From Acinetobacter sp. (lineage in GTDB: Bacteria > Pseudomonadota > Gammaproteobacteria > Pseudomonadales > Moraxellaceae): DNA of 47,266 nt. A program made the position numbers and the translations under genes. The notes under the pieces were generated by a model. The model was not told the DNA's origin, did no database searches, and was given only the letters and a program-made list of their open reading frames with translations. Positions 1-47,266 of this stretch are shown in pieces. The stretch spans positions 1-47,266 of the forward strand of contig JAITLL010000069.1 in NCBI GenBank assembly GCA_031277915.1. The letters are read 5' to 3'. Each line of letters starts with the position of its first letter. Position 1 is the first letter of the stretch.

Positions 1-50
1 GCTTAAACGTCTCATCGTTCCTGAGTTGGCAAGACCTTTGATTTACCACT
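1..50 (+). ncRNA. Possible 3' end of a yybP-ykoY (Mn2+) riboswitch, cut by the window edge
   Basis: The segment AAGACCTTTG (31-40) resembles the conserved 3' internal-loop element of yybP-ykoY manganese riboswitches. It lies about 85 bases upstream of a GDT1/UPF0016 exporter gene, a family classically controlled by this riboswitch. The 5' half of the aptamer, with its conserved first loop and P1 strand, would lie before base 1, so the fold cannot be verified here. This is an inference from one short motif plus gene context. Confidence 0.45.
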
Positions 51-72
51 CTGCAATCATTTTATGATATTT

Positions 73-112
73 GGCTAGCAGGAGGGGTAGGTCATAGGCA
101 TTTATGCTAGCC
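73..112 (+). promoter_or_regulatory. Leader hairpin before the Mn2+ exporter gene, possible expression platform
   Basis: A perfect 8-bp stem (GGCTAGCA at 73-80 pairs with TGCTAGCC at 105-112) closes a 24-base loop holding a purine-rich AGGAGGGG stretch (80-87). The base of the stem lies 11 bases before the ATG at 124, next to a weak AGAGAA ribosome-binding site. If the upstream element is a riboswitch, this hairpin is the natural candidate for its translation or termination switch. There is no T-run after it, so a simple terminator is unlikely. Confidence 0.4.
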
Positions 113-123
113 AGAGAACCGAT

Positions 124-699
124 ATGCAAGAATTCCTGATTTCTACCTCGATTGTTACCCTCGCTGAAATGGGTGATAAAACTCAATTGTTGGCCCTTTT
201 ACTGTCTGCACGTTTCCGTAAGCCAATTCCTATTTTAATAGCGATTCTTTTAGCAACTTTAATTAACCACGGTATTTCTGCTGTGCTTGGTCAATGGATT
301 ACAACCGTGTTAAGTCCCGAAATTTTAGTCTGGGTGCTTGCTGTTGGTTTTATTGGTATGGCTTTTTGGATGCTTATTCCAGATAAGCTCGATGATGAAA
401 CAGATAGCATTAACAGATGGCAAAAATTAGGTGTTTTTGGTGCAACCTTTATTTTGTTTTTCTTGGCTGAAATTGGTGATAAAACCCAAATTGCGACAGT
501 CGCTTTAGCTGCACGTTATGACAGTATTTTCTGGGTAATGCTCGGTACAACATTAGGTATGATGATTGCTAATGCACCTGCTGTATTTATTGGTAATAAA
601 TTGGCTGAACGTCTATCTATCTCACTCATTCATAAAATTGGTGCGGCTATTTTCTTCATAGTGGGTGTTTCTACGTTAGTACAACATTATTTCTTCTAA
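124..699 (+). CDS. GDT1/UPF0016 (TMEM165-type) manganese exporter
   Basis: This is a 191-aa integral membrane protein with the internal repeat that defines the family. The motif E-x-G-D-K-T-Q appears twice, as AEMGDKTQ near residue 15 and AEIGDKTQ near residue 115, each inside a hydrophobic three-helix unit. These acidic motifs form the cation path in GDT1/MneA-type exporters, which remove Mn2+ (or Ca2+/H+) from the cytoplasm. The length is normal for bacterial members. The gene is monocistronic: a terminator follows directly, and the upstream leader looks riboswitch-like, which fits Mn2+-induced expression. The ATG at 124 is kept because the only in-frame codons back to the stop at 88 are not start codons in common use. 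The family is certain; the exact metal is inferred from relatives. Confidence 0.9.
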   Translation: MQEFLISTSIVTLAEMGDKTQLLALLLSARFRKPIPILIAILLATLINHGISAVLGQWITTVLSPEILVWVLAVGFIGMAFWMLIPDKLDDETDSINRWQKLGVFGATFILFFLAEIGDKTQIATVALAARYDSIFWVMLGTTLGMMIANAPAVFIGNKLAERLSISLIHKIGAAIFFIVGVSTLVQHYFF

Positions 700-718
700 A
701 TTATTTTTAATTTATATA

Positions 719-745
719 AAAACGCATTCATTCAGAGTGCGTTTT
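719..745 (+). terminator. Rho-independent terminator of the Mn2+ exporter gene
   Basis: An 11-bp stem (719-729 with 735-745, one T-G wobble) has the five-base loop ATTCA, and its 3' arm ends in TTTT. It lies 20 bases after the stop codon. Confidence 0.75.
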
Positions 746-939
746 GCTCTTGAGTATTTGAGGAAATTGTAGAGAGCTACCAAATTTTTTGATGATTCAT
801 TTCTAGAATAAGAAAAGTAAAATCAATTTTAAAATATTATGAGAAATATCAGGCAATTCATTGCAAGCACTTTAGAATCCCTTTATTTTAGTATGGATAT
901 AAAAATATCTAATATTTAAAAGTTTTTTGGGGAAATTAA

Positions 940-1737
940 ATGGGGTTTGAAAAAACAACATCTCAGATATTATTTGATAATGGTGTTCATAAATGTATTA
1001 GTTTTACCAGTTTGGTTAAAGGTGAAGGCATACAAGCCAATCAATTTTTAATTATTGATCATGAAAGAGCAGCTGTAATTGACCCAGGGGGTGACTTGAC
1101 CTATGTCCCACTCACTATGGAGCTCAATAAATATACTCGTCTGAAAAATCTGGATTATGTGATCGCTTCGCATCAGGACCCAGACATTATTACTTCAATG
1201 CCACGCTGGTTGGTCTATACCGATGCTAAAGTGGTGGCCTCTAAACTATGGGCACGATTTTTACCTCACTTAAACTCGTCATTTATGAGTGAGCGTATGA
1301 AAGGGAATTGGGAAGATCGCCTCATTGAGTTGCCAGATCGTGGTCAAGTGATTCAATTGGGTGAATCAAAGCTTGTTATGGTTCCGGCACATTTTCTACA
1401 TTCGGTAGGTAATTTCCAGTTTTATGATCCAGTTGCCAAAATTTTATTTTCTGGTGATATGGGGGCATCCATTGTAGAAGATGCAAGTCAGCCTCTCAAA
1501 GATTTTGATTCCCATGTGATGAAAATGAAGGCTTTTCACCAACGCTATATGTGCTCCAATAAAATCATTCGCTTATGGGTCAACATGGTTCGTAAAATGG
1601 ACATTGAGATGATTGTGCCTCAGCATGGTACTCCATTTGTTGGCAAAGAAATGATTAACCAGTTTTTAGACTGGATTGAAACCTTGCCATGCGGCGTAGA
1701 TTTAATGACAGAACAAATTTTTAGCTGTCCAACATAA
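940..1737 (+). CDS. Metallo-beta-lactamase-fold protein of the oxygen-binding di-iron (flavodiiron-like) type
   Basis: This is a 265-aa protein with the MBL fold and no fused flavodoxin domain. The first metal motif reads SHQDPD (residues 77-82), that is H-x-D-x-D in place of the HxHxDH of zinc beta-lactamases. This resembles the H-x-E-x-D motif of flavodiiron proteins and the stand-alone ODP family. Further ligands look like the His of PAHFLHS (about residue 153), the Asp of FSGDMG (about 173) and the His of PQHG (about 229). ODP proteins bind a di-iron centre that reacts with O2 and have been linked to oxygen sensing or reduction. A GGGGAAA ribosome-binding site precedes the ATG. The gene stands alone, followed by a degenerate region. 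The substrate is unknown. Confidence 0.8.
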   Translation: MGFEKTTSQILFDNGVHKCISFTSLVKGEGIQANQFLIIDHERAAVIDPGGDLTYVPLTMELNKYTRLKNLDYVIASHQDPDIITSMPRWLVYTDAKVVASKLWARFLPHLNSSFMSERMKGNWEDRLIELPDRGQVIQLGESKLVMVPAHFLHSVGNFQFYDPVAKILFSGDMGASIVEDASQPLKDFDSHVMKMKAFHQRYMCSNKIIRLWVNMVRKMDIEMIVPQHGTPFVGKEMINQFLDWIETLPCGVDLMTEQIFSCPT

Positions 1738-1770
1738 AAAATTAGGTTCAATATCTTGAGTCCAATTTGA

Positions 1771-1902
1771 ATAAAAATATTATCTCAAGTTGCGACTCCA
1801 GATGAGTACCTGCGCTGTGGGGCGTGTTGTGTACATTTTAGGGTTTCTTTTTACTGGGCTGAGGCCGAGTTAATGGATGAGTCTCCCAAATTCAGAAAAT
1901 GA
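1771..1902 (+). pseudogene. Remnant of a YkgJ-family cysteine-cluster protein gene
   Basis: The frame from 1771 to the TGA at 1900-1902 is open but has no ATG until codon 35. It encodes a stretch matching the start of YkgJ-type zinc/iron-chelating proteins: [20 protein letters not shown]. Intact members begin with a C-x-x-C-G-A-C-C cluster, have a hallmark FRVSF-W segment, and continue for about 50-80 more residues with further cysteines. Here the first cysteine, the start codon and the whole C-terminal half are missing. I read this as a decayed gene rather than a short functional protein. The identification rests on one 20-residue motif. Confidence 0.6.
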
Positions 1903-2015
1903 TCAGGTGAGCTAAATATAAGCTAACATGATAATAAGTGAGAAATATTTAGAGTAGGTGGATATCTATTGCTGAAAAAGGCAAAGATTATATGAAAATT
2001 GCATTGAAATTTGTT

Positions 2016-2021
2016 TATAAT
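2016..2021 (+). promoter_or_regulatory. Likely -10 element of the guaB promoter
   Basis: A perfect TATAAT hexamer lies about 30 bases before the guaB ATG. No strong -35 is seen at 17 bp (the bases there read GAAAAT). This would leave a short leader of about 23 bases. Confidence 0.45.
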
Positions 2022-2023
2022 AG

Positions 2024-3517
<1,494 letters not shown>

Positions 3518-3541
3518 TTTTTGGTAACCAAATCAATGCAG

Positions 3542-3570
3542 AAAGCCGTCATTACACTGACGGCTTTTTG
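3542..3570 (+). terminator. Rho-independent terminator of guaB
   Basis: A perfect 10-bp stem (AAAGCCGTCA 3542-3551 with TGACGGCTTT 3558-3567) has a 6-base loop and is followed by a T-rich stretch. Confidence 0.85.
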
Positions 3571-3666
3571 TTTTTGGTGTAAAGTAAATCTGATGAAAAG
3601 ACATATGGCAGAATAGCCATATATGAAATGAGCCACGGCTGAAGTGGCGTAAAAATGAGATAAGCT

Positions 3667-5004
3667 ATGAGTTATTTTGGAACAGATGGTATTCGTGGAA
3701 AATTTGGGCAAACGCCTATTACACCAGAGTTTGCTTTAAAATTAGGCTTTGCAGCAGGGAAGGTATTAAAACGAACGAGTCCAAAAAATAAACCGCTTGT
3801 TGTATTAGGAAAAGACACTCGTTTATCGGGCTATATTTTAGAGGCCGCTTTGCAGGCAGGATTAAACGCTGCTGGCGTATATGTGCACTTACTTGGTCCA
3901 TTGCCTACACCGGCAATTGCACACCTTACACGGGCATTACATGCTTATGCTGGCATTGTAATTTCTGCATCACATAATCCATATTATGATAATGGGATTA
4001 AATTCTTTTCAAGTGAAGGCAAAAAACTACCAGATTCATTGCAAGAAGAAATTAATAAAGAATTAGAAAAAGATTTATTGATTGAAGACACTGCAAACTT
4101 GGGTAAGAGTATTCGAGTAAATGATGCAAATGGTCGCTATATTGAATTTTGTAAATCTACATTCCCATATCATTTTGATTTAAATAATTTAAAAATTGTT
4201 GTGGATTGTGCTCATGGTGCAGCCTATAGCGTTGGTCCTTCAGTTTTTCGCGAACTAGGCGCTAAAGTTATTGCTTTATATAATGAACCAGATGGTTTAA
4301 ACATTAATGAAAACTGTGGTTCAACACATCCTGAACACTTACAAAAAGCAGTAGTTGAGCAAGGTGCAGACTTAGGGATTGCCTTTGATGGCGATGCTGA
4401 CCGTGTGGTGATGGTCGATAAGTTTGGTAACTTAATTGATGGGGACCATATTTTATATATTTTAGCGACTCAAGCTCAGAAAAAACCTGTGGGCGTGGTC
4501 GGTACTGTCATGAGTAATATCGCACTTGAAGTCGCACTTGAAAAAGCGAAAGTTGGCTTTGTCCGCGCGAAAGTCGGTGATCGTTATGTACTACAAGCAT
4601 TAGAAGAAAATGGCTGGGTTACAGGTGGAGAGCCATCTGGTCATATCTTAACGTTAGACAAGAGTACAACTGGTGATGCTATTATTGCGGCATTACAAGT
4701 ATTAACGGTGATGGTTGAACAAAATAAAGCACTCCATGAATTAGTTCAGGACTTTAAATTGTTCCCGCAAGTTCTTGTAAATATACGTTTAGAGCAAATG
4801 CTTGATCCATACTCTATTCCAACGCTGGTGACTGAGTTTAATAAAGCAGAAGAGCAGCTTAAAGGGCGTGGACGTATTTTAGTGCGTAAGTCTGGAACTG
4901 AGCCGGTTATTCGTGTCATGGTTGAAGGTGATAACGAGCAAGAAGTAAATGCTTTGGCTGAACACTTGGCAAATGCAGTTCGTTCACAAGCCCAGGTTGC
5001 ATAA
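3667..5004 (+). CDS. glmM: Phosphoglucosamine mutase
   Basis: GlmM interconverts glucosamine-6-phosphate and glucosamine-1-phosphate, feeding UDP-GlcNAc for peptidoglycan and lipid A. The 445-aa protein has the four-domain phosphohexomutase layout. Its phosphorylated serine is Ser102 in [13 protein letters not shown], the Mg2+-binding loop DGDADR is near residue 243, the sugar-binding GGEPSGH is near residue 321, and the phosphate-binding RKSGTEP lies near the C-terminus. The gene is the first of an apparent operon with pdxH (9 bases apart) and recJ. It follows the guaB terminator by about 100 bases, so its promoter must lie in that short gap. Confidence 0.98.
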
Positions 5005-5013
5005 GGTATAGCC

Positions 5014-5670
5014 ATGAGTGATGTCATTAAAGATTTAAGCGAATTACGCTTAAGTTATGAACAAGGCGAATTGTACGAGACTCATGTCGCTAGCAATCCG
5101 CATCAGCAATTCTTAGGTTGGTTTAATCATGCTTTGGCCGCTAACTTGCACGAACCGTATGCAATGTCGTTGGCAACAGCAAGTGCTAGCGGGCGTCCAC
5201 ATGTCAGAACTGTATTATTACGCGGTGCGACGGAAGCTGGTTATGATTTCTATACCAATTATGACAGCCAGAAAGGCGCAGATTTGGCAGACAACCCATA
5301 TGCTGAATTATTATTTTATTGGCCGAGTTTAGAGCGCCAAGTCCGAGTGGGCGGGCATGTGGTAAAAATTCCTGAACAGGAATCTACAGATTATTATCAT
5401 AAACGGCCACGTGATAGTCAGGTCGCCGCTCATATCAGTACTCCTCAAAGCGGTAAGATCGAAAGCCGAGAGTTGTTGCAGCAGCGCTTTCAAGACTTAC
5501 AACAACAAGTTGAAAGCCGTGAAGTACTCGATAAGCCAGAGTTTTGGGGCGGATATCGTTTGCAACCAGATTATTATGAATTCTGGCAAGGACGACCAAA
5601 TCGTTTACATGACCGCTTGAGTTATGAAAAAATCGAGGGTCAATGGATGTTGCACCGGCTGATGCCTTAA
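5014..5670 (+). CDS. pdxH: Pyridoxamine/pyridoxine 5'-phosphate oxidase
   Basis: PdxH is an FMN enzyme that oxidises pyridoxine- or pyridoxamine-5'-phosphate to pyridoxal 5'-phosphate. The 218-aa length is typical. The FMN-binding split-barrel segment carries RTVLLRG and the conserved FYTNYDSQKG. The family C-terminal signature is recognisable as FWQGRPNRLHDR followed by the basic end of the protein. The gene begins 9 bases after glmM, and its stop codon abuts the recJ ATG, so translational coupling with both is likely. Linkage to glmM and recJ appears to be for shared transcription rather than a shared pathway. Confidence 0.97.
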   Translation: MSDVIKDLSELRLSYEQGELYETHVASNPHQQFLGWFNHALAANLHEPYAMSLATASASGRPHVRTVLLRGATEAGYDFYTNYDSQKGADLADNPYAELLFYWPSLERQVRVGGHVVKIPEQESTDYYHKRPRDSQVAAHISTPQSGKIESRELLQQRFQDLQQQVESREVLDKPEFWGGYRLQPDYYEFWQGRPNRLHDRLSYEKIEGQWMLHRLMP

Positions 5671-7371
5671 ATGACAAAAATACAAATTAAACAAAGACCT
5701 TTATTGACACGCCCTGAACAATTTCAGGGCGTGCCGCCGTTTATTGCCGAAATTTTGGCAAGGCGTGGAGTACAATCAGAGCAAGAACTCGAGCTAAAGC
5801 TTAAGAATTTATTAGCTCCACAGCTCAAAGGACTAGAGACAGCTGTGGCATTAATAGATCAAGCTATTGATGAGCAGAAAAAAATTGTGATTGTCGGCGA
5901 CTATGATGCTGATGGAGCAACCAGTACAGCATTAATGGTACTCGTGCTTCGCGACATGGGGGCACAAGTCGACTATCTAGTGCCAGATCGTTTCAAATAT
6001 GGTTATGGACTTACCCCAGCGATTGCCGAGCTTGCTCATCGAACTTATCAACCAGATCTGTTAATTACGGTAGATAATGGAATTTCCAGCCATGCTGGCA
6101 TTGATGCTGCACATGTATTGGGTATGCAAGTGATTATTACCGATCATCATTTGACGACAAAAGAAATACCGCTTGCTGAGGCGGTAGTGAATCCAAATCA
6201 ATTAGGTTGTGAGTTTCCAAGTAAAGCACTTGCAGGGGTAGGTGTCGCATTTTATGTGCTTGCCAATTTGGTAAGTTTACGTAATAAACAAAGCAAAACT
6301 ACCAGTAAAGTCACCCAATATTTAGATTTAGTTGCTCTGGGAACATATGCCGATGTTGCTGTACTCGATTACAACAATCGTATATTGGTAGATGCTGGCT
6401 TAAAACGCATTCAGCAACATCAATGTCGAGTCGGAATATTGGCATTACTTGATATTGCGGGTCGAGAAGCAGTTTCTTTACGAGCACAAGATTTAGGATT
6501 TGTAATCGGCCCTCGTATTAATGCCGCGGGGCGTATGGAAAGCATGCGCATTGGTATTGAGTGTTTATTAGCTGATTCTATGGAAACTGCGTACCCAATT
6601 GCTCAGCAATTAAATCAGTTAAATATAGAGCGTCGTCAAGTTGAAGGAGATATGAAGCAACAAGCTTTATCTGCTTTAGATAGCTTACAACTATCAAAAG
6701 AAGATATTCCTGCAGCGCTTGTTTTATTTGAAGAAAATTGGCACCAAGGTGTCATTGGTATTGTTGCGGGACGTTTAAAAGAACAGTTCCATCGGCCTAC
6801 CATTGTTTTTGCACCAGATGAAGATGGTATTCATATTAAAGGTTCAGCACGTTCAATTGATGGCGTCCATATTCGAGATACCATTGAGCAAGTCGCGGAG
6901 CAGCATCCTGAGCTGGTCAGCCATTTTGGTGGGCATGCAGCAGCAGCAGGTTTAACAATACGTAAAGAAAACTTTGAAGCTTTTAAAACAGCATTCCATG
7001 CCTGTGTGGCTGCGATGGATGAATCTATCTTTCAAGCTACACTATGGACTGATGGCGAGTTACCTGTTTCTGCTTTGCATTTAGATACCTTGAACTGGAT
7101 TGAGCAGTTAGGGCCTTGGGGGCAAAAATTTCCGCTACCTCAGTTTGAAGGAAATTTTAAAGTTACCGATTTTCGTTGGCTCAAAGACACTCATTTAAAA
7201 CTTAAATTGGCATTAGATCAATATAGTTTCGATGCTATTGCTTTTAACGCAGCAGGTCGATTTGAATTTGATCCGATGCGTGACCACGTACATTTAGTTT
7301 ATGAAATAGACCGTAATGTTTTTAATGGTAATGTGAGTTTACAGCTACGAATTGTGCATTTAAAACAATAA
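5671..7371 (+). CDS. recJ: Single-stranded-DNA-specific 5'-3' exonuclease RecJ
   Basis: RecJ degrades single-stranded DNA 5' to 3' in RecF-pathway recombination and mismatch repair. The 566-aa protein contains the DHH phosphoesterase motifs in order: GDYDADGATS (about residue 75), the eponymous DHH in ITDHHLTT (about residue 157), and the DHHA1 signature FGGHAAAAGLTI (about residue 421). A C-terminal OB-like domain follows, and the length is normal. The ATG directly follows the pdxH stop with no gap and no obvious separate ribosome-binding site, which suggests coupled translation. A palindromic terminator shared with the convergent porin gene closes the operon. Confidence 0.97.
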   Translation: MTKIQIKQRPLLTRPEQFQGVPPFIAEILARRGVQSEQELELKLKNLLAPQLKGLETAVALIDQAIDEQKKIVIVGDYDADGATSTALMVLVLRDMGAQVDYLVPDRFKYGYGLTPAIAELAHRTYQPDLLITVDNGISSHAGIDAAHVLGMQVIITDHHLTTKEIPLAEAVVNPNQLGCEFPSKALAGVGVAFYVLANLVSLRNKQSKTTSKVTQYLDLVALGTYADVAVLDYNNRILVDAGLKRIQQHQCRVGILALLDIAGREAVSLRAQDLGFVIGPRINAAGRMESMRIGIECLLADSMETAYPIAQQLNQLNIERRQVEGDMKQQALSALDSLQLSKEDIPAALVLFEENWHQGVIGIVAGRLKEQFHRPTIVFAPDEDGIHIKGSARSIDGVHIRDTIEQVAEQHPELVSHFGGHAAAAGLTIRKENFEAFKTAFHACVAAMDESIFQATLWTDGELPVSALHLDTLNWIEQLGPWGQKFPLPQFEGNFKVTDFRWLKDTHLKLKLALDQYSFDAIAFNAAGRFEFDPMRDHVHLVYEIDRNVFNGNVSLQLRIVHLKQ

Positions 7372-7400
7372 AAAAATCCGCTCAATTGAGCGGATTTTTT
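7371..7400. terminator. Bidirectional terminator between recJ and the first porin gene
   Basis: This is a perfect 30-base palindrome with A6 at one end and T6 at the other, built on the stem TCCGCTCAA/TTGAGCGGA. It can serve recJ on the plus strand and the convergent porin gene, whose stop is at 7415, on the minus strand. Confidence 0.9.
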
Positions 7401-7414
7401 TATTCTAGGTAAGA

Positions 7415-8182
7415 TTAGAAACGGTATGCTGCACGAACACCATAAGTGTTGTCGTTATCACCGAAACCAATACGACCTTCAAGACTTACTTGCTGATTTA
7501 AGAATTTTTTAGCATTGATGCCCCATTCATCTTTATCAGTTAAGTCATTGTTGTAGTAGTCCACACCAAAACTTAAAGTTTTATCGATGTAGTAGTCGCC
7601 ACGAACTTTATATTCGTCAAGGTCACCAAACGCGCCATAAGCTTCAAGGTTTACGTCATGTTGACCAACTTGAGTTACATATTTAGCACGAACAGTTGGG
7701 TCTGCACCGTCTTTACCATTTTTCTCGTCATAACCTTTAACACCCAAAGCAAGTAATAAGCCTGGTGCTGGTAAGTAACCTACTTCAGCAGCATAAGTTG
7801 TTACTTTCTGGTCATAATTGATTCGGTCGATTTCATACTCATTTCTGCCTACATCACCGCTAAGGTAGAAGTCAGTGTTAGGAACATAGTATTCAATACC
7901 TACGCCATACTGAGTATCTTTAGTACCGCTGTTATCGCCATAGTTAACGTGTGCGTTAACGTTGCTTGCGCGGTTTAAGAATGCTGCTTCAGCAAGCGGT
8001 GCATTACGTGTTTGAACAGGGTTGAAATAATAAGTCCCATCAACACCGAATTTGCTTACGCTGCTGCCGTTATCTGGATCAAGATAAGTGTAAGAACCAC
8101 CAACTTCAGCTTGATAAGCGTTTGCTGCGCCACTTACTGCAAGCGCAGATAAAAGAGCTGATGCAATTGCTAGTTTTTTCAT
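7415..8182 (-). CDS. Putative outer-membrane porin of the Omp33-36 family (paralogue 1)
   Basis: This 255-aa protein has a classical signal peptide (MKKLAIASALLSALAVSGAA then NA, cleavage before YQAEV). It has alternating beta-strand sequence rich in Tyr/Gly/Asp and ends in ...RAAYRF, with the terminal Phe recognised by the BAM complex. The segments AYQAEV, GTYYFNP and PLAEAAFLNRASNV align by eye with the Omp33-36 protein at 32.4-33.3 kb in this window. The family forms water or small-solute channels in the Acinetobacter outer membrane. A strong GAGGGGAGAG ribosome-binding site and a good sigma70 promoter lie upstream. The exact substrate is unknown. Its closest neighbour is a second paralogue 334 bases upstream on the same strand. 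Confidence 0.85.
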   Translation of the reverse strand: MKKLAIASALLSALAVSGAANAYQAEVGGSYTYLDPDNGSSVSKFGVDGTYYFNPVQTRNAPLAEAAFLNRASNVNAHVNYGDNSGTKDTQYGVGIEYYVPNTDFYLSGDVGRNEYEIDRINYDQKVTTYAAEVGYLPAPGLLLALGVKGYDEKNGKDGADPTVRAKYVTQVGQHDVNLEAYGAFGDLDEYKVRGDYYIDKTLSFGVDYYNNDLTDKDEWGINAKKFLNQQVSLEGRIGFGDNDNTYGVRAAYRF

Positions 8183-8233
8183 GGAATCTCTCCCCTCTAA
8201 AAACGATTTTATAAATGTTTTGTTACAACTTTT

Positions 8234-8261
8234 AGTCTAGAGCAAAATCATTTACCGTCAA
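8234..8261 (-). promoter_or_regulatory. Predicted sigma70 promoter of porin paralogue 1
   Basis: On the minus strand, TTGACG (8261-8256) and TAGACT (8239-8234) are separated by 16 bp. The expected transcript start is near 8227, about 45 bases before the ATG. The rest of the 8183-8456 gap is AT-rich and shows no gene. Confidence 0.55.
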
Positions 8262-8456
8262 TCTTGCACAAGTAACTGGACTGTAACCACGTTCGATTTA
8301 TGTAATTATATTTAATTTAAGTAATTGATTTTTTGTATTAAAATTAGAATGTTTAATTTTATTAAAATTGAGGAGATTTTGTGTAGAAACTCAAAAATGC
8401 TGTAAAATTACCCAATTTTGTATGGGGATGTTACGAATAAAGCTTAAAATGAAATG

Positions 8457-8487
8457 AAAAAAGCCCAGATAAATTCTATCTGAGCTT
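8457..8487 (-). terminator. Terminator of porin paralogue 2
   Basis: Reading the minus strand, a 10-bp stem (AGCTCAGATA with TATCTGGGCT, one G-T wobble) is followed by TTTTTC. It lies 30 bases after the stop codon of the 8517-9374 gene. Confidence 0.75.
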
Positions 8488-8516
8488 CTAAATTTTAAGT
8501 TATCAATTCTTATTAA

Positions 8517-9374
8517 TTAGAAACGGAATGTTCCATTAATACCAAAAGAATCTGCATCATCAACTGTTGTATAAGACAAACCTACTGCTATTTGTGGTGT
8601 AAAGAATTTTTGGGCGCGTACACTAAAAATAGTATTTGAATCATCTGCTGTTGAGTTAGCAAACGATGCACCGATACTTAAAGTAGGATCTAGATAAATA
8701 TCTGCACCTAAACGGTAAGTTGTCTCATCGCCAATGTAAGTTTGTCCTTCAAAGTTGGTATAAAAATTACCAATTTGAGTAACATATTTTGCGCGCAATG
8801 TTATGGCTTTATCATCATCTTCACCAGTGACTGCTGTGGCATTAGTGAAAGAAGTAAGGAAACCATATTTAGCTGCTTGAATTGGGTCAAAACTTTCAGA
8901 AAGATCAGCTACACCCGCGGCTAGTAGTAAACCATCTATTGGTAGGAAACCGACTTCTAGGGCGTAACCATTACTGCTATCATCAGCTGAGCCGTAATTA
9001 TTTACAGTAACCTCTCTTTTTGTGCGGTTAAATGCTCCAGACACGTAGAACTGAGTATTTGGAATAAAGTATTCTCCTGCCACCCCTACAGAATTATATT
9101 CAAGTTTTGCAAGCTCTTCATCGTCTTCTATTTTGCTATAGGTATAACCGGCGCCAATATTAGAAGCTTTATTTAAAAATGCAGCTTCAACTAAAGGATA
9201 ATTTTTGGCTTCAACTGGATTAAAATAATATTTTCCATTAACCCCAAAGCTATTAATTTTTCCCCCATCCATATCTGTAAATTCATACATAGTACCAACT
9301 TCAGTTTGATAGGCATTAGCATTAAAAGCGCAAATGGTACTAAAAATCGCTAGTAAAAAGTTTGATTTATTCAT
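8517..9374 (-). CDS. Putative outer-membrane porin of the Omp33-36 family (paralogue 2)
   Basis: This 285-aa protein has a Sec signal peptide (MNKSNFLLAIFSTICAFNAN then A, mature YQTEVG). The repeating amphipathic beta-strand pattern ends in ...GINGTFRF, with a C-terminal Phe. It shares AYQTEVG, GKYYFNPVEAKNYPLVEAAF and LRAKYVTQIGN with the 255-aa neighbour, and shows the same architecture as Omp33-36. It is more acidic and has longer loops than paralogue 1, including an insertion around EDDEELAKLE. Codon use is more AT-rich, with many ATT/AAA codons. Its own terminator lies downstream, so the two tandem genes are probably transcribed separately. Function is inferred from family only. Confidence 0.8.
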   Translation of the reverse strand: MNKSNFLLAIFSTICAFNANAYQTEVGTMYEFTDMDGGKINSFGVNGKYYFNPVEAKNYPLVEAAFLNKASNIGAGYTYSKIEDDEELAKLEYNSVGVAGEYFIPNTQFYVSGAFNRTKREVTVNNYGSADDSSNGYALEVGFLPIDGLLLAAGVADLSESFDPIQAAKYGFLTSFTNATAVTGEDDDKAITLRAKYVTQIGNFYTNFEGQTYIGDETTYRLGADIYLDPTLSIGASFANSTADDSNTIFSVRAQKFFTPQIAVGLSYTTVDDADSFGINGTFRF

Positions 9375-9571
9375 GGTGAAACTCTTGGAATAGATGTTAT
9401 AAAGATTTTAAGTTGTTAATTTTAATTTACTTTTTTAAATTAAACAATCATATAATATTATTTAATTATTAATTGAGTGATAAAGAATAATAAGTCTCGT
9501 TGATTTTGTTCGATACTCACAAGCTATGATAAAATATTCGACTGTTTATCTGCTTTTATGGGAACACTCGC

Positions 9572-10667
9572 GTGGAAATTAATCCTTATCTAAACCAATT
9601 GAAAGACTTAACTGATCGTAGCCAAACACTACGGGGGTATCTTTGACTACGATCTGAAAAAAGAACGTTTAGAAGAAGTTTTACGTGAGTTAGAAGACCC
9701 TGCGATCTGGAATGATCAAAACCGTGCTCAGGCAATGGCAAAAGAAAAGGGCGAACTAGAAAACGTTATTAATGTATTAGATGGCTTATCTACACAGCTT
9801 GAAGATGCTAAAGCAATGCTCGATTTAGCTGTTGAAGCGGATGATGAAAGCTTACTTGTAGATGTTCAGTCTGAGCTTGGTGCTGCCGAAGATGAATTAG
9901 CAAAACTTGAATTCCGCCGTATGTTTAGCAACCCAATGGACCCAAATCCTTGCTATGTCGAGATTCAGGCAGGTTCAGGTGGTACAGAAGCACAAGATTG
10001 GGCTTCAATGTTATTACGTATGTATATGCGCTGGATTGAACGTCACGGTTTTAAAGCAGAACTTATGGAAGTATCTGACGGTGACGTAGCTGGTATTAAG
10101 TCTGCAACGATTCGTGTTGAAGGTGAATATGCATATGGCTGGTTACGTACAGAATCTGGTGTACACCGTTTAGTGCGTAAGTCACCATTTGACAGTGGTA
10201 ACCGTCGTCATACGTCATTCTCTGCGGTATTTATTTCACCGGAAGTTGATGACAATATCGAAATTGATATTAATCCTTCGGATGTTCGTACTGATACTTA
10301 CCGTGCTTCTGGTGCAGGTGGTCAGCACATTAACAAAACAGATTCTGCTGTACGTTTGACGCACATTCCATCTGGTATTGTGGTGGCATGTCAAAACCAG
10401 CGCTCACAACATGCGAACCGTGATCATGCATGGAAACAGTTACGTGCAAAATTGTATGAACTAGAAATGCAAAAGCGTAATGAAGCAGCTCAAGCACTTG
10501 AAGACTCGAAGTCTGATATTGGTTGGGGTAGCCAAATTCGTTCTTATGTACTTGATGACTCTCGTATTAAGGACTTACGTACAGGTGTTGAAAACTCAAA
10601 TACTGGTGCAGTTCTTGACGGTGACCTTGATCGTTTCATTGAAGCGAGTTTAAAGCAGGGGTTATAA
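9572..10667 (+). CDS. prfB: Peptide chain release factor 2, expressed through a programmed +1 frameshift
   Basis: RF2 releases peptides at UGA and UAA codons. The gene starts at GTG 9572 (encoding [10 protein letters not shown]). It reads 24 codons to an in-frame TGA at 9644-9646, shifts +1 at CTT, and continues from GAC at 9645 to the stop at 10665-10667, giving 364 aa. The codon-recognition tripeptide SPF sits in RKSPFDSG, and the peptidyl-hydrolysis motif GGQ is in [14 protein letters not shown] at 9560-9563 is a plausible ribosome-binding site for the GTG. Taking the downstream ATG at 9735 as the start would lose about 54 residues of domain 1 and hide the frameshift. lysS, which follows prfB in many bacteria, is not present here. 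Confidence 0.96.
9632..9647 (+). promoter_or_regulatory. RF2 programmed frameshift site
   Basis: The sequence CGGGGGTATCTTTGAC carries the internal Shine-Dalgarno-like GGGGG, the conserved spacing, the slippery CTT codon, and the TGA stop followed by C (the weakest termination context). It is essentially the E. coli prfB recoding signal. Slow termination at UGA when RF2 is scarce promotes +1 slippage, which autoregulates RF2. Confidence 0.95.
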
Positions 10668-10762
10668 GAGTCTTTTGAACTTTTAGTTCTCTAAAACTCT
10701 TAAATTTTTAGCGATTAAAACGGCAAAGCAGTTCAGTGATCGGAATTTGATCGGAAAAATAC

Positions 10763-10811
10763 GATATGAATATCGAAATAAATAGATATGAATATCGAAA
10801 AAATGCGATAT
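10763..10811 (+). promoter_or_regulatory. Phased operator-like repeats upstream of the ArsR-type regulator
   Basis: GATATGAATATCGAAA occurs exactly at 10763-10778 and again at 10785-10800. A third GATAT starts at 10807, so the three copies begin exactly 22 bases apart, about two helical turns. The first 12 bases of each full copy are a dyad, GATAT-GA-ATATC. The array ends about 55 bases before the regulator ATG and probably overlaps its promoter. This is the usual layout for an autoregulatory operator bound by dimers side by side. Confidence 0.6.
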
Positions 10812-10866
10812 TATGTTTTCGAAATGCTGAACAAAGCTTTGTCCGTTTAAAAGACGTGTTGAGCCT

Positions 10867-11169
10867 ATGGATATTGATGTAATTAGCAAAGCCCTAGCCA
10901 ATCCTCTGCGTCGGCAGATTCTGCAATGGTTAAAAGAACCTGCGCATTATTTACCGGTAGAAGAGTGTGGTGGTAGTTTTGAAAAAGGGGTTTGCGCAGG
11001 TCATATTGAACGTTTGGGTAAAGTAGCTCAGTCTACAATGTCCAATCATTTGTCTGTATTACAACAGGCTGGTCTCATCCAAGTCCAGAAATATGGGCAA
11101 TGGTCTTATTTTTCACGTAACGAAGCTTTGATTCAGCAATATATCGAACATTTAAAACAAGCACTTTAA
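10867..11169 (+). CDS. ArsR/SmtB-family winged-helix transcriptional regulator
   Basis: This 100-aa protein is nearly all winged helix. The N-terminal helix is ISKALANPLRRQILQWL (the family pattern LADPTRRxIL), the recognition helix is around VAQSTMSNHLSVLQQAGLI (about residues 52-70), and the wing is VQKYGQWSYFSRN. It has two cysteines, Cys34 and Cys43, in an inserted loop before the recognition helix. It lacks the ELCVCDL metal-binding box of arsenic/zinc sensors. That fits a thiol or electrophile sensor, especially because an old-yellow-enzyme reductase starts 28 bases downstream. Phased dyads upstream suggest autoregulation. The inducer is inferred, not shown. Confidence 0.85.
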   Translation: MDIDVISKALANPLRRQILQWLKEPAHYLPVEECGGSFEKGVCAGHIERLGKVAQSTMSNHLSVLQQAGLIQVQKYGQWSYFSRNEALIQQYIEHLKQAL

Positions 11170-11197
11170 AACAAATAAAGTGTAAGTCGAGGCGATT

Positions 11198-12256
11198 ATG
11201 GCTGAACTCAATACTCCCCTAACAGTTGGTGATTTTGAAATTAAAAATCGACTGGTAATGGCTCCATTAACACGTGCACGTAGTGGCGAAAGCCGTGTTC
11301 CAAACGACTTAATGGTGGAATATTATCAACAACGTGCAAATGCTGGTCTCATTCTCACTGAAGCAACAGTAATTGGTTCAAAAACTGTGGGTTATGCAGA
11401 AACTCCTGGACTTTGGTCACAAGAGCAGGCACAAGCTTGGAATAAGATTATTGAAGCAGTTCATGCACAAGGTTCAAAAATTGTAGTTCAACTTTGGCAT
11501 GTAGGCCGCATCTCAGACCCTGAACTTTTGGATGGTGATATTCCAGTTGCACCAAGTGCGATTCAGCCTGAGGGTGAAGTAAGCCTATTACGTCCTAAAC
11601 GTCCATACGTAAAACCACGTGCGCTTTCAATTGAAGAAATTCAAGAAGTGGTTGCTCAATATAAACATTCAGCAGAATTGGCTAAAGCTGCAGGTTTTGA
11701 TGGTGTTGAGTTACACGCTGCAAATGGTTATTTAATTGACCAGTTCCTGCAAAGTAATACCAACCAGCGTGATGATGAGTATGGTGGTCCGGTTGAAAAT
11801 CGTGCTCGCTTGTTATTAGAAGTGGTTGATGCCTTTATTGAAGTGTGGGGTGCTGGCCGAGTAGGTGTACATATTGCACCACGTGGCGATTCTCATGATA
11901 TGGGTGATGAAAATCCATTAGCAACATTCGGTTATGTAGTTGAGCAGCTGAGCCAACGTAATGTAGCTTTCATTTTCTCTCGTGAATATGAAGCTGCCGA
12001 TAGTATTAGTCCTAAACTTCGTGAAAAATTTAATGGTGTTTGGATTGCCAATGAAAACCTGACACCAGAGTCTGCAAAACGTATTTTGCGTGAAGGTCAG
12101 GCGGATGCTGTGTCTTTTGGTAAGGCTTATATTGCGAACCCAGATCTTTTACAGCGTTTAGAGCAAGGTCTACCTTTAAATGAACTTCAACCAACGACTT
12201 TATATGCGAAAGGTGCTGAAGGTTATACAGACTATCCTGCTTTAGAAGCTTCATAA
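11198..12256 (+). CDS. nemA: Old-yellow-enzyme family alkene reductase (N-ethylmaleimide reductase-like)
   Basis: This 352-aa FMN-dependent TIM-barrel enzyme uses NAD(P)H to reduce the C=C bond of electrophilic alkenes (enones, maleimides, nitro-esters). It shows the family landmarks: MAPLTRARS near the FMN site, QLWHVGRISDP, and the substrate-binding His/Asn pair in the long signature GVELHAANGYLIDQFLQSN. The FMN-phosphate region DAVSFGKAYIANPDL is also present. The length matches NemA/XenB-type enzymes. It forms a two-gene unit with the ArsR-type regulator, so it is probably induced by reactive electrophiles. The symbol nemA is by resemblance; a XenA/XenB-like name would fit equally well. 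Confidence 0.9.
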   Translation: MAELNTPLTVGDFEIKNRLVMAPLTRARSGESRVPNDLMVEYYQQRANAGLILTEATVIGSKTVGYAETPGLWSQEQAQAWNKIIEAVHAQGSKIVVQLWHVGRISDPELLDGDIPVAPSAIQPEGEVSLLRPKRPYVKPRALSIEEIQEVVAQYKHSAELAKAAGFDGVELHAANGYLIDQFLQSNTNQRDDEYGGPVENRARLLLEVVDAFIEVWGAGRVGVHIAPRGDSHDMGDENPLATFGYVVEQLSQRNVAFIFSREYEAADSISPKLREKFNGVWIANENLTPESAKRILREGQADAVSFGKAYIANPDLLQRLEQGLPLNELQPTTLYAKGAEGYTDYPALEAS

Positions 12257-12332
12257 AATCATTCTATTATTAAGTTTTTCTTTTTACTGAACTTGCTCTT
12301 TCGTGAGTTCAATAAATGACTTTTCTTGTATA

Positions 12333-12370
12333 TGGTAGAGTTTAGGTATCGAAACTCTGCCATTTTTTTT
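12333..12370 (+). terminator. Rho-independent terminator after the alkene reductase
   Basis: The stem GGTAGAGTTT (12334-12343) pairs with AAACTCTGCC (12352-12361, one wobble), closed by an outer T-A pair and followed by eight Ts. It ends only about 55 bases before the waaA start codon, so the waaA promoter must lie within or just after it. Confidence 0.85.
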
Positions 12371-12424
12371 ATCTATGTTATATTTTCCCCAGTTTTTAAA
12401 TTTTGACTATTTGAGGCAAACCGC

Positions 12425-13717
12425 TTGGCGACCCCATTTTGGTACAACACAGCACTACATTTATTAAAACCGTTTTATCGCTGGCGGATAAAAAGACGTG
12501 CAGAAAGTCTAGAATTATATCATCAGGAATGTCTGGAAAGATTTGGACCGTTTGAAGATCCGAAAAATATAAAAGCCATCTGGTTCCATGCTGTCTCAGT
12601 CGGAGAGACCAATGCTGCACAGCCTTTAATTGAGCATTATCTTAAACTTGGGCAACCAGTTTTAGTGACCAATACTACAAAAACTGGTCAAGCACGCGCT
12701 AAGTCGCTCTTTTTGAAAGAGCCTTATCTAGATTTATTTCAAGCGGTTTATTTACCAGTAGATCAAAAACCTCTTTTAAAACAGTTTTTCGAATCATACC
12801 AACCGAGACTTTTAGCATTAGTTGAAACTGAGCTTTGGCCAAATTTAATCGATCAAGCCAAATTGCAGCATGTACCTTGTTTGCTACTTAATGCGCGGTT
12901 ATCTGAAAAGTCAGCAAAGGGTTATAGCAAAGTCTCTGGTTTAACCGCTGGTATGTTAAGACAAATCGATTGGGTGTTAGCACAAGATGGTGCAACCCGT
13001 CAGCGTTATGTCGAACTTGGTTTAGATGAGCATAAAAGTCAGGTCGTTGGAAATATTAAGTTCGATATTCATGTGCCTGAGGCTTTTATTAAACAAGCTA
13101 CCCAATTGCACCAGCAGTGGTATTTGGCAAATCGTCAGGTTGTGACGATTGCTAGTACACATGCACCCGAAGAACAACAAATTTTGGAGGCACTCGCACC
13201 TCATTTAAATTCAGATCGTGAGTTGGTATGTATTGTTGTACCGCGCCATCCTGAACGCTTTGATGAAGTATTTGAGGTTTGCCAAAATTTAAATTTAGTT
13301 ACCCATCGTAGAAGCATGGGGCAAAGTATTCATGCCAGCACACAGGTTTATTTAGCCGATAGCATGGGGGAGCTTTGGCTGTGGTATGGCCTAAGTCAGG
13401 TTTGTTTTGTGGGTGGTTCTTTAAATGAGCCGGGTGGTGGACATAATATTTTAGAGCCGATGGTTTTAAATGTGCCTACAGTGGTTGGGCCACGTTACTT
13501 TAACTTTCAAACGATTGTTGATGAGTTTATTGATGAAAATGGCGTACTGATCGCACAAGATGCACAGCAGGTGGTTGATATCTGGCTGGCGTGTCTGGCA
13601 GAACTTGAAGCCACTGAACAACTCGTTGCACAAGCACATAAAGTATTGCAGCGTAACCAAGGTTCATTACAAAAACATATTGGAGTGATTAATCGCTATT
13701 TGGCCGAAAAATCATGA
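12425..13717 (+). CDS. waaA: 3-deoxy-D-manno-octulosonic acid (Kdo) transferase
   Basis: WaaA (KdtA) adds Kdo residues to lipid IVA at the inner face of the inner membrane, the last step before the lipooligosaccharide core is built. The 430-aa protein is a GT30/GT-B glycosyltransferase. It has an N-terminal membrane-proximal helix (ALHLLKPFYRWRIKRRAES), the acceptor-side motif WFHAVSVGE with the catalytic Glu, VETELWPN, and the sugar-nucleotide motif GGSLNEPGGGHNILEP. Translation starts at TTG 12425, preceded by a GAGG ribosome-binding site; no in-frame ATG is available near the family N-terminus. The 3' end overlaps rsmE by 4 bases (ATGA), which implies coupling. Confidence 0.95.
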   Translation: MATPFWYNTALHLLKPFYRWRIKRRAESLELYHQECLERFGPFEDPKNIKAIWFHAVSVGETNAAQPLIEHYLKLGQPVLVTNTTKTGQARAKSLFLKEPYLDLFQAVYLPVDQKPLLKQFFESYQPRLLALVETELWPNLIDQAKLQHVPCLLLNARLSEKSAKGYSKVSGLTAGMLRQIDWVLAQDGATRQRYVELGLDEHKSQVVGNIKFDIHVPEAFIKQATQLHQQWYLANRQVVTIASTHAPEEQQILEALAPHLNSDRELVCIVVPRHPERFDEVFEVCQNLNLVTHRRSMGQSIHASTQVYLADSMGELWLWYGLSQVCFVGGSLNEPGGGHNILEPMVLNVPTVVGPRYFNFQTIVDEFIDENGVLIAQDAQQVVDIWLACLAELEATEQLVAQAHKVLQRNQGSLQKHIGVINRYLAEKS

Positions 13718-14421
13718 ATATCGTTTTATTAGAGCTTGGAGATACTCAGTCAGAGATCTGGTCGATACATTCAAAGCGTCAAGTGCAACATTTGCGTGAA
13801 CATCTTGATATTACGGTTGGCCAGAATCTGAAAGTGGGTATTCGAAACGGTGCTCGTTATTTCACAGAAATTGTTTCGATGAACGAACAAGAAGTCTGTG
13901 TCCGTCCCGTTCATGAAGAAATAGTACCAGCAAAACTTCCGGTTCATTTAATTGTAGCTTTACCAAGACCTAAAGTTTTACGCCGTTTAATGATGGACAG
14001 TGTAACTTTGGGAGTGCAAAAAATTAGTCTGATCCATAGTTATCGCGTTGATAAAAGCTATTGGCAAACTCCGTTTTTACAGCAAATGGATCATTACGTT
14101 ACGCTTGGGTTAGAGCAAGCAGGTGATACGATTGCCCCTGAAATTCAACTTTATAAACGCTTTAAACCTTTTGTTGAAGATGTTTTACCAACCCTAATTT
14201 CAGAAGAAACTCCTGCCTATGTAGCTCATCCTTATGCCGAGCAGAGTATGCCAAACAGTGTTAGTCATGCTTGCACTGTGGTCGTTGGGCCTGAAGGTGG
14301 ATTTATTCCTTATGAAATTGATTTACTCACAAAAAACGGCTGCCAAGCAGTGAGCTTAGGCAACCGTATTTTAAGAACTGAAACGTCTATTTCTTATATT
14401 TTAGGACGTTTATTTGTTTGA
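13714..14421 (+). CDS. rsmE: 16S rRNA (uracil-1498-N3)-methyltransferase
   Basis: RsmE methylates U1498 of 16S rRNA using S-adenosylmethionine. The 235-aa protein has an N-terminal PUA-like domain followed by a SPOUT (trefoil-knot) domain. The knot motifs are visible as LIVALPRPKVLRRLMM, the SAM-loop VVGPEGGFIPYEIDLL and the C-terminal SLGNRILRTETSISYIL. The ATG overlaps the waaA stop (ATGA). At its 3' end the gene overlaps the convergent MscS gene by 12 bases, so no intergenic terminator separates the two, an unusually tight convergent arrangement for this window. Confidence 0.95.
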   Translation: MNIVLLELGDTQSEIWSIHSKRQVQHLREHLDITVGQNLKVGIRNGARYFTEIVSMNEQEVCVRPVHEEIVPAKLPVHLIVALPRPKVLRRLMMDSVTLGVQKISLIHSYRVDKSYWQTPFLQQMDHYVTLGLEQAGDTIAPEIQLYKRFKPFVEDVLPTLISEETPAYVAHPYAEQSMPNSVSHACTVVVGPEGGFIPYEIDLLTKNGCQAVSLGNRILRTETSISYILGRLFV

Positions 14422-15381
14422 GTTCTCGGCACTCAATGGCAAATGATTTACAGCCATTTTTAATTCCTGAATTGGGTAAGGAATATTAATGCCGTTGGTA
14501 TTGAAAGCTTGTTTTACTAGAGCTTGAATGGTGCTTGTAGATGATGAAATATCAGTTTCAGTTGTATCAATCCACCAGCGTACCGTAAGGTTAACCGAGA
14601 AATCTGCTAAAGCTGTTACATTGACTGAGAATGACGGATGACTAAGTACATTTCGATCATTATTAAGTATATCTAAAATGATTTTTTTCGCTTTTTGTTC
14701 ATCGTCGTCATAGCCAATTCCGACTACAAACTCGCAGCGTCGTTGTTGGTAAGCTGTATTTACAGTTAAAGCACTCGTATAAACAGTTGCGTTTGGAATA
14801 ACAATACGACGACCATCCGGTGAGCGTAAAAAAGTTGCACGAATCTGAATATCTTCAACAGTACCTTCAAGTGAATTTACAACAATTGAATCGCCAATAC
14901 GGAATGGTTCACTGAGTAGAATTAAAATACCAGAGAGCAAGTTTTGGAAAATATCTTTAAATGCAAAACCAATTGCGACAGAGCCGATACCCAGCGCACT
15001 CATGAGTTGTCCTGGTGTAAACCCTGGAATCATAATGACTAAAGCAATTAAAAAACCAAAGAATAAAATCGCTGTACTACCAACGCGGTTTAAAACCAGA
15101 ACTAGATTTTGACGCGTATAAGAGCGGTTTTCTAAAGTCTTACGAACAAAGAACTTAAAAAATTTGGTGAGTAACCAAAAAATAATAAAAACGATAATCG
15201 CAATGCAAATATAAGGTACACGTTCCCAAAAACTATCTACAATCTTGTCGATAGTAGTATAGGCATCATGATATTTTTCAGTATGCGCTAAAACTGTTTG
15301 GGTAGTTTTAGTGCCTGCTTCTTGCAAAAGCTCACCTGTATTTTTTGCAACTTCCGTTAAGGATTTTTGTTCATCAGCCAC
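14410..15381 (-). CDS. MscS-family mechanosensitive ion channel
   Basis: This 323-aa inner-membrane protein has about three transmembrane helices. One is near residues 55-72 (YICIAIIVFIIFWLLTKF) and a second near 98-115. A Gly/Ala-rich pore helix follows (PGQLMSALGIGSVAIGFAFK), which leads into the signature IFQNLLSGILILLSEPFRIGD. The cytoplasmic beta domain follows (DSIVVNSLEGTVEDIQIRAT, then RRIVIPNATVYTS), with an alpha/beta vestibule at the C-terminus. The size and layout match small-conductance channels that open during hypo-osmotic shock. The N-terminal 50 residues are hydrophilic. The gene lies downstream of the DUF805 gene on the same strand, separated by two tandem hairpins, and converges on rsmE with a 12-base overlap. 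Confidence 0.92.
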   Translation of the reverse strand: MADEQKSLTEVAKNTGELLQEAGTKTTQTVLAHTEKYHDAYTTIDKIVDSFWERVPYICIAIIVFIIFWLLTKFFKFFVRKTLENRSYTRQNLVLVLNRVGSTAILFFGFLIALVIMIPGFTPGQLMSALGIGSVAIGFAFKDIFQNLLSGILILLSEPFRIGDSIVVNSLEGTVEDIQIRATFLRSPDGRRIVIPNATVYTSALTVNTAYQQRRCEFVVGIGYDDDEQKAKKIILDILNNDRNVLSHPSFSVNVTALADFSVNLTVRWWIDTTETDISSSTSTIQALVKQAFNTNGINIPYPIQELKMAVNHLPLSAENSNK

Positions 15382-15403
15382 GACAAGTCTCTATAGAATA
15401 AAT

Positions 15404-15462
15404 TGATGAAAGCTGTTTTCCCGGCTTTCATCATAGTAGGAGATAAAATGTGCGCCTACTAT
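15404..15462 (-). repeat. Two tandem hairpins between the DUF805 gene and mscS
   Basis: TGATGAAAGC (15404-15413) pairs perfectly with GCTTTCATCA (15424-15433) around a 10-base loop. ATAGTAGG (15433-15440) pairs with CCTACTAT (15455-15462) around 14 bases. The two stems abut. Neither is followed by a T-run on either strand, so they are not standard terminators. They fill most of the 115-base gap between the two minus-strand genes. Confidence 0.6.
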
Positions 15463-15496
15463 AATGAGTTCATCTGAATAATAAAGTGTTTTTTAA

Positions 15497-16072
15497 TTAA
15501 AAGTATTGCGTTCCTTTTTGTAAGATTTGTGTAGGTGTTTCTAGCGTGCCCGTACCCGAGAAGTAGTAAAAAAATCCTGCGGTAGAAATAAGAGTGATCA
15601 AAATAATGAATAGAATAAACCAAGCCATCAATTTTTCTATAAAGGTTGAAGTTCTAAGGGGGCCGTATTGATTTGGACCTGCTGTACCTGAGGCAAGTAA
15701 TAAATAAAGCATAAAAAAGAACTGTACTAATGGAATAAATAGTAGCAGCCCCATCCAGCCACTCTTATTTAAATCGTGCAGACGTCGAACAACAAGAATA
15801 ATGTTGAGATAGATTAGAAATAACCAAAAAACCCAGACCACTAAAGCACTTATACCTGAAAGAGAGCTATAAAATTCAAAATTAAACAGATCGCTTGAAA
15901 GCTGAAAACTTCCAAGAAATGAAGCTAAAATGAAATAACCCAGACAAGTGATTAAATAAATCAGGCCATATCCACCCAAGTAACTCATGCGGTTAAAACG
16001 ACCATGAATTGAAAAAGGGCTATCTTTAAATGGGAGTTGAGGAGGGAGAGAAGAGGGAGTTTGGGCAAACAT
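15497..16072 (-). CDS. DUF805 inner-membrane protein
   Basis: This 191-aa protein has the DUF805 pattern: a short cytoplasmic N-terminus ending in FSIHGRFNRMSYLGGY, then about four hydrophobic helices. The motif LVVRRLHDLNKSGW lies between helices, followed by a loop with TAGPNQYGPL. The RxHDxxxSGW signature is diagnostic of the family. Members are small membrane proteins of unknown function that recur near phage, tail or stress genes in some genomes. A fourth helix (LMAWFILFIILITLISTAGF) is followed by a short tail. No promoter was identified with confidence, but a 20-base inverted repeat lies 46 bases upstream of the start. Confidence 0.85.
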   Translation of the reverse strand: MFAQTPSSLPPQLPFKDSPFSIHGRFNRMSYLGGYGLIYLITCLGYFILASFLGSFQLSSDLFNFEFYSSLSGISALVVWVFWLFLIYLNIILVVRRLHDLNKSGWMGLLLFIPLVQFFFMLYLLLASGTAGPNQYGPLRTSTFIEKLMAWFILFIILITLISTAGFFYYFSGTGTLETPTQILQKGTQYF

Positions 16073-16117
16073 TTTATTTTATTCCTGTGTTGCATCTAAA
16101 AGGTAAAATAATCCTTG

Positions 16118-16137
16118 TTGATGGTCAAAACCATCAA
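16118..16137. promoter_or_regulatory. Perfect dyad in the DUF805-acs intergenic region
   Basis: TTGATGGT (16118-16125) and ACCATCAA (16130-16137) form a perfect 8-bp inverted repeat with a four-base centre. It lies 46 bases upstream of the DUF805 start and about 230 bases upstream of acs. There is no T-run beyond AAAAC on the plus side, so an operator is as likely as a hairpin. The rest of the 16073-16366 gap is AT-rich without a gene. Confidence 0.4.
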
Positions 16138-16244
16138 AACTTGAAAAAATTATAAAAGTAAAAGCTATAGACAAATGTTTTAAATCAACTTAATTTTATA
16201 AAAATGTTCATAATTTCGTGTGCTTGAGTAGGTGGTTAATATGT

Positions 16245-16254
16245 GACCAAAGTC
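16245..16254 (+). promoter_or_regulatory. Candidate CrbR-type operator upstream of acs (GACCAAAGTC)
   Basis: The 10-mer GACCAAAGTC, a GAC-N4-GTC dyad, is found here 113 bases before the acs ATG. The identical 10-mer occurs 97 bases before the DUF485-actP start (27206-27215). A one-base variant lies upstream of the unknown gene at 22476-23243. The shared position and sequence suggest a binding site for one regulator. The adjacent CrbR/ErdR-type response regulator is the obvious candidate. Confidence 0.5.
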
Positions 16255-16366
16255 GGATTGTCTAGGCTTTAAAAACGTCATCATACTGAAAAGGCATTCA
16301 AATAAGATCCAGTAAAATAATAGCCACAGTCTCGAGATGGGATGCACAAGATCAAGGAAGTTACGT

Positions 16367-18316
16367 ATGAATGAGATCTATCCAGTACCAGAGGAATTTA
16401 AAAAAACAGCTCGTACTCTTGAAGCAGACTACTTTAAACGTTATCAACACTCTATCGAGAACCCAGATGAATTCTGGGCTGAGCAAGCTAAAATTGTCGA
16501 TTGGATAAAGCCATTTACCCAAGTTAAAAATACCAGTTTTGATAAAGACAATTTCAAGATTGAGTGGTTTGCCGATGGCGAGCTGAACGTGTCAGCAAAC
16601 TGCCTAGACAGGCATCTAAAAGAGCATCCTCATAAACCAGCGATTATTTGGGAAGGGGACCATCCTTCTCGTCATAAAATCGTTTCTTATAAAGAATTAC
16701 ACGATGAAGTTTGTCGCTTTGCCAACGTTTTAAAGAAATATGGCATTGGTAAAGGTGACCGTGTTGTGTTGTATATGCCAATGGTCACTGAGGCTGCAAT
16801 TGCCATGTTAGCCTGTGCTCGTATTGGTGCAGTCCACTGTGTAGTATTTGGTGGTTTCTCGCCAGATTCTTTAGCAAGCCGTATTGAAGATAGCCAAGCT
16901 AAACTGGTGATTACCGCAGACTCAAGTCTACGTGCTGGAAAATTATTACCACTCAAAGAAAATGTCGATTTAGCTCTAGAATTGCCGGGTACGGAGTGCG
17001 TTGAAAATGTAGTGGTGGTTTACCGTAATGCCAACCCGATTGAAATGAAGCCGGGCCGTGATTTGTGGTATCACCTCATTATTATGGAAGTTGATGCAAA
17101 CTGTCCTCCAGAACCTATGAAGGCAGAAGACCCATTATTTATTCTCTATACCTCGGGCTCAACAGGTAAACCAAAAGGTGTTTTGCACACCACAGGTGGT
17201 TATCTGGTTTATGTGACAAGTACCTTTAAAGAGGTGTTCGACTTAAAACAAGATGATGTGTACTGGTGTACGGCAGATGTAGGCTGGATTACAGGACATA
17301 GCTATCTACTCTATGGTCCACTTGCAAATGGCACTACGACTTTAATGTTTGAGGGTGTACCTCAATATCCAACATGGGCACGTCTTGGTCATGTGGTCGA
17401 TAAACACAAAGTTTCTATTTTGTATACAGCACCAACCGCGATTCGAGCCATGATGCGAGAAGGTGATTCGTTTGTACGTGAAAGTAACCGTAGCAGCTTG
17501 CGTTTACTTGGTTCGGTCGGTGAACCGATTAACCCTGAGGCTTGGAACTGGTATTACAACGTTGTAGGTGAAGGCCGCTGTCCAATTGTTGATACATGGT
17601 GGCAAACTGAAACAGGCGGTATATTAATTGCGCCATTGCCGGGTGCAACAGCTTTAAAACCAGGTTCGGCAACGCGTCCGTTATTTGGTATTCAACCCGC
17701 CATTGTAGATGGTGAAGGTAATGAGCTAGAAGGCGTAGTCGAAGGCAATCTGGTGATTAAAGATTCTTGGCCAGGCCAAATGCGTACTATTTGGGGTGAC
17801 CCAGACCGGTTTATTGAGGCTTACTTCTCGACCTTTAAAAATACCTACTTTACAGGTGATGGTGCTCGCCGTGATGAAGATGGTTATTACTGGATCACAG
17901 GTCGTGTTGATGATGTCTTAAACGTTTCAGGCCACCGTTTAGGTACTGCTGAAATTGAAAGTGCACTGGTATCGCATGAAGCCGTGGCAGAAGCTGCAGT
18001 AGTGGGAATGCCTCATGATATTAAAGGACAAGGTATTTGTACGTTCGTAACCTTGCAAGCGGGCGTTCCAGAGTCGGAAGAGTTGCGTAAAGAGTTAATT
18101 AACTGGGTACGTAAAGTACTTGGCCCAGTGGCTTCACCCGATGCATTGCATTGGGCACCAGCATTACCGAAAACCCGATCTGGTAAAATCATGCGCCGTA
18201 TTTTAAGAAAAATTGCGGCAAATGAACTAGATAGTTTAGGTGATACTTCAACCTTGGCTGAACCTGCTGTGGTAGATCAGTTAATTGCAACGGTTTACCC
18301 CGATAAACAAAACTAA
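16367..18316 (+). CDS. acs: Acetyl-CoA synthetase (AMP-forming)
   Basis: Acs activates acetate to acetyl-CoA through acetyl-AMP and is the high-affinity route for acetate use. The 649-aa protein has the adenylate-forming core motif [12 protein letters not shown] (about residues 262-273), WWQTETGG near residue 415, and [20 protein letters not shown] in the hinge region. The C-terminal [11 protein letters not shown] holds the catalytic lysine that is acetylated in relatives. The start is placed at ATG 16367 because AAGGAAG lies 6 bases upstream and the protein then begins [11 protein letters not shown] as in the family; an upstream in-frame ATG (16337) would add ten residues. The actP transporter and a CrbS/CrbR-type system are within 11 kb. 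Confidence 0.97.
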
Positions 18317-18321
18317 TTTTT

Positions 18322-18345
18322 AAAAGCCCCATTTGGGGCTTTTTT
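18322..18345 (+). terminator. Rho-independent terminator of acs
   Basis: AAAAGCCCCA (18322-18331) and TGGGGCTTTT (18334-18343) form a perfect 10-bp stem with a minimal loop and a T-run. It also fits the end of the convergent minus-strand gene (stop at 18357). Confidence 0.85.
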
Positions 18346-18356
18346 ATTGAGAATTA

Positions 18357-18899
18357 TTAAGCATTTGCTAAAAAGTCAGCAGTATTTTGTACATTTGCAA
18401 ACGTACTCAGTGCGGTTAAAAAAGCAGTTTGTACGTCTTCAGCTTTTACCATTTTTCCGTTATGGCTTAAATCACGAGTGGCGGTTGCATCTGCAATTAA
18501 GATGGGTTGATAGCCAAGTTCTTTGGCAGCACGTGTACCTGAATCAATACACATATGTGTCATCATACCTGTAATCACGAGTTGCTCAATTTGATGTGTT
18601 TTTAAAAGTTCATCTAAATTGGTTTCTAAGAAACTGTTTGGATAGTGTTTTGTCACGATTAATGAATCACTACCAGCACTAAGTTCAGGATGAAGTAAAA
18701 CCCCATCTGTATTTTCTTGAAAGAAACTTGCTTGTGGTGGATTAATATGTTGTACATAAATAAGCGGCAAGTTTCTCTCACTAAAATATTGTTCGAGCTG
18801 TTTTATTTTTTCTAATGCTAACTCTGACCCAACCAATTCCATTTTGCCATTTTTAAAATAATCGTTTTGTACATCGATAACTAACAGTGCTTGTTTCAT
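18357..18899 (-). CDS. Isochorismatase-fold cysteine hydrolase
   Basis: This 180-aa protein (start at ATG 18899) begins MKQALLVIDVQNDYF, the usual N-terminus of the family. The catalytic triad is readable: the Asp in VIDVQNDY, the Lys in IVTKHYPNSF and the nucleophilic Cys in TGMMTHMCIDSG. Relatives hydrolyse amides or ester-like substrates (nicotinamide, isochorismate, ureidoacrylate), so the substrate cannot be told from sequence. An upstream alternative start would add 17 residues that look unrelated to the fold, so it was rejected. The gene is divergent from an Lrp/AsnC regulator about 105 bases away, which is the likely controller. Confidence 0.88.
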   Translation of the reverse strand: MKQALLVIDVQNDYFKNGKMELVGSELALEKIKQLEQYFSERNLPLIYVQHINPPQASFFQENTDGVLLHPELSAGSDSLIVTKHYPNSFLETNLDELLKTHQIEQLVITGMMTHMCIDSGTRAAKELGYQPILIADATATRDLSHNGKMVKAEDVQTAFLTALSTFANVQNTADFLANA

Positions 18900-19004
18900 G
18901 AGAACACTCTTGTTGATATGAGATAAAACAAGGTTATTCTCTTCTGGCAAAATCGGCTATAGTCCCATGAAAGCATTACCGCCCATTTTCTTTCGCCATG
19001 AAAA

Positions 19005-19418
19005 ATGAATATTGAATTAGACCCGATTGATCTAAAAATTATTGCATTACTCAAGCAAGATTCCCGCTTAACAAATAAAGAAATTGGGCAATGTGTTCAT
19101 CGAACAGGGCAGGCAGTGGGCGCTCGAATTGCTCAGTTAATGGATGCTGGTGTCATTAAAAACTACACGATTGCCGTGCAGTATTCACATAAACAATTTA
19201 TTCATTTGCATTTAAATGAACAACGCGCATTTGAAGAAATTGAAAATTTGGTCAAGCAATATGAACAAATCGATGAATGCTTTAAAGTCATGGGCAATGC
19301 TTGCTATATGATCGTCAGTCATTTTGAACCCGCAGCATTAAATGAATTTATCGAAAAACTTTCAAAATGGTGCCGTTATTCGGTTGAAACAGTGATCCGA
19401 GAAGTTGAGAAATCTTAA
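19005..19418 (+). CDS. Lrp/AsnC-family transcriptional regulator
   Basis: This 137-aa protein opens with the Lrp signature LDPIDLKIIALLKQDSRLTN, followed by a helix-turn-helix (KEIGQCVHRTGQAVGARIAQLMDAGVI, about residues 25-50). A ligand-binding RAM-like ferredoxin fold follows (IDECFKVMGNACYMIVSHFEPAALNEFI). It is a little shorter than Lrp itself. Divergent placement from the isochorismatase-fold hydrolase suggests it controls that gene, perhaps in response to an amino acid or related amide. The 105-base divergent gap must hold both promoters. No distinct operator repeat was found there by eye. Confidence 0.88.
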   Translation: MNIELDPIDLKIIALLKQDSRLTNKEIGQCVHRTGQAVGARIAQLMDAGVIKNYTIAVQYSHKQFIHLHLNEQRAFEEIENLVKQYEQIDECFKVMGNACYMIVSHFEPAALNEFIEKLSKWCRYSVETVIREVEKS

Positions 19419-19420
19419 AA

Positions 19421-19449
19421 AATAAAAGCTCCAAGCCGAGTCTTGGAGC
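19421..19449 (-). terminator. Terminator of the msuE-sfnG operon
   Basis: GCTCCAAG (19428-19435) and CTTGGAGC (19442-19449) form a perfect 8-bp stem. On the minus strand it is followed by TTTTATTTTTT, a good terminator for sfnG. On the plus strand the tail is poor, so it serves the Lrp gene less well. Confidence 0.75.
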
Positions 19450-19510
19450 CAATAAATCTTTATTTTAATTTATTATTTTTATTGTCTTGCGCTGCTTTAA
19501 CTGAAGTTTT

Positions 19511-20623
19511 TTAGGCTGATTTGGCTTGAATTTCTATCTCCTTTTCTGCTTGAAGTTCTAATTGGCGAACGAGTGGTAGAATTTTTTCCCCGAAATATTC
19601 CACCTCTTCAATAAAGTGTAAGAAACCGGAAAGAATCAAATCAACACCTACATGTTTAAGTGCCACAATACGCTCTGCAATTTGCTGGGGTGTACCAATT
19701 AAATTGGTTTTAAAGCCATCGTTATATTGCACTAAATCTTCAAAACTTGATTTCGCCCAGTTACCTTGTTGCTCTGGAGAAGCTGCACCTGCTTCACGTG
19801 TTGCATCGCCAAAAGCATTTACCGCTTCAGTGTTGGCTTTATCAATAATTTCTTGAAGTACCGCTTTTGCTTCTTCTTCGGTATCTCTGGCAATAATGAA
19901 CGCATTTACACCAATTTTGACGTGATGATTATTGGCTTTAGCTTTAGTGCGAATGTCTTCGACTTGTTTTTGAATTTCCTCTACGGTATTACCGTTAGTG
20001 AAATACCAGTCAGAAACACGTGAAGCCATGTCACGCGCAGCACGTGAGCTACCACCTTGAAATACTTCAATATAAGGCTTTTGCAGTGGTTTTGGCTTAA
20101 GTGTGTAGTTTTGGAACTGGTAGTATTTACCATCGAAACTATAGTTGTCAGTGGTCCAGATTCCTTTTAAGGTACGAATAAATTCTTCAGAGCGGACATA
20201 GCGCTCGTCATGTTCTGGCCACTCTTCACCAATCGCATCAAACTCTCCTCTAAACCAGCCACTCACTACATTAATGGCAATACGGCCTTCAGTTAAATAA
20301 TCAATTGTTGCAAGTTGCTTGGCTGCGAGTGCCGGTTTCCAAGGGCCGGGCAGAATAGCCGCAATCACCTTAAGTTTTTCAGTTTTTGCCAGTAATGCAT
20401 GACTGAAACTTACAGACTCATGCTGATTTTCTGCCCCATAGCCCGCTGTAAAACGAATTTGGGTGAGCGCATATTCAAAACCATTTTTTTCGGCAGCCTG
20501 AGCAAGTCGAACATTGTAGTCGTAACTCCAGTCTGTACGCTGTTCGATGTTACTTACTACAAGGCCACCGCTTACGTTTGGTACCCAATAAGCAAATTTA
20601 ATTGGTTGTTGTAATTGCGTCAT
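19511..20623 (-). CDS. sfnG: Dimethylsulfone monooxygenase SfnG (FMNH2-dependent)
   Basis: This 370-aa flavin-dependent monooxygenase is of the luciferase-like (SsuD/SfnG) family. It starts MTQLQQPIKFAYWVPNVSGG. The segments RTDWSYDYNVRLAQAAEKNG, NVVSGWFRGEF and EVFQGGSSRAARDMASR are characteristic of SfnG and its close relatives. SfnG oxidises dimethylsulfone to methanesulfinate with reduced FMN, letting cells use organosulfur compounds as a sulfur source. The ATG at 20623 is preferred (GGGAG 8 bases upstream) over a TTG that adds five residues. The FMN reductase gene immediately upstream, ending 45 bases before this start, supplies the reduced flavin. The two genes form an operon closed by a terminator. 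Confidence 0.92.
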   Translation of the reverse strand: MTQLQQPIKFAYWVPNVSGGLVVSNIEQRTDWSYDYNVRLAQAAEKNGFEYALTQIRFTAGYGAENQHESVSFSHALLAKTEKLKVIAAILPGPWKPALAAKQLATIDYLTEGRIAINVVSGWFRGEFDAIGEEWPEHDERYVRSEEFIRTLKGIWTTDNYSFDGKYYQFQNYTLKPKPLQKPYIEVFQGGSSRAARDMASRVSDWYFTNGNTVEEIQKQVEDIRTKAKANNHHVKIGVNAFIIARDTEEEAKAVLQEIIDKANTEAVNAFGDATREAGAASPEQQGNWAKSSFEDLVQYNDGFKTNLIGTPQQIAERIVALKHVGVDLILSGFLHFIEEVEYFGEKILPLVRQLELQAEKEIEIQAKSA

Positions 20624-20667
20624 GGTGTGCTCTCCCAATTCGTTATTTTTATTTAGCTATATTGCAC

Positions 20668-21405
20668 TTAAGCAACATGCGTTAATGATTTGCCAGACTT
20701 GTGATGCAAGCGAGACTCTGCCGCATCAAGATCGGGTACAGCCGCTGAAGGTAATACTTCTTCTTGCTCAATTTGCTTGTTAATACCAAGCTCTTGATTT
20801 GCTTGCTGAGTCTTAGATTTGACTACTTCAGCACGTTTACCTTTCGCTGGTGCCCATTCTAAAATTGGTAATGCACGTGCCACTGCTAACGTAATACGGT
20901 CAGATAATTGCTCGCTTTTCACCGTATATTCAGGGGTAAAATCACGATCAGTCGCATATACGCCAATTGGTAAAGTTTGTGCTTGGAAGAAACTGAACAA
21001 TGGACGAAGTTGATGTTCAAGTACAAGTGCATGTCGATCGCTACCGCCCGATGCTGCTAAAAGTACAGGCACATCGACCAATGCAGTTTGTTCAACAAAA
21101 TCGAAGAAATGTTTGAACAGGCCCGTAAAAGAGGCACGGTAAACAGGCGTACCTACAATTAAAGCATCTGCTGCTTCAACCGCTGCAAGATCATCTTGTA
21201 CCCGCTGTGGAAGTTGGTTGCGGTAAAATGCTCCGCCTAATAAAGGCCCAATTTCACTTAATTTAATGAAATGAACTTTAATATCGGTTGCTTCTGATAA
21301 TTCATCAAGAATGGCTTGAACTAGACTTTCCGTTTTAGATGGCGTATTTAAGCCACCAGAAACGGCAACAATATTTAAAGGTTTTAATGATGCAATACCA
21401 GTCAT
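20668..21405 (-). CDS. msuE: NADH/NADPH-dependent FMN reductase, MsuE type
   Basis: This 245-aa flavodoxin-fold reductase contains NIVAVSGGLNTPSKTESLV, the FMN-phosphate loop of the SsuE/MsuE family. ADALIVGTPVYRASFTGLFKHFFD is the family's second flavin-binding motif. A C-terminal extension of about 50 residues (KSKTQQANQELGINKQ to the end) is hydrophilic and longer than in SsuE, as in MsuE-type proteins. The ATG at 21405 has the ribosome-binding site TAGGAACC; a longer start adds ten residues with no support. It provides FMNH2 to the SfnG monooxygenase encoded directly downstream. Sulfur-starvation control (CysB/Cbl or SfnR type) is expected from relatives, but no regulator gene is adjacent. 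Confidence 0.88.
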   Translation of the reverse strand: MTGIASLKPLNIVAVSGGLNTPSKTESLVQAILDELSEATDIKVHFIKLSEIGPLLGGAFYRNQLPQRVQDDLAAVEAADALIVGTPVYRASFTGLFKHFFDFVEQTALVDVPVLLAASGGSDRHALVLEHQLRPLFSFFQAQTLPIGVYATDRDFTPEYTVKSEQLSDRITLAVARALPILEWAPAKGKRAEVVKSKTQQANQELGINKQIEQEEVLPSAAVPDLDAAESRLHHKSGKSLTHVA

Positions 21406-21560
21406 AATTTGGTTCCTAAGCCTAAAAAAGAACATTAGACTTATTAATCAACAATGACGGTGAACTGTAAAATAACGAAATTGGTCAACCTTATCAGTTT
21501 TAAATATAAAAGATAAATAGTGGATTTTTGTACTTTATCTATATATTAAGTTGCTGTTTT

Positions 21561-21597
21561 TATTTTATATAATTATTGGTGATATATTTTATATAAT
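21561..21597. repeat. 13-base direct repeat in the msuE-crbR intergenic region
   Basis: TATTTTATATAAT occurs at 21561-21573 and again at 21585-21597, a 24-base period. The surrounding 21406-21781 gap (about 375 bases) is very AT-rich and holds the divergent promoters of the msuE operon and the response-regulator gene. No gene was found in it. The repeat may be an operator pair or simply low-complexity sequence. Confidence 0.4.
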
Positions 21598-21781
21598 AAA
21601 AAGTAAGCTTATATAAAAAACAGATTAATTTTGATTAAATGTTAAAAAACATCTGAAAATTTTAGCTAAGTTCTGTATTTATCAACATTTTGCATAAAAA
21701 TGGATAAGATGAACGTATCTTTCATCTAAATAGTAGGGTTACAATAGCCCATACTTATGCTCAAGATTACTTTAATCGCTT

Positions 21782-22432
21782 ATGAATATTTTAATCGTTG
21801 ATGATCATCCTTTGTTTCGTCATGCTTTAATTCAAGCAGTACGTTATAGCCTGCCACAGGCACAAATTCATGAAACAGCTTCGGTTGATGAGTTTTATGA
21901 GCGTTTGGAAAATGGGGCAGAACCTGATCTGGTATTACTCGATTTAAATTTACCAGGTGCTTCAGGCTTTTCTGCTCTGGTTTATGTACGAGCACAGTAT
22001 CCAGCTATTCCAATTATTGTGGTTTCAGCACATGAAGAAACTTCAATTATTCAGCGTGCGATTGCACACGGCGCGATGGGTTATATTCCTAAGTCGGCTC
22101 ATCCAAGTCATATTGGTGAAGCGATTCGTCAGGTTCTAGATGGGGAAATCTGGTTACCACCAAACTTACCATCTAATCTTAATCTGGACCCGAGAGCAGC
22201 AGATGAAACTGCTTTGGCCGAGCGTATCCAATCTTTAACACCTCAGCAATTCCGTGTTTTGATGATGGTTGCAGAAGGTTTGTTAAATAAACAGATTGCC
22301 TACGAGCTAGATGTGTCGGAAGCGACTATTAAGGCGCATGTGACAGCCATCTTTAGAAAATTAGGTGTGCAAAACCGTACACAGGCGGTACTGGCCATTA
22401 GTGCATTAAATATTGAAGATAAGAAAATCTAA
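21782..22432 (+). CDS. crbR: NarL/LuxR-type response regulator, CrbR/ErdR-like
   Basis: This 216-aa response regulator has a receiver domain (residues 1-120) with the acidic pocket DD at 7-8, the phospho-acceptor Asp54 in LVLLDLNLPG, and the conserved Lys in GYIPKSAHP. A LuxR-type helix-turn-helix follows (about 150-205: LTPQQFRVLMMVAEGLLNKQ, then EATIKAHVTAIFRKLGV). The nearby SSS-transporter histidine kinase, acs and actP identify it as the likely partner of the acetate-responsive CrbS/CrbR (MxtR/ErdR) pair known in Vibrio and Pseudomonas. The gene is separated from the kinase gene by one unknown gene on the other strand. The symbol is by context and family. The DNA-binding specificity is not known from this window. 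Confidence 0.82.
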   Translation: MNILIVDDHPLFRHALIQAVRYSLPQAQIHETASVDEFYERLENGAEPDLVLLDLNLPGASGFSALVYVRAQYPAIPIIVVSAHEETSIIQRAIAHGAMGYIPKSAHPSHIGEAIRQVLDGEIWLPPNLPSNLNLDPRAADETALAERIQSLTPQQFRVLMMVAEGLLNKQIAYELDVSEATIKAHVTAIFRKLGVQNRTQAVLAISALNIEDKKI

Positions 22433-22436
22433 AATG

Positions 22437-22464
22437 AAAAAAGACCTCTGTTGAGGTCTTTTTT
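22437..22464. terminator. Bidirectional terminator after crbR
   Basis: A 12-bp perfect stem (AAAAAAGACCTC 22437-22448 with GAGGTCTTTTTT 22453-22464) has a 4-base loop. It can serve crbR and the convergent unknown gene, whose stop is at 22476. Confidence 0.9.
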
Positions 22465-22475
22465 ATATCCATGTG

Positions 22476-23243
22476 TTAAGCAAGACAGTCTTGCTTTGGT
22501 GTTAGGCTGTCGCAGTACAGTGGGTTAAGTGCACATTGCAAATCATCAATTTGATCTTGAGTCACATAACCTTTCATTTTTAAATATTCAGCTACGCGGT
22601 CATCACGTAAACTTAAGAAAGCTGCATCATAAACGCCTAAATCTACAAAAAGAGCAGCTGTCTCCAGACTATTGAATCGATCAAGGAAAATGTCATTGCC
22701 ATACATTAAAAAGATATGGTCAAGTTTTGCTTTTTCATCGACATGTAGTCGTTCAGCCAGTTGATCTGGGTGAGTTTTAATAAATAGTAAGTCTGAAAGT
22801 TCATCAAACTGACTCATATCTAACTGGTTTTCTCCGAGTTTGACATGACCAAGCCAAGCTTTAAAAACCAGAACTGCACCGCCACGTAAAAGCATGCTCC
22901 AGATTTGATGGCGTGTGTCATGGTCAAGATTTTCACTTTCAGTGCTAAGAATTTTTAAGAAATTCTCTTCTTGCTGCGCTAATTTATCAAATAAACCTAA
23001 ACCTTGTGGATGATAAGCCGCAGGTGCAAATACATCAAAATTTAGATTATGAAATACGTTGAGTGCGAGCGGGACTGTACACTGATAAATTGTGTTGAGT
23101 GCTTTGATATGTGATTCGTTGAGCTTGCTATTAGGAAAAATACTTTGCCAATCTAACTCTGGCAGTAAAGCATTGGCACTGTATTGACGATAAAATTGTT
23201 GAGATGAAAGTTGCCCTTGCGGGGTGTTATCAGAAATCTTCAT
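22476..23243 (-). CDS. Protein of unknown function within the acetate-response cluster
   Basis: I do not recognise this 255-aa protein. It has no signal peptide and no transmembrane helix. It looks largely alpha-helical, with a hydrophobic middle (LLRGGAVLVFKAWLGHVKLG, about residues 122-141) and acidic flanks. It has three cysteines in its last 21 residues (ending LQCALNPLYCDSLTPKQDCL plus Ala), with another Cys near residue 55. It lies between the genes for a CrbR-type regulator and a CrbS-type kinase. Its 388-base upstream region contains an 18-bp palindrome whose centre, GACTAAAGTC, matches the element upstream of acs and actP. Co-regulation with acetate genes is therefore inferred. A role in acetate or acyl metabolism, or in kinase modulation, is possible but unproven. 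Confidence 0.75.
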   Translation of the reverse strand: MKISDNTPQGQLSSQQFYRQYSANALLPELDWQSIFPNSKLNESHIKALNTIYQCTVPLALNVFHNLNFDVFAPAAYHPQGLGLFDKLAQQEENFLKILSTESENLDHDTRHQIWSMLLRGGAVLVFKAWLGHVKLGENQLDMSQFDELSDLLFIKTHPDQLAERLHVDEKAKLDHIFLMYGNDIFLDRFNSLETAALFVDLGVYDAAFLSLRDDRVAEYLKMKGYVTQDQIDDLQCALNPLYCDSLTPKQDCLA

Positions 23244-23365
23244 GGCAGTTGTCCTTTGCTTTAATTCGTGAGCAGGGGTGCTTAATATAGAAATCGGTTA
23301 AAAAATGGTTATACATTTATCAAATGCGTTTGCAATAGTTATGTGTCATCAAGAATGCAAGTAGA

Positions 23366-23383
23366 ATAAGACTAAAGTCTTAT
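23366..23383. promoter_or_regulatory. 18-bp palindrome containing GACTAAAGTC upstream of the unknown gene
   Basis: ATAAGACT-AA-AGTCTTAT is a perfect palindrome 123 bases upstream of the 22476-23243 start codon. Its core GACTAAAGTC differs by one base from the GACCAAAGTC copies before acs and actP. The remainder of the 23244-23631 gap is AT-rich, with one more near-palindrome (23443-23458) and a terminator; I see no gene. Confidence 0.5.
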
Positions 23384-23442
23384 ATGGTGAATTTTGTTGA
23401 ATAATTATTTATAAAAACAATAGTTTATTAAATTGTAACTAG

Positions 23443-23458
23443 GTGTACACGTGTTCAC
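23443..23458. repeat. 16-bp near-palindrome (one mismatch)
   Basis: GTGTACACGTGTTCAC pairs with itself except at one position. It lies 200 bases upstream of the unknown gene and could be another regulator site. Nothing matching it was noticed elsewhere in the window. Confidence 0.35.
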
Positions 23459-23586
23459 TTACAAAAAAGGTGGGCTTTGCCATAGAAAAAGAAGCTTTGG
23501 AAATTTTGGTCAATGATTAATAGGGAAAAAGAAGACTTTTTGAGCAGTTCTGCCTATTGGCTTAAATTTAATTTATAAGTTTTGCC

Positions 23587-23624
23587 AAAAATATCTCTCA
23601 AACCTATAGAAGGCTTGAGAGATA
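23587..23624 (-). terminator. Terminator of the CrbS-type kinase gene
   Basis: TATCTCTCAA (23592-23601) and TTGAGAGATA (23615-23624) form a perfect 10-bp stem. On the minus strand it is followed by TTTTT, just after the kinase stop codon. Confidence 0.8.
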
Positions 23625-23631
23625 AAAATAA

Positions 23632-26600
23632 TTAGTCTGTTGTGCTGGCAATTTTAAGTCCAGATAACCAAGCTCTTAATGAAGCCGGTTTGAGCGGTTT
23701 TTTGAGTAAAACGATGTTCAGATCTTTTAATTGCTGCGGTAACTCTGGGTGCGAGTCTGCTGTAATTAAAGCCACTGGAACATCTTCTTGACGATTTTGA
23801 ATAATAAAATCAACACCAAGTTGATTGTTATTTAAATGTTGGTCAATCAACCAAACCTGAATATTTTCTTTTTGAATAATTTCTAGAGCCTGCTCAGGTT
23901 CGGTGGCTTTGAACACTTGATACCCCCATCGACCTAATAAACTACTCATACCTTCAAGAATGGTTTCATCGTTGTCTAAACATAAAATCCGGTAGGCTTT
24001 GGTTTTTAAAGGCACTGCTTGTACAGTCGGAGTCGTAACTTTTGGTGGTTCAACAATAGGCACTTCAATCATAAAACATGAACCTTTGCCCAACTCTGAG
24101 TAAACATGAACTGGATAATTTAGCAAACCTGTCATACGTTGTACGATGGCGAGCCCTAGTCCTAAACCTTGTTCACCCCAAGGGGATAAATGCCCACAAC
24201 GTTCAAATTCTTGGAATAATTTAATTCGTTGTTCTTCGGCAATACCGGGTCCGGTATCCCAAACCCCAATGCGAATATGCCCAGATTGCTGGGCAGAGCG
24301 GAGTACACCCACTACCACTCGACCCTTGGCGGTATAACGTAAAGCATTACTCACAAAGTTTTGAATAATACGGCGAATCCACTGTGGATCGGTATCAATC
24401 CAGAATGATACATCGTGAACTTTCAATGTGATATTTCGCTGTGCTGCAATCGATTTAAACTGTAACTCAAGGTCACTGAGTAAATCATGCAGAGGATAAG
24501 GCTGTCTCTTCGGTTGAATACTACCTCCTTCTAAACGAGCGATATCGAGCAGGGCAGACAGCATACTTTCTGCACCATAGAGTGCTCGATCAAGTTGCTG
24601 CAAAGTTTGACGGTCTTGTTCTGTTGAAATACTTTGCTCAAGCACGGTACTAAACAGACGAGCGGCATGCATCGGTTGTAATAGGTCATGGCTTGCCGCT
24701 GCAATAAAGCGGCTTTTTGACATATTGGCCATATCGGCTTGCTCGCGAGCAAGCTGTTGTTCTGATAAAGCATCCGCGAGCTGCTGTGTTCGATCTTTGA
24801 CACGTGCTTCAAGTACTGCTTCGTTTGCACGGAATGCAGTAATGTCAGCAAATGTTGTCACAAAGCCGCCACCTGAAATTGGGTTACCTCGCATTTGAAT
24901 CACACGGCCATCTTTACGAATACGTTCAAATTCGTGGGCACTACCTACCTTCATCCAGTGCAGACGTTTACGCACATGTTCTTCGACCGAACCAGGGCCA
25001 CATTCGCCACGTTCAGCGTTATAACGAATCAAGTCAGCAATTGGACAGCCTACATAAACTAAGTCTTTTGGGTAACCAAATAGTTTTAAATATTGGTTGT
25101 TCCATGCAACCAAACACATGTTTTTATCAACCACACTGACCCCTTGAGTCATGTGGTCAATCATGGTCATGAGTAGGTTTTGATTAAAACGTTGCCACTG
25201 GGAGGCTTGGTCTAAAATATTAGCCACTTGTCCTAAAGCGAGACCATTATTAATCATTGCTGTGGTAAGTAGAGTACGCGCAGAAGCAGCACCGATAATA
25301 CCTGCCAGATATTGCTCGGTAAAACGCCACCACATGCCATTGGCGATACTATTTGGGTTGAGCGTGAGGTGATTTTGCTCACAAAAGTTCTCGAACGCTT
25401 GAGTGGTTGGCTGCTCACCCGTAATTCTTTTGGCTAAGGCGAACAGATCACCTACTTTTAATCGTGCGGCATCATGCGGTAAATACGTTAAATCGGTAGA
25501 GGTGTGCGGTGATGGTAAAGGCTTTGTTTCGTAATAGAAGAAGCTTTCGGCCTGAATTTGCTCAGCTACACTTGGTCGATAAAGTTTAGAAATCCAGATA
25601 TATAAAAGAATATTTAAGCCGAGCGACCAAATCACACCATGGGTCAATGGTGCAAAAGACTCAAAGCCAAATAGCGACTCTGGACGTAAGACATTGATGC
25701 CAAATGGGCCAAAGAGCAAAATATTTTGGGCTGTGTGCTGATAGATTTCCGGCAGACTGCGTAAAATGGTTGGAAATAATAAAGTGTAACTCCACATTAA
25801 AAATCCAACGATGAGTCCCGCATAGACCCCTTGGCGGCTTCCTCCTCGCCAATACAATCCTCCAATGAGTGCTGGTGCAAACTGAGCTACCGCACTAAAA
25901 GCCAATAGGCCGAAAACTGAAAGTTGGTTAATATCATTAAAGAAGTGGAAGAATAAAAAGCCCAGTAGCATGACTGCGATAATACTGATGCGGCGGCTAA
26001 ATTTGAGTACTTTGGGTAAATGTTTATCGTGACGAGACAGCACCTTGAAGCGCCATAGGGCAGGCATAATCAAGTCATTACTCAGCATAATAGACAAAGC
26101 AACTGACGAAACCAGTAACATACCTGTTGAGGCTGAAAAGCCGCCTAAAAAGGCCAGTAAGGCTAACCACTCTTGGTTATAACTTAGTGGTAAAGACAGT
26201 ACAGCTACATCAGGTACAGTCAGGAACTCTGGTGCGGCATGCAAAGCCCAGCTTGCAATCGGGATAATCGCAAAAATAGTTAAAATGAGATAGATTGCAA
26301 ACCATTTACGGGCACCACGAATATGCTTTTCATCGCGTAGCTCGACCACTGCCACATGGAACTGACGTGGTAAACAAATAATGGCTAAACCTGCTAGTAG
26401 AGTTTGAATCCAGAAAGTTTCAGGTACCCCAAATAGCTGAACCTCTTGGAACGTCTGATTTACATCAGACGTCATTTGACTTAAGTTTGCTGGTGTTTCA
26501 AAAATAAAAAATAATGCGACGCAAAGTAGAGCAAATAACTTCACGAAAGACTCAAATGCAACTGCGAGCATGAGGCCGCCGTGTTGTTCTGTGTTTGCAA

Positions 26601-27129
26601 TCTGTCTTGTACCAAAAATCATGGCCAAGATCGCAAGTACACTGGTGAGTAATAACACGCTGTTTGTGGTGGTATGAATATGCGAGCTTTGCTCCATAAT
26701 GACAGAGGTACTTAGAGCAATTGCACGGAGCTGTAATGCGAGGTAGGGGATAATTGCAATGACTGCAAGAATGGTCACTAGCGACGCCAGTACACCACTT
26801 TTACCATAGCGGGCTGCAACGAAGTCGGCAATTGATGAAATGGCATGGTGTTGCCGAACACGACCTAAACGCCGCCAGATGTCATAACCAAACCAGACAA
26901 ATAAGAGGGGGCCTAAATAAATAGGTAAGAAAATAACGCCTTCACGCACAGCTGCGCCAGTTGCGCCGTAAAATGTCCATGAAGAACAATAGACACCTAA
27001 AGTTAAACTAAATAAAAACATGCGGCCACGTGTGCCGAGACGGCTGGCATGCTTCTCACCAAAAAAAGCACAGACAAATAAAAGCGCAATATAGAGCGTG
27101 AGAACTCCAATAATCAGCCAGCTGTTCAT
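23632..27129 (-). CDS. crbS: Transporter-fused hybrid histidine kinase, CrbS/MxtR-like
   Basis: This is a 1165-aa inner-membrane sensor. The N-terminal ~520 residues are a sodium:solute symporter (SSS) domain with about 13 helices (for example FLFSLTLGVYCSSWTFYGAT near residue 40 and LLAFLGGFSASTGMLLVSS near 325). Then come a linker region, a PAS domain (around MTQGVSVVDKNMCLVAWNNQ) and a coiled coil. The HisKA H-box is FIAAASHDLLQPMHAARLF. The ATPase has a G1 box in GVWDTGPGIAEEQ and a G2 box in GLGLGLAIVQRM. A C-terminal receiver carries Asp in WLIDQHLNNNQLG. CrbS-type kinases couple acetate metabolism to acs expression. The gene is divergent from DUF485-actP, sharing a 182-base region that contains GACCAAAGTC. 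Confidence 0.88.
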   Translation of the reverse strand: MNSWLIIGVLTLYIALLFVCAFFGEKHASRLGTRGRMFLFSLTLGVYCSSWTFYGATGAAVREGVIFLPIYLGPLLFVWFGYDIWRRLGRVRQHHAISSIADFVAARYGKSGVLASLVTILAVIAIIPYLALQLRAIALSTSVIMEQSSHIHTTTNSVLLLTSVLAILAMIFGTRQIANTEQHGGLMLAVAFESFVKLFALLCVALFFIFETPANLSQMTSDVNQTFQEVQLFGVPETFWIQTLLAGLAIICLPRQFHVAVVELRDEKHIRGARKWFAIYLILTIFAIIPIASWALHAAPEFLTVPDVAVLSLPLSYNQEWLALLAFLGGFSASTGMLLVSSVALSIMLSNDLIMPALWRFKVLSRHDKHLPKVLKFSRRISIIAVMLLGFLFFHFFNDINQLSVFGLLAFSAVAQFAPALIGGLYWRGGSRQGVYAGLIVGFLMWSYTLLFPTILRSLPEIYQHTAQNILLFGPFGINVLRPESLFGFESFAPLTHGVIWSLGLNILLYIWISKLYRPSVAEQIQAESFFYYETKPLPSPHTSTDLTYLPHDAARLKVGDLFALAKRITGEQPTTQAFENFCEQNHLTLNPNSIANGMWWRFTEQYLAGIIGAASARTLLTTAMINNGLALGQVANILDQASQWQRFNQNLLMTMIDHMTQGVSVVDKNMCLVAWNNQYLKLFGYPKDLVYVGCPIADLIRYNAERGECGPGSVEEHVRKRLHWMKVGSAHEFERIRKDGRVIQMRGNPISGGGFVTTFADITAFRANEAVLEARVKDRTQQLADALSEQQLAREQADMANMSKSRFIAAASHDLLQPMHAARLFSTVLEQSISTEQDRQTLQQLDRALYGAESMLSALLDIARLEGGSIQPKRQPYPLHDLLSDLELQFKSIAAQRNITLKVHDVSFWIDTDPQWIRRIIQNFVSNALRYTAKGRVVVGVLRSAQQSGHIRIGVWDTGPGIAEEQRIKLFQEFERCGHLSPWGEQGLGLGLAIVQRMTGLLNYPVHVYSELGKGSCFMIEVPIVEPPKVTTPTVQAVPLKTKAYRILCLDNDETILEGMSSLLGRWGYQVFKATEPEQALEIIQKENIQVWLIDQHLNNNQLGVDFIIQNRQEDVPVALITADSHPELPQQLKDLNIVLLKKPLKPASLRAWLSGLKIASTTD

Positions 27130-27205
27130 ATGACCTACATAAGTGAAACCTTATGCCTATCATAACCCAAGCCGAAACAAAGCTATAAATTGATTAAATT
27201 TTAAC

Positions 27206-27215
27206 GACCAAAGTC
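27206..27215 (+). promoter_or_regulatory. Candidate CrbR-type operator between crbS and DUF485-actP (GACCAAAGTC)
   Basis: This is the same 10-mer as upstream of acs. It lies 97 bases before the ATG at 27312 and 77 bases before the divergent crbS start, so it could act on either gene. A related 14-mer, GTGACCAAGGTTGG (27276-27289), lies close to the ribosome-binding site and matches the acs-side sequence GTGACCAAAGTCGG at 12 of 14 positions. Confidence 0.5.
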
Positions 27216-27311
27216 TAAGTTACGACTGAGTCAGAATCTTGCTAACTTTAATCGTGAAAAAATACATTAAAAAAAGTGACCAAGGTTGGGCACTGAGTAA
27301 GGAGTTTGGTC

Positions 27312-27644
27312 ATGGATCAAAGCCAAGTAGAACAGATTCTACGCAATCCAAAGTTTCAAAAAATGGTCAAGAAAAAAAGTGCATTAAGCTGGACGCTCAC
27401 AATCATTATGTTAGTGCTTTATGTGGGCTTTATGCTACTTGTTGGCTATAACAAAGAGTTTTTGATGAGTTCATTTAGTGGTGGTGTAACGACATGGGGT
27501 ATTCCACTAGGCTTAGGAATTATTGTTTTATCCTTCCTACTGTGTGGTGTGTACTCTTTTATCGCAAATCATACCCTTGACCAATTGAGTGAAGAAGCGT
27601 TGAAGGAAGTTGAAGCCATCACGCATGAGAAAGGACTACACTAA
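27312..27644 (+). CDS. DUF485 membrane protein, ActP partner
   Basis: This 110-aa protein has the DUF485 layout. A short amphipathic N-terminus ([20 protein letters not shown]) is followed by two transmembrane helices ([18 protein letters not shown] and [20 protein letters not shown]) and a C-terminal helix ([15 protein letters not shown]). The family (E. coli YjcH) is almost always encoded just upstream of the acetate symporter ActP, as here with one base between stop and start. The ATG at 27312 is chosen because AAGGAG (27299-27304) lies 7 bases upstream; a TTG start would add two residues. It is probably an accessory subunit of the transporter, though its precise role is not established. 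Confidence 0.9.
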
Positions 27645-27645
27645 T

Positions 27646-29361
27646 ATGAAATGGAATTCATTAAAGGCGAAAGCTTTATTGGCAGCAGCATCGCTATATT
27701 CAACAGTGGCTATGGCGAGTCCAGACTTAGGTGAAGCTGAACAACAAGCAACCAATTGGCATGCGATTATTATGTTTGTCATTTTTGTTGGTTTCACTTT
27801 GTTCATTACTAAGTGGGCTGCGAAACAAACCCAATCAACACAAGATTTCTATACAGCAGGTGGTGGAATCAGCGGTTTCCAGAATGGTCTGGCAATTGCG
27901 GGTGACTATATGTCTGCGGCATCTTTCCTTGGTATTTCTGCACTTGTGTTTAGTTCGGGCTTTGATGGCTTGCTTTATTCGCTTGGGTTCATGGTAGGTT
28001 GGCCAATCGTTTTATTCTTGGTTGCAGAACGTTTGCGTAACCTTGGTAAATATAACCTTTCAGATGTGGTTTCATTCCGCCTTGAAGAAAAACCGGTTCG
28101 TACTTTAGCTGCAATCAGCTCACTTGTTGTTGTGGCATTCTATTTGATTGCCCAAATGGTCGGTGCGGGCCAGCTTATCAAATTACTATTTGGTTTGAAC
28201 TACAACATTGCTGTAGTCATCGTTGGTCTATTGATGATGGCATATGTAATCTTTGGTGGTATGTTGGCAACAACATGGGTACAAATTATCAAAGCGGTCA
28301 TGCTACTCAGTGGTGCAACTTTCATGGCATTCATGGTGATGAAAGCGGTTGGTTTCAGCTTCAGTAACATGTTTAGCCAATCAATTGAAGTCTTCAGCAA
28401 AGTACATGACATCAGCTTGAGTGATGCTGCAAAAATTATGGGTCCGGGTAAACTTGCAGCAAACCCAATTGATGCCTTGTCTCTTGGTTTAGCATTAATG
28501 TTTGGTACAGCAGGTCTTCCACACATCCTTATGCGTTTCTTCACTGTAAAAGATGCGAAAGAAGCACGTAAATCGGTTGTGGTTGCAACAGGCTTCATTG
28601 GTTATTTCTACCTTTTAACTTTCATTATTGGTTTTGGTGCGATCCTGTTCGTATCAAACAATCCACAGTTCCTTGATGTTGCAAAAATGGCAGTAACAGG
28701 CAAACTTGAGCTTGTTGGCGGTAACAATATGGCAGCCGTGCATTTAAGTAACGCTTTAGGCGGTGACTTATTCATGGGCTTCATTTCAGCAGTAGCGTTC
28801 GCAACCATTCTTGCTGTGGTTGCTGGTTTAACACTTTCAGGTGCATCTGCGATCTCTCATGACTTATATGCTAACGTATTCAAGAAAGGTCAAACAACAC
28901 CTGCTTCTGAACTTCGTATGTCAAAAATTGCGACATTGGGCCTAGCAATCTTCGCAATGATTTTAGGTATCCTGTTTGAGAAGCAAAACGTAGCATTCAT
29001 GGTTGGTTTAGCGTTCTCGGTAGCTTGTTGTGCAAACTTCCCAATCCTTGTTCTTTCAATGTTCTGGAAAGGTTTAACGACTCGTGGAGCAGTTATTGGT
29101 GGTGTTGTTGGTTTGGTAACAGCAGTAGTACTCATTGTGCTTTCTAAAGCAGTTTGGGTAGATACTTTAAAAATCTCTGATACACCAATCAACCCATTCA
29201 ATGGTCCCGCGTTATTTGCTATGCCATTGTCGTTCCTTTGCTGCTGGTTCTTCTCTGTGACTGACAACTCTGCACGTGCTAAAAAAGAGCGTGCTGCTTT
29301 CGATGCTCAATATGTACGTTCAATGACAGGTATTGGTGCATCTGGTGCATCGGATCACTAA
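27646..29361 (+). CDS. actP: Cation/acetate symporter
   Basis: ActP takes up acetate (and glycolate) with a cation across the inner membrane. The 571-aa protein has a cleavable-looking signal segment ([20 protein letters not shown] then VAMA) and then the sodium:solute symporter fold with about 13 helices. Characteristic segments include [40 protein letters not shown] and [13 protein letters not shown]. The ATG at 27646 has GAAAGGA upstream and follows the DUF485 stop by one base; a longer reading overlapping that gene was rejected. The cluster contains its uptake protein (actP), activation enzyme (acs) and sensor-regulator pair, which makes acetate use under CrbS/CrbR-type control the best explanation. 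Confidence 0.96.
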
Positions 29362-29386
29362 GGTTAATATTGTTAACTCATCCTTT

Positions 29387-29409
29387 AAAAAGCCCTGCGA
29401 GGCTTTTTT
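29387..29409 (+). terminator. Rho-independent terminator of actP
   Basis: The stem AAAAAGCC (29387-29394) with GGCTTTTT (29401-29408) has a six-base loop and a T-run, 25 bases after the actP stop. Confidence 0.8.
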
Positions 29410-29531
29410 TGTTTTACCTATCAGGTTGCTTAAAAGTAGTTCCCTAATAAAGAACAACTTGTTTCTTCTATTTTTTGTACAGTATGATTTTCTATAATTC
29501 AAAACATAACGAAAAAATGGAAAATAATTAA

Positions 29532-30224
29532 ATGCGATCTATTATTGAGTTCTGGGCGAGCTTTCGATTGTTGCCTTCTGCATGGTTGCTGTTTGTGCAA
29601 TTTATTTTACTTATTTTGGCGATGCTCACTTTTAATAATGAGGCTTATCGAACCATAACTTGGGCTTTAGGTGTACTTGCTTTACTCATTATTGCCAAGG
29701 TTATTCGTCAGACACCCATGTTCACTTTTCTGGGTCTCACGTTTGTAAGTGGGGCAATTATATCCTCAGTCTTTATTTTATTAGGTTACACTAATTTAAC
29801 TATCCAGGTTTTTGCTCATAGCTGTGAAGCGTTAGCTTACTTTTCAGCAGCTTATGGTCTATTTCGTTATATGTTTGCCGACCGATATTTAACACGAGAT
29901 GAACTGTTTGCAGCCGCTGCTGTTTTTACTTTAATCGCTTGGGGTTTTGCATTTTTATACAATATTTGTCAGTTATTAATTCCTAATAGCTTTCAAAATT
30001 CAAATCATGTCGATCACTTACAAACTTGGCTAGATTTACTGTTTTTAAGCTTTAGTTTGCAGTCAGCAACAGGGCTGTCTGACATAATGCCGCTTAGCCC
30101 CCCAGCGCGTGTTTTAGCGATGTTACAAATGTTTTTTGGTGTGATGTATTTAGCATTGATTGTTACACGATTGATTGCCTTACAATACATTTCACACGCG
30201 CCTAAAAAGAATTCTGATAAATAG
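29532..30224 (+). CDS. Membrane protein with a divergent K+-channel pore module
   Basis: This 230-aa protein has about six hydrophobic segments: roughly residues 17-33, 40-58, 63-84, 95-110, 124-147 and 195-215. Between the last two lies LSFSLQSATGLSDIMPLSPP, which matches the pore loop of two-TM potassium channels (T-T-x-G-Y-G-D). Here the selectivity filter reads S-A-T-G-L-S-D, and the helix LAMLQMFFGVMYLALIVTRL follows as in Ion_trans_2 proteins. It may be an ion channel of altered selectivity or a channel-derived protein. There is no cytoplasmic RCK domain. The gene stands alone, with terminators or long gaps on both sides. Function is inferred only. Confidence 0.75.
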   Translation: MRSIIEFWASFRLLPSAWLLFVQFILLILAMLTFNNEAYRTITWALGVLALLIIAKVIRQTPMFTFLGLTFVSGAIISSVFILLGYTNLTIQVFAHSCEALAYFSAAYGLFRYMFADRYLTRDELFAAAAVFTLIAWGFAFLYNICQLLIPNSFQNSNHVDHLQTWLDLLFLSFSLQSATGLSDIMPLSPPARVLAMLQMFFGVMYLALIVTRLIALQYISHAPKKNSDK

Positions 30225-30392
30225 CGAAGGAGGTGTTTCGTTTATTTACACCTTTGTAACTGCAATATTATTTAAGTTTCTTTAAAGTATTATCGGCTTT
30301 CTCTATTGAAAGATATAACTTTGTTCATTCTGTGAATGTCTTTATTGGCTTTATGCCTGTCACTTTTCATTAAAATAACATATGGAGGATTT

Positions 30393-32360
30393 ATGCCTTC
30401 CAAACAAACGAGTTGGTTCGCAAATGTTAATCCCAATGTCTTTTTGGGTACGGTCATTATTATTGCTTTGTTCTTAGCAGTTGTGGTGATTGCTCCGAGT
30501 TCTTTTGAACTTCTAACGCAGCAATTAAAGCAGTGGATCACTGATTCCTTTAGCTGGTTTTACGTTCTATCTGTTGCATTCTTTCTTATTCTTTTAATTT
30601 ATATTGCCTGTTCAGCTCTTGGACGTATTAAGTTAGGCCCTGACCATAGTCAGCCTGAATATAGTAATGGCTCTTGGTTCGCCATGCTTTTTACTGCGGG
30701 TATGGGTATTGGTTTAATGTTCTTTGGTGTTGCTGAACCTGTCATGCATTATGTGAATCCACCAAGTGGTGAACCACAAACCATTGAGGCAGCACAGCAA
30801 GCGTTACGCGTGACTTTTTTCCATTGGGGCTTACATGCTTGGGCAATTTATGCTGTGGTTGGTTTGGCATTAGCGTATTTTGCGTATCGTCACAATTTAC
30901 CCTTAAAAACCCGTTCAGCTCTTTATCCTCTCATTGGGAAAAGAGTTTATGGTGCATGGGGTGATAGCATTGATATATTTGCGACTATTGGTACGGTATT
31001 CGGTGTCGCAACGTCTCTCGGTTTTGGTGTTACCCAAATTAACTCTGGTTTGCACTATCTTTTTGGGGTAGAGCAAAGCACGTATGTCCAGATTGTTTTA
31101 ATTATTGTGGTGAGTATTCTGGCTTCTTTATCGGTCTTTTTAGGTCTCGATAAAGGAGTAAAACGTTTATCTGAATTGAACCTCATTTTAGCTCTTGTTT
31201 TACTCATTTTTGTTTTTGTGGCTGGTCCAAGTATTTATTTACTCCAAACTACCATTCAAAACACGGGACAATATATTTCCAATTTATTCACCATGACGTT
31301 TAATCTCTATGCTTATCAGCCAAATGGCTGGATTGGGGGATGGACTATTCTATATTGGGCATGGTGGATTTCATGGTCACCATTTGTGGGAATGTTCATT
31401 GCAAGGGTTTCACGTGGACGTACCATTCGTGAATTTATTGTAGGTGTCTTACTTATCCCGACTGGTTTTACCATTATCTGGATGGGTTTCTTAGGAAATG
31501 CCGCTCTATTTAGCATTATTCATGAGCATCAGACAACATTAATGCAAGCCGTGCAACAAGATTCCTCTGTTGCATTATTTGAGTTTTTAGGACACTTACC
31601 ATGGTCCGGTGTCATGAATGTGCTCGCAACTATTCTGGTTATCCTTTTCTTTGTGACCTCGGCTGACTCAGGGGCATTAGTCACTGACTACCTAACGGCA
31701 AAAACTGAAAATTCACCAACATGGCAGCGTTTGTTCTGGACAGCATTGATGGCAGTACTGGCTATCATTTTACTTTTGGTTGGTGGACTTGCAGCACTTC
31801 AATCTTCAATCATTATGAGCGCGCTACCGTTTACTGTCGTGATGTTATTGATGAGTTGGGGGTTAATAAAGGCTTTGCATCTCGATATCACGAAAATGAA
31901 AGCAATTCAGGAAGCTCGAATTACTCCACGTGCCATTCATAACCCAAGAAGTTGGCAACAGCGTCTTGGTTTAATCATGCATTATCCTCACAGTGAACAA
32001 GAGGTTAAGCAATATATTGAAACGCAAGTTTCCCGCGCTTTTGAAAATATTCAGCATGAATTCAAACGCCGCCACCTTGAGGTGACAATGAGCGAAGTTG
32101 AAGATGGCATGCAACTTCGAGTTGATCATCATCATGAAATTAATTTTATTTATAAAGTTGTTTCACGTGGAACAGTGCCACCAAGTTTTTTAATTGGTCG
32201 TACAGAAGCAGAAGATGGACAATATTTTCAGGCTGAAGTGTTTTTACGAGAGGGTGGACAAAACTATGATGTAATGGACTGGACTCAAGAAGATTTGATT
32301 CAGGATATTATTGATCAGTACGAACGTCACTTATATTTCTTAAATGTCGTACGTAGTTAA
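30393..32360 (+). CDS. betT: BCCT-family choline/betaine transporter, BetT-like
   Basis: This 655-aa transporter of the betaine-choline-carnitine family has twelve helices. The conserved Trp-rich segment is ILYWAWWISWSPFVGMFIAR, and the Gly-rich helix is MLFTAGMGIGLMFFGVAEPV. A C-terminal hydrophilic domain of about 130 residues (from about RAIHNPRSWQQRL) is of the type found in BetT-like members with osmotic control. The ATG at 30393 has a textbook GGAGG ribosome-binding site; an in-frame start 57 bases upstream lacks one. No bet oxidase genes are adjacent, so choline versus glycine betaine cannot be told apart. The symbol is by resemblance. A short inverted repeat (30231-30253) lies in the leader gap. 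Confidence 0.88.
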   Translation: MPSKQTSWFANVNPNVFLGTVIIIALFLAVVVIAPSSFELLTQQLKQWITDSFSWFYVLSVAFFLILLIYIACSALGRIKLGPDHSQPEYSNGSWFAMLFTAGMGIGLMFFGVAEPVMHYVNPPSGEPQTIEAAQQALRVTFFHWGLHAWAIYAVVGLALAYFAYRHNLPLKTRSALYPLIGKRVYGAWGDSIDIFATIGTVFGVATSLGFGVTQINSGLHYLFGVEQSTYVQIVLIIVVSILASLSVFLGLDKGVKRLSELNLILALVLLIFVFVAGPSIYLLQTTIQNTGQYISNLFTMTFNLYAYQPNGWIGGWTILYWAWWISWSPFVGMFIARVSRGRTIREFIVGVLLIPTGFTIIWMGFLGNAALFSIIHEHQTTLMQAVQQDSSVALFEFLGHLPWSGVMNVLATILVILFFVTSADSGALVTDYLTAKTENSPTWQRLFWTALMAVLAIILLLVGGLAALQSSIIMSALPFTVVMLLMSWGLIKALHLDITKMKAIQEARITPRAIHNPRSWQQRLGLIMHYPHSEQEVKQYIETQVSRAFENIQHEFKRRHLEVTMSEVEDGMQLRVDHHHEINFIYKVVSRGTVPPSFLIGRTEAEDGQYFQAEVFLREGGQNYDVMDWTQEDLIQDIIDQYERHLYFLNVVRS

Positions 32361-32367
32361 TAGCCAT

Positions 32368-32398
32368 AAAAAAAGGACTCAGTTGAGTCCTTTTTTTT
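32368..32398. terminator. Bidirectional terminator between betT and omp33-36
   Basis: A 14-bp perfect stem (A7-GGACTCA with TGAGTCC-T7) has a 2-base loop. It serves both convergent genes. Confidence 0.9.
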
Positions 32399-32418
32399 AA
32401 TTCAATTTCTAAATTAGA

Positions 32419-33321
32419 TTAGAAACGGAATTTAGCATTTAAGCCGATAGTTTGTGTGTCGTAGCTAGACTTTTTAACGTCAGCTTTCATGTAAGACGCA
32501 CCAACAGCAAGAGCTGGAGTAATGAAGTAGTTTACGTTACCACCCCAAGCTTGACGGAATTCACCAAGGTCATTGCCTTTGATGTTTGCTACGCCGTCGT
32601 TACCGATGAATGCAGCACCAACACTTAACTTAGGAGTTAAGTAAAGGTCAGTTTTTAAACCGTATTGGTTTTCTTGACCGAAAGCACCAGCAGCTTCAAA
32701 ACCAATTGCCATGTTAGTTCCATCGATTGGACCTACATATTTAGCACGTGCTGTAACAGCATCTTGGTCGTTTTGGATCGCAGCAGTTTGGTTAACAGCA
32801 GAGTAGATACCGTTGCTGATGATACCGAAGTTATCTAAAGCAAATTGGTTAGCAACATTTGTATAACCAACAGCCATCAAGAAGTTAGGTAACAACATTG
32901 CACCAACTTCTAACGCATAACGGTCGCCTTGGTCATCACGTGAAATTGCGTTTTTACCGTCAACGTCAGTGTGGTTGTAAGTTGCGCTAGCATATGCAGG
33001 AACGTAAGGAGTTGGGATGTATGCCTCACCTTTAACGCCGTAAGTACCTACACGGTAGTTTAAACCGTTGTTTTGGTCATATTGTTGATAGCTATAACCT
33101 AAAGACACGCTAGAAGCTTGGTTTAAGAAAGCTGCTTCAGCTAAAGGCCCCTTAGCTGTGTCAACATTTTTTAAGTAGTATGTACCAGCAACGTCACCAG
33201 TAAAGTTTTTATCGTTTGCAGTTGTGTCAACATATTCAGATTGACCTTGAACTTCAAATTGATAAGCATGAGCACCGGTCATGGCTAATAATACAGCAGT
33301 GGCTAAACCAAGTTTTTTCAT
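32419..33321 (-). CDS. omp33-36: Omp33-36 outer-membrane channel protein
   Basis: This is a 300-aa precursor with the signal peptide MKKLGLATAVLLAMTGAHA, mature start YQFEVQGQSEYVDT. The start is at ATG 33321; an upstream in-frame start would add seven residues before the signal peptide. Alternating beta-strands end in ...IGLNAKFRF with a C-terminal Phe. Segments such as GTYYLKNVDTAKGPLAEAAF are hallmarks of the Acinetobacter Omp33-36 (Omp34) protein. In A. baumannii it is a water/solute channel whose loss is associated with carbapenem resistance, and it has been described as a cytotoxic virulence factor. Two shorter paralogues lie at 7.4-9.4 kb. A good sigma70 promoter precedes it. Confidence 0.93.
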   Translation of the reverse strand: MKKLGLATAVLLAMTGAHAYQFEVQGQSEYVDTTANDKNFTGDVAGTYYLKNVDTAKGPLAEAAFLNQASSVSLGYSYQQYDQNNGLNYRVGTYGVKGEAYIPTPYVPAYASATYNHTDVDGKNAISRDDQGDRYALEVGAMLLPNFLMAVGYTNVANQFALDNFGIISNGIYSAVNQTAAIQNDQDAVTARAKYVGPIDGTNMAIGFEAAGAFGQENQYGLKTDLYLTPKLSVGAAFIGNDGVANIKGNDLGEFRQAWGGNVNYFITPALAVGASYMKADVKKSSYDTQTIGLNAKFRF

Positions 33322-33359
33322 AATCATTTCCAGCATTCGCAAGAGATAAAGCTGGGGTC

Positions 33360-33387
33360 ATTGTATTGTAACAATTTATGAAGTCAA
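33360..33387 (-). promoter_or_regulatory. Predicted sigma70 promoter of omp33-36
   Basis: On the minus strand, TTGACT (33387-33382) and TACAAT (33365-33360) are separated by 16 bp, each one mismatch from consensus. The predicted leader is about 30-35 bases. Confidence 0.65.
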
Positions 33388-33879
33388 TAATAGATGAAAC
33401 GTTATGTTAAGAAAATTTGACACTTATGTTAAAAATGGTTAAAAAACAGCCAATCAAGATGGTTTATGTCAACCTGCTAAAAAAATGAACATTAACAAAT
33501 AGCTAAACCTTAAGATTCATAAGGAATTGCCATAAAATGATTTAAAAATAATTACATTTCTAATTGGAAAAAATGATTTTATTAATCGGATTTAACGTTA
33601 TTACAATTGTCGAGTTGTTTAATAAATAGTCATTTAAGGATTATTTGTTTTTCAATTTTCATATATTTTGAGTAATAGTTAACATTATTTTGATAAGTTT
33701 ATCTAAATAATCTATCTATTTTGAATTATTATATAATTGAATAAGACAAAAAAAATATGTTTTTAAATCAAAAAAACGATTAAAAAATTAATTCTGATCA
33801 ATTTAATCAACTTTACAAAATTAGAGATAAGTCACAGAATTCAATTGCAAAGTTCACTATCTAACATTTTATTGTTAGG

Positions 33880-33955
33880 TATACTTTCCCAGATACGATG
33901 TGTTATCGCATCAGACTTTACGAGCTCAGCTTTCCCCAAGGTTGAGCTTTTTTTT
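33880..33955 (+). ncRNA. Candidate small RNA with its own promoter and terminator (plus strand)
   Basis: A -10-like TATACT (33880-33885) is followed, from about 33892, by a short hairpin (GATG/CATC region 33897-33912). A strong terminator comes next: stem 33923-33933 with 33938-33948, loop CCCC, then eight Ts. The transcript would be about 65 nt. The loop and flanks are C-rich (TTTCCCC), as in RNAs that pair with GGGGA Shine-Dalgarno sequences. The -35 is weak; a CTAACA/TGTTAG dyad (33861-33878) fills the promoter spacer and may be an operator. No open frame of useful length lies inside. The 33388-33860 part of the gap is very AT-rich and otherwise empty. Confidence 0.45.
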
Positions 33956-34020
33956 ATCTATAAGAAAACATTAACATTTATTAAAAAAATTACATGAAAT
34001 TTATTCTTTTTAGTTTGCAT

Positions 34021-34095
34021 AAAAAAGAACCCAGATTAGACCTGGGTTTCGGATACTGGAAGAGGTATCCAAGAGGAAAAAGAACATTTTTGTAG
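34021..34095 (-). ncRNA. Candidate small RNA on the opposite strand
   Basis: Read on the minus strand, a C/T-rich segment (34088-34071) is followed by hairpin GGATAC/GTATCC (34070-34051). Then comes hairpin AACCCAG/CTGGGTT (34048-34028) and TTTTTT, which is a convincing terminator. No gene on the minus strand ends here, since the next minus-strand gene (omp33-36) starts 700 bases further on. The terminator therefore probably belongs to a short RNA of about 75 nt. A pyrimidine-rich single-stranded stretch before two stems resembles Hfq-dependent regulators. The promoter is not clear, so the 5' end is approximate. Confidence 0.42.
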
Positions 34096-34309
34096 AATTA
34101 CGAAATTTACTTCATCTGTAAAATGGAGTTTTGCAATAGCCATCATTTGCTCTTTCGATCAGATTTTTATGAAATACAGAGGAATGCGTATATTGCGTCA
34201 TTCGAACTTTGTTGCTGAACTTCTGCTCATTAAAGTGCTAGGATGCGGGTTAATTACTTCATTTTATAGTAGTGATGATGGAAGGGCATTTACGGAGTAC
34301 CAGCTAGAA

Positions 34310-36016
34310 ATGTCAGGATTACGCTCAGAACATATCAGTAATCGACTATTTTTCTTCATGTTGGTCATTATTCTGTCCTTACTCTTCATGGCTGTGCCTC
34401 TTATTGTCAGCAGCTATCAAGAGTATCTAAAAACTAAACAAGCTTTGGTTGAAATCAAAAGCTTAAAATCGATTGCTGAAGTTGCAAATAAAGTATCTAA
34501 AGAACGCGCGCCAGCAAATAAATTGATGTCGAGTAACTCTGCTGACTTTTTAAAAAATCAGAAGAAATTAAAAGAATATCGACTTACGGTCGATCAGCAA
34601 ATTAATGAAACTATTCGAATTTTAAAAGAAGAGGGCTATTCTGATTTAGCAAATACTTTAGATACTAAATTTAAAGATGATTTGAAGCAGGCACGGGCTA
34701 TAGTTGACTATTATGCTGCAACGCCTGAACAAGCAAGAACTTCTATACAATTCGATAATGCGATTTTGGGTATGTTCGGTGCTTGGGATAGTTGCCGAGA
34801 AATTTTGCAAAAGCTCATGCTGCAGTTAAAAAGTAAAGATAGTCAAATTAATAATTATTTTACTTTGATTGTTGTATTAACTGATATGCGTGATCAGGCT
34901 GGACGTACTGCATCTAATGTTATTGCACCAGTTACTTTTAAAGAAACGATACCCAATGATAATCGGGCGCGTTCTTTACAGACTCAGCAGCAAGCACGGT
35001 ACTTATGGGCACTTGTAGATACCTTACAGTCCGAGCAGGCTAAGACTCCAGAATATCATCGCCTTTACACAAGAGTTAAAACTGAATTTTTAGATAAAGG
35101 TGTGCCTATTGTTAGCCAACTCTTAGACGAAAGCCAGAAGCATCAAGCTTATCATTTAAATGGAACTGAACTCACAGACCAGATCGTTGATAAATTTACA
35201 ACGGTTATTGATTTGCAAAAGTTTCTACTTAATAAAAGTGTATTTATCGCATCTCAAGAAAACTATTTAGCAAAAAAGAAATTTTTTCTTACTTTGCTTA
35301 TTTCCAGCATATCGTTAGCGGCTGCTTTACTTACTTTAATTTATGCAAAGAGAAGGGTATTTGAACCTCTTATTCAGGCCCGGACCTTAATTCTTGATTT
35401 GTCGCATAGTAAAGATTATCCAGTAGATGAGTTGAATCCTAAAAAGGGTGAGTTTATTTCATTATTTGAAGCGATTGATCGTTTACAAAGAATGCTCAAG
35501 CAGCGAGATGCGTTTGAATTTCAACTTAAAAATATTGCAAATACTGATCCTTTAACAGGTGTGTCTAATCGTTTGGCTTTATCTGAATATTTAAAAATTG
35601 TGGAGAGTTACCCACAAAAATTTTCACAAACCTGTTTAATGATTATTGATATAGATCGCTTTAAAGATGTGAATGATCAATATGGTCATATTGTCGGTGA
35701 CCAAGTGATTAAACGTATTACAGATCAATTAAAAGCGAATGTACGCGCTTCTGATTTAATTGTTCGTTATGGTGGTGATGAGTTTTTAATCTTATTAGAA
35801 CAAGTACAATTTTTAGATGCACGTCTATTGGCTGAGAAAATTCGCATTGCAATTGCTTTAGAAGAAATTGATTTAACGGGTTCGGATAAAAAATTGCATG
35901 TCTCAGTCAGTATTGGGTTCGCAATTGGGGCGCCAAGCTGGATAGAGTTATTAGAAAAAGCAGACCGTTCACTCTTAAGAGCTAAAGCTCGGGGACGAAA
36001 TGTCGTAGAGGGATAA
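34310..36016 (+). CDS. Membrane-bound diguanylate cyclase (GGDEF)
   Basis: From ATG 34310 this is a 568-aa protein. It has a first transmembrane helix (RLFFFMLVIILSLLFMAVPL), a periplasmic region of about 300 residues with helical and coiled-coil character, a second helix (FFLTLLISSISLAAALLTLI), a short linker and a C-terminal GGDEF domain. The active site RYGGDEF is intact, and an inhibitory I-site RxxD lies five residues before it (RASDLIVRYGGDEF). It should make cyclic di-GMP with product inhibition. The periplasmic sensor domain is not one I recognise. An in-frame ATG at 34169 would add 47 residues but has no ribosome-binding site, and a possible -10 (TATAGT, 34266-34271) lies inside that extension. 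The start is therefore tentative. Confidence 0.85.
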   Translation: MSGLRSEHISNRLFFFMLVIILSLLFMAVPLIVSSYQEYLKTKQALVEIKSLKSIAEVANKVSKERAPANKLMSSNSADFLKNQKKLKEYRLTVDQQINETIRILKEEGYSDLANTLDTKFKDDLKQARAIVDYYAATPEQARTSIQFDNAILGMFGAWDSCREILQKLMLQLKSKDSQINNYFTLIVVLTDMRDQAGRTASNVIAPVTFKETIPNDNRARSLQTQQQARYLWALVDTLQSEQAKTPEYHRLYTRVKTEFLDKGVPIVSQLLDESQKHQAYHLNGTELTDQIVDKFTTVIDLQKFLLNKSVFIASQENYLAKKKFFLTLLISSISLAAALLTLIYAKRRVFEPLIQARTLILDLSHSKDYPVDELNPKKGEFISLFEAIDRLQRMLKQRDAFEFQLKNIANTDPLTGVSNRLALSEYLKIVESYPQKFSQTCLMIIDIDRFKDVNDQYGHIVGDQVIKRITDQLKANVRASDLIVRYGGDEFLILLEQVQFLDARLLAEKIRIAIALEEIDLTGSDKKLHVSVSIGFAIGAPSWIELLEKADRSLLRAKARGRNVVEG

Positions 36017-36017
36017 A

Positions 36018-36045
36018 AAAAGCCGGAAAGTGATTTCCGGCTTTT
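36018..36045. terminator. Terminator between the diguanylate cyclase gene and uvrA
   Basis: AAAAGCCGGAAA (36018-36029) pairs perfectly with TTTCCGGCTTTT (36034-36045) around a 4-base loop. It lies between two convergent stop codons, with an A-run on one side and a T-run on the other. Confidence 0.88.
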
Positions 36046-36052
36046 GGATTTA

Positions 36053-38884
36053 TTACTTCAACATCGGTTTCAAGAAGCGCCCCGTATGGGAAATCTCGAC
36101 CTCAGCCACTTGTTCAGGTGTGCCTTCAGCAATGATCATCCCACCGCCCGAACCACCTTCTGGGCCTAAATCTACAACCCAGTCTGCTGTTTTAATCACG
36201 TCAAGGTTATGTTCAATCACCACAATGGTATTACCCTTGTTGCGTAGCTCATGCAAAATATCGAGTAACTTGGCAATATCATGGAAATGCAGACCTGTTG
36301 TTGGTTCATCCAAGATATATAAAGTTTTACCCGTATCGCGTTTTGCTAACTCACGTGCCAGTTTTACACGTTGTGCTTCACCACCAGACAGGGTAGTTGC
36401 AGCTTGACCTAAACGAATATAGCCTAAGCCCACCTGAGTTAAGGTTTCTAAGCGGCGGTGGATGACTGGAATTGCACTAAAGAATTCAGCAGCATCTTCT
36501 ACTGTCATTTCTAAAACATCAGAAATATTTTTGCCTTTATAGCCGACTTCAAGCGTTTCACGGTTATAACGTTTGCCATGGCACGCATCGCAAGGCACAT
36601 ACATATCTGGCAAGAAGTGCATTGCAACTTTAATCATGCCGTCGCCTTCACAGGCTTCACAGCGTCCGCCTTTCACGTTAAATGAGAAACGGCCTGCACT
36701 ATAACCACGAGCTTTCGCTTCAGGTGTTTGAGCAAATAACTCACGGATTGGCGTAAATAATCCTGTATACGTTGCAGGGTTAGAACGTGGGGTACGGCCA
36801 ATTGGGCTTTGGTCAATATCAACGACTTTATCAAGATGTTGTAGACCATCAATTGAGTCAAACTTTTCAGCTGTTAACGTCGTGGCACCGTTGAGCTGTG
36901 TTGCAGCCAATGGAAGCAAAGTACGGTTAATCAGTGTTGACTTACCTGAACCTGAAACACCTGTTACGCAAGTCATAATGCCAAGTGGAATGGTTAAATC
37001 GACATTCTTTAAGTTATGGCCTGCTGCACCTGAAAGTTTGATAAATTCATCTGGACGTGGTGACTGAGTGCGCTGTTTTGGTACTTCAATTTTGAGTTTT
37101 CCTGAAAGGTATTGACCTGTGAGTGAGTCGGCATGTTTAGCCAATTCATCATATGTACCTTCAGCAATGACAACACCACCATGCACACCAGCACCCGGGC
37201 CAATATCAATGATATGGTCAGCTGCACGAATGGCATCTTCATCGTGTTCAACAACCAATACTGTATTGCCTAAATCACGTAAGCGAATCAGCGTTTGTAA
37301 TAGACGATCATTATCACGTTGATGCAAGCCAATAGAAGGTTCATCAAGGACATACATGACGCCCATTAAACCTGCACCAATTTGTGAGGCTAAACGGATA
37401 CGCTGTGCTTCACCACCAGACAATGTTTCGGCAGAACGAGCCAGACTTAAATAGTTCAGACCAACACTCACCAAGAAATGTAAACGTTCACGAATCTCTT
37501 TAAAGATTTTATCGGCGATTTCACCTTTAGCACCTTCAAGATTTAAATCTTGATAGTAGCTTTCAGCATCACCAATTGACATGCGAGTAATGTCGGCAAT
37601 CGTTTTGTCTTTGACACGAACATGACGTGAAATTTCATTTAGACGTGAGCCACCACATGCATCACACGCTGCATTAGATAAATATTGAGCTAAATCATCA
37701 CGTACATAGTTACTTTCAGTTTCACGGTAACGACGCTCAAGGTGTGGCAAAACCCCTTCAAAAGGCTGCACACGTGTATGCTTACGACCACGTTCATCGA
37801 TATAACTTAAATCGACTTTTTCTTTACCAGTACCTTGCAAGAATTTCTTTTGAGTGTCTTTATCTAGCTGATTCCATGGAGTATCAAGTTGAAAATCGAA
37901 GTGGTCGGCAACTTTTTGTAGCATAGAATAGTAGTATGGACGTTGACGATCCCATCCACGGATAGCACCTTCACTAATTGCTAGTTCAGGATTTGGAATG
38001 AGTTTTTCAGAACTAAAATGACTACGTGTACCTAAACCATCACAAACAGGGCAGGCGCCAAATGGATTGTTAAATGAAAACAAACGTGGCTCAAGTTCAG
38101 CTACGGCACGATCACATTCAGGACATGAGTGTTTGGCAGAAAAGACGCGATCTGGGTGTTCGCCATTCATCCATGACAAAACAGCAATATCACCACCTAA
38201 ACGTAGTGCAGTTTCAAATGATTCTGCAATACGGTTACCTAAGTCTTCACGTACTTTAAAACGGTCAACCACAACTTCGATGGTGTGTTTTTTCTTTTTG
38301 TCGAGTTCGGGTGGCGTATCAATATCAATGATTTCACCATCAACACGTGCTCGTACAAAGCCTTGGCCTTGCAATTGTTCGAACAGGTTACTGTATTCAC
38401 CTTTACGCTCACGAACGACAGGGGCAACTAGCATGAGTGCTGTGCCTTCCTCTAAATTTTTTACTGCATCGACCATTTCAGAAATAGTTTGCGCAACCAT
38501 CGGCAAGTCGTGTTCAGGGCAGTAAGGTGTGCCGACACGTGCATAAAGCAAACGCAAATAGTCATAAATTTCGGTAATGGTACCTACCGTTGAACGTGGG
38601 TTATGACTGGTAGACTTTTGCTCAATGGCAATCGCTGGTGATAAACCTTCAATTGAGTCAACTTCAGGCTTTTCCATTTGCGATAAAAACTGACGGGCAT
38701 AGGCCGAAAGCGATTCGACGTAACGGCGTTGTCCTTCGGCGTACAGGGTATCGAAGGCAAGAGAAGATTTTCCTGAACCTGATAACCCCGTAATTACCAC
38801 AAACTTATCGCGTGGAATATCGAGAGACACATTTTTTAAATTATGGGTGCGTGCGCCTCGAATACGGATATGACTTTGGCTCAT
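36053..38884 (-). CDS. uvrA: Excinuclease ABC subunit A
   Basis: UvrA is the damage-recognition ATPase of nucleotide excision repair and works with UvrB. The 943-aa protein has two ABC modules: Walker [10 protein letters not shown] (near residue 31) and GVSGSGKST (about 640). The ABC signatures are [13 protein letters not shown] and [13 protein letters not shown]. Zinc-finger cysteine pairs are CPEC/CPVC (about 252-280) and CEAC/CDAC (about 738-765). The start is ATG 38884; the few extra codons upstream would need an ATT start. The length is normal (E. coli 940). The 38885-39180 gap to the divergent TetR gene holds AT-rich sequence with three CGACAA repeats (around 39019-39055). Confidence 0.98.
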
Positions 38885-39111
38885 AAAATATCTCAATTAT
38901 GTATTGATGAAAATTTAGGTGTTGATTGATCAGTCTTGTGCATTGTGACTGGTTATAAACAACAGACCCTATATATGATAACGATTTAAAATTGTTCAAG
39001 TGGTACAAAATGATTTAAAGCGACAAATTGTGACGGTTAAACGACAATCGACAAAATTTGTTTAAATAAGCAGATTGTATTTTTAACATTCCTCGTTCTA
39101 CATTTCTACTC

Positions 39112-39159
39112 TCAACAAAATTTTAACGTGCAACATAATTTTACTAGACGACTGGTCTA
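39112..39159 (+). promoter_or_regulatory. Promoter and TetR-type operator of the tetR-oxidoreductase pair
   Basis: TCAACA (39112-39117) and ATAATT (39135-39140) are 17 bp apart. Immediately downstream, TAGAC-GACTG-GTCTA (39145-39159) is a 15-base dyad covering the expected transcript start. TAGAC/GTCTA half-sites are typical of several TetR subfamilies that sense electrophiles. It lies 22 bases upstream of the TetR ATG, as expected for autorepression. Confidence 0.5.
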
Positions 39160-39180
39160 TTAGTTGAGTATGGTGTATGC

Positions 39181-39783
39181 ATGAAACGATTAAACAAAAG
39201 CGAAACCACGCGACAACACATTTTAGATACCAGCTTTGAGCTAGTACTACGTAAAGGGTTTGTTGGTGTTGGTTTGCAAGAAATCTTAAAGGCTTGTGAC
39301 GTACCTAAAGGTTCGTTCTATCACTACTTTGCTTCGAAAGAGGCTTTTGGTTGTGCATTGTTAGAGCAATACATGGCTGACTATAAAGTTCGTATGGAAC
39401 ACCTTTGGCAGTACAGTGAACAAAGCGCTCATGCCCGTTTAATGGTGTTATGGCAGGCATGGATTGATGATCCGGTAAATGGCAGCTGGGCTGAAAATTG
39501 CCTGATTGTGAAGTTGGCGGCAGAGGTTTCGGATTTGTCGGAAGACATGCGCCAAATTCTCAATGAAGGTGTGCACAAACTAACGCAACGTTTGGCTTTG
39601 CTTCTCAAAGACGGGCAACAAGAAGGATCAATTCCAAAACATATTGAGCCTTTAAAAACTGCGCAAGTGATGTATCAGTTATGGTTAGGTGCCGCTTTAC
39701 TCACAAAATTATCGCAAGACAAAGCGCATTTACATCTAGCCTTAGAAACGACTCAACAACTCTTAAAACCGATAGAGGAATAA
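39181..39783 (+). CDS. TetR/AcrR-family transcriptional repressor
   Basis: This 200-aa regulator has an N-terminal helix-turn-helix (TRQHILDTSFELVLRKGFVG, then LQEILKACDVPKGSFYHYFASKEAF, residues 10-58) that is strongly TetR-like. A helical ligand-binding and dimerisation domain follows. The wording VPKGSFYHYFxSKExF and the C-terminal pattern place it near the NemR/AcuR-like and YxaF/LmrA branch. The downstream oxidoreductase gene begins 3 bases after its stop, so the two are co-transcribed. A dyad overlaps the promoter, and autorepression relieved by a small electrophile or quinone is a reasonable guess. The inducer cannot be read from the sequence. Confidence 0.9.
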   Translation: MKRLNKSETTRQHILDTSFELVLRKGFVGVGLQEILKACDVPKGSFYHYFASKEAFGCALLEQYMADYKVRMEHLWQYSEQSAHARLMVLWQAWIDDPVNGSWAENCLIVKLAAEVSDLSEDMRQILNEGVHKLTQRLALLLKDGQQEGSIPKHIEPLKTAQVMYQLWLGAALLTKLSQDKAHLHLALETTQQLLKPIEE

Positions 39784-39786
39784 AGC

Positions 39787-40764
39787 ATGCGAAGTATTAT
39801 CCATCGTAATTTTGGCGAGCCTGTAGACGTTTTAGAGCAGGCGGATATGCCAACGTCAGAACCTAAAGCAGGCGAAGTGCGTATTAAAACCATCATGTCT
39901 CCAATTCATAATCATGATGTATGGACAGTACGTGGAAGCTATGGCTACAAGCCAACTTTACCTGCGATTGGTGGTAGTGAAGCTGTCGGTGTTGTAGATG
40001 CGCTCGGTGAAGGTGTTGAACATGTACAGGTAGGGCAACGTATTGCAGTTGCATCTGTTCATGGTAGTTGGGCTGAATACTTTATTGCACCAGCGCAAGG
40101 GCTTATTCCACTTAATAATGAAATTGATGATGAAACAGCAGCACAACTGATTGGTATGCCAATTAGTGCACTTATGTTATTGGACTTTGTAAATGTTCAA
40201 CCGGGTCAATGGCTCATTCAAAACACGGCAAATGGTGCAGTCGGTAAAACGGTTGCAATGATTGCGCAGGCACGTGGCTTACCAGTCATTAATCTAGTTC
40301 GTCGTACTGACGCAATTGCCGAGATGCAAGCATTAGGCATTCAACATGTTGTTGCGACTGATCAGCCAAACTGGAAAGAGCAAGTTAAACAGATTCACGG
40401 CGACCAACCTTTAATTGCTGGTGTGGACTCGATTGGTGGCAGCGCAAGTGGTGAAATGCTGAATCTACTTAGTGAAAATAGTTTATTGGTTTCGTTCGGT
40501 AGTATGACTGGTGAAACCATGCAAATTTCATCGGGCGATTTAATCTTTAAACAAGCAACAGTAAAAGGTTTCTGGGCGAGTGTAGTTAGCAAAGAAATGC
40601 CAGCAGCTCGTAAAAAAGAACTGATTGTTGAGTTATTAACGTTAGCAACTCAGAAGAAATTAATCCTACCTGTAGAAGGTGTATTTAGTTTTGATGAGAT
40701 TAAAACAGCTGCCCAAAGAGCAACGCAAGGTGCTCGTCAAGGTAAAGTATTGTTAAAGCCGTAA
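39787..40764 (+). CDS. Zinc-independent quinone-oxidoreductase-like MDR enzyme
   Basis: This 325-aa medium-chain dehydrogenase/reductase starts MRSIIHRNFGEPVDVLEQAD, with an N-terminal GroES-like domain (GGSEAVGVVDALGEGVEHVQ) and a Rossmann fold. The nucleotide loop is NGAVGKTVAMIAQARGL. The catalytic zinc ligands (Cys, His-Glu, Cys) and the four-cysteine structural zinc lobe of alcohol dehydrogenases are absent. It therefore resembles quinone oxidoreductase or trans-2-enoyl reductase members that act on activated double bonds with NADPH. It is directly downstream of, and apparently controlled by, the TetR-type regulator, and a terminator follows. The physiological substrate is unknown. Confidence 0.87.
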   Translation: MRSIIHRNFGEPVDVLEQADMPTSEPKAGEVRIKTIMSPIHNHDVWTVRGSYGYKPTLPAIGGSEAVGVVDALGEGVEHVQVGQRIAVASVHGSWAEYFIAPAQGLIPLNNEIDDETAAQLIGMPISALMLLDFVNVQPGQWLIQNTANGAVGKTVAMIAQARGLPVINLVRRTDAIAEMQALGIQHVVATDQPNWKEQVKQIHGDQPLIAGVDSIGGSASGEMLNLLSENSLLVSFGSMTGETMQISSGDLIFKQATVKGFWASVVSKEMPAARKKELIVELLTLATQKKLILPVEGVFSFDEIKTAAQRATQGARQGKVLLKP

Positions 40765-40770
40765 AATATT

Positions 40771-40800
40771 AAAAGATCAGTCGAGAGACTGATCTTTTTT
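40771..40800 (+). terminator. Rho-independent terminator after the oxidoreductase gene
   Basis: AAAAGATCAGTC (40771-40782) pairs perfectly with GACTGATCTTTT (40787-40798) around GAGA, followed by more Ts. It separates the tetR operon from the DUF1304 gene. Confidence 0.88.
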
Positions 40801-40829
40801 CATATCTTTAAAATAAAAAGGAAAACCGT

Positions 40830-41183
40830 ATGATCGGACAAATATTCATTGCGCTTATCGCGATATTACATCTCTATATTTTAGTGTTAGAGATGTTTTT
40901 GTGGGACAAACCTTATGGCATGAAAGCCTTTGGAAATAATGCCGAAAAAGCAAAACTCACCAAAGTTATGGCACAAAACCAAGGGCTGTATAATGGCTTT
41001 TTAGCGGCGGGTTTGTTTTGGTCTTTATTGGCTGATGCACCGTTTGCGACATCAATTGCCAACTTCTTTTTAGGCTGTGTACTCATTGCAGGTATCTATG
41101 GTGGACTAACTGCCAGCAAAAAGATTATTTATATTCAGGCAGTTCCAGCATTGATTGCTTTAGTCGCTGTTAATTTTCTTTAA
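40830..41183 (+). CDS. DUF1304 small membrane protein
   Basis: This 117-aa protein has four predicted helices, approximately at residues 1-20, 50-66, 70-90 and 95-116. It carries the DUF1304 signatures HLYILVLEMFLW near the N-terminus and NQGLYNGFLAAGLFWSL in the middle. The family has no established function but is common near stress and TetR-controlled genes. AAAAGGAAAA precedes the ATG by about 6 bases. It starts 66 bases after the oxidoreductase gene but behind a strong terminator, so it probably has its own promoter. The short gap to the GlpM-like gene (52 bases) makes co-transcription with that gene possible. Confidence 0.85.
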   Translation: MIGQIFIALIAILHLYILVLEMFLWDKPYGMKAFGNNAEKAKLTKVMAQNQGLYNGFLAAGLFWSLLADAPFATSIANFFLGCVLIAGIYGGLTASKKIIYIQAVPALIALVAVNFL

Positions 41184-41235
41184 AAAGCGCAAAATACAGC
41201 GTTTTGTTATGGAAATGATCAGGTAGGATCAACGC

Positions 41236-41577
41236 ATGTGGGCGTTATTTTTAAAGTGTATGTTGGGGGCGGGAGTTGTCCTCATTATTTCGATTTTATC
41301 GAAAAGTAAGGCATTTTATATTGCGGGTTTAGTTCCGCTTTTTCCTACATTCGCTTTGATTGCTCACGTGATTGTCTATCAACAAAAAGGGGCGGAGGCT
41401 TTACAGAAAACGGCTTTGTTTGGTCTATGGTCACTTATTCCTTATGCCATTTATTTGGTGGCGGTTTATATGCTGGCAACACGTATGTCGATGTGGTCGT
41501 GTCTCGGCTTGGCAACTTTATGCTGGGTGGTCGCCGCGGCTGGTTTAATTTACGGCTGGCAACTGTTTCAGCATTAA
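41236..41577 (+). CDS. glpM: GlpM-family inner-membrane protein
   Basis: This 113-aa protein has four hydrophobic segments and the strongly conserved GlpM stretch YIAGLVPLFPTFALIAHVIV (about residues 30-49). FGLWSLIPYAIYLVAVYMLA follows at about 75-94. GlpM was first noted in Pseudomonas as a membrane protein linked to alginate and glycerol metabolism; its biochemical role is still unclear. The start ATG at 41236 follows a loose AGGTAGGATC ribosome-binding region. It is preceded by the DUF1304 gene. No glycerol gene is nearby, so the link to glycerol metabolism is by name only. Confidence 0.85.
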   Translation: MWALFLKCMLGAGVVLIISILSKSKAFYIAGLVPLFPTFALIAHVIVYQQKGAEALQKTALFGLWSLIPYAIYLVAVYMLATRMSMWSCLGLATLCWVVAAAGLIYGWQLFQH

Positions 41578-41606
41578 AAAGATTAAGAGAAATCCCTTAA
41601 TCTTTT
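41577..41606. terminator. Bidirectional terminator between glpM and the SDR gene
   Basis: AAAAGATTAAG (41577-41587) and CTTAATCTTTT (41596-41606) form a perfect 11-bp stem. T-runs follow on both strands. The gene on the minus strand ends at 41621. Confidence 0.85.
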
Positions 41607-41620
41607 AAATTGAAGCATTT

Positions 41621-42427
41621 TTATGAATGCTCAATAACACGGGTTTTGAGCATACCTTCAACTAAATTAATCATCTTTTTGCGGGAAAGAATTCGTGGCA
41701 ATTGAGACGTTAAATAGTTGCTACAACCCACTATAACCGTTGCTTTATTTTTATCTAATGCTCGAACTGTTACAGACACAACGTCATCTACGGTAGAGCT
41801 TTTCATGCCACTCGTATCGGCATTTGCCACCTGAGTAAAATTGGTTTCCGTATTGCCTGGACACACTGCCAGAAATTTAACACCCGAAGAGCCATATTCT
41901 CCTGCAAGTGCTTCAGTAAACTGCAAAACATAAGATTTAGTTGCCCCATAGACAGCAATATAAGGGAGGGGTTGGAAGGCACCTGTCGATGAAATATTAA
42001 TCATGATGCCTTTTTTGTTCGTAAGCATATGTGGCAGAAATAAATAACATAAAGACGTTACGTTGCTGATATTAAGCATGATCATTTCTTGATAGGTAGA
42101 TACAGATTGATCTAGAAACTTAGTCCATTTTCCAAATCCTGCGTTGTTAATTAAAATCTCTACCGATAGTTTTCTTGCCTGCACTTCGTTAAATAAGGTC
42201 TGAGCTGAATTGGATTGAGCTAAATCTAAAACAATCACCTCAACATTTACGCTATATTTTTTTCTCAGTTCATTAGCTAAATCATTTAGTTTTTGTTCAG
42301 AGCGTGCCGTTAAAATCAGGTGTATTCCTAAAGATGCAATTTTTTGAGCATAAGCTTTACCTATTCCTGAAGATGCGCCTGTAATTAATGCTGTTGAATT
42401 TTTAAATGTAGAAAGATGAGCACTCAT
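41621..42427 (-). CDS. Short-chain dehydrogenase/reductase (SDR) family enzyme
   Basis: This 268-aa classical SDR has the cofactor loop TGASSGIGKAYA (residues 17-28), the structural motif NNAG (about 92-95), catalytic Ser in NISSTGAF and YxxxK in YGATKSYVLQF. The Thr/Ala at the turn and the Arg in LTARSEQ suggest NADPH preference. The C-terminal region (ALDKNKATVIVGCSNYLTSQ) is of the DltE/YdfG-like type and ends in LKTRVIEHS, with no membrane anchor. The gene lies downstream of a MerR-type regulator in the same direction, with an unusually long-spaced promoter between them. Control by that MerR protein is therefore likely. The substrate is not known. Confidence 0.88.
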   Translation of the reverse strand: MSAHLSTFKNSTALITGASSGIGKAYAQKIASLGIHLILTARSEQKLNDLANELRKKYSVNVEVIVLDLAQSNSAQTLFNEVQARKLSVEILINNAGFGKWTKFLDQSVSTYQEMIMLNISNVTSLCYLFLPHMLTNKKGIMINISSTGAFQPLPYIAVYGATKSYVLQFTEALAGEYGSSGVKFLAVCPGNTETNFTQVANADTSGMKSSTVDDVVSVTVRALDKNKATVIVGCSNYLTSQLPRILSRKKMINLVEGMLKTRVIEHS

Positions 42428-42457
42428 TTTATTTATCCGTAATACATGAAGCCCTTA

Positions 42458-42489
42458 CGATAAACCTTGTCCCTAAGGGCAGAGTCAAG
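42458..42489 (-). promoter_or_regulatory. MerR-type promoter of the SDR gene (20-bp spacer)
   Basis: On the minus strand, TTGACT (42489-42484) and TATCGT (42463-42458) are 20 bp apart, longer than the normal 17. The spacer holds the dyad CCCT-T-AGGG (42470-42478). MerR-family activators bind such over-long spacers and twist them. The adjacent MerR gene supports this reading. The predicted transcript start is about 25 bases upstream of the SDR ATG. Confidence 0.55.
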
Positions 42490-42530
42490 CACTCATTTTT
42501 AAAGCTATTTCCATATTTTAATAAGTTGTT

Positions 42531-42902
42531 TTAGGCAGAAATTTTATTGGTAATATAAGTTTCAATAATCTCATCTTCCAATTTTTTTAAATCTTCGTGT
42601 AAACGATTTAATGCTTCTTTTTGCTCAATAATTTGTTGATTCTTTTCTTGAATAAGTTGCTGTGCAATTTCTACAGGAAAGCGATTATTTTTATATTTTA
42701 AAGCAGACAAATCATAAAGCTCGGAAAGGCTAAACCCAACAGCTTGAGCCAGGCGAATCATCTTAACTGATTGAACATCAATCGCTTCATAAATACGATA
42801 ATTGCCTTTTCTTTTTGCGACAGGTAGCAAGCCCAATTTTTCATAATGCCGAATGGCTTTAGGTGTGGCTCCCGTTAAAGATGCTAATTCGCCGATATAC
42901 AT
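42531..42902 (-). CDS. MerR-family transcriptional regulator
   Basis: This 123-aa protein has the MerR DNA-binding motif at its N-terminus (MYIGELASLTGATPKAIRHY, then EKLGLLPVAKRKGNYRIY). A dimerisation coiled coil follows (IAQQLIQEKNQQIIEQKEAL to the end). It has no cysteine, so it is not a metal sensor or a thiol switch; it may respond to a small hydrophobic or cationic ligand, or simply to dimer state. The co-directional downstream SDR gene has a 20-bp-spaced promoter, the hallmark of MerR activation. The 42903-42968 gap to tenA is short and carries no obvious operator. Confidence 0.88.
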   Translation of the reverse strand: MYIGELASLTGATPKAIRHYEKLGLLPVAKRKGNYRIYEAIDVQSVKMIRLAQAVGFSLSELYDLSALKYKNNRFPVEIAQQLIQEKNQQIIEQKEALNRLHEDLKKLEDEIIETYITNKISA

Positions 42903-42968
42903 ATCCGTCTCGCATTTTACTGAAAATCGGTCAGCGTATTAAATGATCTGACCGATTCTTTTGAAGTT

Positions 42969-43643
42969 TTAAATATGGTCTAAACCTAACCATTGTCTTT
43001 GATGGTAGGCGCTATCCCAAAATAACCATTCAAGTTTTGCGCCCATGGTGTACGCAGCATGCATTTTTTCTAATGTGTCAGCATCACAACGTGCTGCGAC
43101 TTTGTCTACGGTTGCAATCACATTGCGAACAGCTGTATGGAACTCTTCGCCTGCATAGGTATCAACCCATGCTTGGTAAGGGTTATTTGGTATTGATTTA
43201 TTTACAATATCTTTACCGACTTCAGCATAAATCCAGAAGCAAGGTAAAAGTGCAGCAAGTACGACAGGGTAGCTCTCTGACCAAGCCGTTGCTGTTAAAA
43301 ATGAAGTGTAATGATGGCCTGCCAAAGTTAATGACGTGTTTTGAAATTCTTCTTTGGTCACGCCAAAATTTTTCATGAAATCATCATGCAAACTGCGTTC
43401 AACCACAATTGCAATTTTTGCGGCATCAGAGAACTGCATAATATCGTCGGCCTCAAATGCCTTCGCTGCCGCAACAGCAAGTACACGGCCATAGGCCACT
43501 AAGTATTGAGCATCTTGAATCACATAATGACAAAAAGCTTCTTTATCTAAAGTACCGTTAGCAAGCTCCTGATTAAAAGGAAGGTCGAGAATTTTTTGAT
43601 ATAAATTTAAATTGCGTTGCCAGAGTTCTTGAGAAAAAAGCAT
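42969..43643 (-). CDS. tenA: Aminopyrimidine aminohydrolase / thiaminase II
   Basis: TenA salvages degraded thiamin by hydrolysing aminopyrimidine breakdown products, and can also cleave thiamin. The 224-aa all-helical protein has the nucleophilic Cys135 in ALLPCFWIYAEVG. It also has the conserved Asp/Tyr pocket residues in YVIQDAQYLVAYGR and a late catalytic Glu in AKLEWLFWDSAY. The length is normal for the family. There are no other thi genes nearby, and I saw no TPP riboswitch upstream on this strand. It is not in an obvious operon: MerR is 66 bases downstream, and the region upstream (43644-43906, AT-rich) is shared with a divergent gene. Confidence 0.93.
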   Translation of the reverse strand: MLFSQELWQRNLNLYQKILDLPFNQELANGTLDKEAFCHYVIQDAQYLVAYGRVLAVAAAKAFEADDIMQFSDAAKIAIVVERSLHDDFMKNFGVTKEEFQNTSLTLAGHHYTSFLTATAWSESYPVVLAALLPCFWIYAEVGKDIVNKSIPNNPYQAWVDTYAGEEFHTAVRNVIATVDKVAARCDADTLEKMHAAYTMGAKLEWLFWDSAYHQRQWLGLDHI

Positions 43644-43906
43644 AAAATCATTCCATTTAAAATAAATCGGCTGAACCAGATTTTAAATCAATTTTAAAAT
43701 ACAAAAATAATAATGATAGATATATCGCAAGAAAATATTTAATACGATTAACAAGTTAATTAAGTATTGTAAATTTCTTTATTAAACATGGAGATAAAGT
43801 AAAGCTGATAACGGTATAAAACAACATCGTTTTATGGTTAATTATCGATATAATAACCGCGTTTTTAAAGAAAGATTAAATTTAGTTCTTGGTATAGGTC
43901 TAATCC

Positions 43907-44989
43907 ATGAAGCATTTCCGATTTTCGATATTTTTTACGGTGGTGTGTTTAGCACTATCCGCGTATTGGGGTTTTACCCATGGACCTGAAGCAGGCGTGT
44001 CGACCATGCTTAAAGCTTTAACCATTACTGCAATTTTAGCTGTAATGGAGGTTTCTTTATCTTTTGACAATGCTGTCGTAAATGCATCGGTTCTACGTAA
44101 CTGGGATCCGTTCTGGAAAATGATCTTTTTAACGGTAGGTATTTTAATCGCCGTTTTTGGTATGCGTTTAATTTTCCCAGTTCTAATTGTTGCTATGACT
44201 GCGGATATGGGATTTATTGAAGTTGCTCAAATGGCACTTAATGATCCGAAAACTTATTCTGAGCGTTTAATGGCTCATCATGCTGAAATCTCGGCATTTG
44301 GTGGAACATTCTTATTATTGGTTTTCTTAAATTTCTTCTTTGATGAAGAAAAAGAAACGCATTGGTTTAGATGGCTTGAATCTAAACTTTCAAGTTTAGC
44401 TAGTGTGCCGGCAATGTCTGTATTTCTTGCTTTGATTGCTTTAATTGTGATGGCGGGTTATGTAGATGACCACCAACGTTTAGCAGTAACTATGGCCGGT
44501 ATTTGGGGCATTGTGGTTTATATTGGCGTTGAAGTATTAAGTCATTTGTTAGGCGGTGAACCTGAAATTGATGAAAATGGCAATGCAATTATACAAGATG
44601 GTTCAGGCGCTGCTTCTGGTGTGGTTAAAGCAGGTTTGGGCGGCTTCTTATATTTAGAAGTATTAGATGCATCATTTAGTTTTGATGGAGTAATTGGTGC
44701 ATTTGCAATTACCAGTGACGTTGTTGTGATTATGCTGGGTCTTGCAATTGGCGCAATGTTTGTGCGTTCAATGACCGTTTATCTTGTTGAAAAAGGCACA
44801 TTAGACGCTTATGTGTTCTTAGAACATGGTGCCCATTATGCGATTGGTGCTTTGGCTTTCATTATGATTGCAAGTGGTACAGGTTTACATATACCGGAAG
44901 TCGTGACAGGCCTCATTGGTGTCGCATTTATTGCATGGGCAGTGATAGCATCTATCCAATATGCGAAACGTGAACAAGAGTCGTCTTAA
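43907..44989 (+). CDS. DUF475/TerC-related integral membrane protein
   Basis: This 360-aa protein has about nine hydrophobic segments. The TerC-superfamily signature appears twice with acidic residues inside the membrane: LAVMEVSLSFDNAVVNASVL (about residues 44-63) and YLEVLDASFSFDGVIGAFAI (about 249-268). These inverted repeats resemble those of TerC/Alx and UPF0016 metal exporters, so an ion-transport role is plausible. DUF475 itself has no firm function. The gene starts at ATG 43907 and is followed by a strong terminator. Its upstream region is AT-rich and lacks the AGACCTTTG element seen at the window start, so the same riboswitch is not evident. Confidence 0.85.
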   Translation: MKHFRFSIFFTVVCLALSAYWGFTHGPEAGVSTMLKALTITAILAVMEVSLSFDNAVVNASVLRNWDPFWKMIFLTVGILIAVFGMRLIFPVLIVAMTADMGFIEVAQMALNDPKTYSERLMAHHAEISAFGGTFLLLVFLNFFFDEEKETHWFRWLESKLSSLASVPAMSVFLALIALIVMAGYVDDHQRLAVTMAGIWGIVVYIGVEVLSHLLGGEPEIDENGNAIIQDGSGAASGVVKAGLGGFLYLEVLDASFSFDGVIGAFAITSDVVVIMLGLAIGAMFVRSMTVYLVEKGTLDAYVFLEHGAHYAIGALAFIMIASGTGLHIPEVVTGLIGVAFIAWAVIASIQYAKREQESS

Positions 44990-45014
44990 GCTAATTTTCA
45001 GTAAAGTTCGATAG

Positions 45015-45042
45015 AATAAAGAGGCTAAATGCCTCTTTATTT
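45015..45042 (+). terminator. Rho-independent terminator of the DUF475 gene
   Basis: AATAAAGAGGC (45015-45025) pairs with GCCTCTTTATT (45031-45041) around a 5-base loop, followed by further Ts. Confidence 0.88.
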
Positions 45043-45134
45043 TTTAAGCCGAAATCGTTATTTTAAATCATCTCTCCCGTATTTTTAGAAACGAATCGGC
45101 TTATAATTTGCCTAGTTTGATAACGTGTATTGAT

Positions 45135-46499
45135 ATGATGAATGCTTTGGAACGCCGCTCAACTTTTGCTTTAAGTAGTATTTTTGCACTACGCATGTTG
45201 GGTTTGTTCATGATTATTCCGGTCTTTTCTGTAGTCGGGCAGTCATATCAATATGCAACTCCAGCACTCATTGGTTTGGCTGTGGGGGTTTATGGTTTAA
45301 GTCAGGCTATTTTGCAAATTCCTTTTAGCTTACTGGCTGACCGTTTTAGTCGTAAACCTCTCGTGGTACTTGGCTTATTGCTGTTTGCAATTGGCGGTGC
45401 AATTGCGGGTTTATCTGACACGATTTATGGCGTGATTATTGGCCGTGCCATAGCAGGTGCGGGTGCAGTTTCAGCAGTCGTGATGGCGCTTTTAGCCGAT
45501 GTGACGCGCGAAGAACAACGTACTAAAGCCATGGCTGCCATGGGCATGAGTATTGGTTTATCTTTTGTGGTGGCGTTTAGCCTTGGACCTTGGCTCACAA
45601 GTCTTGTCGGCATTTCTGGTTTGTTCTTTGTCACGACCATTATGGGTTTAATCGCGATTTTGATGTTATTACTGGTACCTAAAGTAACTCGTCATCATCG
45701 TAATTATCAGCAAGGCTACATAGCGCAGCTTAAGCAAGTCATTCAAATGGGTGATTTAAACCGTTTACACGTTTCGGTTTTTGCATTGCATTTATTGCTT
45801 ACAGCCATGTTTATTTATGTGCCTTCACAGCTTATCGAGTTTGCGCATATTCCTTTAGCTAGTCATGGTTTGGTGTATTTACCATTATTAGTTATTAGTC
45901 TGTTTTTTGCATTTCCAAGCATTATCGTGGCTGAAAAATATCGCAAAATGCGAGGCATTTTCTTAACTGCAATTACAGGCATTATTGCAGGTTTGCTGCT
46001 CCTCATATTTGGTTATCAATCAAAATATGTATTACTCGCAGGCCTAGGTATTTTCTTTATTGCATTTAATGTGATGGAAGCTTTATTGCCATCTTGGTTA
46101 TCAAAATGTGCGCCAATTCAATCAAAAGCAACTGCTATGGGTGTAAATGCCAGTAGTCAGTTTTTAGGTGCTTTTTTCGGTGGCACACTAGGTGGTCAAT
46201 TATTGATGTTACATAATACTGCGATTGGATGGAGTGTCTTAACAGGGATTGCTATAATATGGTTGCTAATTAGTTTTGGTTTAGCTCAGCCGCGGTATTT
46301 GTCATCGATTGTGTTGCCATTACCGCAAGTGCAACAGGTGAATGAGTGGACCACACAGCTATTGGCAATTCGTGGTATAGAAGAAGTTGTGGTGATGCCT
46401 GACCAGCAAGTTGCTTATATTAAAGTCGATAAACAGACTCTTGATGAGGCTGCGCGACGTGATTTAACGCAGTTGTTCGGTAAAGAGGTAGCCATTTAA
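45135..46499 (+). CDS. YajR-like MFS transporter with a C-terminal RRM/ferredoxin-like domain
   Basis: This 454-aa major-facilitator transporter has twelve helices. The motif A loop is LLADRFSRKPLV (near residue 72), and a second-half loop is present at IIVAEKYRKMRGIF. After the last helix a soluble domain of about 70 residues (ATTQLLAIRGIEEVVVMPD-type fold, ending KEVAI) matches the YAM domain of E. coli YajR. The ATG at 45135 is chosen because TATAAT (45102-45107) leaves a leader of about 21 bases; a TTG start further up would overlap the -10 element. The substrate is unknown. It precedes ssb by about 50 bases, the order seen in Pseudomonas between uvrA and ssb. Confidence 0.85.
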   Translation: MMNALERRSTFALSSIFALRMLGLFMIIPVFSVVGQSYQYATPALIGLAVGVYGLSQAILQIPFSLLADRFSRKPLVVLGLLLFAIGGAIAGLSDTIYGVIIGRAIAGAGAVSAVVMALLADVTREEQRTKAMAAMGMSIGLSFVVAFSLGPWLTSLVGISGLFFVTTIMGLIAILMLLLVPKVTRHHRNYQQGYIAQLKQVIQMGDLNRLHVSVFALHLLLTAMFIYVPSQLIEFAHIPLASHGLVYLPLLVISLFFAFPSIIVAEKYRKMRGIFLTAITGIIAGLLLLIFGYQSKYVLLAGLGIFFIAFNVMEALLPSWLSKCAPIQSKATAMGVNASSQFLGAFFGGTLGGQLLMLHNTAIGWSVLTGIAIIWLLISFGLAQPRYLSSIVLPLPQVQQVNEWTTQLLAIRGIEEVVVMPDQQVAYIKVDKQTLDEAARRDLTQLFGKEVAI

Positions 46500-46550
46500 G
46501 CATAACTCTTATAAAGTAAAACATAGAAATGAATAGGATGAAGACAGCTA

Positions 46551-47144
46551 ATGCGTGGTGTAAATAAGGTTATTTTGGTTGGTACTTTGGGTCGTGATCC
46601 TGAAACAAAAACTTTTCCAAATGGGGGCTCGCTGACTCAATTTTCAATCGCGACAAGTGAAGCTTGGACCGATAAAACTTCAGGTGAGCGTAAAGAACAA
46701 ACTGAATGGCACCGTATTGTTTTGCATAACCGTTTAGGGGAAATTGCTCAGCAGTTCCTACGTAAAGGTTCTAAGGTTTATATTGAAGGTTCATTACGCA
46801 CGCGTCAGTGGACTGATCAAAATGGCCAAGAGCGCTATACAACAGAAATTCGTGGCGAACAGATGCAAATGTTAGATGGTCGTCAACAAGGTGAACAAGG
46901 TTTCGCTGGCGGTAATGATTTTAATCAACCACGTTTTAACGCACCTCAACAAGGTGGTAATGGTTATCAAAATAATAATAACCAAGGCGGTGGTTATAAC
47001 CAAAATAGTGGCGGCGGCTATGGCAGCAACCCAGCTGGCTTTGGTAATGGTGGCAACAGTCCGCAAGGTGGTGGCTTTGCTCCTAAAGCACCACAACAGC
47101 CTGCGTCTGCTCCAGCAGATTTAGACGATGATTTACCGTTCTAA
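46551..47144 (+). CDS. ssb: Single-stranded DNA-binding protein
   Basis: SSB coats single-stranded DNA and recruits repair and replication enzymes through its C-terminal tip. The 197-aa protein has an N-terminal OB fold (about residues 1-110; for example [20 protein letters not shown], and the ssDNA-contacting [15 protein letters not shown]). A low-complexity Gly/Gln/Asn linker follows, with runs such as [20 protein letters not shown]. The acidic tip DLDDDLPF matches the canonical DDDIPF. The linker is longer than in E. coli, within the range for Acinetobacter-like proteins. It sits downstream of the MFS gene; uvrA, adjacent in many gammaproteobacteria, lies about 7.7 kb away. A terminator follows directly. 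Confidence 0.97.
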
Positions 47145-47155
47145 GCAAAAGTTGC

Positions 47156-47184
47156 AAAAAAGGCGAGTTTATCTCGCCTTTTTT
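47156..47184. terminator. Bidirectional terminator after ssb
   Basis: AAAAAAGGCGAG (47156-47167) and CTCGCCTTTTTT (47173-47184) form a 12-bp perfect stem with a 5-base loop. It also fits the end of the minus-strand frame that stops at 47186. Confidence 0.9.
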
Positions 47185-47185
47185 A

Positions 47186-47266
47186 TTACTCAATTCCAAG
47201 CAAACGTATTAGGGCCGTGCCAGCCGCCGCTAAGCAAATCACCAATAAAAGCGGTACTTTTTTCCA
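47186..47266 (-). CDS. C-terminal end of an unidentified minus-strand protein (partial)
   Basis: On the minus strand the frame entering from the right edge stays open for 26 codons to TAA at 47188-47186, immediately beside the terminator of ssb. The peptide is hydrophobic and basic (WKKVPLLLVICLAAAGTALI then RLLGIE), like a C-terminal transmembrane helix. It is too short to assign. Support comes from the exact placement of a bidirectional terminator next to its stop. Confidence 0.45.
   Translation of the reverse strand, partial: WKKVPLLLVICLAAAGTALIRLLGIE

Follow-up and report, generated by a model that had tools for sequence, protein, structure and literature searches.

Predicted ACTU-type operators before acs, DUF485-actP and an uncharacterised gene at the crbS/crbR locus of Acinetobacter

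Described CrbS/R systems and the present locus

For Pseudomonas fluorescens, whose CrbS/R system is among the closest known ones, the ACTU motif of CrbR/ErdR was already published in 2017 (PMC5715377; this and the papers below are cited from parts of their text). The motif spans −52 to −36 relative to the transcription start, immediately ahead of the RpoD promoter, and CrbR-dependent activation requires it: induction through CrbR is lost when the repeat is mutated. The table of that paper includes the acs, actP and pflu0110 homologues of Acinetobacter oleivorans, in which, according to the table, pflu5625 is transcribed from the actP promoter. MxtR/ErdR of P. putida KT2440 likewise has a role in acetate and pyruvate use, and in vitro ErdR binds at the promoters of actP-I, scpC and PP_0354; in contrast to the acs site predicted here, acsA-I lacks the motif, and no ErdR binding to it was observed (PMC8402216, PMC9927547).

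EmaSR of A. baumannii ATCC 19606 is the same two-component system. It activates DUF485 and actP, and EmaS has 13 predicted membrane segments and is 36.8% identical to MxtR (PMC9603970). The gene order emaR, one gene, emaS, DJ41_3173, actP agrees with that found here, as far as it is given. Within the literature searched, an "ACTU motif" appears only in PMC5715377 and PMC8402216 (in the text at hand), and the Pseudomonas/Vibrio work on CrbS/R and ACTU hardly seems to have met the Acinetobacter work on the EmaSR box; the comparison below joins the two.

We analysed a stretch of 47,266 nucleotides (the window), which contains the following genes and terminator-like stems.

16367..18316, + strand: acs, acetyl-CoA synthetase (Pfam AMP-binding, ACAS_N; NCBIfam TIGR02188, 1001 bits, cut-off 725)
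21782..22432, + strand: crbR/erdR/emaR response regulator, Response_reg and GerE (LuxR-type HTH) (PF00072, 3.3e-24; PF00196, 6.2e-20)
22437..22464, no strand (listed on the − strand): terminator-like stem between convergent crbR and the 255-residue gene
22476..23243, − strand: uncharacterised gene, 255 aa
23592..23624, − strand: terminator-like stem and T-run past crbS, between crbS and the 255-residue gene
23632..27129, − strand: crbS/mxtR/emaS hybrid sensor kinase (PAS_7, HisKA, HATPase, receiver)
27312..27644, + strand: DUF485 membrane protein gene (domain search)
27610..29361, + strand: actP, sodium:solute symporter (acetate permease) (Pfam SSF, 1.8e-115)

An ion-channel gene and a BCCT transporter gene follow actP. 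CrbS kinases are hybrid kinases of the SLC5/STAC type, with SLC5 at the N-terminus; for the CrbS-type kinase here, Pfam SSF is not reported at E 0.001. The HTH of CrbR starts with LTPQQFRVLMM in 16 of 18 chosen loci, all at least 51% identical overall. The best NCBIfam match of CrbR is NF041830 (ErdR), a model of the kind "exception", with 259.7 bits, under the curated cut-off of 390. Since orthology is argued from best match, synteny and the 53.2% identity between EmaR and ErdR (PMC9603970), we regard the protein as CrbR-like by function and not as a member of NF041830.

The 10-mer GACCAAAGTC is found at 16245-16254, 113 bases from the acs ATG (16367), and again at 27206-27215, 97 bases from the DUF485 start (27312) and 77 from the crbS start (27129). 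GACTAAAGTC occupies 23370-23379, inside an 18-bp element (23366-23383) composed of two exact 8-bp arms flanking AA. The first-pass annotation had reported these positions, the gene distances and the palindrome correctly; a further copy of GACCAAAGTC/GACTAAAGTC, at 11409-11418 within an FMN-oxidoreductase gene, was absent from it. The three intergenic repeats extend to the following sites, each with a predicted −10 element.

16242..16258, + strand: ACTU-type (CrbR/EmaR) site upstream of acs, TGTGACCAAAGTCGGAT (matrix score 16.0)
16282..16287, + strand: predicted −10 of acs, CATACT, 27 bases past the core
23336..23343, − strand: predicted −10 region of the 255-residue gene, CATAACTA, 26-28 bases past the core (weak peak)
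23366..23383, − strand: ACTU-type site upstream of the 255-residue gene, ATAAGACTTTAGTCTTAT on the gene strand (matrix score 16.2, top of the window)
27203..27219, + strand: ACTU-type site in the crbS-DUF485 divergent region, AACGACCAAAGTCTAAG (matrix score 16.0)
27243..27248, + strand: predicted −10 of DUF485-actP, TAACTT after TTGC, 27 bases past the site core

These are the top three sites of the 47 kb (scores 16.2, 16.0 and 16.0) with a matrix made from Table 4 of PMC5715377, of whose 23 rows 20 were used and two duplicates of divergent gene pairs and one 16-mer left out; most of the sites behind the matrix are themselves predictions, since 20 of the 23 rows have q > 0.05. All three fit the published form, a 17-bp imperfect inverted repeat built around GAC/TAC-N4-GTC. 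As in P. fluorescens, sites stand before acs, DUF485-actP and the pflu0110 (ASCT) homologue, just ahead of promoters that are predicted here. This genome, which has CrbS/R genes, carries ACTU-type sites ahead of both acs and actP, and because these fit the published motif, the link of acs and actP to a CrbR-type site is not new. Unlike in P. fluorescens, this locus has an extra site, before a gene between crbS and crbR whose only known hosts to date are Acinetobacter and Alkanindiges, and in most of Acinetobacter one half of the acs site has degenerated.

We consider it very probable that the repeats are ACTU sites, that is, CrbR (EmaR) operators through which acetate-triggered CrbS-to-CrbR signalling activates acs, DUF485-actP and the 255-residue gene. 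Acetate, or ethanol turned to acetate, would cause CrbS to phosphorylate CrbR; a CrbR dimer would occupy the inverted repeat, whose centre lies some 45 bases ahead of the transcription start, and recruit RNA polymerase to the three transcription units. We infer both binding and activation in the present genome, as well as the role of the 255-residue gene as a true target.

Conservation and promoter spacing of the three sites

Matrix-threshold counts cover 56 of the 77 named loci, those with crbR at least 80% identical, and position-by-position conservation covers loci at least 86% identical with complete starts (35, 40, 27 and 51 species); since many species are closely related, the locus counts do not represent independent events. 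The acs row of locus L053, an artefact of a gene at a contig start, is excluded from the later counts. Control upstream regions of unrelated window genes give 0 or 1 locus above threshold each.

Before DUF485-actP, a site exceeds the threshold in 34 of 37 loci, and the same site counted from crbS in 35 of 40. It lies in the most conserved block of the divergent region, with GACCAAAGT present in 34 of 35 species and GACCAAAGTC in 28 of 35. At acs, 36 of 40 other species keep the left half-site AC-N-AAAG in position, and only two (L001 and L002) keep the complete GACYAAAGTC; these are also the only two of the 40 in which the acs and actP sites are exactly identical, as they are here. Divergence of the right half in most species, the A. 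baumannii locus L020 among them, leaves only 12 of 43 acs loci above the threshold. The conservation upstream of orthologues that the first-pass annotation called for is therefore present at actP and, at acs, confined largely to one half-site. In the available parts of the A. baumannii work, acs is not named as an EmaSR target (PMC9603970, PMC10891947).

Potential −10 elements were scored with standard −10 frequencies. At acs, the genus-wide score is maximal at offset 27 from the core (n=37). At DUF485, it is 1.16 at offset 27 (n=35), with a higher value at offset 0, and the 255-residue gene has a weak −10-like peak at 26-28 (0.18 at 28). The top scores of DUF485, the 255-residue gene and crbS, at offset 0-2, were attributed to the site's own A/T-rich flank and disregarded. 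The 27-base offset of the predicted −10 at acs and DUF485 is compatible with the −52 to −36 position in P. fluorescens. No −10-like hexamer is seen at 27 bases on the crbS side; it is present only on the DUF485 side, and this spacing is a possible reason why the emaS reporter is not acetate-inducible. Of the CrbR-type regulon that had been proposed from the shared element, acs, DUF485-actP and the 255-residue gene are retained as predicted members, while crbS may or may not be a target of the divergent site.

The product of the 255-residue gene is predicted to be mostly helical and matches no Pfam or NCBIfam family. The gene fits DJ41_3171, between emaR (3170) and emaS (3172), judging from synteny with A. 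baumannii (PMC9603970, in part). It is found only in Acinetobacter (127 of 150 genomes) and Alkanindiges, an absence elsewhere that is thinly sampled near the genus, since the 274 class genomes include only one other genome of the same family.

It is conceivable, though unlikely, that only acs and actP are CrbR targets and that the site before this gene is vestigial or has another function. Its predicted −10 is weak, the exact GACTTTAGTC is kept in just 4 of 27 species, and no paper on DJ41_3171 was found in the literature searched. Against this, ACTTTAGTC is kept in 25 of 27 species, the site is the second most conserved 10-bp window of 211, and 26 of 28 loci are above the threshold. Since a terminator-like stem follows crbS, the gene probably has its own promoter, and no other open reading frame of at least 90 aa begins between crbS and it. 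We favour a functional operator here: the gene, to date found only among close relatives, appears to carry its own site and joins the predicted regulon, which makes this uncharacterised gene, conserved in the genus, a likely member of the acetate switch. This assignment is new.

The proposed EmaR box and the ACTU repeat

A different, A/T-rich binding box, CTTATnnnnATnAT, was proposed from MEME analysis of EmaSR-dependent genes in A. baumannii, where it precedes six genes including emaS and emaR (PMC9603970, in part). If this box were the true binding site in Acinetobacter, the repeats would serve another regulator. In its favour, emaR is EmaSR-dependent and carries the box without an ACTU site (only 2 of 56 crbR upstream loci are above the matrix threshold); there, the box has a conservation of 0.732 against 0.619 for the region (51 species). 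In the emaS-DUF485 region, however, the box is below the regional mean (0.657 against 0.718, rank 113 of 168), as is the corresponding stretch at ASCT (0.650 against 0.660), whereas the ACTU cores reach 0.977 and 0.966, respectively. The box also overlaps TATGAT towards emaS, by eye a possible −10, and the A. baumannii EmaSR literature, in the parts available, contains no mutation or binding test of it. We consider it very unlikely that the box, rather than the repeat, is the binding site. The repeats disagree with the A. baumannii EmaSR box, which is less conserved at two of the three promoters compared; this disagreement is new, and it makes the true EmaR operator directly testable.

Copy number and further candidate targets

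GAC-N4-GTC is mildly enriched in the window (8 against 4.13 expected; 6 of 100 shuffles reach 8) and was dropped as a motif by itself because it is too frequent, whereas GACYAAAGTC is strongly enriched (4 against 0.15; 0 of 100 shuffles reach 4). GACCAAAGTC/GACTAAAGTC occurs 16 times genome-wide. Four of these copies are outside open reading frames, three of them the sites discussed here, so that, as the first-pass annotation required, the 10-mer is not common in intergenic DNA. Of the 12 copies beyond the window, 11 fall within open reading frames of 80 aa or more; the remaining one resembles a terminator stem by eye, near a gene that we take to be atpI-like. The genome-wide count was dropped as proof for lack of enrichment, and location and conservation were used instead. 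A chance likeness of the three 10-mers, in keeping with a genome-wide count no higher than that of the reversed control (16 against 18), is next to impossible to reconcile with the excess in the window, the positional conservation across the genus and the selection of the same three sites by an independent published matrix.

The ASCT (scpC) homologue, whose promoter is EmaSR-dependent in A. baumannii (PMC10891947, in part), has GACCTTAG at the matching upstream position in 28 of 30 loci, with a −10-like hexamer at offset 32, not 27. The malic-enzyme and E1 genes, taken as homologues of DJ41_3218 and DJ41_571, have no upstream site (best scores 0.4 and −0.8). Since these two, and also emaR, whose promoter is EmaSR-dependent in reporters, are without a site, ACTU does not explain all EmaSR-dependent genes.

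A degenerate pattern derived from the known sites has 11 matches at 10 places in the genome, and a single match means nothing alone because the control yields 10. Four places are known (acs, the 255-residue gene, DUF485-actP and ASCT); of the six others, three are within open reading frames and three outside (the lldP place, L130 and L136). Tentatively, and at somewhat less than even likelihood, we propose that the ACTU repeat and not the A/T-rich box is the EmaR operator throughout Acinetobacter, with a lineage-specific arm of the regulon comprising the 255-residue helical orphan between the sensor and regulator genes and, probably, the L-lactate permease. If so, the Acinetobacter acetate switch would also govern a wider monocarboxylate response.

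The L-lactate permease gene (lldP) is a candidate ACTU target by its upstream sequence. Leaving out L158 and L159, a split gene, the threshold of 10.25, taken from 350-bp windows and applied here to 420-bp regions, is exceeded in 15 of 21 loci; 14 of the 21 attain 12.2, which is the 95% level for a background including the tested sites themselves. Among loci without divergent cpsG in the flank, 7 of 13 pass. In 8 loci the lldP site has a spacing of 58-62 to LldR-like sequences, which we presume to be LldR operators; among the other loci, 124-132 is the usual spacing.

Repeats in the window and the published ACTU motif

The window is contig 46 of an Acinetobacter genome, and the closest named loci, from A. 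sp. WC-141 and A. lactucae, have a crbR identity of 99 %. The relevant features are as follows.

11409-11418, minus strand: fourth copy of the repeat, GACCAAAGTC, within the FMN oxidoreductase gene 11198-12256
16242-16258: predicted ACTU-type site before acs, matrix score 16.0
16367-18316: acs
19511-21435: genes for SfnG (dimethylsulfone monooxygenase) and MsuE (FMN reductase), between acs and crbR
21782-22432: crbR (emaR)
22476-23243, minus strand: 255-aa gene without family
23367-23383: predicted ACTU-type site before the 255-aa gene, matrix score 16.2
23632-27129, minus strand: crbS (emaS)
27149-27163: match to the box proposed for EmaR
27203-27219: predicted ACTU-type site between crbS and DUF485, matrix score 16.0
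27312-29361: DUF485 and actP

The first-pass annotation had reported three intergenic repeats, whose positions we confirm. Judged by its sequence, their motif is already known and is the published ACTU motif; the finding is a correct observation of predicted sites of a known operator kind. The P. fluorescens study (PMC5715377) finds ACTU in 91 promoter regions out of 112 and reports that induction was lowered by one point mutation in it and abolished by four. Its table assigns the motif to three genes of A. oleivorans DR1 (acs, actP and the homologue of pflu0110); the listed sequences include TACGACTAAAGTCTAAA and TACTACCAAAGTCTAAT. Our scoring matrix was made from 20 rows of Table 4 of that study, with nothing from the window's genome put in. 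The three sites are the top three of the window, and the fourth rank, counting separate places, goes to the copy inside the oxidoreductase gene (11405, score 13.0).

GACYAAAGTC occurs four times in the window against 0.15 expected, and none of 100 shuffles reached four. Genome-wide there are 16 copies versus 18 for a reversed control, so the 10-mer is not rare as such. Three of the window's copies are intergenic; the one in the oxidoreductase gene is probably due to chance. Beyond the window, 11 of 12 copies lie within open reading frames of at least 80 aa, and the remaining one has flanks that resemble a terminator stem by eye. The 10-mer is therefore not common in intergenic DNA: the assembly, 92 % complete, has four copies outside open reading frames, and three of them belong to the finding.

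Conservation across the genus

We scored upstream regions in 56 named loci (crbR at least 80 % identical) with the 95 % background threshold as cut-off. Sites exceed it upstream of DUF485 (34/37 loci), crbS (35/40, through the one site that it shares with DUF485), the 255-aa gene (26/28) and acs (12/43). For crbR the count is 2/56, and for actP itself 2/20. Among 21 neighbourhood genes, non-targets exceed the threshold in no locus or one (largest shares 1/5 and 1/9); the exceptions are crbR and a DUF805 gene (1/1), which is divergent from acs and whose site is the acs site.

Core conservation is 0.977 between crbS and DUF485 (35 species; rank 3 of 173 ten-base windows, rank 1 being the same site moved by one base), 0.967 before the 255-aa gene (27 species; rank 2 of 211) and 0.892 at acs (40 species; rank 10 of 211, rank 1 being the ribosome-binding region). 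The proposed conservation across species thus holds for the DUF485-actP site, whereas at acs only the left half is retained and the right half has diverged, the usual forms being TACGACCAAAGCATGAT and TACGACCAAAGCCGCAT. Since the perfect acs repeat is found in just 2 of 40 other species (it is absent from L020, an A. baumannii-titled record), the identity of the acs and actP sites is a trait of the window's nearest relatives, the predicted site itself being older.

Of 13 loci outside Acinetobacter, 9 (L047, L050, L054, L056, L058, L059, L063, L064 and L067) have acs and crbR as a tandem pair with 13-99 bases between them, and 7 of the 13 have an ACTU-like site scoring above 10.25 before acs. 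Across 42 Acinetobacter-type loci, at least 273 bases separate the two genes, and crbR has no site.

The EmaR box and promoter geometry

What makes the finding valuable is that it clashes with the EmaR box as published and brings in an orphan gene. For EmaSR, the A. baumannii homologue of CrbS/CrbR, the authors proposed the box CTTATnnnnATnAT (PMC9603970). In the window, this box has a conservation of 0.657 (rank 113 of 168 fifteen-base windows) and lies 43 bases from the ACTU core with 0.977. Likewise, in the promoter of the scpC/pflu0110 homologue (ASCT), the EmaR box stretch reaches 0.650 versus 0.966 for the ACTU-like core GACCTTAGCC; GACCTTAG is present in 28 of 30 genus loci, centred 75-86 bases 5' of the ATG. 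Against ACTU as the operator, emaR was EmaSR-dependent in that study's reporter tests (PMC9603970) and has no ACTU site, while its EmaR box reaches 0.732 versus 0.619 for the region; nor was an ACTU site found upstream of the malic-enzyme and E1 genes examined. Indirect regulation of these three is one possibility, and a second binding mode is another.

We averaged the profile of -10-like hexamers against distance from the core over species, setting aside maxima at offsets 0-2 (DUF485, 255-aa gene, crbS), which fall within the site's A/T flank. The hexamer lies 27 bases past the core at acs (n=37, profile maximum) and DUF485 (n=35), 32 at ASCT (n=28, profile maximum) and, weakly, 26-28 at the 255-aa gene (n=26). 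With a start about seven bases past the hexamer, the predicted site centre would be near -45, like in P. fluorescens. Towards crbS there is no such hexamer in this range, the closest weak one being at 43 (in the window, by eye, TATGAT about 41 bases past the core). Because the spacing is present on the DUF485 side and absent towards crbS, the geometry makes actP a likelier target of the site than crbS. The suggested CrbR-type element is right in essence, with crbS a possible target.

The 255-aa gene and lldP

A terminator-like stem lies 3' of crbS, with the 255-aa gene 388 bases further on the same strand, so this gene probably has its own promoter. It is present as a single copy in 127 of 150 Acinetobacter genomes, the window's own counted, and in three Alkanindiges loci; among 274 genomes of the class, with just one other from the same family, the window's own was the sole match. 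The protein matches no Pfam or NCBIfam family, and its largely helical model (mean pLDDT 80.6) has no convincing structural relative. The position agrees with DJ41_3171, for which a literature search returned nothing. From position and predicted regulation alone, we would guess that the product is soluble and assists either acetate metabolism or the CrbS/R pair.

A pattern search of the genome matched 10 places with 11 hits, against 10 for the control; among them were the four known sites (acs, 255-aa gene, DUF485-actP and ASCT) and one place between cpsG and lldP (L-lactate permease).

L134:1501-1516 = G000:C48:33543-33558 (the window's own genome): ACTU-like site upstream of lldP, also in loci L137-L153

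Of the 21 genus loci carrying lldP, 15 have the site above threshold, including 7 of the 13 that lack divergent cpsG, and the copy in the window's genome differs from the repeat by one base. On this sequence evidence, lldP is a lead as a candidate target.

About 60 bases upstream of the 255-aa gene's site, conserved blocks occupy 23430-23463. They include CTAGTTACAA (0.937 conserved, 27 species) and, in many of the 27 species, a GTACACnTGTAYAC-like palindrome, and possibly serve a second regulator.
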